From: Spirochaetaceae bacterium | GTDB lineage: Bacteria > Spirochaetota > Spirochaetia > SZUA-6 > Bin103 | Length of the DNA: 36,611 nt | Reading direction: 5' to 3' | NCBI GenBank assembly: GCA_028821475.1 | Contig: JAPPGB010000136.1 | Span: 1 to 36,611, forward strand | In this document: positions 1-36,611 of the stretch, piece after piece | Layout of the letters: each line of letters begins with the position of its first letter | Numbering within the stretch: position 1 is the stretch's first letter | The notes under the pieces: model-generated | Seen by the model: the letters and a program-made list of their open reading frames with translations, nothing else | Database searches by the model: none | Told to the model about the DNA's origin: nothing | Translations under genes and position numbers: made by a program

Positions 1-1353
1 GCCGCCTTCCGCGTCCGGCGCCTCCACGGGCGGCTTCCCGGCCGCCGCGGCGGCGTCAGGCGGCGGCTGCTCCAGCCCGCGCAGCACCGCCTCCGGGTCG
101 CCGTCGGCGGCGGCGCGCGGATCGAACCACCGGTCCGCCGTCCCGGCGAGCGACACCTGCACCCCCAACTGGCGCATCTTGCCGTGGCGCGGATCTTCGA
201 CGTCGACCGTGAGGCCGCCGGCCAGCGGCTCAGGCGCGTGCAGCCACTCGTCGGCGGTGAGCTGCGGCGAAAACGGCACCTTGCCGTCGAGCAGCTCCAC
301 CCAGTGCGCGGCCGGCTGCTCGGCGAACAGCTTGGCCAGCCGCTTGCGGATGCGCCGCTTCCACGACTTGCTCAGCATCGTCCACTCCTGGACGTTGTTG
401 GTCAGCGCCAGGTTGTCGTACGGGTAGCGGTCCACCATGCCGGCCTCGATCAGCTCGTCGTAGAGGCCCATCGCCTTCAGGAACCACTGGCTGTGGTTGG
501 AGTTGCCGCCGGCGAGCAGGTACACCCAGCCGCCGTCGCTGGTGCGGTAGCTGTCGTTCGGACCGGGGTGCATGCGGCCCAGCCGGCGCAGGATGGCGCG
601 CCAGCCGGGGCCGCCGGTCAGGCGCACGTAGGCGCGCAGCAGCGGCACCAGGAAGCGCTGCGTGGCGCGCGGCATGATCGGCATGCCGTAGCGCACCGGC
701 TGCTTCGCCACCCGGTACAGCAGGATGCCGGTGGCGGCCAGCGCCGCGCTCAAGAGCGGCACCTCGATCACCTCGCCGCGCCCGCTCTGCGCGCGCGCGT
801 ACAGGGCCAGCGTGACCGCCAGCGCGCCGTGGATGGCCCCGTAGGTGGAGGCCAGCGGGATCGGCGTGTACACCGGCGGCGCTCCCACCAGCCGGCCGGT
901 CGAGTCGAGGTCGGTGAACAGCCCGCAGGCCGCGTTCAGCACCCCCTCGAACGCGCGGATGTTGGCCTTGCCCTGGTCGGTCGACGCGAATCCCGGCAGC
1001 GACAGGTAGACCAGCCGCGGATGCCGCTCGGTGAGCACGTGGGCGCCGAGGCCGAGCCGGTCCATCACCCCCGGACGGAAGTTCTCGATCACCACGTCGG
1101 CGGCTGCGATCAGGCGCCGGGCGGCGTCCAGGCCGGCCTCGCTCTTCAGGTCCAGTTCCAGCCGCGTCTTGCCGCGGTTGTACATCGCATCGGCGGTGCC
1201 GGCGGTGCCGGCGCTCCGGGTGCCGGGGCGGTCGACCTTGATTACCTCGGCGCCCTGGTCGGCCAGCAGCATGCCGGCCAGCGGCCCCGCGATGTAGTGG
1301 CCGAAATCGACCACCCGCACCCCCGCCAGCGGCGGTGCGCCGTCAGCCGGCAC
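1..1353 (-). CDS. CaiB/BaiF family CoA transferase (class III), 3' end outside window
   Basis: Class III CoA transferases move CoA between carboxylic acids in the cytoplasm. The frame is open from a GTG at 1353 to the left edge (451 codons, C-terminus missing). A GGGGGAG ribosome site lies 7 nt before the GTG, which decides the start. The N-terminus carries the family signature VRVVDFGHYIAGPLAGMLLA, followed by GAEVIKVDRPG, YNRGK and LDLKSEAG. The segment PIPLASTYGAIHGALAV, followed by YARAQSGRGEVIEV, aligns with the catalytic region, but the position of the usual catalytic Asp is Ser169 (codon 847-849). The end visible in the window is a low-complexity Ala/Pro/Gly tail, so little of the protein is probably lost. 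It may have another substrate or be non-catalytic. It runs away from the ATPase genes and shares no operon with them. Family assignment is firm; substrate is unknown. Confidence 0.85.
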   Translation of the reverse strand, partial: MPADGAPPLAGVRVVDFGHYIAGPLAGMLLADQGAEVIKVDRPGTRSAGTAGTADAMYNRGKTRLELDLKSEAGLDAARRLIAAADVVIENFRPGVMDRLGLGAHVLTERHPRLVYLSLPGFASTDQGKANIRAFEGVLNAACGLFTDLDSTGRLVGAPPVYTPIPLASTYGAIHGALAVTLALYARAQSGRGEVIEVPLLSAALAATGILLYRVAKQPVRYGMPIMPRATQRFLVPLLRAYVRLTGGPGWRAILRRLGRMHPGPNDSYRTSDGGWVYLLAGGNSNHSQWFLKAMGLYDELIEAGMVDRYPYDNLALTNNVQEWTMLSKSWKRRIRKRLAKLFAEQPAAHWVELLDGKVPFSPQLTADEWLHAPEPLAGGLTVDVEDPRHGKMRQLGVQVSLAGTADRWFDPRAAADGDPEAVLRGLEQPPPDAAAAAGKPPVEAPDAEGG

Positions 1354-1444
1354 GGCCCCGCTCCCCCGGCCACGGGCCGAGTGCGACTGCAACGACGTCA
1401 GCGACCATGCGCAGACTGTACCCGACAATCACGGTCGCCGCCAC

Positions 1445-1498
1445 TCCGACAATCCAATCTTCTGCACCGTGCAGGCGCGCGCTGCCGACAACAGATGA
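1445..1498 (+). pseudogene. 3'-end scrap of an AlbA_2-type ATP-binding protein gene
   Basis: Eighteen codons including the stop read SDNPIFCTVQARAADNR. They match the last codons of the AlbA_2/Schlafen-like ATP-binding protein remnants at 14132-14203 and 22372-22633 (VFCTVQARA). Nothing upstream in frame belongs to the gene. The CTGCACCGTGCAG palindrome here is part of this coding tail and is not an independent repeat. Confidence 0.5.
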
Positions 1499-1571
1499 CA
1501 CCGCTGATGAGGGCGTGCTCGGCGGAAGACGCCCGGCTTTCGGACCAGGCAGTTCGATTGCTTCGCGGTCG

Positions 1572-2774
1572 TCAGTCGTCTGCAGGAAGAAAATCGGCGA
1601 CCCGGAAACCGGACACGGCGGTGCGGCTGGCGCCCAGACGTCGTGTCGCCGCCATACGCCCCACCAGGCCGACCTCCACCTCGCTGATGCCGGCTGCGTG
1701 GCGCAACACGGCCGAGACGGCATCGAGCGCCGCGAACGCACCGCCGCGCGCCGTCTCTGCCCACTTGGCGTCGAGCAGCCGAATCCGCTCATACGGCCCC
1801 TGAATGAGGAAGTCTGCCTCGCGGTTCTGCTGGTCGCGATAGAACCACAGCGACCAGTCGGGGCGTGTGAGCCTGAGCCGGGTGCGCAATTCGGCACACA
1901 CGAAGTTCTCCCAGATCGGCCCGGTGAGGGGCGACCTGCCCAGGTCGGCGGCGCCGATGCCCAACAGGAAACAGAGCAGTCCGGTGTCGTTGAAGTAGAG
2001 CTTTGGCGACTTCACCAGCCGCTTGCCGACGTTGGCGAAGAACGGCTCCAGGAGGGTCACCTGGTTGCCCGCCTCCAGGGCCGACAGCCACTGACCCACG
2101 GTAGTCTGGGAGATGCCGACATCGCGCGCAATGCCCGACTTGTTGAGCAGTTGTCCGGCGCGAACCGCGCATGCGCGCAGGAAGCGCTCGAAATCGCGCA
2201 GGCTGCCCACGTTCACGATCTGGCGCAGGTCACGTTCCAGGTAGGTGCTGACGTAGCTCTGGTAGAACTCGCGCGCCGGAATGGTCGGGTCCGCCCACAG
2301 TTCCGGAAAGCTGCCCCGAACCAGCATCTCGCCGGCGGCAGCCGGCTCCTGGCGCCAGCCCGCGTGGCGCATCTCGTCCACGCACAACCCGGGCAGTTCC
2401 ACCACGGCGCAGCGCCCCGCCAGACTGTCGCTGACCCCGCGCATCAAGGGGAACTTCTGCGACCCGGTGAGGATGAACTGGCCCCTGCGCGAGCGCGCGC
2501 CGTCGACGGCCACCTTCAAGTGCCGAAACAGTCCGGGTGCATATTGCACCTCGTCGATCACCAGTGGAGGCGGGTGATCTTGCAGGAAGCTGGCGGGGGC
2601 CTCTTCCGCCTGCTCCGCCAGCAATTGCAGATCCAGGCTGACGTAATGATGATCGGGGAACAGCCGATTGAGGATCGCGGTCTTGCCGGTCTGTCGTGCG
2701 CCGGTGAGAATCAGCACCGGGAACGCGGCCGCCAACCGCCGCAGTCGGTCCTCCATGATCCGCGTTATCCACAT
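1572..2774 (-). CDS. AAA family ATPase with DUF4143 C-terminal domain
   Basis: The protein has 400 aa, the usual length for this family. An N-terminal P-loop domain has Walker A GARQTGKT (about residues 25-32), Walker B LVIDEVQ and a sensor-like ILTGSQ. It is followed by a winged-helix segment (GIARDVGISQTTVGQWLSAL) and the C-terminal DUF4143 part with KLYFNDTGLLCFLLG and READFLIQ. Proteins of this type are widespread, mobile in distribution and of unsettled function, often placed near defence or addiction genes. ATG 2774 is chosen because a TTGACA promoter ends 11 nt before it; a second Met lies 6 codons in. A second, different member follows upstream at 2888-4093, transcribed separately. 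Confidence 0.85.
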   Translation of the reverse strand: MWITRIMEDRLRRLAAAFPVLILTGARQTGKTAILNRLFPDHHYVSLDLQLLAEQAEEAPASFLQDHPPPLVIDEVQYAPGLFRHLKVAVDGARSRRGQFILTGSQKFPLMRGVSDSLAGRCAVVELPGLCVDEMRHAGWRQEPAAAGEMLVRGSFPELWADPTIPAREFYQSYVSTYLERDLRQIVNVGSLRDFERFLRACAVRAGQLLNKSGIARDVGISQTTVGQWLSALEAGNQVTLLEPFFANVGKRLVKSPKLYFNDTGLLCFLLGIGAADLGRSPLTGPIWENFVCAELRTRLRLTRPDWSLWFYRDQQNREADFLIQGPYERIRLLDAKWAETARGGAFAALDAVSAVLRHAAGISEVEVGLVGRMAATRRLGASRTAVSGFRVADFLPADD

Positions 2775-2785
2775 GGTCTTGCAAT

Positions 2786-2814
2786 ATTCTCATGTTCAAC
2801 CGACAATTTGTCAA
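2786..2814 (-). promoter_or_regulatory. Sigma70-like promoter of the DUF4143 ATPase gene
   Basis: On the minus strand TTGACA (2814-2809), a 17-nt spacer and GAGAAT (2791-2786) precede ATG 2774 by 11 nt. The -35 is perfect and the -10 matches 4 of 6 consensus bases. The predicted start leaves a leader of only about 4 nt and no Shine-Dalgarno sequence. Confidence 0.55.
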
Positions 2815-2887
2815 GGCTCAATCGGGGTGCCGGTGCGGGGCGGATCCGCACGGTGGTGGCGGGCCGGGTGCCCTGCAGCGGCGTATC

Positions 2888-4093
2888 TCACGATGCCAGG
2901 TCGTCCCGCCACAGTGCCGCCAGGAAGTACTCGAGCGGCCAGATCTCGATGTCGCGCGTGGCGCCGGGCTCGATGCGGGGCCGCTCCTCGCGGCACACCA
3001 CGATGCAGCGTTCGACCAGCCCCTCCTCCGCCAGCGCGCGCAGCCCGCGCAGGTGTTTGGCGTGGACCCTGCGGGCGGCCTTGGCCTCGATGGCGATCCG
3101 CCCGTCGAGGATGAAGTCCACCTCGTAGCCGGATCGGGAACGCCAGAAGGCGAGCGGGGTGCGCGGGCGGCGGTAGTCGATCCAGGTGCGCAGCTCGTGC
3201 AGGACGTAGTGCTCGAAGAACTCGCCGAAGTCGGCGGACGCCTCGTGGACCGGCGGCAGCCGGCGCAGCGCGCGCACCACGCCGGTGTCGAAGAAGTAGA
3301 GCTTCGCGGTTTCGATCGCCTTGCGCTTGAGGGTGCTGGTGAACGGCGGCAGTTCGACGGCGATCAGGGTGTCGGCCAGGATCCGGTACCACTGGACCAC
3401 GGTCTGCCGCGGGAGCTGCGCGTCGCGGGCGACGTTGGAGTAGTTGAGAAGCTGGGCATTGGTGGCGGCCGCGGTCTGCAGGAAGCGGGCGAAGCCGGGC
3501 AGGTTGCGGGTCAGTCCCTCCGCCGCGACCTCCTCGGTAAGGTAGCGGTCCACGTAGGAGGCCAGCTCCTCGTCCGGGTCGTCGGACAGGTAGTGGGGTG
3601 GCAGCAGGCCGTGGTTGATGGCGCGGTCGAGCGAGAATCGTCGTGTCTCGTGGAGTTCGCACCACGAGAACGGGTGCATGACGCGGTCACTGCCACGCCC
3701 GCCGAGCAGGTTGACCCCCTTGCGGCGCAGGGCGCGCGCGCTCGATCCGGTAAGCAGGAACCGTATGCCGCGCGTCTCGATCATCAGTTGCACCTCGTCG
3801 ATCAGCGCCGGGCATTTCTGGATTTCGTCGATGCACACCACGGTGTCGCGCAGGCCGCGTGCCTCCACCTCGCGCCGGATGCGCGTCGGGTCGGCGAGCA
3901 CCGCGGTGAGCAGCCCCTGGTCGAGCAGCGTGAAGGTCAACTCCACCGTGTCTCCGAGCTGCCGGCGTACGTAGGTGGTCTTGCCGGTCTGGCGCGGCCC
4001 GAACAGGAACACCGACCGGCGCGCGAGGAGGCGCTCCAGATCGAGCCGGCGCCCGATCCAATCATCCCAGCCGACAATAGTGCCATCAGACAT
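2888..4093 (-). CDS. AAA family ATPase with DUF4143 / PD-(D/E)XK-like C-terminus
   Basis: From ATG 4093 (MSDGTIVGWDDW) the protein has 401 aa. Walker A is GPRQTGKT (residues about 33-40), Walker B is VVCIDEIQ and the sensor is FLLTGSS. A winged-helix region (NVARDAQLPRQTVVQWYRIL) precedes KLYFFDTGVVRAL. The C-terminus has EVDFILDGRIAIEAKAARR, which fits the D-x(n)-ExK pattern of PD-(D/E)XK nucleases, so nuclease activity is possible. The frame is open further upstream to 4180, but GATAAT sits just before 4093 and the extra residues are not family-like. It is only distantly similar to the neighbour at 1572-2774, so the two are not a recent tandem copy. A 42-nt scrap of a close relative's 3' end lies at 14042-14083. 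Confidence 0.82.
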   Translation of the reverse strand: MSDGTIVGWDDWIGRRLDLERLLARRSVFLFGPRQTGKTTYVRRQLGDTVELTFTLLDQGLLTAVLADPTRIRREVEARGLRDTVVCIDEIQKCPALIDEVQLMIETRGIRFLLTGSSARALRRKGVNLLGGRGSDRVMHPFSWCELHETRRFSLDRAINHGLLPPHYLSDDPDEELASYVDRYLTEEVAAEGLTRNLPGFARFLQTAAATNAQLLNYSNVARDAQLPRQTVVQWYRILADTLIAVELPPFTSTLKRKAIETAKLYFFDTGVVRALRRLPPVHEASADFGEFFEHYVLHELRTWIDYRRPRTPLAFWRSRSGYEVDFILDGRIAIEAKAARRVHAKHLRGLRALAEEGLVERCIVVCREERPRIEPGATRDIEIWPLEYFLAALWRDDLAS

Positions 4094-4273
4094 AGCAATT
4101 ATCATGATAATCGCTTGTACCAATGGCGAATAGCCCCAGGCGCCCCGCAAGCGCCGCGCGAAGCCCGTCGCGACGACCAAGCAACTGCGTGCGACCGCGC
4201 GCGTGCTCCGTACAGCGTCATACTAGCGCTCGACGCTGAGTTGTAGTATGCTGTGGGGAATGGAGGATAGCCC

Positions 4274-4582
4274 ATGGCCAGCCCGCCGCTCGTTCCCGCC
4301 AAGGTCGACTACCCCTCATCCGACGGCAAGCCGATGGCGGAAAGCGACTTCCAACGCACCCCCCTGACCTACGCCGTCGACCGGCTGCGGCAGCACTTTC
4401 GCAGCCGGCGGGACGTGTACGTGTCCGGCAACCTGCTGCTGTACTACCAGGAGGGCAATCCGCGGGCGGCGGTGGCGCCGAGTACAACGACCATTCGAGA
4501 AGGCCGGAGTTTCCGGCCCAAGAAATACACGGGCAACGGGACCCGGTCCCGACCCCTAAAACGGGGAGGAGTTACGCTATGA
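4274..4582 (+). pseudogene. Uma2-family nuclease gene truncated and fused to a transporter leader
   Basis: The first about 69 codons (MASPPLVPAKVDYPSSDGKP onward to NPRAAVAP) match the start of the full-length Uma2 protein at 22669-23409 with few changes, including about 50 bp of upstream DNA with the GGAGGA ribosome site. At about 4481 homology stops and the sequence becomes the conserved leader of the peptide-binding-protein operons. The reading frame stays open through that leader and ends in TGA at 4580-4582, overlapping the ATG of the binding protein at 4579 (ATGA). The catalytic half of the nuclease is gone. Confidence 0.8.
4481..4578 (+). repeat. Leader repeat, copy A (3' part only)
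   Basis: Only the last about 98 nt of the operon leader seen at 14306, 23782, 26942 and 33529 are present. They contain a perfect hairpin, GGCCGGA/TCCGGCC with loop GTT, at 4502-4518, a second one, CGGGACC/GGTCCCG, at 4537-4551, and a GGGGAGGAG ribosome site. The promoter and upstream part of the leader are missing, replaced by the Uma2 fragment. Confidence 0.8.
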
Positions 4583-6360
4583 CTCCCAAACTCATGTTAC
4601 TGCCGCTGGTGTTCGCGCTGGTGGCTGCCGTTACGTTCGCCGCCCCCGCCGGCGAGGAGGCGGCCCCGGCCGAGAAGGAGATGGTCCGCGACCCGGCCAC
4701 CGGCAAGATGGTGACCGCGCCCGAGTACGGCGGCACAATCACCTTCGGCACGTCCCACGAGCCGCCAAATTCCGATCCGGGGCAAGGGCACCCGGGTCAG
4801 GCTGCGTGGTGGTTCACGAACGAGCAGCTGGCTGTCGCGGACTGGGCGATAGACAGGCAGAGATTCAGTTTCAATAGCTCGTATATCCCTGACTTCGCCA
4901 TAACCGGTCAGTTGGCCGAGAGCTGGGAACAGACCGACCCGGTGACGTACACGGTCCGAATCCGCAAGGATGTCCACTGGCACGACAAGGCCCCGATGAA
5001 CGGCAGGGAGCTCACCGCCAAGGATGTGGAATACAACTGGCACCGCTTGCTGGGGCTGGGCAGTGGCTACACCGAAGTCAACCCCTTCGTAGCGCAGTGG
5101 TCGTCGCTGGACGACGTGGGCATCGAATCGGTAACGGCCACCGACGACCATACGGTCGTCTTTAAACTGAAGGCGCCCAATCTCGCCGCGGAGAGGACGA
5201 TCGTCTATGAATACACCAGTCACATCATGCCGCCAGAGGTGATCGAAGAACACGGCGACCTTCTGGATTGGCGAAACCTGGTCGGCACCGGCCCCTATGA
5301 GCTGGTCGACTGGGTCGAGGGCAGCTCCCTGAGCTTCACCAAGAACCCCAACTACTGGGCGTTCGACGAGAAGTACCCGGAGAACCGCCTGCCCTATATC
5401 GACGAGATCGTGTGGTTGGTGATGCCCGATGAATCGACGCGCGTGGCCGCATTCCGGTCGGGCCAGGTCGACTACTTGGGCTCGCTTTCCTTCTCGCAGA
5501 TAGCCAGTCTCGACGTAGTCGAAGATCTCAAGCGGACCAATCCCGATATCCAGGTCTCTCAGTATTATGAGAGCGGGATAGGTCTTGCGATGAATCTCGC
5601 CGTGGAGCCGACCAACGACATCAGAGTGCGCCAGGCGATCCAGATGGCACTCGACGTGGAAGCGATCAACGACTCCTACTGGCAGGGCAGAGGAAGAACG
5701 ATACCTGAGGCCTACACGGCGGTCGACCTCGTCGGGTATTCACCTCCGTTCGACGAGTGGCCAGAGGAGATCAAGAAGTACTATCGGTATGACCCGGCAG
5801 AGGCAGAGAAGCTCCTCGACGATGCCGGCTACCCGCGCGGCGCCGATGGTATCAGGTTCAAGACCAATATCGAGGTAAGAGATGTCTACGACATAAACAA
5901 ATTCGAGATCTTGGCGGAACAACTTCTCGAAGTTGGTATCGACGTCGACCTACAGGTCATGCCAACCGCTGATTGGGTGGATGGGATCAGGAATCATGAT
6001 TACCAAAGCATTACCACCGCTGCGTTTTCGTTGGCGTGGAATATCCTGGGTCCGTTGCAGCACAACGTGACCGGAGGATGGAACCCCGCCGGCGTGTCGA
6101 ATCCAGAGTATGAGGCCCTGGTGGAAGCCACGCAAAGCGCGTCTACCGTCGAGGAGCAGCAGAGGGCTTCGCAGGAGGCGCTTCTCCTTATATTGCGGAA
6201 CCACTACTACGTGTGGGCCGGCAAGGGACCGAATCTCACTGTCAATCAGCCCTGGGTCAAGGGCTACAGTGGTGAGTGGAGGTTGGGGAATAACGCCGGC
6301 GGTCCCGTCGTGGCACGTATCTGGCTCGACCCCGATCTGAAGAAATCGATGGGGTTCTGA
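4579..6360 (+). CDS. Peptide-type ABC transporter solute-binding protein (family 5), operon A
   Basis: The protein has 593 aa, in range for DppA/OppA/NikA-type binding proteins, and captures a peptide-like or other solute in the periplasm. Residues 1-22 form a signal peptide (hydrophobic core LLPLVFALVAAVTFA) with no lipobox Cys. The family-5 core is seen in LAESWEQTDPVTYTVRIRK, VGTGPYELVDWVEG, KNPNYWAFDEKYPENRLPYI and DIRVRQAIQMALD. It is closely similar to the protein at 14624-16414. Its original promoter is gone; expression would come from the Uma2 upstream region, with the fused upstream frame ending in ATGA. Both permeases downstream are destroyed, so this protein has no intact partner in its own operon. 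The substrate cannot be read from sequence. Confidence 0.92.
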   Translation: MTPKLMLLPLVFALVAAVTFAAPAGEEAAPAEKEMVRDPATGKMVTAPEYGGTITFGTSHEPPNSDPGQGHPGQAAWWFTNEQLAVADWAIDRQRFSFNSSYIPDFAITGQLAESWEQTDPVTYTVRIRKDVHWHDKAPMNGRELTAKDVEYNWHRLLGLGSGYTEVNPFVAQWSSLDDVGIESVTATDDHTVVFKLKAPNLAAERTIVYEYTSHIMPPEVIEEHGDLLDWRNLVGTGPYELVDWVEGSSLSFTKNPNYWAFDEKYPENRLPYIDEIVWLVMPDESTRVAAFRSGQVDYLGSLSFSQIASLDVVEDLKRTNPDIQVSQYYESGIGLAMNLAVEPTNDIRVRQAIQMALDVEAINDSYWQGRGRTIPEAYTAVDLVGYSPPFDEWPEEIKKYYRYDPAEAEKLLDDAGYPRGADGIRFKTNIEVRDVYDINKFEILAEQLLEVGIDVDLQVMPTADWVDGIRNHDYQSITTAAFSLAWNILGPLQHNVTGGWNPAGVSNPEYEALVEATQSASTVEEQQRASQEALLLILRNHYYVWAGKGPNLTVNQPWVKGYSGEWRLGNNAGGPVVARIWLDPDLKKSMGF

Positions 6361-6445
6361 GCCAACGGAGAAGCCGTTGGCTCGACGCCGCCTAAGGGCG
6401 GAGTCCACGGCGTCGGGATGGCGGTGACAGAGCCGCCGTCCCGAC
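6361..6445 (+). promoter_or_regulatory. Hairpins between binding-protein and permease genes (operon A)
   Basis: Immediately after the stop codon lies a perfect 8-bp stem, GCCAACGG/CCGTTGGC (6361-6381). A longer stem, GTCGGGA-t-GGCGG paired with CCGCC-g-TCCCGAC, follows at 6412-6445. No U-run follows, so they look more like RNA-stabilising or partial-attenuation structures than full terminators. Confidence 0.6.
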
Positions 6446-6470
6446 GGCCATCCCAACAGCACCACACTTC

Positions 6471-6802
6471 ATGAGAGCCTACATCATTAGGCGGCTGCTG
6501 CTGATGATCCCGACGTTGTTGTTGGTCAGCATCCTGGTGTTCCTGCTCATCCGTTTCATCCCCGGCGATGTCATCGACGCTTCCTCGGCTTCGGTCTGCC
6601 GCCTGATGTGCCCAGCTGGGGCGGCATGCTCAGCCGCGAGGGACGCCAGTACATGACGATAGCGCCGCGGCTGGCGATCTGGCCCGGCCTGTGCCTGACC
6701 ATTGTCGTGTACGGCATCAACATGTTCGGCGACGCCGTGCGCGACCTGCTCGACCCGCGGCTGCGGGGCGGCGGCGGCCGCTACGGAGCGCCGAAGGAGT
6801 AA
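6471..6802 (+). pseudogene. Deletion chimera: start of permease 1 joined to end of permease 2
   Basis: The first 36 codons (MRAYIIRRLLLMIPTLLLVS to FIPGDVIDA) are the N-terminus of a DppB-like permease, almost identical to 16589 onward. At about 6580 the sequence jumps to TTCCTCGGCTTCGGTCTGCC, matching the DppC-like permease near 18189, and follows it to its end (VPSWGGMLSREGRQY to RYGAPKE, stop 6800-6802). Relative to operon B about 1.5 kb is missing, with at most 2 bp of shared sequence at the joint. The two parts are in different frames, so no full protein is made. Confidence 0.88.
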
Positions 6803-6804
6803 GC

Positions 6805-6879
6805 GTGACCAGCGCTGCAACGAATACCGAGCCACGGCCGGATGACCGCGGTGATCGCGTTGCAGCAGAGCCGCAATGA
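6805..6879 (+). pseudogene. Possible first codons of a lost downstream operon gene
   Basis: GAAGGAG precedes a GTG at 6805, and 24 codons (VTSAATNTEPRPDDRGDR...) follow before a stop. The position, right after a DppC-like end, is where an ATP-binding subunit gene often begins, but no ATPase motif is reached before the sequence turns into an AlbA_2 fragment. This is an inference only. Confidence 0.2.
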
Positions 6880-7044
6880 CTCCGCGGCCAGCAGAGGCCT
6901 GGCGTCGTGTTCGTGGGGGCGGATGACGCCGGCAGGCCCGTCGGTCTGCCGATCACCGACGCACTCCTGCGCCAGCTTGCCGACATCAATACCGACGGAA
7001 ACATCGTGCCGCCGCCCACGCGACAGTTGACTAAAGGTAGCTAA
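6845..7044 (+). pseudogene. N-terminal fragment of an AlbA_2 (Schlafen-like) domain protein
   Basis: From 6901 the frame reads GVVFVGADDAGRPVGLPITD and then LADINTDGNIVPPPTRQL, which is the nucleic-acid-binding AlbA_2 signature of a family of ATP-binding regulators. Upstream TAVIALQQSR looks like the preceding helix, but an apparent 26-nt insertion separates it in another frame. The stop at 7042-7044 falls inside the operator of the next gene. Confidence 0.6.
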
Positions 7045-7053
7045 CTTAGCTAC
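7037..7053 (+). promoter_or_regulatory. Palindromic operator before Phd/PIN pair
   Basis: A perfect inverted repeat, GTAGCTA-ACT-TAGCTAC, ends 10 nt before the antitoxin ATG at 7064. TTGACT at 7027-7032 could be its -35 box; the -10 is poor. The placement fits an autorepression site for the antitoxin or toxin-antitoxin complex, as known for Phd/YefM systems. Confidence 0.6.
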
Positions 7054-7063
7054 TTATACGGGT

Positions 7064-7372
7064 ATGAAGTCTGTCGGCATCAAGGTACTCAAGGACAATC
7101 TCAGCAAGTATCTGAGGATGGTCCGGGACGGCGAGATCGTTCTGGTGACCGACCGCGACGAGGTGATTGCGGAAATCCAGAGCCCGCAAAGGCTTGTGTC
7201 CGCCTCCGTTACGCGTTGGGAACTGTTTCTCAGACAGGAAGAGCGCCGCGGTAGTATGCGGCGCCCGAAGGGCGGGCCGGTCCCCTCGATTAACGAGCTC
7301 CGTAAGCTGCCGCGTCCGGTCGAGAAGGTCGATCTCCAACGGCTACTCGACCAGATCCGCTCGGATCGATGA
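7064..7372 (+). CDS. Type II antitoxin, Phd/YefM-like
   Basis: The product has 102 aa. The N-terminus MKSVGIKVLKDNLSKYLRMV, followed by GEIVLVTDRDEVIAEI, is the Phd/YefM DNA-binding fold. The C-terminal half (basic, then VEKVDLQRLLDQIRSDR) would wrap the toxin. It overlaps the PIN toxin start by 4 nt (ATGA), so the two are co-translated. A palindrome directly upstream suggests autoregulation. It is not closely similar to the two other Phd-like genes in the window. Confidence 0.85.
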   Translation: MKSVGIKVLKDNLSKYLRMVRDGEIVLVTDRDEVIAEIQSPQRLVSASVTRWELFLRQEERRGSMRRPKGGPVPSINELRKLPRPVEKVDLQRLLDQIRSDR

Positions 7373-7833
7373 TCTGCTACTTCGATACCAGCTTCATACT
7401 ATCTGCCGTGCTGGAGGAGCGCCCGCAGGAAGACCATGCTGCCTGGGACCAGGCCGGCGAGCGGCTGGCGTCGGACCTGCTGCGCTTCGAGTGTTGGGCG
7501 GGTTTGCGACAGGCCGCACTGCAGGAGCCCGAGGTTAGGCGCGACGAATGGACCTCCAACCGCGGTACTCAGATCGACCGGTTCTTGGACGGGATGACGT
7601 TCAAGTCCATCGACGACGCGATAGAACGGATAGTCCGCCGCGAGAATGGACTGGCAGGCTGCCGAACCCTGGATGCCATCCACATCGCGACGGCGCTCTA
7701 CTTTGCGCCTCACCTCGACGAACCGCTCGTCATCTGTAGTTTCGATCGCCGGCTGCGTAGCGCTGCCGAAGGACTGAAGTTGCAGACTCACCCGAGCCTT
7801 GGCGACGGCGCCCACGAGGAGCGCAGAGGCTAG
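7369..7833 (+). CDS. PIN-domain ribonuclease toxin (VapC-like)
   Basis: The product has 154 aa. The acidic residues of the PIN active site are visible: D6 in YFDTSF, the Glu in RFECWAG, the Asp in CRTLDAIHIATAL and the Asp in CSFDRRL. PIN toxins cleave RNA, typically tRNA or rRNA, until bound by the antitoxin. It is translationally coupled to the antitoxin by the ATGA overlap. The gene looks intact; the last 12 codons (GDGAHEERRG) are not family-typical and may be a read-on into foreign DNA. Confidence 0.85.
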   Translation: MICYFDTSFILSAVLEERPQEDHAAWDQAGERLASDLLRFECWAGLRQAALQEPEVRRDEWTSNRGTQIDRFLDGMTFKSIDDAIERIVRRENGLAGCRTLDAIHIATALYFAPHLDEPLVICSFDRRLRSAAEGLKLQTHPSLGDGAHEERRG

Positions 7834-7893
7834 CTCAAATGGTGGCCCGCGTGCAGCGGGTCGAGGAGCCGCACTTGTCTACCCACCCGTCGT

Positions 7894-7923
7894 GTCGGGG
7901 CGCGTGAGCCTGAGCCGGTTCCG
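7894..7923 (-). pseudogene. Ten-codon scrap of a DUF4143 ATPase gene
   Basis: The minus strand reads RNRLRLTRPD, 9 of 10 identical to RTRLRLTRPD in the ATPase at 1572-2774. It is short, but it lies in a stretch otherwise made of gene scraps. Confidence 0.35.
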
Positions 7924-7940
7924 CGGTCGCGAGACACCGG

Positions 7941-8136
7941 TTAGGCAACGGCGGGTCGCTGGGCGGTGCTTGAGAGGGCGGTGCGCCGTACCAGGACGGT
8001 GATCGCTACCGCGGCCAGCAGCGGCAGAGCAGCGAGGTTGAGGGCGTCCCACCCCACCAGGACCAGCGCGGTTCCGGCCGACAGGGAGGCCAGCGCCTGC
8101 GCGCCGAACACGCCGAAGTCGTTGATGGCCTGCAGG
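7941..8136 (-). pseudogene. C-terminal fragment of an MFS transporter gene
   Basis: On the minus strand QAINDFGVFGAQALASLSAG and the following residues to RRTALSSTAQRP match the last about 60 residues of the MFS transporter at 20138-21370, with about a dozen base changes. It is joined head-on to a binding-protein fragment at the shared heptamer CTGCAGG (8130-8136). Confidence 0.85.
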
Positions 8137-8543
8137 TGATGCCGACCGCCGATTGGGCGGATGGGATTCGCAATAATGATCACGAAACCATGACCGCCGC
8201 TCCGCTGGGAAATCCGTGGGGCATCCTGACTCCGCTGGCGCACAACGTCTCGACCTCGGGATGGAACCCCGCCGGCGTGTCCAACCCGGAGTACGATGCC
8301 CTGGTGGCGGCCGCGCAGAGTGCGTCTACCGTCGAGGAGCAGCAGGCGGCTTCGCAGGCAGCGCTCATGGTCATTTTGCGCAACCACTATTAAGTCTGGG
8401 CCGGCAAGGCACCGAACTTCAACGTCAGCCACCCCTGGGTCAAGGGCTACAACGGCGAGTATACGCTGGGACATACGCACCGCGGCCCGGTCGTGGCGCG
8501 TCTGTGGCTCGACCTCGACCTGAAGAAGTCGATGGGATTCTGA
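8129..8543 (+). pseudogene. C-terminal fragment of a family-5 binding protein, with a nonsense codon
   Basis: The sequence corresponds to the last about 135 codons of the binding protein at 14624-16414 (LQVMPTADWADGI to LKKSMGF). A TAC codon has become TAA at 8391-8393; the frame then continues undamaged to the natural TGA at 8541-8543. The first 450 or so codons are missing. Confidence 0.9.
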
Positions 8544-8578
8544 GCACGTCGCGTACGGCGACCTGCGATGATCGTTGC

Positions 8579-8612
8579 GTTGGGATGGCGGCGAAACACC
8601 CGCCGTCCCAAC
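8579..8612 (+). promoter_or_regulatory. Hairpin between binding-protein remnant and permease
   Basis: GTTGGGA-t-GGCGG pairs with CCGCC-g-TCCCAAC around the loop CGAAACAC. It is the same element as at 6412-6445, in the same place relative to the permease start. Confidence 0.6.
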
Positions 8613-8637
8613 GGCCACGCCGCCAGTACCGCACGTC

Positions 8638-9603
8638 ATGAGAGCCTACATCACCCGGCGTCTGCTGCTGCTGATCCCGACGCTGTTCTTCCTCACCATC
8701 CTGGTGTTCCTGGCCCTCCGGTTCATACCCGGCGATGTCATAGATGCCATGATCGGGATCGGCGGCGGCTATTTCGGGGGCGATCACGACACGCGCGAGG
8801 CACTCATAAGCGCTCTCGGGTTGGACGTTCCCCTGCACGTGCAGTACGTGCGCTGGGTGGGCGGCATGGTGCTGCACGGCACGCTCGGCTCGTCGCTGTA
8901 TGGCGACGCACTTACCATCGAGGAGCAGATTCTGCGCAGGCTGCCGGCCACGCTCGAGCTGGGCCTGCTGGCAATCGCCATCGGGCTGGTGATCGCGCTG
9001 CCGGTGGGCATCTACTCCGCGATCCGCCGGAACACCGCCGCCGACTACGCCGGGCGCACCGTGGCGATCGTCGGATTGGCCACTCCCAACTTCTGGCTGG
9101 GCGTGATGGTTACCGTGTTTCCGGCGATCTGGTGGAACTGGACGCCGCCGGTGCGGATGATCGCCCTGTCCGATGACCTGCTGGGCAATCTCGGCGTGTT
9201 CATGATCCCCAGTCTGATTCTGGGCACCTACTTCGCCGCCGCCACCATGCGCATGACCCGTACCATGATGCTGGAGGTGCTCCGGCAGGACTACGTGCGC
9301 ACCGCCTGGTCCAAGGGGCTGCGGGAACGCGTCGTGGTGCTCAGGCACGCCATCACGAATGCCCTGATTCCGGTAATCACCTTGACCGGTCTGCAGCTCC
9401 CGATCCTGGTCGGCGGCTCGGTGATCATGGAGAACATCTTCAACCTGCCGGGCATTGGCCGGCTGCTGCTGGACGCCCTCCTGGAGCGGGACTACCCCAT
9501 GGTGTCCGGCATCAACCTGGTGTTCGCCACCGGCGTGCTGGTGATCAACCTGGTGGTGGACCTGCTCTACGGGTTCCTCGACCCGCGCGTGCGCTACGCC
9601 TAA
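8638..9603 (+). CDS. ABC transporter permease, DppB-like (permease 1, cassette with truncated binding protein)
   Basis: The product has 321 aa, normal for DppB/OppB-type inner-membrane subunits. It starts MRAYITRRLLLLIPTLFFLT, the first membrane helix, followed by FIPGDVID and further hydrophobic segments. The cytoplasmic EAA-type loop that docks the ATPase is LRQDYVRTAWSKGLRERVVV. ATG 8638 is chosen over an in-frame ATG at 8575 because all paralogs begin at this residue. It is nearly identical to 16589-17548. Its binding protein is truncated and its partner permease frameshifted, so it probably acts, if at all, with subunits from another copy. Confidence 0.9.
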   Translation: MRAYITRRLLLLIPTLFFLTILVFLALRFIPGDVIDAMIGIGGGYFGGDHDTREALISALGLDVPLHVQYVRWVGGMVLHGTLGSSLYGDALTIEEQILRRLPATLELGLLAIAIGLVIALPVGIYSAIRRNTAADYAGRTVAIVGLATPNFWLGVMVTVFPAIWWNWTPPVRMIALSDDLLGNLGVFMIPSLILGTYFAAATMRMTRTMMLEVLRQDYVRTAWSKGLRERVVVLRHAITNALIPVITLTGLQLPILVGGSVIMENIFNLPGIGRLLLDALLERDYPMVSGINLVFATGVLVINLVVDLLYGFLDPRVRYA

Positions 9604-9619
9604 GTGTGATGGGTAAGCC

Positions 9620-10502
9620 ATGCGGCCCATGAGACTGGTCAGAGAGCACCCGCTGGGTACCTTCGGCGCCCTGATCCTGCTGGTGTTGATTCTGGTGAGC
9701 ATCTTTGCCGACTCGCTGGCGCCGTTTCGTTTCGCCGAGATCAACCTGGACAACCGCCTCGCCGAGCTATCGGGCCAGCATCCGCTCGGCACCGAACATC
9801 TCGGCCGCGACTTCCTGAGCCGCCTGATCCACGGCGCGCATCTCGCTGTTCGTCGGGCTGACGGCGACTACCTTTCACGTGCTGGTGGCGGCGCTGATCG
9901 GCGGCACCGCCGGTTTCGTCGGCGGCAAGTTCGACCTCGTGGTGCAGCGCTTCGTCGACGCGTGGATGTCGATTCCCGGACTCCTGTTGCTGCTGACCAT
10001 CATGTCGCTGGCCGGCCGCGGTCTGCTGCAGATCATTCTCGTGCTCGGCATCTCCTCCGGCGTCACCAATTCCCGGGTGGTGCGCGGTGCGGTGATCGCC
10101 ATCAAGGAGAACGACTACTTCCGGGCGGCGCGGGCAGTGGGCAGCCCGCTCGCGCACACCCTGCTCCGGCACGTGCTGCCCAACGTCATGCCGCCGATCA
10201 TCATCGTCTTCTCGATCACGATCGGCGCCATCATCGTGGCCGAGGCGAGCTTGAGCTTCCTCGGCTTCGGTCTGCCGCCGGAAGTGCCGAGCTGGGGCGG
10301 CATGCTCAGCCGCGAGGGACGCCAGTACATGACGATCGCCCCGCGGCTGGCGATCTGGCCCGGCCTGTGCCTGACCATTGTGGTGTACGGCATCAACATG
10401 TTCGGCGACGCCGTGCGCGACCTGCTCGACCCCCGCCTGCGCGGCGGCGGCGGCCGCTACGGAACCTCCAAGCGGGGAGCGCGCAGCCAACGAGGTGCTT
10501 GA
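9620..10502 (+). pseudogene. DppC-like permease 2 broken by a 2-nt deletion
   Basis: Codons 1-73 (MRPMRLVREHPLGTFGALIL to SRLIHGA) and the rest from about 9845 (LFVG...RYGTSKRGARSQRGA) align end to end with the intact permease at 17554-18438. The segment CACGGCGCGCATCTCGCTG is 2 nt shorter than in the paralog, which shifts the frame at about 9835-9843. All other features, including the EAA loop (RAARAVGSPLAHTLLRHVLP), are preserved, so the lesion is recent or a sequencing error. Confidence 0.85.
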
Positions 10503-10588
10503 TCCGATGGCCGCCGGCAGGGATGATCTACCGTCGCCGAACAGGCTGACGTGGCCGGCGTGAGCCTGCCGGAGCGGAGGAGGTTGCC

Positions 10589-11368
10589 GTGAGACTGGAA
10601 GGGAAAGTTGCGATCGTGACCGGCGCGGGACGGGGCATCGGGAGAGCCACCGCCCTTGCCCTTGCTCGCGAGGGGGCGGATGTGGTGCTCGCGGCGCGCA
10701 CCGGCGCGGAGATCGAAGCGCTGGCCGGGGAGATTGGCAGTGCCGGCCGGGAAGCGCTCCCGGTACGGACCGACGTGACCAGCAAGTCCGACGTGGACGC
10801 CATGGTTCGGCAGGCCCTGGACCGGTTCGGCCGCGTGGACATTCTCGTCAACAACGCCGGATTCGCCGACCACAAGGCCATTCCCGACATCAGCGAGGCG
10901 GACTGGGACGTCCATATCAACGTCAACCTCAAGGCGGTCTTCCTGTGCACGCAGGCGGTGTTCATGCACCTGTGCGCGCAGGGCAGCGGCCACATCGTCA
11001 ACGTCTCCTCCCTTGCCGGCAAGTACCATCCGTACAAGATGGCGGCGTACGGCTCGGCGAAGTGGGGCGTGGCAGGGCTCACCGGGATCACGCAGGAGGA
11101 GGGCCGTCCGCACGGCGTGCGCGCGGTGCTGATTCGGCCGGGCAACGTCGACACCCAGATGCAGCATGACAATCATGATGTCTATCCCGAGAAGCTGATG
11201 CAGCCGGAAGATATCGCGGAAGCGATTGTGCATGCCGTCACCCAGAACCCGCGCGCCTACACACCGGTCGTCGACGTGTATCCGTTCGAGGACGTGCACA
11301 AGCCGGACTCCTGGGAAGCAAAGTGGAGCGGCAGCAAGGAACAGAAACGCAAGGTCTACCGAACGTAG
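10589..11368 (+). CDS. Short-chain dehydrogenase/reductase (SDR)
   Basis: The product has 259 aa, a classical SDR. It has the NAD(P)-binding TGAGRGIG at residues 11-18, NNAG at 88-91, catalytic Ser140/141 and YxxxK at Tyr154-Lys158. GTG 10589 follows GGAGGAGG by 5 nt and is the start. It oxidises or reduces an alcohol/ketone with NAD(P); Arg38 after the second strand hints at NADP. It lies 86 bp after the permease remnant and 9 bp before the amidohydrolase, so the two enzymes form one transcription unit. The substrate is unknown; the context suggests processing of an imported compound. Confidence 0.92.
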   Translation: MRLEGKVAIVTGAGRGIGRATALALAREGADVVLAARTGAEIEALAGEIGSAGREALPVRTDVTSKSDVDAMVRQALDRFGRVDILVNNAGFADHKAIPDISEADWDVHINVNLKAVFLCTQAVFMHLCAQGSGHIVNVSSLAGKYHPYKMAAYGSAKWGVAGLTGITQEEGRPHGVRAVLIRPGNVDTQMQHDNHDVYPEKLMQPEDIAEAIVHAVTQNPRAYTPVVDVYPFEDVHKPDSWEAKWSGSKEQKRKVYRT

Positions 11369-11377
11369 GAGGCCGCG

Positions 11378-13090
<1,713 letters not shown>

Positions 13091-13227
13091 CCCGACACAG
13101 CGAACAGCCCGGCTGAGAACGATGACTTCCGGGCGGCTCGGACGGTTGGCCGCGTTGGGGGGAGCCACGCCTTACCTCGTTTGCGGACAGCTTGCTGCGG
13201 AGTTCGCCGACGCACGGGGTCGCGGAG

Positions 13228-13256
13228 TAGACACTTCGCATAGGGTGATATACATT
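13228..13256 (+). promoter_or_regulatory. Promoter of Phd/PIN copy 1 (predicted leaderless)
   Basis: TAGACA (13228-13233), a 17-nt spacer and TACATT (13251-13256) are followed after 6 nt by ATG 13263. Transcription would begin at the start codon itself. The same boxes and spacing occur at copy 2 (21626-21654). Confidence 0.65.
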
Positions 13257-13262
13257 TGGCGG

Positions 13263-13520
13263 ATGGGAGTGATCACGGCGAAGGCGTTGAAACAGCACAC
13301 CGGAGATTTCATCAAGCGATTGCGTGCCGGAGAGCCGTTTGTGCTTACCTACCGCGGCAAGCGGATCGGCGTAGTGACACCGTGCACTGACGACTAGGAG
13401 GAGGGTTCATCGGAGTCGGCCGACGAACGTTGGGCGGAGGTGGAAGCGGCGCTCGCACAGTCCGAACCGGCGTTTCCGGACTGGTCGCAGGCCACGGCAT
13501 GGATCAGGGACCGTACCTGA
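13263..13520 (+). pseudogene. Phd-like antitoxin, copy 1, truncated by nonsense codon
   Basis: Residues 1-44 (MGVITAKALKQHTGDFIKRL to VVTPCTDD) are identical to copy 2 at 21661-21918. At 13395-13397 the CAG of copy 2 is TAG, ending the product at 44 aa. Without it the frame would run undamaged to TGA 13518-13520. The retained part is the DNA-binding fold; the lost 41 residues include the expected toxin-binding tail. The truncated product could still bind its operator but probably not neutralise the toxin. Confidence 0.85.
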
Positions 13521-13951
13521 TCGACACCAACGTGTTCGTGATCGACCTGCGCTACCCGCGGGATCGGCACTTCGGCGTCAACCGCCGCTTCCTCGATGCG
13601 ATCAAGCGGGAACGATCGGGGATCACGACCACGATCAACCTGCTTGAGTTGTGCGGCATTCTTTCGTTCAACCTCAATCAGAGACAACTGATCACGTTGT
13701 GGGAGCAGTTTCCCGACCGCTTCGGTGTCGAGGTCCTGCCGACGGCGGAGTTCGACGCACCGGTCCCGAAGATGGGCGTAGGGGAACTGTTCGCGCTTCT
13801 GCAGCAGCGGATGTCTCTCGGCGACGGCCAATTCCTGTTGACCGCCCGCAACCACGCGGCATTCGTGACCACGCTCGTGACCTGGGACCGTGACCACTTC
13901 CTCGACCGATTCGCGGGCCGGGTGGCAACGCCCGAAGAGATACTCGCATGA
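13499..13951 (+). CDS. PIN-domain toxin (VapC-like), copy 1
   Basis: The product has 150 aa, starting MDQGPYLIDTNVFVIDL. The PIN acidic residues are D9, E50 (NLLELCG), D109 (SLGDGQFLL) and D130 (TWDRDHF). By my count it differs from copy 2 (21897-22349) at 12 of 150 residues, none of them acidic-site residues. ATG 13499 lies inside the unsuppressed end of the antitoxin frame. Because that frame now stops 100 nt earlier, translational coupling is probably lost, which may be why an intact toxin can be tolerated. The antitoxin of copy 2 could protect in trans. Confidence 0.82.
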   Translation: MDQGPYLIDTNVFVIDLRYPRDRHFGVNRRFLDAIKRERSGITTTINLLELCGILSFNLNQRQLITLWEQFPDRFGVEVLPTAEFDAPVPKMGVGELFALLQQRMSLGDGQFLLTARNHAAFVTTLVTWDRDHFLDRFAGRVATPEEILA

Positions 13952-13980
13952 CCCGCACTTGGGGGGCGAGACGTTCCTGC

Positions 13981-14019
13981 TCGCTGCCCGGCAGGCTGGT
14001 GTGCGGCATGCGCGCGTAG
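13981..14019 (+). pseudogene. 3'-end scrap of a D-aminoacylase-family gene
   Basis: SLPGRLVCGMRA and a stop match the end of the amidohydrolase at 11378-13090 (ALPGKLVRGMRT), and the similarity continues a few bases past both stops (TAGCCCGA). The copy is diverged, so it came from another paralog or is old. Confidence 0.55.
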
Positions 14020-14041
14020 CCCGAGATACCACGGCGTATCC

Positions 14042-14083
14042 TCACGATGCCAAATCGTCTCACCACAGCGAGGCCAGGAAGAA
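14042..14083 (-). pseudogene. 3'-end scrap of a DUF4143 ATPase gene
   Basis: The minus strand reads FFLASLW, stop, DDLAS, stop, matching the last residues YFLAALWRDDLAS of the ATPase at 2888-4093. The bases beyond the stop (CGTATC-TCACGATGCC) also match that gene's downstream flank. Confidence 0.6.
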
Positions 14084-14084
14084 G

Positions 14085-14130
14085 CGCTTCGTCGACGCGC
14101 GGATGTCGATTCCCGGGCTCCTGTTGCTGC
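14085..14130 (+). pseudogene. Internal scrap of a DppC-like permease gene
   Basis: About 46 nt encode RFVDARMSIPGLLLL, matching RFVDAWMSIPGLLLL of the permease at 9620-10502, with two or three base differences. Confidence 0.65.
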
Positions 14131-14131
14131 G

Positions 14132-14203
14132 GACCCGCTGTTCAACGTTACGCCGCAGCGCGTCTTCTGCACCGTGCAGGCGCGCGCGGCCGACAAGAGA
14201 TGA
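14132..14203 (+). pseudogene. 3'-end scrap of an AlbA_2-type protein gene
   Basis: DPLFNVTPQRVFCTVQARAA, then DKR and a stop, match the C-terminus of the longer remnant at 22372-22633 (PDPLFNV...TPQRVFCTVQARAA). The join to the permease scrap before it is immediate. Confidence 0.6.
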
Positions 14204-14218
14204 CCGCTCCGGGGGCTT

Positions 14219-14263
14219 GTCGTAGTTCAAGTCGAGGTGTTCGGCCGGCGGGAGAGTATCGTG
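14219..14263 (+). pseudogene. N-terminal scrap of a retropepsin-like protease gene
   Basis: VVVQVEVFGRRESIV matches the start of the remnant at 33281 onward (VVVQAEVFGRRGSIV), but the sequence stops before the active-site DTG and runs into the operon B promoter. Confidence 0.45.
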
Positions 14264-14277
14264 CGCAAAACGCGTAC

Positions 14278-14305
14278 TTGACGGATGCCGGCGGTGTGGT
14301 AGAGT
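14278..14305 (+). promoter_or_regulatory. Promoter of binding-protein operon B
   Basis: TTGACG (14278-14283), a 16-nt spacer and TAGAGT (14300-14305). The same boxes with the same spacing occur at three other operon leaders, with the -10 varying between TAGAGT and TAAAGT. Transcription would start near 14312, about 310 nt before the binding-protein ATG. Confidence 0.75.
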
Positions 14306-14623
14306 GATGGCTCCGGGAGGAGGACAAGCGAGGATGATGCGCGATCACACGGCCCTCCGCAGCCGTTCCGTTCGCTGCAGACGCCAGCGCTCCGTCCTGC
14401 TCCGTCCTGCTCCGCTACAAACCAAGCACTCGGTAACTGACCGCTCTTTCCGCTCACCAATCCGCATCCACCGCTCTGCCGCCATCTGCGCCGCTGGTGA
14501 GGTAGCGGCTCCCACTATCCCGCGACGCGACTACAAGGACCATTCGAGAGGGCCGGAGTGTCCGGCCCAAAACCACGGGCAACGGGAAGCACTCCCGTCC
14601 CGAAAACGAGGAGGAGTTCCGTT
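14306..14623 (+). repeat. Leader repeat, copy B, with upstream ORF
   Basis: This is a long untranslated leader shared with copies C, D and E. GGGAGGAGG precedes ATGATG at 14334-14339, and the uORF stays open for about 96 codons until TGA 14625-14627, overlapping the binding-protein ATG 14624 as ATGA. It holds about two units of the 10-nt tandem repeat CCGTCCTGCT. A perfect stem, GGCCGGA-GTG-TCCGGCC, lies at 14551-14567, followed by a CGGGA/TCCCG stem and the ribosome site GAGGAGG. The uORF product is very basic and matches nothing I know. Confidence 0.75.
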
Positions 14624-16414
14624 ATGACTCCAAGACTCACGTTGCTGCCACTGGCGTTCGCGCTGGTGGCTACCGTTACGTTCGCCAGCCCCGCCGGCGA
14701 AGATGACACCGCCGCCGCCACCGAGAAGGAGATGGTCCGCGACCCGGCCACCGGCAAGATAGTAACCGCGCCCGAGTATGGCGGCACCATCACCCTCGGC
14801 TCGGCCCACGAGCCGCCCAACGCCGATCCCGGGCAAGGGCACCCGGGTCAGTTTATATTTGGGTTCACGAACGAGAAGCTGGGCTTCGCCGACTGGGCGA
14901 TAGACAGGCAGAGATTCAGTTTCGATAGCCAGTGGGTCCCTGACTTCGCCGTCACCGGTCAGTTGGCCGAAAGCTGGGAACAGACCGACCCGGTGACCTA
15001 CACGGTCCGCATCCGCGACGGCGTGCACTGGCATGACAAGGCACCGATGAACGGTCGCGAGCTCACCGCCAAGGATGTGGAATACAACTGGCACCGCTAT
15101 CTGGGCCTGGGCAGTGGTTACACCGAAGTCAACCCCTTCGTGGCGCAGTGGTCGCAGCTCGACGACGTAGGCATCGAGTCGGTAACAGCTAACGACGACC
15201 GCACGGTCGTCTTTAAGCTGAAATCGCCCAATCTCGCCGCGGAGCGGACGATCATCTATCAGTACAGCAGTTACATCATGCCGCCAGAGGTCATCGAAGA
15301 GCACGGCGACCTTCTGGATTGGCGCAACCTGGTCGGCACCGGACCCTATGAGCTGGTCGACTGGGTCGAGGGAAGCTCCCTGAGCTACACCAAGAACCCC
15401 AACTACTGGGCGTTCGACGAGAAGTACCCGGACAACCGCCTGCCCTATATCGACGAGATCGTGTGGTTGGTCATGCCCGATGAGTCGACGCGGCTGGCAG
15501 CATTCCGCTCGGGCCAGATCGACTACCTGGGTTCGGTTACGCTGTCGCACATAGCCAGTCTCGACGTACTCGAGGATCTCAGGCGGACCAATCCCGACAT
15601 CCAGGTCTCCCAGTATTACGAGAGCGGGATAGGTCTTGCGATGAATCTCGCCGTGGAGCCGACCAACGACATCAGAGTGCGCCACGCGATCCAGATGGCA
15701 CTCGATGTGGAAGCGATCAACGATTCCTACTGGCAGGGCACGGGAAGAACGACGCCTGAGGCCTACACAGCGATCGACATCGTCGGGTATTCACCCCCGT
15801 TCGACGAGTGGCCAGAGGAGATCAAGAAGTTCTACCGGTACAACCCGGCCGAGGCAGAGAAGCTCCTCGACGACGCCGGCTACCCGCGCGGTGCCGATGG
15901 TATCAGGTTCAAGACCAACATCGAGTTTAGAGATGTCTACGACATAAACAAGTTCGAGATCTTGGCGGAGCAGCTCTTGGAGATTGGCGTCGACGTCGAC
16001 CTCCAGATCATGACTACGGCTGACTGGGCTGATGGGATACAGAATCATGATTACCAAAGCATGACCGCCGCTCCACAGGGAAATCCGTGGGGTATTCTTG
16101 CTCCGTTGGCGCACAGCGTCTCGACTTCGGGATGGAACCCCGCAGGCGTGTCGAACGCAGAGTATGATGCTCTGATTCAGGTCGCCCAAAACGCGTCTAC
16201 CGTCGAGGAGCAGCAGAAGGCTTCGCAGGAGGCGCTCCTGCTTATGTTACGGGACCATTACTACGTGTGGGCTGGCAAGGGACCGAATTTCAATGTGAAT
16301 CAGCCCTGGGTCAAGGGTTTCAACGGCGAGTTTACGTTGGGACATACTATGCGCGCAGGCGTCGTGACGCGTCTCTGGCTCGACCTCGATCTGAAGAAAT
16401 CGATGGGGTTCTGA
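14624..16414 (+). CDS. Peptide-type ABC transporter solute-binding protein (family 5), operon B
   Basis: The product has 596 aa from ATG 14624, preceded by GAGGAGG. The frame extends upstream, but the signal peptide (MTPRLTLLPLAFALVATVTF) marks the start. There is no lipobox Cys, so it is a soluble periplasmic protein. The mature part begins with EKEMVRDPATGKIVTAPEYG, as in all copies. Family-5 features are VGTGPYELVDWVEG, KNPNYWAFDEKYP, DIRVRHAIQMALD and the C-terminal QPWVKGFNGEF. It is closely similar to the protein at 4579-6360 and to the remnants at 8129 and 24140. It is the only binding protein of its subfamily followed by two intact permeases here. Confidence 0.94.
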   Translation: MTPRLTLLPLAFALVATVTFASPAGEDDTAAATEKEMVRDPATGKIVTAPEYGGTITLGSAHEPPNADPGQGHPGQFIFGFTNEKLGFADWAIDRQRFSFDSQWVPDFAVTGQLAESWEQTDPVTYTVRIRDGVHWHDKAPMNGRELTAKDVEYNWHRYLGLGSGYTEVNPFVAQWSQLDDVGIESVTANDDRTVVFKLKSPNLAAERTIIYQYSSYIMPPEVIEEHGDLLDWRNLVGTGPYELVDWVEGSSLSYTKNPNYWAFDEKYPDNRLPYIDEIVWLVMPDESTRLAAFRSGQIDYLGSVTLSHIASLDVLEDLRRTNPDIQVSQYYESGIGLAMNLAVEPTNDIRVRHAIQMALDVEAINDSYWQGTGRTTPEAYTAIDIVGYSPPFDEWPEEIKKFYRYNPAEAEKLLDDAGYPRGADGIRFKTNIEFRDVYDINKFEILAEQLLEIGVDVDLQIMTTADWADGIQNHDYQSMTAAPQGNPWGILAPLAHSVSTSGWNPAGVSNAEYDALIQVAQNASTVEEQQKASQEALLLMLRDHYYVWAGKGPNFNVNQPWVKGFNGEFTLGHTMRAGVVTRLWLDLDLKKSMGF

Positions 16415-16426
16415 GGAGCCGCCGGG

Positions 16427-16563
16427 GGCGGTTTCCATTGCAGCAGCGCTCCGCGCGGCTGCTGAGCCAACGGCTTAGGAAACCGCCCAGGCGGTTCCAA
16501 TGGACCCCGCTAAAGGCGGAGTCCACGGCGTTGGGATTGCGGTGACAGAGCCGCCGTGCCAAC
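16427..16563 (+). promoter_or_regulatory. Hairpins between binding protein and permease, operon B
   Basis: GGCGGTTTCC (16427-16436) pairs perfectly with GGAAACCGCC (16478-16487), enclosing a GCAGC/GCTGC inner stem. A weaker version of the GTTGG...CCAAC element follows at 16530-16563. No U-run is seen. Confidence 0.55.
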
Positions 16564-16588
16564 GGCCACCCCTCCAGCGTTACTATTC

Positions 16589-17548
16589 GTGAGAGCCTAC
16601 ATCATTAGACGGCTGCTGCTGATGATCCCGACGTTGTTGTTGGTCAGCATCCTGGTGTTCCTGCTCATCCGTTTCATCCCCGGCGATGTTATCGACGCGA
16701 TGCTTACGACCAGCGGTTATCAGGGTGGTATGGAGTCTCGCGCGGCGCTCGAGCGTGCTCTCGGCCTCGACGTGCCGGCGCACGTGCAGTACGCGCGCTG
16801 GATCGGCGACATCGTGCTGCACGGCACCCTCGGGAAGTCGCTGCTTGGCAGCGCCATCACGATAGAGGAGCAGATTCTCCGCAGGTTGCCGGTCACCCTC
16901 GAGCTGGGCCTTCTGGCAATCGCCGTCGGGCTCGTCATCGCGCTGCCGGTGGGCATCTACTCGGCGATCCGCCGTAACACGCTCGCCGACTACGCCGGGC
17001 GTTCCCTGGCCATCGTCGGATTGGCGACGCCCAACTTCTGGCTGGGTCTGCTGGTTATTGTCTTTCCGGCGATCTGGTGGAACTGGACCCCGCCGATTCG
17101 GATGATTGCCCTCTCCGATGACCTGCTCGGCAATCTCGGCGTGTTCATCGTGCCCAGTCTGATTCTGGGGACCTATTTCGCCGCCGCGACCATGCGGATG
17201 ACCCGCACCATGATGCTGGAGGTGCTCAGGCAGGACTACGTACGAACGGCTTGGTCCAAGGGCCTGCGGGAACGAGTGGTGGTGGTCAGGCACGCCATCA
17301 AGAATGCCCTCATTCCCGTCATCACCCTCACCGGTCTGCAGCTCCCTGTCCTGATCGGCGGATCGGTAATAATGGAGAACATCTTCAACCTGCCGGGGAT
17401 CGGGCGTCTCTTGTTGGATGCGCTCGTCAAACGAGATTACCCGATGGTCTCGGGCGTAAACCTGGTCTTTGCCGCCGGCGTGGTGGTCATCAACCTGGTG
17501 GTCGATCTGCTCTACGCGTTCCTCGACCCGCGCGTGCGCTACCGGTAG
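16589..17548 (+). CDS. ABC transporter permease, DppB-like (operon B)
   Basis: The product has 319 aa from GTG 16589, chosen because VRAYIIRRLLLMIPTLLLVS aligns with the MRAYI start of the other copies; an in-frame ATG at 16556 lies in the hairpin region. Several membrane helices are clear (LVSILVFLLI, ELGLLAIAVGLVIALPVG, VVVINLVVDLLY). The EAA-type loop is LRQDYVRTAWSKGLRERVVV. It ends 5 nt before the next permease, indicating tight coupling. With the DppC-like subunit it forms the membrane channel of the importer. Confidence 0.93.
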   Translation: MRAYIIRRLLLMIPTLLLVSILVFLLIRFIPGDVIDAMLTTSGYQGGMESRAALERALGLDVPAHVQYARWIGDIVLHGTLGKSLLGSAITIEEQILRRLPVTLELGLLAIAVGLVIALPVGIYSAIRRNTLADYAGRSLAIVGLATPNFWLGLLVIVFPAIWWNWTPPIRMIALSDDLLGNLGVFIVPSLILGTYFAAATMRMTRTMMLEVLRQDYVRTAWSKGLRERVVVVRHAIKNALIPVITLTGLQLPVLIGGSVIMENIFNLPGIGRLLLDALVKRDYPMVSGVNLVFAAGVVVINLVVDLLYAFLDPRVRYR

Positions 17549-17553
17549 CGAGC

Positions 17554-18438
17554 ATGCTGCTGAAGAGACTGTTCAGGGAGCATCCGCTGGGTACCGTCGG
17601 GGCCGCCATCATCCTGGTGTTGATCCTGGTGAGTGTCTTTGCCGATGTTCTGGCGCCGTTTCGCTTCGGCGAGATGAACCTGGACGATCGCCTGGCCGAG
17701 CCATCGCGCCTGCATCCGCTCGGCACCGACCAGCTCGGCCGCGACTTCCTGAGCCGCCTGATCCACGGGGCGCGCCTGTCGCTGTTCGTCGGGCTGGCGG
17801 CGACCACCTTGCATGTGGTGGTCGCAGCGCTTATCGGCGGGGTCGCCGGGTTTCTCGGCGGAAAACCCGATCTGGTGGTGCAGCGCTTCGTCGACGCGTG
17901 GATGTCGATGCCGGGTCTGCTGGTGTTGCTGACGGTCATGTCGCTGGCCGGCCGCGGCCTGCTGCAGATCATTCTGGTTCTTGGCATATCCTCGGGCATC
18001 AGCAATTCCCGGGTGGTGCGCGGTGCCGTCATCGCCATCAAGGAGAACGACTACTTCCAGGCAGCGCGAGCAGTTGGCAGCTCCGCCGCGCAGATCCTGT
18101 GGCGACACGTGCTGCCGAACGTCATGCCGCCCATCATCATCATCTTCTCGATCACCGTCGGCGCCACCATCGTGTCCGAGGCCTCGCTGAGCTTCCTCGG
18201 CTTCGGTCTGCCGCCTGATGTGCCCAGCTGGGGCGGCATGCTCAGCCGCGAGGGACGCCAGTACATGACGATAGCGCCGCGGCTGGCGATCTGGCCCGGC
18301 CTGTGCCTGACCATTGTCGTGTACGGCATCAACATGTTCGGCGACGCCGTGCGCGACCTGCTCGACCCGCGGCTGCGGGGCGGCGGCGGCCGCTACGGAA
18401 CCTCCAAGCGGGGAGCGCGCAGCCAACGAGGTGCTTGA
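17554..18438 (+). CDS. ABC transporter permease, DppC-like (operon B)
   Basis: The product has 294 aa from ATG 17554. N-terminal features of DppC/OppC are present: a first helix (GAAIILVLILVSVFADVLAP), then HPLGTDQLGRDFLSRLIHGA. The EAA loop is FQAARAVGSSAAQILWRHVL and the late motif is ASLSFLGFGLPPDVPSWGGM. The C-terminal tail GGGGRYGTSKRGARSQRGA is shared with 9620-10502. No ATP-binding subunit follows; the next gene is unrelated. Confidence 0.93.
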   Translation: MLLKRLFREHPLGTVGAAIILVLILVSVFADVLAPFRFGEMNLDDRLAEPSRLHPLGTDQLGRDFLSRLIHGARLSLFVGLAATTLHVVVAALIGGVAGFLGGKPDLVVQRFVDAWMSMPGLLVLLTVMSLAGRGLLQIILVLGISSGISNSRVVRGAVIAIKENDYFQAARAVGSSAAQILWRHVLPNVMPPIIIIFSITVGATIVSEASLSFLGFGLPPDVPSWGGMLSREGRQYMTIAPRLAIWPGLCLTIVVYGINMFGDAVRDLLDPRLRGGGGRYGTSKRGARSQRGA

Positions 18439-18521
18439 TCGGTATGGAATCGCTGTCCAAAACAAATGCTGATGAATCCAACCCGACCTTGTGACACTGG
18501 AGGAGCGGCAGTACCGCTACC

Positions 18522-19766
18522 ATGTCCGTGCCGAGCGCCAGCCCGGGAGGTGAGCTATACTTCATTGACGTGAGCCCGACACCGCAGCAGCAACGCCTGT
18601 TCACTCCCGGCACGGGAGCAACGCCGCCGGCCCTGACCGGGCGTGAGCGCGAGCAGGGAGTGTTGACCCAGTGCCTGGCGGACCTGCTCGGGGGCACGTC
18701 GCCGCCGCATGACGTCGTGCTGACCGGTCCGCGCGGCACCGGCAAGACGGTGCTCATCAACTGGTTTGAGCGCACCTGCCGCGACCACGAACCGGACGTG
18801 GACGTGGTAAAATTGACCCCGTCCGACATCCCGACGCGCGACGCCCTGATCGAAGTGCTCACACCGCCGGCCGGGATAGCGAGGCTGCTGCCCCGGAAAC
18901 TGGGCGTGGCGGCGGTCGGCTCGGTCGAGTGGGCGTCGCCGACCGGGGGCGTGCGCAACCTGCCGGCGGAGTTGACCGGGCGGTGCCGCAGGAAGCCGCT
19001 GGCGGCACTACTTGACGAGGCGCACACGCTCGACCTGGAGGTGGGCAGAATGCTGCTCAACGCGAGCCAACAGGTGCGCGCCGACGCGCCGTTTCTGCTG
19101 GTGCTCGCCGGCACGCCGGGTTTGGCGGCGCATCTCGGCGCCATGGACGTGTCCTTCTGGAGCCGATTGGGAGAGGGGCGTCTGGGCATCGGCCTTCTGA
19201 GCGACGCGGCCGCCCGTGCCGCCCTGGTCGAGCCGCTGGCTGCCCACGGCGACGGCATCGACGCCGACGCCCTCACCACGGTCGTCGCAAACAGTCAGCG
19301 CTATCCGTACTTCATCCAACTCTGGGGCGAGGCCCTGTGGAAGCGGCTTCTGGCCACCGGCGCGACCCGGCTGACCGCGGCCCACGCGGCTGCGGCGCGG
19401 CCCGACGTGGTTGCCCGGGTCACCGACTACTACGAGGATCGGTACCTGGAGTTGGACCAATCGGGATGGCTGGCCGTTGCCGAGCGCGTGGCCGCGCGCT
19501 TCCAATCCATGCCGACGCTGACCTACGAGGAGCTGAAGTCAGCGGTCGCTGCCGGCCTCGCGGCGCACGCGGAGCCAGGGCAGGTGCACGCGGCCCTGAA
19601 CGCCCTGCAGCGGCTGGGCTTCGTCTGGCGTCCGCCCGGCCAGCTTCCGCCGGTCCGCTACGAGCCTGGTATACCCTCACTGATGGCCCATGTGCTCGAC
19701 CACGCCGCATCGGGTGGTCGTGGTCAGGCACGCCATCGGTCGACGACCGCGAGCGATCGGCGCTAG
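18522..19766 (+). CDS. AAA_16/Orc1-Cdc6-like ATP-binding protein
   Basis: The product has up to 414 aa. Walker A is GPRGTGKT (about residues 69-76) and Walker B is LAALLDEAH, followed by a sensor (LLVLAGTPGL) and lid region. A C-terminal winged-helix part (LTYEELKSAVAAGL, ALNALQRLGFVWR) suggests DNA binding. The start is uncertain: ATG 18522, or GTG 18570, which lies 8 nt after a TATACT box. The last residues after LMAHVLDHA look foreign; the DNA CGGGTGGTCGTGGTCAGGCA there matches a permease segment (RVVVVRHA in operon B). The stop TAG overlaps by 2 nt the stop of the VOC remnant on the other strand. Its cellular role is unknown. Confidence 0.78.
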   Translation: MSVPSASPGGELYFIDVSPTPQQQRLFTPGTGATPPALTGREREQGVLTQCLADLLGGTSPPHDVVLTGPRGTGKTVLINWFERTCRDHEPDVDVVKLTPSDIPTRDALIEVLTPPAGIARLLPRKLGVAAVGSVEWASPTGGVRNLPAELTGRCRRKPLAALLDEAHTLDLEVGRMLLNASQQVRADAPFLLVLAGTPGLAAHLGAMDVSFWSRLGEGRLGIGLLSDAAARAALVEPLAAHGDGIDADALTTVVANSQRYPYFIQLWGEALWKRLLATGATRLTAAHAAAARPDVVARVTDYYEDRYLELDQSGWLAVAERVAARFQSMPTLTYEELKSAVAAGLAAHAEPGQVHAALNALQRLGFVWRPPGQLPPVRYEPGIPSLMAHVLDHAASGGRGQARHRSTTASDRR

Positions 19767-19978
19767 ACGTCCAGCGCGATCTTGCTGTCGGGCTCGACTT
19801 CCATTAACTCGAACACATTGCCATCCGGATCCCGCCCGTACACGGCACGAAAATCCTCCCGCGGCGGAGCGTGAAACGGTACCCCGAGCGCCTTCAGGCG
19901 GTCGTACTCGGCTTGGACATCGTCGACTATCAGGGCGATGTGGGTGTGCGTGCCGAGATGGACCCAGCCTGCCGCCGC
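19763..19978 (-). pseudogene. C-terminal fragment of a VOC/glyoxalase-family protein gene
   Basis: The minus strand reads GWVHLGTHTHIALIVDDVQA, then EYDRLKALGVPF, YGRDPDGNVFELME and EPDSKIALDV with a stop. The H-x-A-L-x-V-DD and DPDGNVFELME patterns are the second half of a vicinal-oxygen-chelate domain, including the Glu metal ligand. The upstream half is missing; unrelated sequence begins at about 19979. Confidence 0.75.
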
Positions 19979-19982
19979 CGCT

Positions 19983-20127
19983 TTATCCCGGACGCACGGC
20001 GTCGCAGAACACCATCTCCCAGCCGTGGAAGACCACGATCAGGCCTATGAAGCGCACGCCGGGGAACTGCCGCGCCAGCCGTTCGTCCGCCAGATACCGC
20101 TCGAGCTGCGCTGTTGCGTCTCTGCCG
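19983..20127 (-). pseudogene. C-terminal fragment, possibly of a nuclease-like ATPase gene
   Basis: On the minus strand TAQLERYLADERLARQFPGV is followed by RFIGLIVVFHGWEMV and a stop. The pattern resembles the last strand-helix of PD-(D/E)XK-containing ATPase proteins, but I cannot confirm the family. It has no start of its own and is sandwiched between the VOC scrap and the MFS gene. Confidence 0.3.
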
Positions 20128-20137
20128 CGCCGTATCC

Positions 20138-21370
20138 TCACGGCCGCTGGGCGGTGCCCGAGAGGGCGGTGCGCCGTACCAGGACGGTGATCGCTACCCA
20201 GGCCAGCAGCGGCAGCGCCGCGAGGTTGAGGGCGTCCCACCCCACGAGAACCAGCGCGGACCCGGCCGACAGGGAGGCAAGCGCCTGCGCGCCGAACACG
20301 CCGAAGTCGTTGATCGCCTGCAGGCGAAAGCGTTCGGCCCCGGCGGCCGTTCGCGCCAACAGCACGGTGCCGCCGAGAAACAGCATGTTCCACCCGAGAC
20401 CGAGCAGGACCAGTGCGGCCCAGAACGCCGGGAGGCTCGCCGCGTATACCCCCACCACGACCGATGCGGTCATGCCGGCCACCCCCACCAGGAGCACGCG
20501 AGCGACGCCCAGGCGGTCCATGATGTAGCCGCTGGCGAGCGACGGCAGGTACATCGCGATGACGTGGCTCTGGATGATGATGGCGGTTCGATCGAGGGGC
20601 AGGCCGGCAGCGTTCAGGTGCAGCGGCGTGGCGGTCATGATCGACGACATGACCGCGTATGCGACCGCCGCCGCCAGGATCGCCACGCCGAAGCCGGGCG
20701 CCAACAGGCGGGAGGCGGCCGCGGACCGCACCTCGGGCGGCGCCCCGGCGACCGGCGTGCGATGGGGCGGCGGCGCGGCGAAGCGAGCGCCGTTGTCCCG
20801 CAGGCGGCTGACCACCAGCGCCAACAGCGCCAGCAGAGCGGCAAGCACCAGAAAACCGCCGGCAAATTCGGCCTCCAGCAGATGGCGGCTCCGCCTGGCC
20901 ACCTCGGGCCCGAGCACGCCGCCCATCATGCCGCCGACCAGCACGTAGGCAACGGCGCGTCCGGCATATTCGGGCGTTGCGCTCTCGGCGGCGGCGAAGC
21001 GGTACTGCTGCACGAACGCGCCGTTCATACCGAGCACCACGGCCGCTCCGCAGAACAGCGCGAAGCTGCCGCGGCTGACCGCGAGCGCGAGCACCAGTGC
21101 CGCCGCGGTTGCCAGCAGCGCCCCGATAATGAACGCGCGCCGCCGGCCGAGCCGGCGCGCCAGCAGTGCTGCCGGAATGGTAGTGGCGGCAAGGCCGATG
21201 ATGACGAGCGCCAGGGGCAGCGTCGCCAGCGCCGGCCGCGGGGCCAGACCGCGCCCGACTATGCCGCCGATGAAGATCATCATCGACATGGCCGACAGCC
21301 CCAGCGCCTGCGCGACACCGAGCACGCCGAGGTTGAACACGTCGGCTGGCGGTGTGGCCCGACTCTGCAT
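20138..21370 (-). CDS. MFS family transporter
   Basis: The product has 410 aa, almost all hydrophobic, with about 12 predicted membrane segments in two halves. The cytoplasmic loop after the second helix is LARRLGRRRAF, the MFS motif A position, and the second half has the matching DRLGVARVLL. The two halves are separated by a charged loop (RLRDNGARFAAPPPHRTPVA). It is a proton-coupled or similar secondary transporter in the inner membrane; the substrate is unknown. Its last 60 codons are duplicated in the fragment at 7941-8136. It is transcribed opposite to its neighbours. Confidence 0.85.
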   Translation of the reverse strand: MQSRATPPADVFNLGVLGVAQALGLSAMSMMIFIGGIVGRGLAPRPALATLPLALVIIGLAATTIPAALLARRLGRRRAFIIGALLATAAALVLALAVSRGSFALFCGAAVVLGMNGAFVQQYRFAAAESATPEYAGRAVAYVLVGGMMGGVLGPEVARRSRHLLEAEFAGGFLVLAALLALLALVVSRLRDNGARFAAPPPHRTPVAGAPPEVRSAAASRLLAPGFGVAILAAAVAYAVMSSIMTATPLHLNAAGLPLDRTAIIIQSHVIAMYLPSLASGYIMDRLGVARVLLVGVAGMTASVVVGVYAASLPAFWAALVLLGLGWNMLFLGGTVLLARTAAGAERFRLQAINDFGVFGAQALASLSAGSALVLVGWDALNLAALPLLAWVAITVLVRRTALSGTAQRP

Positions 21371-21433
21371 GCGCCGTCAGTCTATCGGAGTTCGCGCGCG
21401 CCCGTCGCGCGGCCGACGCACCGGGTTGGCACC

Positions 21434-21503
21434 GCACGTCGCCGCCGCATGACGTCGTGCTGACCGGTCCGCGCGGCACCGGCAAGACGGTGCTCATCAA
21501 CTG
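21434..21503 (+). repeat. 70-bp exact copy of the Walker-A region of the ATPase at 18522
   Basis: GCACGTCGCCGCCGCATGAC and the following bases to ATCAACTG are identical to 18694-18763, which encode TSPPHDVVLTGPRGTGKTVL. The flanks are unrelated on both sides. No start or continuation of the gene is present. Confidence 0.92.
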
Positions 21504-21595
21504 CCCCTCGCGACGAGCTGTCGTGATGCGCGCTGGGCAGAGGTGCCAGAGGGTCTCTGCCGACTACGGCGACAGTGTCCTGCACACGGTAGACC

Positions 21596-21628
21596 ACCGT
21601 GCAGGCGCGGGCTGCCGCCGCAGAGTAG
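21596..21628 (+). pseudogene. 3'-end scrap of an AlbA_2-type protein gene
   Basis: TVQARAAAAE and TAG match the same tail as at 14132-14203. Its stop codon TAG is also the first half of the -35 box of the following toxin-antitoxin promoter. Confidence 0.45.
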
Positions 21629-21654
21629 ACACTTCACACTTGGAGGTGTACATT
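21626..21654 (+). promoter_or_regulatory. Promoter of Phd/PIN copy 2 (predicted leaderless)
   Basis: TAGACA (21626-21631), a 17-nt spacer, TACATT (21649-21654), then 6 nt to ATG 21661. The spacer differs from copy 1 at about half its bases while both boxes and the distance to ATG are conserved. Confidence 0.65.
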
Positions 21655-21660
21655 TTTCGG

Positions 21661-21918
21661 ATGGGAGTGATCACGGCAAAGGCGTTGAAGCAGCACACCG
21701 GAGACTTCATCAAGCGATTGCGCGCCGGAGAGCCCTTCGTGCTTACTTACCGCGGCAAGCGAATCGGCGTGGTGACACCATGCACCGACGACCAGGGGGA
21801 GGTTTCATCACAGTCGGCCGACGAACGCTGGGCGGAGGTCGAAGCGGCTCTCGCACAGTCCGAGCCGGCGTTTCCGGACTGGTCGCAGGCCACGGCATGG
21901 ATCAGGGACCGTACCTGA
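21661..21918 (+). CDS. Phd-like antitoxin, copy 2 (intact)
   Basis: The product has 85 aa. The N-terminal Phd/YefM-type fold (MGVITAKALKQHTGDFIKRL, GKRIGVVTP) is followed by an acidic tail (ERWAEVEAALAQSEPAFPDW) that would bind and block the PIN toxin. The gene overlaps the toxin start by 22 nt. There is no ribosome site; the promoter predicts a leaderless mRNA. Copy 1 has the same first 44 residues and then a stop. Confidence 0.82.
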   Translation: MGVITAKALKQHTGDFIKRLRAGEPFVLTYRGKRIGVVTPCTDDQGEVSSQSADERWAEVEAALAQSEPAFPDWSQATAWIRDRT

Positions 21919-22349
21919 TCGACACCAACGTGTTCGTGATCGACCTGCGCTACCCGCGGGATCGGCACTTCGGCGTCAACCGCCGCTTCCTCGATGCGAT
22001 CAAGCGGGAACGATCGGGGATCACGACCACGATCAACCTGCTTGAGTTGTGCGGCATTCTTTCGTTCAAACTCAATCAGAGACAACTGAGCACGTTGTGG
22101 GAGCAGTTTGCGGACCGTTTTGGTGTCGACGTCCTGCCGACGGCGGAGTTCGACGCGGCGGTCCCGAAGATGGGCGTCGGAGAGCTGTTCGCGCTTCTTG
22201 AGCGGCGAATGTCTCTCGGTGACGGCCAGTTCCTGTTGACCGCCCGTAACCACGTGGCATTCGCGAAGACGCTCGTAACCTGGGACCGCGACCACTTCGT
22301 CGACCGATTCGCGGGCCGGGTCGCAACTCCCGCAGAGATCCTCGCCTGA
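21897..22349 (+). CDS. PIN-domain toxin (VapC-like), copy 2
   Basis: The product has 150 aa, the partner of the antitoxin before it. Acidic site residues are D9 (YLIDTN), E50 (NLLELCG), D109 (SLGDGQFLL) and D130 (TWDRDHF), all present, so an active ribonuclease is expected. ATG 21897 lies inside the antitoxin gene; translational coupling is likely. It closely resembles copy 1 at 13499-13951. Confidence 0.85.
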   Translation: MDQGPYLIDTNVFVIDLRYPRDRHFGVNRRFLDAIKRERSGITTTINLLELCGILSFKLNQRQLSTLWEQFADRFGVDVLPTAEFDAAVPKMGVGELFALLERRMSLGDGQFLLTARNHVAFAKTLVTWDRDHFVDRFAGRVATPAEILA

Positions 22350-22371
22350 CCGGCGGCAGCGCAACGCGGTG

Positions 22372-22633
22372 ATGCACCGCAGCTGCGAGGGTACGAACAG
22401 TCCGATTCACGTGTACTGGTACGACGACCGGGCTTCGTTGCGTACCGCAACCCGCTGCTGGCGGAGGCGATGAGAGTCCTCAACCTGGTGCAGAGGTGCG
22501 GAGCCGGACTGCCCATCGCCCGGCGCGAGCTGCGCGCCAACGAGCAGCCGGACCCGCTGTTCAACGTCACAACGTCACCCCGCAACGCGTCTTCTGCACC
22601 GTGCAGGCCCGCGCCGCGGGCGCTCGATGCTGA
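22372..22633 (+). pseudogene. C-terminal remnant of an AlbA_2-type ATP-binding protein gene
   Basis: HRSCEGTNSPIHVYWYDDR, then after an internal deletion and frame change FVAYRNPLLAEAMRVLNLVQ, RCGAGLPIARREL, PDPLFNV and TPQRVFCTVQARAA. This is the C-terminal ATPase-like half of AlbA_2/Schlafen-type regulators. The 8-mer AACGTCAC is tandemly duplicated at 22563-22578, causing a second frameshift. It is the longest of five remnants of this family in the window. Confidence 0.72.
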
Positions 22634-22668
22634 GTCGTGGTATGCTGTGGGGGAATGGAGGATAGCCC

Positions 22669-23409
22669 ATGGCCAGCCCGCCGGTCGCTCCCGCCAAGGC
22701 TCACTACCCCTCATCCGACGGCAAGCCGATGGCGGAAAGCGACTTCCAACGCACCCCGGTGACCTACGCCGTGGAGCGGCTGCGGCACCACTTTCGCAGC
22801 CGCCGGGACGTGTACGTTTCCGGTAACCTGCTGCTGTACTACCAGGAGGGCAATCCGCGGGCGGTGGTGGCTCCGGACGTGTTCGTGGTGCTGGGGGCGT
22901 CCAGCGACGACCGTTCCATCTACCGCCTGTGGGAGGAGCCCAAGGGGCCGGACTTCGTGCTGGAGATCACCTCGCGCACGACGTACCGCGAAGACCAGGG
23001 ACGCAAGCGCGAGTTGTACCGATCGCTGGGCGTGCGGGAGTACTGGCAATACGACCCGACGCGCGACTACCTGGAGCCGCCGTTGCAGGGGCTGGAGTTG
23101 AGCGCGGGAAAGTATCGGCGGCTGCCCGGGAGGGAGCTGGCGGATGGCACGCTGGCGCTGGCGAGCGGGGTACTGGGGCTGGAGCTGCGGCTGACGGAGC
23201 GCGGGCTGCGGTTCCACGATCCGGAGACCGGGCAGGACCTGCCGAACCTTGCGGAAACCGACGAGGCGCGGCGGCGCGAGAGCCAGGCGCGGCAAGCGGC
23301 GGAGACGTGCTTGGCGCAGGAAGCGGCGGCCCGCGCAGCCGCGGAAGCGCGAGTGGCTGAGTTGGAGGCTTTGCTGCGCCGGGAGCGTGGCGGCGATTCT
23401 GATCAGTAG
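22669..23409 (+). CDS. Uma2 family (DUF820) putative restriction-endonuclease-fold protein
   Basis: The product has 246 aa. The Uma2/DUF820 core is seen in APDVFVVLG, PDFVLEITSRTT and KRELYRSLGVREYWQYDPTR; the Asp, Glu and Lys positions of a PD-(D/E)XK site are present. The last about 55 residues are an Ala/Arg/Glu-rich coiled coil (ARRRESQARQAAETCLAQEA...). ATG 22669 follows GGAGGA. Family members are abundant in some bacteria, and their natural role is not settled. The first about 210 bp and 50 bp of upstream DNA recur at 4225-4480. Confidence 0.85.
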   Translation: MASPPVAPAKAHYPSSDGKPMAESDFQRTPVTYAVERLRHHFRSRRDVYVSGNLLLYYQEGNPRAVVAPDVFVVLGASSDDRSIYRLWEEPKGPDFVLEITSRTTYREDQGRKRELYRSLGVREYWQYDPTRDYLEPPLQGLELSAGKYRRLPGRELADGTLALASGVLGLELRLTERGLRFHDPETGQDLPNLAETDEARRRESQARQAAETCLAQEAAARAAAEARVAELEALLRRERGGDSDQ

Positions 23410-23410
23410 G

Positions 23411-23578
23411 ACCACCCTCGCGGACACGAATCGGCGCGCCGAGGTGGCGGCGCTGCCTGACTCGTTTCATCGGGATCCGGCCGACCGGATCATCGTGGCG
23501 AGCGCGCACGTACACGGCGCCGCCCTGCTCACCAACGACCGCCGCATCCGGGACGCGGCCCTCGTCACCACCATCTGA
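23411..23578 (+). pseudogene. C-terminal fragment of a PIN-domain toxin gene
   Basis: LPDSFHRDPADRIIVASAHV, then HGAALLTNDRRIRDA and a stop, are the last third of a VapC-type protein, with the Asp of DPADRIIVA and of TNDRRI. It begins directly after the Uma2 stop, and no N-terminus or antitoxin is left. Confidence 0.7.
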
Positions 23579-23693
23579 AGCGGTGGCGGTGTGGACGAAG
23601 CCGCGGCCGTGCTGGAGACCAGGCAGTGCTCGTCCGCGGCGCCGCGGCGGACGGGAGGCAGTTTATTGCTACCGCGAGGCCCGCGCTGGACGC

Positions 23694-23745
23694 CGAATGA
23701 ACTTCGTGGACACCGCGGCCGGCTACGAGGACGGCAACCCGCCAA
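23694..23745 (+). pseudogene. Possible scrap of an aldo/keto reductase gene
   Basis: MNFVDTAAGYEDGN resembles the DTAxxYGxG catalytic segment of aldo/keto reductases. Only about 15 codons are seen, so this is weak. Confidence 0.25.
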
Positions 23746-23753
23746 ACGTGAGC

Positions 23754-23781
23754 TTGACGGATGCCGGGCGTGTGGTAGAGT
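23754..23781 (+). promoter_or_regulatory. Promoter of leader copy C
   Basis: TTGACG (23754-23759), a 16-nt spacer, TAGAGT (23776-23781); the same arrangement as at 14278. Confidence 0.72.
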
Positions 23782-24139
23782 GATGGCTCCGGGAGGAGCA
23801 CAACCGCGGATGAAGCGCGATCACACAGCCCGCCGCGGCCGTCCGTTCGCTGCAAGCGCCAGTGCTCCGTCCTGCTCCGTCAACAAACCAAGCACTCGGA
23901 AACTGACCGCTCTTTCCGCTCACCGAGCCGCATCCACCACTCTGCCGTCATCTGCGCCGCTGACGACCTATCCGCTCCCGTTCATATCCACACCCATCGC
24001 ACCACGCTCATCCGATGCGGCGCTCGCGGCGCCCTTGGGTGCAACGACTACCAGGACCATTCGAGAAGGCCGGAGTTCCGGCCCAAGACCACGGGTACCG
24101 GGACCCAGTCCCGCTCCCAAGAACGAGGAGGAGTACGCT
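23782..24139 (+). repeat. Leader repeat, copy C
   Basis: The leader is about 350 nt, closely matching copies D and E. GGGAGGAG precedes uORF ATG 23810. Here the uORF reads in frame straight through the leader into the gutted binding-protein gene and the small gene after it, ending at 24736. The hairpin GGCCGGA-GT-TCCGGCC lies at 24068-24083, one base shorter in the loop than in the other copies. The 10-nt tandem unit is present once. Confidence 0.75.
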
Positions 24140-24457
24140 ATGCAGCTCGACGACATCGGCATCGAATCGGTAACGGCCACCGACGACCATACGGTCGTCT
24201 TTCGGCTAAAGGAGCCCAATTTCGCCGCGGAGCGGACGATCCTCTACCATTACACCAGTAACATCATGCCGCCAGAGGTCATCGAAGAGCACGGCGACCT
24301 CTTGGATTGGCGCAACCTGGTTGGCACCGGCCCCTATGAGCTGGTCGACTGGGTCGAGGGCAGCTCCCTGAGCTACACCAAGAACCCCAACTACTGGGCG
24401 TTCGACGAGAAGTACCCGGACAATCGCCTGCCCTATATCGACGAGATCGTGTGGTTG
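24140..24457 (+). pseudogene. Internal fragment of a family-5 binding-protein gene placed after a normal leader
   Basis: After the ribosome site and ATG 24140 the sequence is QLDDIGIESVTATDDHTVVF to LPYIDEIVWL, corresponding to about residues 180-285 of the protein at 14624. The first about 180 codons, including the signal peptide, and the last 310 are missing. The deletion joins precisely at the ATG. At 24457 the fragment meets unrelated DNA. Confidence 0.88.
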
Positions 24458-24483
24458 TCGGACCTGATCGGAACCCGTACACT
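24455..24483 (+). promoter_or_regulatory. Promoter of the small gene at 24491 (predicted leaderless)
   Basis: TTGTCG (24455-24460), a 17-nt spacer and TACACT (24478-24483) lie 7 nt before ATG 24491. The -35 box straddles the join between the binding-protein fragment and the new DNA. Confidence 0.5.
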
Positions 24484-24490
24484 GCCTCTC

Positions 24491-24736
24491 ATGGCGGGCG
24501 ATCTTGACGGCGAAATGCGCGGGTTCGTCGAACGGTGGCGTGTCGCCGGTGCCAGGCTGGCGGCGCTGAGACGGTCCGAACTCCGCGATGTCGAGGTGGC
24601 CGACCACATCGATGCACTTGATGGTGCGTTCGAAGCGACGCTCGCGGGTCCGGTGCGCACCACCTCCGGGCTGGTGCAGCAGCAGGCGATGTTTGCCAGA
24701 ATCCGGGATGCGCGACCTCTTTCGCCTGGCGAATGA
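24491..24736 (+). CDS. Small conserved-type protein next to a nucleotidyltransferase remnant
   Basis: The product has 81 aa, predicted helical: MAGDLDGEMRGFVERWRVAG, LRRSELRDVEVADHIDALDG and TSGLVQQQAMFARI. I recognise the TSGLVxxQxxF pattern from small uncharacterised proteins encoded beside nucleotidyltransferases, but give it no function. ATG 24491 is supported by the promoter 7 nt upstream. The last residues (RDARPLSPGE) lie over the truncated partner gene and may not be native. It also sits in frame with the leader uORF, so a long fusion product is conceivable. Confidence 0.5.
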   Translation: MAGDLDGEMRGFVERWRVAGARLAALRRSELRDVEVADHIDALDGAFEATLAGPVRTTSGLVQQQAMFARIRDARPLSPGE

Positions 24737-24980
24737 CATCCTGCCGGCGGCCTGTCTGAACACCTGCTCGGCGGAAGATCTGATGACGCTCAAAGCATTT
24801 GCTGATCGCTCGCGTGACTGGGCGGATATTGAAGGCATAGTGCTACGCATGGGCCGCCGGCTCGACTGGGCCTTGGTTGAAGCCGAGTTGCAACCGCTGT
24901 GCGAGTTGAAGGAAGCGCCGGACATTCTGACGCGATTGAGAGCGTTGCAAGCATCGCACGGAGACGGACCAGCATCGTGA
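24708..24980 (+). pseudogene. C-terminal remnant of a nucleotidyltransferase-type gene
   Basis: From ATG 24708 the frame reads MRDLFRLANDILPAACLNTC, then SAEDLMTLKAFADRSRDWAD and IEGIVLRMGRRLDWALVEAE. The EDLxxLKAxAxRxxDWxDIEG signature is the second half of AbiEii-like or MNT-like nucleotidyltransferases. The GS/DxD catalytic N-terminus is absent. The start overlaps the small gene in another frame, the result of a deletion. Confidence 0.6.
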
Positions 24981-25001
24981 GTTGACCGCCGCCGCAGGTC
25001 T

Positions 25002-25340
25002 TTACAGCGCGAGCACGAGCCGGAGCCCAGCCTCCACCTCGGCGAGGTTCCGTGGCCCCAGTGTTCCCGTCTGTTCCACCAGTCGCGCGCGATCGATGCA
25101 GGTCAATTGGGACACGACGACCACCGAGTCTCTGGGCAACAGCGACTCGGCCGCGTCCAGGTACACGTTGCCGGGCGCGTCAGCCAGCCTCGGATTGGTG
25201 GTGAACGGCACGCACAGCACGGAACCGATTCGGCTGCGATTGAAACTGTCGGCCTGAACGATCAGGAGCGGACGCCGAAAGCCCGGTTCGCTGCCGAAAG
25301 GGACGCCCAGATCCGCCCACCAGATCTCACCACGAGTCAT
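25002..25340 (-). CDS. MazF/PemK-like mRNA interferase toxin
   Basis: The product has 112 aa, the typical size. MTRGEIWWADLG, then RRPLLIVQADSFNRSRIGSV, PFTTNPRLADAPGNVYL and DSVVVVSQLTCIDRARL follow the MazF/PemK beta-barrel pattern, including the conserved Arg of RRPLLIVQ and the Ser/Thr of VSQLTCID. It cleaves RNA at short sequence motifs. It overlaps the antitoxin gene by 14 nt and is transcribed with it from 25611. It appears intact. Confidence 0.88.
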   Translation of the reverse strand: MTRGEIWWADLGVPFGSEPGFRRPLLIVQADSFNRSRIGSVLCVPFTTNPRLADAPGNVYLDAAESLLPRDSVVVVSQLTCIDRARLVEQTGTLGPRNLAEVEAGLRLVLAL

Positions 25341-25575
25341 CGCGAGTCAGGTTTCGGAGACTCTCCAGCCCCGCGTCCACGGCGTCCTGCGACTGCCGGG
25401 CCGGTAGATCGCCGTACACGCCGTTGAGGCGTTCGGTCACCGCCTGCTGGCGGTGGTTGACGAGGAACTGCTCGAGCGCGATGGCGAACAGCCGACTACG
25501 CGGAATCCCCAATTCTCCGGCTACCTTGTCTGCCTTTCTGAACAGGTCTTCCGGCAGCGACACCGCCGTCTTCAT
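25327..25575 (-). CDS. MazE-like ribbon-helix-helix antitoxin
   Basis: The product has 82 aa. The N-terminus MKTAVSLPEDLFRKADKVAG, then GIPRSRLFAIALEQFL, is a ribbon-helix-helix DNA-binding fold; the C-terminal part (AVDAGLESLRNLTRDDSW) would bind the MazF-like toxin. It was identified from its partner's position and from the overlap of the two genes. ATG 25575 is set by the fold start and a promoter 7 nt upstream. No ribosome site is visible. Confidence 0.82.
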   Translation of the reverse strand: MKTAVSLPEDLFRKADKVAGELGIPRSRLFAIALEQFLVNHRQQAVTERLNGVYGDLPARQSQDAVDAGLESLRNLTRDDSW

Positions 25576-25582
25576 GTCTGCG

Positions 25583-25611
25583 AGTATGACCAGGGTATAA
25601 CTACCGGTCAA
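25583..25611 (-). promoter_or_regulatory. Promoter of the MazEF-like pair (predicted leaderless)
   Basis: On the minus strand TTGACC (25611-25606), a 17-nt spacer and CATACT (25588-25583) are followed after 7 nt by ATG 25575. Confidence 0.6.
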
Positions 25612-25612
25612 G

Positions 25613-25845
25613 CTGGCGCTGGCCTTCGGGTGGCCAACTCGCGGGTGGTGCGCGGGGCGGTGATCGGCATCAAGGGCAACGCCTACTTCGAGGCGGCGCA
25701 TGCGATCGGCAGCCCGTCGTGGCGGACGCTGCTGCGCCACGTGTGGCCGAGCCTGCGCGGCGGCGGCGGGGTGGCCGGCGGGGTCGGCGCCCGCGCCGCT
25801 GAGCGCGCCACCAAGGCCCTGCGAAAGCTGGAACGATCCCGCTGA
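25613..25845 (+). pseudogene. DppC-like permease fragment with internal deletion
   Basis: LALAFG, then VANSRVVRGAVIGIKGNAYF and HAIGSPSWRTLLRHVWP, match 30708-30842 of the operon D permease. The sequence then jumps about 255 nt to LRGGGGVAGGVGARAAERAT and the stop. A 1-nt deletion lies near 25629. It is more similar to operon D than to operon B. Confidence 0.88.
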
Positions 25846-25874
25846 ACCCGGCCTGCCGGACATTTGGCTCACGA

Positions 25875-26681
25875 ATGTGTTTTCCGACAGTCGGCTGCCC
25901 TGTCTGCGCGGATACGGTCGCGTACGCCGTCGTCAACGCCACGACAACCATCACCTCACGCACCTCACGCGAGGCGCTACCGCCCCGCAAGTGGAGCAAG
26001 AGCGACACGGCGGACCCGGTGTTGCACGTGGTCGTGTACAATGGTGATAGACGGTGGGACGCGCCGGTGACGTTCGCCGGGCTGGTGGCGAGGACGGAGG
26101 AGGACGGCGCCGCGCATCTCGGGCTGAGGTACGAGGTGCTTGATCTGGTGGCGGTGAGAGGGGATGATCTGCCACGGACGAACCTGCTACGGTGGGTGGC
26201 GGAAGTGGAGCAGAGTGTGCAGGCCCGCACTCTGCCGGAGCGGGTGAGGGAGTTGGGTGAATGGCTCGCCGAGGCTGGCGAGCCGGGGCTGACGAGAACC
26301 TTCGACCTGTGGCTCGGCGCCCTGGGGCGGAAGTGGGGCGTGGAGTTGCCATCGATCCGCGAGTACGAGGAGGCAAGCGCAGTGTTGGCCGAAAAGATTG
26401 ACCGCTGGGGAGCGGAAATCCTGGAGCAGGGTATCGAGCAGGGCATTGAGCAGGGTATCCAGCAGGGCGTCGAGCGGGGTATCGAACAGGGCATCGAGCG
26501 GCAGAAGGCGTTGTTGCGCCGCCTGGCGGAGCGGCGGTTCGGCCCAGCGGCGGCGGAGCGGCTGGCGACGGAGCTTGCTGAAGTGACGGACGCGGATCGT
26601 CTCGCCGAAACCGGGGAGTGGATCGTGGACTGCGCCACGACTGCCGAATTCCTTGCGCGCATGGATCGCTGCGGCTCGTAG
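25875..26681 (+). pseudogene. Rpn/PD-(D/E)XK-type recombination-promoting nuclease-like gene, N-terminus lost
   Basis: The open frame gives 268 aa, but only residues from about 45 on look like a protein family. VLHVVVYNGDRRWDAPVTFA is the strand and YNG motif that follows the nuclease core in Rpn-like proteins. A middle helical region and a run of GIEQ/GVER repeats (ILEQGIEQGIEQGIQQGVER) precede the C-terminal ALLRRLAERRFGPAAAERL, a DUF4351-like end. The catalytic N-terminal domain (about 100 residues) is missing and replaced by unrelated codons. The repeated 12-nt units at about 26423-26500 could vary in number by slippage. Confidence 0.6.
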
Positions 26682-26913
26682 CCCGGCCACGCCAAAGCAG
26701 TTCGCCGACACCGCTTGCGCGGCGGCGGCTCGCTGGCCAGCGGCTCGCTGAACCGCGTTCTACCCGGAATCCGCTCGGTTTACGCCGCCTGGCTCGTTCT
26801 GCCGGCGTGCTCTCGTCACCTCCTTGCCGTGCGGGCGCCCCAAACATCCGCCTCAGGCCGTCAACCGCCGTTCACCGAGAATTGCTGGGCGACGCAGGCG
26901 ACGCAACGCGTAC

Positions 26914-26941
26914 TTGACGGTTGCCGAGCGTGTGATAAAGT
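26914..26941 (+). promoter_or_regulatory. Promoter of binding-protein operon D
   Basis: TTGACG (26914-26919), a 16-nt spacer, TAAAGT (26936-26941). The 230 bp before it (26682-26913) hold no gene or fragment that I recognise. Confidence 0.75.
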
Positions 26942-27299
26942 GATGGGCTCCGGGAGGAGGACAAGTGCGGATGAAGCGCGATTATACAGCCCGCCGCAGC
27001 CGTCCATTCGCTGCAAGCGCCAGCGCTCCGTCCTGCTCACAAACCAAGCACCCGGTAACTGACCGTTCGCTCCGCTCACCGAGCCACGTCCACCACTCTG
27101 TCGCCGTCCGCGCCGCTAACGACGTAGCGGCTCCCGTTCATATCCACACCCATCGCACCACTCTCATCCGAGGCGGCGCTCGCAGCGCCCTTGGGTGCGA
27201 CGACTACCAGGACCATTCGAGGAGGCCGGCGTTTCCGGCCCAAGAAAAGCACGGGCAACGGGACGCAGTCCCGGTCCCGAAAACAAGGAGGAGTACGTT
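26942..27299 (+). repeat. Leader repeat, copy D, with upstream ORF
   Basis: GGGAGGAGG precedes uORF ATG 26971. The uORF runs 110 codons (MKRDYTARRSRPFAASASAP onward) to TGA 27301-27303, overlapping the binding-protein ATG 27300 as ATGA. It has one 10-nt tandem unit. The stem GGCCGG-CGTTT-CCGGCC lies at 27224-27240, followed by the ribosome site AAGGAGG. Confidence 0.75.
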
Positions 27300-29087
27300 A
27301 TGACTCCACGACTCATGTTGTTGCCGCTGGCGTTCGCGCTGGTGGCTACCGTTACGTTCGCCGCCGCCGAGGGCGAGGAAGCATCCGCGGCCGAGAAGGA
27401 GATGGTGCTCGACCCGAGCACCGGCGAGATGGTGACCGCGCCCGAGTATGGCGGCACGATCAGGGCGGTCATCAACTTCAAGCCGGAGGGGATCGACCCC
27501 TATTTCCGCTACTCCGCGGGAGCCTTCATCGGGCTGGTCAACGAGAAGCTCGGCGTGGGCGACTGGGCGATCGACCGGAGCAAGGTCGGCTACACTACGC
27601 TGTTCCTGCCCGACGAGGCCCTCGTCGGACAACTGGCCGAGAGCTGGGAGAGGCCGGATCCGCTCACCGCCGTGTTCAAGATCCGCGACGGCGTGTTCTG
27701 GCACGACAAGGCGCCGGTGAACGGCCGGCAGCTCACCGCGCACGATGTCGCCTACAGTTGGCAGCGGCTCCTGTTCGGGGTGGACGGCGGCGAGCCGAGC
27801 CCGGACTGCCCGGGGGGCTTCGATATCTGCAACATAAAGTGGGAATCGGTTGCCGCTACCGACGATTCGACGGTGGTATTCAAGCTGCAGGAGCCCAGTG
27901 TCACCGCGTTCAGCCGCATGCTCGTGGCAGAGCATGGCTACATCGTCGCCCGCGAGGTGGTCGATGAGTTCGGAGACATTCAGGACTGGCGCAACGTGAC
28001 CGGAACGGGCCCCTTTCAACTGACCGACGTGGTGGAGGGCAGCTCCTGGACCTACACCAAGATCGACGATTATTGGGGTTTCGACCCGAAATTCCCGGAC
28101 AACCGTTTGCCCTACGCGGACACCATCGAGTTCCTGGTCGTCAACGACATGACAGCCATCACCTCACTGATGCGCTCCGGACAGGCGGACTGGATTGGAT
28201 TCGGACTCAACTCCCATCTCACCAGTGTCGACTCGGCGGTCAATCTGCAGAAGACCAAACCCGACCTGGTGCTGCACCCGTATTCCTACCGGTCGGAGAC
28301 CGCGTTCGGTTTCAACCTCCAGAAGGAGCCCTGGAGCGACATCCGCGTGCGCCAGGCCCTCAGCCTGGCCATCGACCACGAGTCGATCGCCGAGAATTAC
28401 CAGCAGGGTTGGGGCGATGCAAGCCCGCAAGGGGCCACCGGCGCCAGGGTGCTCGGGTATGCCGTCCCGTTCGAGGAGTGGCCCGAGGAGACCCAGCAAT
28501 ACTATCGGTACGACCCCGAGGAAGCCGAGAGGCTGCTCGACGAGGCCGGCTATCCGCGCGGTGAAGACGGCATCCGGTTCAGCACCATCTATTCGCACTA
28601 CGAGTTCTTCGACCTCGGCTACTACCAGATCGCCATGGATTACCTCCGGCAGATCGGCATCGACGTCGAGATCGAGGAAATAACTCGCGCGCAGAATAGC
28701 GAGTGGGGCATGAGCCACGGATATCCAGGCTTGCGCACCGACGTATGGGCTGCCGAGTATCCCAGTGGCCTTGCCCCGATAAACTCTTACTGGTCGAAAG
28801 CCGGCTGGAACCCCAACAACAACAACGACCCGGTATTCGACGAAATCTACGAGAAAGCGCTGGCCGCCACCACGGTAGAGGAGCAGCAGGAGTGGGCGCG
28901 GCAGGCCAACCTGCGCATCGCCGAGCAACTGTGGATGATAAGGGGGCCGGTTGCTCCCCTGTTCGGCGCCACCCAGCCGTGGATCAAGGGCTACAACGGG
29001 GAAGGCGATGTCGGCGGGATGCAACGGTCCACCGTCCTCATGTACCTGTGGGTGGACCAGGATCTGAAGCGGGAGCTGGGCTCTTAG
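27300..29087 (+). CDS. Peptide-type ABC transporter solute-binding protein (family 5), operon D
   Basis: The product has 595 aa from ATG 27300. The signal peptide is MTPRLMLLPLAFALVATVTF, with no lipobox Cys. The mature start EKEMVLDPSTGEMVTAPEYG is shared by all copies. Family-5 motifs are GTGPFQLTDVVEGSSWTYTK, DDYWGFDPKFPDNRLPYAD and DIRVRQALSLAIDHESIAE. It belongs with 33918-35693 in a second subfamily; the ligand-facing middle part differs clearly from the operon A/B proteins, so a different substrate range is likely (inference). It is followed by two intact permeases and is transcribed from 26914 with a long leader. Confidence 0.94.
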   Translation: MTPRLMLLPLAFALVATVTFAAAEGEEASAAEKEMVLDPSTGEMVTAPEYGGTIRAVINFKPEGIDPYFRYSAGAFIGLVNEKLGVGDWAIDRSKVGYTTLFLPDEALVGQLAESWERPDPLTAVFKIRDGVFWHDKAPVNGRQLTAHDVAYSWQRLLFGVDGGEPSPDCPGGFDICNIKWESVAATDDSTVVFKLQEPSVTAFSRMLVAEHGYIVAREVVDEFGDIQDWRNVTGTGPFQLTDVVEGSSWTYTKIDDYWGFDPKFPDNRLPYADTIEFLVVNDMTAITSLMRSGQADWIGFGLNSHLTSVDSAVNLQKTKPDLVLHPYSYRSETAFGFNLQKEPWSDIRVRQALSLAIDHESIAENYQQGWGDASPQGATGARVLGYAVPFEEWPEETQQYYRYDPEEAERLLDEAGYPRGEDGIRFSTIYSHYEFFDLGYYQIAMDYLRQIGIDVEIEEITRAQNSEWGMSHGYPGLRTDVWAAEYPSGLAPINSYWSKAGWNPNNNNDPVFDEIYEKALAATTVEEQQEWARQANLRIAEQLWMIRGPVAPLFGATQPWIKGYNGEGDVGGMQRSTVLMYLWVDQDLKRELGS

Positions 29088-29110
29088 CGAATCCGCGGGC
29101 TGCGAGGTAG

Positions 29111-29140
29111 CGAGGACCCCGCTCGAGGGCGGGGTTCTCG
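29111..29140 (+). promoter_or_regulatory. Hairpin between binding protein and permease, operon D
   Basis: CGAGGACCCCGC pairs with GCGGGGTTCTCG (one G-U pair) around the loop TCGAGG. It is a strong stem with no U-run, 23 nt after the stop codon. Confidence 0.6.
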
Positions 29141-29177
29141 CGCTTGACCGCCGAGACACGACCGCGTCTGCACCGAC

Positions 29178-30143
29178 ATGAGAGCGTACGTCATCCGCCG
29201 CGTCCTGCTGCTGATCCCGACCTTCTTCCTGCTGACGATTCTGGTGTTCCTGTCGGTGCGGTTCATACCGGGGGACGCCGTCGACCTCCTGATGTTCAGA
29301 ATGGCGGAGGCGGCCGGCGGTGGCACCGCCATCGACCGGGCGGCGCTGGAGCGGCGGCTGGGGCTGGACGTGCCGGTGCACGTGCAGTACGCGCGCTGGA
29401 TGGGAGCGATCCTGCTGCGCGGCGACCTGGGCACCCCGCTGCTGCGGCCGGAACCGGTCGGGGAGTTGATCGGCGGCCGGCTGCCGACCACCATCGAATT
29501 GGGCTTGGTGGCGGTGATCGTGGGGGTGCTGATCGGGGTGCCGATCGGCATCTACTCGGCGGTGCGGCAGGACACGGTCGGCGACTACGTGGGGCGTTCC
29601 TTCGCCATCTTCGGACTGGCCACGCCCAACTTCTGGCTGGCCACCATCATCCTGGTGTTTCCGGCGATCTGGTGGGGGTGGTCGCCGCCGTTGCGCCTGA
29701 TGCGGCTGAGCGACGACCCGGTGCGCCACTTCAGCATGTTCATCGTGCCGGGCCTGATCCTGGGCACCTACCTGGCGGCCAGCACCATGCGCATGACCCG
29801 CACCATGATGCTGGAGGTGCTGCGGCAGGACTACATTCGCACCGCCTGGGCCAAGGGCCTGCGCGAGCGGCTGGTGATCCTGCGCCACGTGATCAGGAAC
29901 GCGCTGATCCCGGTGGTGACGCTGGTGGGGCTGCAGGTACCTATCATCGTCGGCGGCTCGGTGATCATGGAGCAGATGTTCGCCATCCCGGGCCTGGGGC
30001 GGCTGATGATCGACGCCCTGTTCGACCGCGACTACCCGCTGATATCGGGGATCAACCTGTTCTTCGCCGTCGCGGTGATGGTGATCAACCTGCTGGTCGA
30101 CGTGCTGTACGCCTACCTGGACCCGCGCGTCCACTACGGGTGA
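29178..30143 (+). CDS. ABC transporter permease, DppB-like (operon D)
   Basis: The product has 321 aa. MRAYVIRRVLLLIPTFFLLT begins the first membrane helix; FIPGDAVDLLMF and the cytoplasmic EAA-type loop LRQDYIRTAWAKGLRERLVI follow. Further helices include ELGLVAVIVGVLIGVPIG and VMVINLLVDVLYAYLD. It is very similar to the partial gene at 35918. With the next gene it forms the transmembrane pore of importer D. Confidence 0.94.
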   Translation: MRAYVIRRVLLLIPTFFLLTILVFLSVRFIPGDAVDLLMFRMAEAAGGGTAIDRAALERRLGLDVPVHVQYARWMGAILLRGDLGTPLLRPEPVGELIGGRLPTTIELGLVAVIVGVLIGVPIGIYSAVRQDTVGDYVGRSFAIFGLATPNFWLATIILVFPAIWWGWSPPLRLMRLSDDPVRHFSMFIVPGLILGTYLAASTMRMTRTMMLEVLRQDYIRTAWAKGLRERLVILRHVIRNALIPVVTLVGLQVPIIVGGSVIMEQMFAIPGLGRLMIDALFDRDYPLISGINLFFAVAVMVINLLVDVLYAYLDPRVHYG

Positions 30144-30212
30144 CGGCGTGCCGGGTCCAAAAATGCTGACCAGCGGTCGTCCTCGAAATCGCGGAGTGAC
30201 GGAGGCGACACC

Positions 30213-31190
30213 ATGGGTGAGGTGACCGCGCCGAAGTCGCTACCGGAGCGGGGGGCGAAGGGGCAGTCGTTCGTGCGCGACCTGCTGCGCCGGCTGATCA
30301 GGGAGCGGCCGGTGGGCGCGGTCAGCGGTGCGGTCGTGCTGCTGCTGTGCCTGGTGGCGATCTTCGCCGACCTGCTGGCGCCGTATCACTTCATGGAAAT
30401 GACCATGATCGACCGGCTCAAGGGGCCGTCGGGCACCTACCCGCTGGGCACCGACCACATCGGCCGCGACCTGTTCAGCCGCCTGCTGTACGGGGCGCGG
30501 GTGTCGCTGGGGGTGGGGTTCGCCGCCACCACCCTGAGCGTGGTGGTGTCGCTGCTGATCGGCGGGGTGGCGGGGTTCGTGGGCGGCAAGGTGGACCTGG
30601 CGGTGCAGCGCCTGGTGGACGCCTGGATGTCGTTTCCGGGCCTGCTGCTGCTGCTGACCATCATGACCATCGTCGGCCAGGGCATCCCGCAGATCATCGG
30701 CATGCTGGCGCTGGCCTCCGGGGTGGCCAACTCGCGGGTGGTGCGGGGGGCGGTGATCGGCATCAAGGGCAACGCCTACTTCGAGGCGGCGCACGCGATC
30801 GGCAGCCCGTCGTGGCGGACGCTGCTGCGCCACGTGTGGCCGAACATCACGGCGCCGATCATCATCATCTACTCGATCACGATCGGCTGGGCGATCATCG
30901 CGGAGGCGTCCTTGAGCTTCCTGGGCTTCGGGCTGCCGCCGGACGTGCCGAGCTGGGGCACGATGCTGAGCCGGGAGGGGCGGCAGTACATGGAGATGGC
31001 GCCGCGGCTGGCGATGTGGCCGGGGGTGGCGCTGACGCTGGTGGTGTACTGCCTGAACATGGTAGGCGACGCGCTGCGCGACCTGCTCGACCCGCGCCTG
31101 CGCGGCGGCGGCGGGGTGGCCGGCGGCGTAGGCGCCCGCGCCGCCGAGCGCGCCACCCGGGCCCTGCAAAAGCTGGAACGATCCCGCTGA
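30213..31190 (+). CDS. ABC transporter permease, DppC-like (operon D)
   Basis: The product has 325 aa, with a hydrophilic 40-residue N-terminus longer than in operon B. Helix 1 is AVVLLLCLVAIFADLLAPY; YPLGTDHIGRDLFSRLLYGA follows. The EAA loop is FEAAHAIGSPSWRTLLRHVW, and the late motif is ASLSFLGFGLPPDVPSWGTM. The Ala/Arg-rich tail (GVGARAAERATRALQKLERS) recurs in the fragment at 25613-25845. ATG 30213 is taken; the gap from permease 1 is 69 bp. No ATPase gene follows. Confidence 0.93.
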   Translation: MGEVTAPKSLPERGAKGQSFVRDLLRRLIRERPVGAVSGAVVLLLCLVAIFADLLAPYHFMEMTMIDRLKGPSGTYPLGTDHIGRDLFSRLLYGARVSLGVGFAATTLSVVVSLLIGGVAGFVGGKVDLAVQRLVDAWMSFPGLLLLLTIMTIVGQGIPQIIGMLALASGVANSRVVRGAVIGIKGNAYFEAAHAIGSPSWRTLLRHVWPNITAPIIIIYSITIGWAIIAEASLSFLGFGLPPDVPSWGTMLSREGRQYMEMAPRLAMWPGVALTLVVYCLNMVGDALRDLLDPRLRGGGGVAGGVGARAAERATRALQKLERSR

Positions 31191-31271
31191 AATGCGGCGC
31201 GTTCGACCTGATCGCAAATCGATTCGATGCGTGGCTCACCTTCCCGTGGCGCCACAGCCATCCGCTGCATG

Positions 31272-31331
31272 CTGCTGCTGATCCCGGCGTCCTTCGCGTT
31301 GACGATTCTGCGCTGCTTTCGGTGCGGTTTA
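31272..31331 (+). pseudogene. Scrap of a DppB-like permease 5' end
   Basis: LLLIPASFALTILRCFRCGL matches LLLIPTFFLLTILVFLSVRF of operon D at the DNA level, with small changes and an indel. It lacks a start and continuation. Confidence 0.5.
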
Positions 31332-31392
31332 CTCCGCGCTTGATGCGGTTTGCTTCGCGCGACGTCGTCGGTTGGCCGACAAGCGTACAAGT

Positions 31393-32363
31393 TCAGGAAA
31401 GTCCCCTGTGCCGCCGCACATTGAGCGCCTTCCACTCGAGCAGCGGCTGGGCCTGGATGCGTTCCCGCAGGGTCGTGTCAGACGTCAAGATCGATGCGTC
31501 GACTTCCCCTCGGTCCAGCAGCAGGTCCAGGAATGCGCGCTCGGCGTCGGTGAATGGGAGCACGATGGAAAGCGCCCTCCTGCACTCTTCGACAAGACGC
31601 GCCCCGTACTCCGCCAATGCCTCCTGCTCTGGCGGTTGGCGGATGCGAAGGGCGGGGCCGAGTTGCCTCGCCAATTCCGCACTGTCGAAATCCACATCGT
31701 CGACCGAGACGGTCCGCCAATCCTTGCGGTTCATGCCCCCGTAGACAACGAAGGCGATGCGGAGGCGTTCGGCCTGGAGCTCGTCGGTATCGAGAACGCG
31801 ATGGCAGTCGAAGAGGTCTCTCGCCTGCCGGCGCGAGAACAGCGCCGAGAGCTTCCCGGCCGCAAGTTCGTGCAGGTCGAGAACAGGAATACCCCTGGCC
31901 TGGAACTCCCCGAGCGGGTGAGAGTCGGCATGGTGAATCTCCCAGAGCGGCTGTCTATACATGAAGTTGAAATCCACATCGAGGTTTGCGGGCTGCCCGG
32001 TGAAGCTCGGGTAGCTCAACCGCCACGTTCCGCCGGCGTGTTCGCTCGGCACCCTCCGAACGGCGAACCTTCACGGGAAAACACCGTCTGGGCCGCGTGC
32101 TCGATCTTGGGGCGGTCCGCCCGCATCTCCTCGCGCTCCAGCGCGCCGATATAGTTGAGATCGATGTCCACGGACAGCCTCGGATGGCGCAGGACGAACA
32201 GGTTCAAGGCGGTACCGCCCTTCAGGACCCACTTCCCTCTCAGTGCAGGGTGGGAGTTCAGGACGTTCAGGAGATGCACCAGATGGAGGACCTTCTCGAC
32301 CGTGCCCTCGTCGAACCCGTCGGGTCTGGCTATGGGCAGGATTTCCGCCGTGGAGAATCTCAC
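31393..32363 (-). pseudogene. AbiEii-type nucleotidyltransferase toxin gene, frameshifted
   Basis: The start is GTG 32363, overlapping the antitoxin stop as GTGA. The N-terminal part has the nucleotidyltransferase signature WVLKGGTALNLFVL and RLSVDIDLNYIG (GG and DxD). A single base is missing at about 32065-32067; in the next frame the protein resumes with AVRRVPSEHAGGTWRLSY, LDVDFNFMYRQPL and ELAAGKLSALFSRRQARDLF, and ends at 31393. The combined length would be about 322 aa, normal for AbiEii/AbiGii. All key motifs survive, so the lesion is recent, a sequencing error, or conceivably programmed. It is the toxin half of a type IV toxin-antitoxin or phage-abortive system. Confidence 0.82.
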
Positions 32364-33196
32364 AGCACCTCCCCCCAGGACCGGTTCAGGATCTCGGACG
32401 GAATCATGAGGTTCCAACCCTTGACCCACTGGCACCCTTTGCGCCTGGCCCGCGCCAGATAGTGGGGCTGCTGCGGGCGGAGATCACGCAGCGCATCGAG
32501 ATGCGTCTCTTCCACCATCAGCGGCTCGCGGTGCTGCTCGAGGAAGAACCCCACCTTTGCGGCGGTGGTCGCATTCTCCAGCAGCCGGGTATACTCGACG
32601 ACCTGATCCAGGCTGAAGAATTCCACCGACTCCAAAGAGCGCCATATCTCTTCCCAGCTACCGGTCAGGTCGGGACGGTCCAGCACATCGACCAGGGTTC
32701 GTTCGTGGTTGGTCACTCGGAGTTGCACTCCTGAGCGATTGTGGCTGGTGACACCGAACATTTCCTGGCCGCTCGCCAGCAGCGGTGGTGGCACGGGTGC
32801 GCCCTGAAACTCACGAGATTGGAAGGTGAGGGGAAGCGACTTGTTCGCCGACACGTAGACCAGCCTCCAATGCACCGAGTACGCTCTGCCGTGGAATTCC
32901 AGTGCCGTGTGGTAGGCTAATACCGCGTCCTCGGTCATCTTGGCCGCGACCAGATAGGGATTGACCGTCATGGAGGCCGGGTCCATGCCCCAGGGCACGG
33001 TCGCATACAGGCCGCGCCGCACGTGGAGGATGCGACCCTGCTTGCGGTGGTAGGCCAACAGCGAACTGCGCGTACTCGTGTTGCGTGACCCCCGGTCGGA
33101 CAGAAACCGGTCCAGCTCTTCGACCGTGAACACCGCGTGCCGCTGCAGAAAGTGGTTGAGCCTGTCGGGGCCGTTCGTTTGATGATCGGTCGACAT
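32360..33196 (-). CDS. AbiEi-type antitoxin / transcriptional regulator
   Basis: The product has 278 aa from ATG 33196. The N-terminal winged helix (HAVFTVEELDRFLSDRGSRN, then RILHVRRGLYATV) is the AbiEi_4-type DNA-binding domain. It is followed by the antitoxin body (DAVLAYHTALEFHGRAYSV, VTNHERTLVDVLDRPDL, LENATTAAKVGFFLEQHRE). Known AbiEi proteins repress their own promoter and counteract the AbiEii nucleotidyltransferase without a stable complex. The gene is coupled to the toxin by a GTGA overlap and driven by the strong promoter at 33235. The frame extends upstream to 33700, but the promoter excludes that start. Confidence 0.85.
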   Translation of the reverse strand: MSTDHQTNGPDRLNHFLQRHAVFTVEELDRFLSDRGSRNTSTRSSLLAYHRKQGRILHVRRGLYATVPWGMDPASMTVNPYLVAAKMTEDAVLAYHTALEFHGRAYSVHWRLVYVSANKSLPLTFQSREFQGAPVPPPLLASGQEMFGVTSHNRSGVQLRVTNHERTLVDVLDRPDLTGSWEEIWRSLESVEFFSLDQVVEYTRLLENATTAAKVGFFLEQHREPLMVEETHLDALRDLRPQQPHYLARARRKGCQWVKGWNLMIPSEILNRSWGEVL

Positions 33197-33206
33197 AGTG
33201 GCATTT

Positions 33207-33235
33207 ATTTTAGCATTGTCTAGGAAATTTGTCAA
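33207..33235 (-). promoter_or_regulatory. Promoter of the AbiE-like operon
   Basis: On the minus strand TTGACA (33235-33230), a 17-nt spacer and TAAAAT (33212-33207). The ATG follows 10 nt later, leaving a leader of about 3 nt and no ribosome site. It is the best promoter match in the window. Confidence 0.75.
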
Positions 33236-33280
33236 GTGTACAGACGGGGTGAATGACACCACCCACCGCTTGGGATAGCA

Positions 33281-33480
33281 GTCGTAGTTCAAGCCGAGGT
33301 GTTCGGCCGACGGGGGAGTATCGTGCTGCAGCTCGCCCTGGACACCGGTGCTACTGGAAACCATGATCAATGTCGGACCCCTTGCAGCCGTAGGGTATGA
33401 CCCGTCGTTGCAGACTGAACGGATCCAGGTCACGACTGGAAGCGGCGTAGAATATGCTTTGGTAACCACCAACCGGCCAA
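33281..33480 (+). pseudogene. Retropepsin-like aspartic protease gene remnant, frameshifted
   Basis: VVVQAEVFGRRGSIVLQLAL and then DTGAT contain the single DTG active-site motif of clan AA proteases. After a 1-nt shift at about 33354 the frame continues ETMINVGPLAAVGYDPSLQT and then ERIQVTTGSGVEYA. The C-terminal strand and flap are missing. A shorter piece of a relative lies at 14219-14263, also directly before an operon promoter. Confidence 0.62.
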
Positions 33481-33500
33481 ACCCGGCCAAACGCGTGCAC

Positions 33501-33528
33501 TTGACGGATGCCGGACTGGTGGTAAAGT
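33501..33528 (+). promoter_or_regulatory. Promoter of binding-protein operon E
   Basis: TTGACG (33501-33506), a 16-nt spacer, TAAAGT (33523-33528), as at the other leaders. Confidence 0.75.
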
Positions 33529-33917
33529 GATGGCTCCGGGAGGAGGACAAGCGCGGATGAAGCGCGATCACACAGCCCGCCGCCGCCCGTTCGCTGCAAG
33601 CGCTAGCGCTCCGTCCTGCTCCGTCCTGCTCCGTCCTGCTCCGTCCTGCTCCGTCCGTCGAAAACCAAGCACTCGGTAACTGACCGTTCTCTACGCTCAC
33701 CGAGCCACGTCCACCGCTCTGCCGCCATCCGCGCCGCTGACGACGTAGCGGCTCCCGTTCATATCCACACCCATCGCACCACGCTCATCCGAGGCGGCGC
33801 TCGCGGCGCCTTTGGGTGCGACGACTACCATGACCATTCCAGAAGGCCGGAGTTTCCGGCCCAAGACCACGGGTTCCGGGGCGCAGTCCCGTTCCCGACA
33901 ACGAGGAGGAGTACGTC
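33529..33917 (+). repeat. Leader repeat, copy E, with upstream ORF
   Basis: GGGAGGAGG (33538-33546) precedes uORF ATG 33557. Here the uORF stops after 40 codons at TAA 33677-33679. The frame that reaches the binding-protein ATG as ATGA in copies B and D is also open in this leader, but is out of phase with this ATG. The hairpin GGCCGGA-GTT-TCCGGCC lies at 33845-33861, and the ribosome site is GAGGAGG. Confidence 0.75.
33611..33656 (+). repeat. 10-nt tandem repeat inside the leader uORF
   Basis: CCGTCCTGCT is repeated four times exactly (33611-33650), plus a partial unit. Copy B has about two units; copies C and D have one. Because 10 is not a multiple of 3, each unit gained or lost changes the uORF frame. 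Confidence 0.9.
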
Positions 33918-35693
33918 ATGACTCCAAGACTCATACTGCCGGCGCTGGTGTTCGCGCTGGTGGCTACCGTTACGTTCGCCGCCGCCGAGGGCGAGGAAGC
34001 ATCCGCGGCCGAGAAGGAGATGGTGCTCGACCCGAGCACCGGCGAGATGGTGACCGCACCCGAGTATGGCGGCACGATCCGACCGATCGTCAACTTCAAG
34101 AACGAGGGCATCGATCCCTATTACAGCTACACTTCCGGATTCTGGGTTTCGCTGACCAACGAGAAACTGGGGGGAGTGGACTGGGCAGTCGACCGGAGCG
34201 TGGTCGGCTTCGACACGCTGTACCTGCCCAACGTGGTCGTCACCGGGCTGCTGGCCGAGAGCTGGGAGAACCCGGATCCGCTCACCTACGTGTTCAAGAT
34301 CCGCGACGGCGTGTTCTGGCACGACAAGGCGCCGGTGAACGGTCGCCAGCTTACGGCGCACGATGTCAAGTTCCACTACGAGCGGATCGTGGGACTCAGC
34401 GGTGAGAAGAGCGCGGAAAGCTCCGGAGAGCTGTACGACGAGCTGTCGGTCGCGTCGATCACGGCTCCCGACGATTTCACCCTGGTAGTCAAACTGAACA
34501 AGCCCGATCTCCGAGCCCAGAATGCCCTTCTCTTGGACTTCGGTGCGTGGATAGTGCCGCCCGAGGTGGTCGAGCAATTCGGGGACATTCAAGACTGGCG
34601 CAACGTGGTCGGAACGGGTCCCTATCAGCTGACCGACGTGGTGGAGGGCAGCTCGTGGACCTACACCAAGAACGATAACTACTGGCGCAACGACCCGAAA
34701 TTCCCCGACAACCGGTTGCCCTACGCGGACAAGGTCGAGTACATCATCGTCAACGACCCCGCGGCCATCACCTCACTGATGCGCTCGGGGCAGGCGGACT
34801 ATATGGGGTTCCCTCTCAACTCGCATCTGACCAGTGTCGATGCGGCGGTGAGTCTGCAGAAGACCAGTCCCAACCTGGTGCTCCACCCGTTTTCCTTTCG
34901 CTCGGAAACGGCGTTCAGTTTCAACAACCAAAAGCCGCCCTGGAACGACATCCGGGTGCGCCGGGCCCTCAGCATGGCCATAGACCAGGAGTCCATCGCC
35001 GAGAACTACATGCAGGGTTGGGGCGATGCAAGCCCGCACGGTCCCACTGGCGCCAAGGTGCTCGGGTACGCCGTCCCGTTCGACGAGTGGCCCCAGGAGA
35101 CCAAGCAGTACTATCGGTTCGACCCCGAGGCGGCCGAGAAGCTGCTGGAGGAGGCCGGCTATCCGCGGGGCGAGGACGGCATTCGCTTCAGCACCGTCTA
35201 TGAGCACTTCGAATTCTACGACCTCGGCTACTACCAGATCGCCATGGATTACCTCAGGCAGATCGGCATCGACGTCGAGATCCAGGTAAGAACTCGCGCG
35301 GAGTTGGGCGCATTAGTTACGAACCGCACCTACCTCGGTCTGCTCTCGAATGTATGGGCCGCCGAGTATCCCGATGGCCTCGCCCCGCTTGCCCAATACT
35401 CGTCTAAAAACCTAAACCATTTGAACATCCAGGACCCCGTATTCGAAGAGTACTACGAGAACGCGACGGCCGCTACCACGATAGAGGAGCAGCAGGAGTG
35501 GGCGCGGAAGGCCAACCTGCGTTTGGCCGAGCAGCTGGTGGTGATCAGGGGCCCCATAGCGCCCCTGTTCGGTGCGACCCAACCATGGTTAAAGGGCTAC
35601 AACGGAGAAGGCGAGCTCGGCCGCATGAACCGTGCTGGCATCTTCCAGTACCTCTGGATCGACCAGGACCTGAAGCGGGAGCTTGGATTCTGA
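33918..35693 (+). CDS. Peptide-type ABC transporter solute-binding protein (family 5), operon E
   Basis: The product has 591 aa. The signal peptide is MTPRLILPALVFALVATVTF, and the conserved mature start is EKEMVLDPSTGEMVTAPEYG. Motifs are VGTGPYQLTDVVEGSSWTYT, NDNYWRNDPKFPDNRLPYAD, DIRVRRALSMAIDQESIAEN and the C-terminal TQPWLKGYNGEGE. It is closest to 27300-29087; differences cluster in the middle (for example RIVGLSGEKSAESSGELYDE, absent there), which may alter the ligand. It is followed by three hairpins and a DppB-like permease that runs off the window. Confidence 0.94.
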   Translation: MTPRLILPALVFALVATVTFAAAEGEEASAAEKEMVLDPSTGEMVTAPEYGGTIRPIVNFKNEGIDPYYSYTSGFWVSLTNEKLGGVDWAVDRSVVGFDTLYLPNVVVTGLLAESWENPDPLTYVFKIRDGVFWHDKAPVNGRQLTAHDVKFHYERIVGLSGEKSAESSGELYDELSVASITAPDDFTLVVKLNKPDLRAQNALLLDFGAWIVPPEVVEQFGDIQDWRNVVGTGPYQLTDVVEGSSWTYTKNDNYWRNDPKFPDNRLPYADKVEYIIVNDPAAITSLMRSGQADYMGFPLNSHLTSVDAAVSLQKTSPNLVLHPFSFRSETAFSFNNQKPPWNDIRVRRALSMAIDQESIAENYMQGWGDASPHGPTGAKVLGYAVPFDEWPQETKQYYRFDPEAAEKLLEEAGYPRGEDGIRFSTVYEHFEFYDLGYYQIAMDYLRQIGIDVEIQVRTRAELGALVTNRTYLGLLSNVWAAEYPDGLAPLAQYSSKNLNHLNIQDPVFEEYYENATAATTIEEQQEWARKANLRLAEQLVVIRGPIAPLFGATQPWLKGYNGEGELGRMNRAGIFQYLWIDQDLKRELGF

Positions 35694-35695
35694 AT

Positions 35696-35781
35696 CAATC
35701 GCCCGTAGGGCGATTGAAACGGGAGTCGCTGCGCGACTCCATGAGCGACTGAATCAACACGGGGCCCGCCCTCGGGCGGGC
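35696..35781 (+). promoter_or_regulatory. Three hairpins between binding protein and permease, operon E
   Basis: CAATCGCCC-GTA-GGGCGATTG (35696-35716), GGAGTCGC-TGC-GCGACTCC (35722-35740) and GCCCGCCC-TC-GGGCGGGC (35764-35781) are all perfect stems. They begin 3 nt after the stop codon. No U-run follows. The rest of the spacer, to 35917, holds nothing else I recognise. Confidence 0.7.
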
Positions 35782-35917
35782 TCCACGAGCTAAACGGCTT
35801 TCCCGTTGCGTCACCCGGTGAGTCGAGAGCTGGGGGTCGTGGGCGTTCCATGCGCGCGTCTTCCAGCTCTCTCATTCTGACTAGAGAGCAACATCGAGAC
35901 ATGGCATCTGAGTCGAC

Positions 35918-36611
35918 ATGAGATCGTACATTATCCGGCGTGTCCTGCTCCTGATCCCCACCTTCTTCCTGCTGACGATTCTGGTGTTCCTCTCGGTGCG
36001 GTTCATACCGGGCGACGTCATCGACCTCCTCATGTTCCGGATGCTGGAGGGCGGCGGCAGCGCCTTTGACCGAGCGGAGGTCGAACGGCGGCTGGGGCTG
36101 GACGTGCCGGTGCACGTGCAGTACGGCCGCTGGATGGGGGCCATCATACTGCGCGGCGATCTGGGCAGACCGCTGGCTCGGCCGGAGCCGGTCGGCCAGC
36201 TGATCGCTGGCCGGCTGCCGACCACCATCGAATTGGGCCTGGTGGCGGTGATCGTGGGGCTCCTGATCGGAGTGCCGATCGGCATCTACTCGGCGGTGCG
36301 GCAGGACACGGTGGGCGACTACGTGGGCCGCTCCTTTGCCATCTTCGGGCTGGCCACGCCCAACTTCTGGCTGGCCACCATCATCCTGGTGTTTCCGGCG
36401 ATCTGGTGGGGGTGGTCGCCGCCGCTGCGGCTGATGCGGCTGAGCGACGACCCGGTGCGCCACTTCAGCATGTTCATTGTGCCGGGCCTGATCCTGGGCA
36501 CCTACCTGGCGGCGAGCACCATGCGCATGACCCGCACCATGATGCTGGAGGTGCTCCGGCAGGACTACATTCGCACCGCCTGGGCCAAGGGCCTGCGCGA
36601 GCGGCTGGTGA
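35918..36611 (+). CDS. ABC transporter permease, DppB-like (operon E), 3' end outside window
   Basis: The frame is open from ATG 35918 (MRSYIIRRVLLLIPTFFLLT) to the right edge, 231 codons. It is very similar to 29178-30143 along its whole length, including FIPGDVIDLLMF and the EAA-type loop LRQDYIRTAWAKGLRERL, where the window ends. About 90 residues are missing. The downstream DppC-like gene and any ATPase genes would lie beyond the window. Confidence 0.92.
   Translation, partial: MRSYIIRRVLLLIPTFFLLTILVFLSVRFIPGDVIDLLMFRMLEGGGSAFDRAEVERRLGLDVPVHVQYGRWMGAIILRGDLGRPLARPEPVGQLIAGRLPTTIELGLVAVIVGLLIGVPIGIYSAVRQDTVGDYVGRSFAIFGLATPNFWLATIILVFPAIWWGWSPPLRLMRLSDDPVRHFSMFIVPGLILGTYLAASTMRMTRTMMLEVLRQDYIRTAWAKGLRERLV

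Follow-up and report, generated by a model that had tools for sequence, protein, structure and literature searches.

Several described systems share single features with the leader family analyzed here. In the available text on the Escherichia coli mdtUJI leader (PMC7815308), a long transporter leader carries a short upstream open reading frame (uORF) near the 5' end, a long stretch from the uORF stop to the gene, and, as Rho loading would require, sequence rich in C and poor in G, all of which recur in our leaders. However, that text describes mdtU as having a conserved C-terminus and a spermidine response, whereas the end of the uORF studied here varies with a tandem array. Termination-reinitiation systems, as covered in the accessible part of PMC6728339, resemble this locus in the ATGA stop/start overlap seen in some copies, in the Shine-Dalgarno (SD) sequence before the start and in the local structure around it; their upstream ORF is a real gene, while ours is a leader frame, mostly without amino-acid selection, that is in phase in some copies. 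The G-repeat of Helicobacter tlpB, the target of RepG, is likewise a length-variable repeat in the mRNA leader upstream of a gene, but it is described in PMC8295292 as a homopolymer acting with a trans-acting sRNA, in contrast to the 10-nt unit inside a uORF here. Finally, the heptamer TAACTGA in an intergenic leader recalls the Beggiatoaceae (PMC4679880, accessible text), where it forms direct repeats; here it is single, lies far from the start codon and differs from the repeated unit.

A literature search (subscription papers and preprints lay outside its scope) brought up leader repeats, leaders that combine a uORF with Rho, and coupling at ATGA as separate topics, and no account of the present leader family. 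We favour, with a probability of about 0.58, the reading that it is a duplicated C-rich, hairpin-bearing transporter leader with a slippage-prone array, possibly Rho-sensitive, in which the uORF and its ATGA ending are mostly by-products.

Distribution and anatomy of the leader family

The analyzed window, a stretch of 36,611 nt, is one contig (JAPPGB010000136.1, our C136) of a 5.73-Mb Spirochaetaceae genome (GCA_028821475.1, G000), and peptide-type ABC operons are repeated across it. A full leader precedes four of these operons (copies B, C, D and E), and two more full copies are found elsewhere in the same genome (F on contig C174, G on contig C62). Together with three copies (H, I and J) in the genome of a sister species, G001, nine full leaders were identified. 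G001 is apparently Spirochaetaceae bacterium bin103, as its leader match coincides with MPNH01000025.1; the available text of PMC5649159 gives the sponge Aplysina aerophoba as the source of bin103. A promoter-like block can be aligned across all nine leaders, and genes of the SBP_bac_5 type, encoding solute-binding proteins (SBPs), lie downstream of each of them, copy C having a remnant only. In J, the binding-protein start is located more than 100 nt past the uORF stop. The features in the window are listed in Table 1.

Table 1. Leader copies in the window and features of copy D (positions count from the first letter of the window).
Feature	Position	Strand	Details
Copy A, 3' leader end only (H1, H2, SD), uORF absent	4475..4578	+	intact SBP ORF downstream
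Copy B leader	14269..14623	+	uORF 14334-14627, array 14389-14414
Copy C leader, uATG 23810	23745..24139	+	in frame with truncated SBP remnant
Copy D promoter-like TTGACG-16-TAAAGT	26914..26941	+	1 found vs mean 0 in shuffles
Copy D uORF SD-like GGGAGGAGGAC	26952..26962	+	read in sequence
Copy D uORF, 110 codons, ATG 26971	26971..27303	+	stop TGA 27301-27303 within ATGA of SBP start
Copy D single perfect unit CTCCGTCCTG	27026..27035	+	read as CCGTCCTGCT: 27028-27037
TAACTGA, stop codons in both other phases	27056..27062	+	(nearly) conserved in most copies; altered in C, H, I, J
Hairpin H1, GGCCGG/CCGGCC in copy D	27224..27240	+	2 pairs changed on both sides, kept in other copies
Hairpin H2, GGG/CCC outer and CGGGAC/GTCCCG inner	27253..27278	+	1 pair changed on both sides, kept
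Copy D binding-protein SD AAGGAGGAG	27285..27293	+	read in sequence
Copy D solute-binding protein (SBP_bac_5), ATG ACT start	27300..29087	+	profile match E 5.5e-67
Copy E leader	33490..33917	+	uORF 33557-33679, 40 codons; array 33608-33656

Much of this anatomy had been noticed in a first-pass annotation of the window made from the DNA letters alone. The basic, SD-preceded uORF in front of the SBP gene is indeed present in B, C, D and E, together with a promoter-like site upstream, and the uORF lengths given for B, D and E (96, 110 and 40 codons) were recovered, B extending to 97 codons from its first ATG. The annotation had also read copy C in frame into the downstream gene: the frame is as described, yet what follows is a truncated SBP. 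Specifically, in copy C (23745-24736) the leader start codon is joined to mid-gene sequence of a binding protein, leaving a 198-aa remnant from the ATG. Just upstream of copy D lies a YhgA-like putative transposase (25875-26681; Transposase_31, E 1.2e-4), in which positions 26424-26499 form a 12/24-nt tandem repeat.

In the three genomes of the genus that were searched, TGCTCCGTCCTGCTCCG, the exact sequence of the array, is confined to full leaders. Among 26 genomes of the order, leader matches came from G000 and G001, and G008 gave a single match of 28 nt (E 0.004); no copy was found in G002, a genome of the same genus that is 81% complete. Outside the genus, blastn returned no relative of the leader among plasmids and phages, and an array 20-mer had 0 matches to viral contigs. 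Rfam covariance models gave 0 matches in the window at the gathering score and 0 between 26890 and 27340 at E up to 1, while the uORF product matched no protein family in Pfam (copy D) or NCBIfam (copies B and D). The SBP_bac_5 profile (PF00496) has, at E up to 1e-10, 111 matches in G000 and 95 in G001, against 6 in G002 and 22 in G003, a genome of the same family; peptide-type binding proteins thus represent a very large expansion in G000 and G001.

Array length and reading phase

Perfect units of CCGTCCTGCT number 2, 1, 1 and 4 in B, C, D and E, exactly as first annotated. Across all full leaders, CTCCGTCCTG is present once in D, C and I, twice in B, F and H, four times in E, six times in G and eleven times in J; the array of H consists throughout of one unit variant, CTCCGGCCTG. 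Within the window, only B and E have 10-nt arrays of the leader unit according to Tandem Repeats Finder. A comparison of unit numbers among strains had been suggested as a check, and between the two species two orthologous leader pairs do differ, with 1 versus 2 and 6 versus 1 units. The array probably drifts by slippage, which we infer to be the mutational cause. As had also been proposed, small indels co-determine the frame: those in the 5' part amount to +1 in B and -3 in E, and the linker behind the array measures 8, 12, 13 or 16 nt across B, C, D and E. Divided by 3, the distance from the uORF ATG to an anchor behind the array leaves a remainder of 1 for B, D, G and J, of 0 for C, E and F and of 2 for H and I, so all three phases are present.

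These observations are the basis of the switch put forward in the first-pass annotation, a phase-variable translational coupling. According to this explanation, ribosomes in one of the three phases would reach the ATGA and reinitiate on the SBP gene, opening the hairpin at its SD (GGAGU paired to ACUCC within codons 2-3) on their way, and slippage of the array would shift the phase. The turnover of an array whose unit is not a multiple of three speaks in its favour, and so does TAACTGA behind the array, which closes two of the phases while the third runs to the ATGA. The SBP SD is, moreover, partly paired in local folds (unpaired 0.14-0.47). The frame downstream of the array favours it as well. 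The length from the anchor to the SBP start is 256 nt in D, 253 in E, 202 in B, 247 in F, 265 in G and 271 in H, all equal to 1 modulo 3; I (260) departs from this, as does C (252), the copy with the pseudogene. Keeping the frame in 6/7 intact copies has P of about 0.007 under seven independent trials at one third, a test that is post hoc and applied to related, non-independent copies; J, whose 3' part is unalignable, was omitted from both the indel and the omega counts. This triplet bias of the indels is suggestive as a coding hint.

The ATGA endings of the uORFs in B, D (110 codons) and G (131 codons) also fit coupling; counted from the uORF ATG, those of E, F (33 codons), H (34) and I (32) stop elsewhere, and J has a frame of 145 codons whose stop lies away from its gene. 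Other properties of the copies argue against coupling. Three of seven intact copies are in phase, which with three phases is a chance-like share (P 0.43). G, though in phase, has no uORF SD; this element is also missing in I and is weak in F and H. D's orthologue H is out of phase and stops early with its gene intact. Finally, the SBP gene has its own strong SD, and copies without the uORF keep the same start region.

The ATGA ending and selection on the upstream frame

All seven intact genes with alignable leaders start with ATG ACT. Because the second codon is ACT (Thr), a TGA overlaps the start whatever lies upstream, and ATGA is also found in the uORF-less copies A and C128. For comparison, 60 upstream regions of other SBP genes were fetched, 10 without and 50 with a usable start, of which a survey of arrays and hairpins dropped three whose chosen start was apparently internal. 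ATGA occurs at 26/50 of these starts, and in 3/26 the frame is open for at least 90 codons. An A at the fourth base is common in bacterial genes generally, according to the available text of PMC5850271. At leader composition, the chance of an open frame is 0.11 for 110 codons and 0.14 for 97. As a caution, GC-rich leaders easily yield long uORFs ending in ATGA.

Behind the array, the in-phase frame is free of stops in the eight aligned copies except for a TGA directly before the ATG in H. Compared with a neutral simulation, this absence is not significant (P 0.11-0.20 when six other copies are used, 0.14-0.23 if C is dropped and 0.05-0.11 if I is included), and missing stops were rejected as coding evidence over the whole range of P from 0.05 to 0.23.

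Copies D and H are orthologous (a single 4.3-kb alignment, 88%), and their SBP genes have dN 0.037 and dS 0.271 (NG86). The leaders have diverged at the neutral rate, with a JC distance of 0.257 plus many indels. In a codon model of the 77 codons 3' of the array, fitted to seven copies with C included and I and J left out, omega is 0.94 for the in-phase frame, compared with 0.96 and 1.78 for the remaining two forward frames; pairwise differences at the three codon positions amount to 329, 262 and 314. With the same method, the SBP genes of six copies gave omega 0.23-0.49 in 7/7 windows, and purifying selection on the uORF would therefore have shown. Thus, no protein-level selection was detected 3' of the array, and the main part of the uORF frame evolves neutrally. 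Of the codon-level selection that the first-pass annotation had thought worth looking for, there is a hint only in the first 20 codons (omega 0.37, 2dlnL 5.22, p 0.022, uncorrected; other frames 4.25 and 1.27; B and H masked beyond codon 10). This small signal is the best sign that a short peptide may be made.

An open frame whose amino acids are free to change is, however, what coupling predicts, and the stop-free frame is therefore not dismissed; an omega of 0.94 is compatible with a coupling ORF that is indifferent to its sequence, while the non-significant stop avoidance counts against one. Overall, the variable array, the non-triplet unit and the frame kept downstream give the proposed switch partial support, and we consider the switch itself unlikely.

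Hairpins, base composition and Rho

Conservation in the leader is seen at the promoter, in a stretch rich in C and poor in G, in two hairpins with covarying pairs and at the SD of the gene. RNAalifold places hairpins H1 and H2 just 5' of the SD, and 3/15 pairs are changed on both sides and kept; the alignment holds 11 of the 13 leaders first aligned, C128, in which H1 is missing, and C174b, which has neither SD nor start, being omitted and J never included. Both hairpins also occur in A, C15 and C30, all of which lack the uORF of the full leader.

On the plus strand, the four leaders of the window are the top four 240-nt stretches in excess of C over G, and similar values are reached by stretches of the minus strand; the window maximum (0.242) lies at 26052 on the minus strand, outside the leaders. 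Between positions -240 and -15, the excess averages 0.142 in eight family leaders versus 0.0005 in the 50 other SBP leaders, where p 2e-5 is too strong since the eight are related. Such a composition is not specific to Rho and is no proof of Rho action. Rho itself is encoded in the genome, with two matches to its RNA-binding domain (PF07497), which lie at two separate sites, on contigs C119 and C2 of G000.

A phase-variable Rho attenuator has to be weighed against this background. Here, a stop at TAACTGA in two phases would free about 240 nt of C-rich RNA for termination before the gene, and in the third phase ribosomes would cover the leader. The presence of Rho agrees with this, as does the leader body, which in all nine leaders, the unalignable J included (98.6), lies between the 97.5 and 99.7 percentiles of C over G in the sequence analysed. 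The geometry of the short uORF is like that of mdtU, given in the accessible text of PMC7815308 as 34 codons in a 278-nt Rho-terminated leader. Since the uORF-less SBP leaders L118, L153 and L156 can be C-rich too, and phase conservation was not seen, we hold such an attenuator to be improbable, and we give no more credit to a combined form, in which the array in the basic uORF would decide in each cell, and for each operon separately, if ribosomes cover the leader to the ATGA, and slippage would re-mix, via Rho and coupling, which of its very many peptide-type transporters a sponge symbiont expresses. That the array serves as an RNA anti-SD, its CU-rich units pairing with GA-rich sequence at the SD and start of either uORF or gene and unit number tuning the sequestration, is highly improbable: GUCCUGCUCC is complementary to GGAGGAGGAC at 9/10 positions by inspection, the SD-array pairing predicted for B and E is strong, and only 0.5-3.5% of shuffles reach their duplex energy, but z-scores of the 5' module range from -1.4 to +1.7, and sequestration was rejected as a general feature because 24-100% of shuffles are equal or better in G, I and J.

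Proposed origin and significance

In the favoured reading, that of a duplicated leader with mostly incidental uORFs, a 5' leader of about 350-460 nt has been copied along with operons for peptide-type ABC transporters within a single genus of sponge-associated Spirochaetaceae. The promoter, the C-rich body, the two GC hairpins and the binding-protein SD would be the elements maintained, the hairpins perhaps as pause or stabilising elements, and the array would be a slippage-prone tract within that body. Passage of the uORF and its ATGA ending would mostly follow from a stop-poor leader before a gene with ACT as its second codon. Near the putative transcription start, a short peptide would be translated (32-40 codons in 4/7 copies in which leader and gene are both intact and alignable), and the C-rich RNA that follows may permit Rho action before the gene.

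If the coupling switch were true, nutrient uptake would be phase-variable via an upstream frame, across paralogous operons of one genome. Even without a switch, the leaders differ naturally in unit number (1-11), in phase (all three) and in the presence of SD, uORF or array, and can serve as a test series for when ribosomes or Rho read stop-poor, C-rich leaders.

Leaders that are short or lack the uORF also stand before related genes, a point against coupling. C128 has promoter-like sequence, one hairpin and an SD within about 110 nt, the L111/L152 leader keeps the promoter and GAGGAGGACAAGC with no ATG just behind, and in C44 the leader body is absent. L156 (contig C57 of G001), a C-rich SBP leader without an SD-preceded uORF, contains, about 290-205 nt ahead of its SBP gene, 11.6 tandem copies of CCGCTCA, a 7-nt unit unrelated to the 10-nt one; arrays therefore also arise in SBP leaders that have no such frame to switch.

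Similar hairpins before the SD (GCCGGCGTTGCCGGC or GCCGGTGTTACCGGC), in many cases with a GGGTC-type hairpin behind them, were seen in the other SBP leaders L116, L118, L126, L156, L153 and L173, which hints at what may be a wider leader class. In the apparently orthologous SBP leaders L134 (G000:C172) and L159 (G001:C2), the last 130 nt are nearly identical in the two species and the 5' part has diverged.
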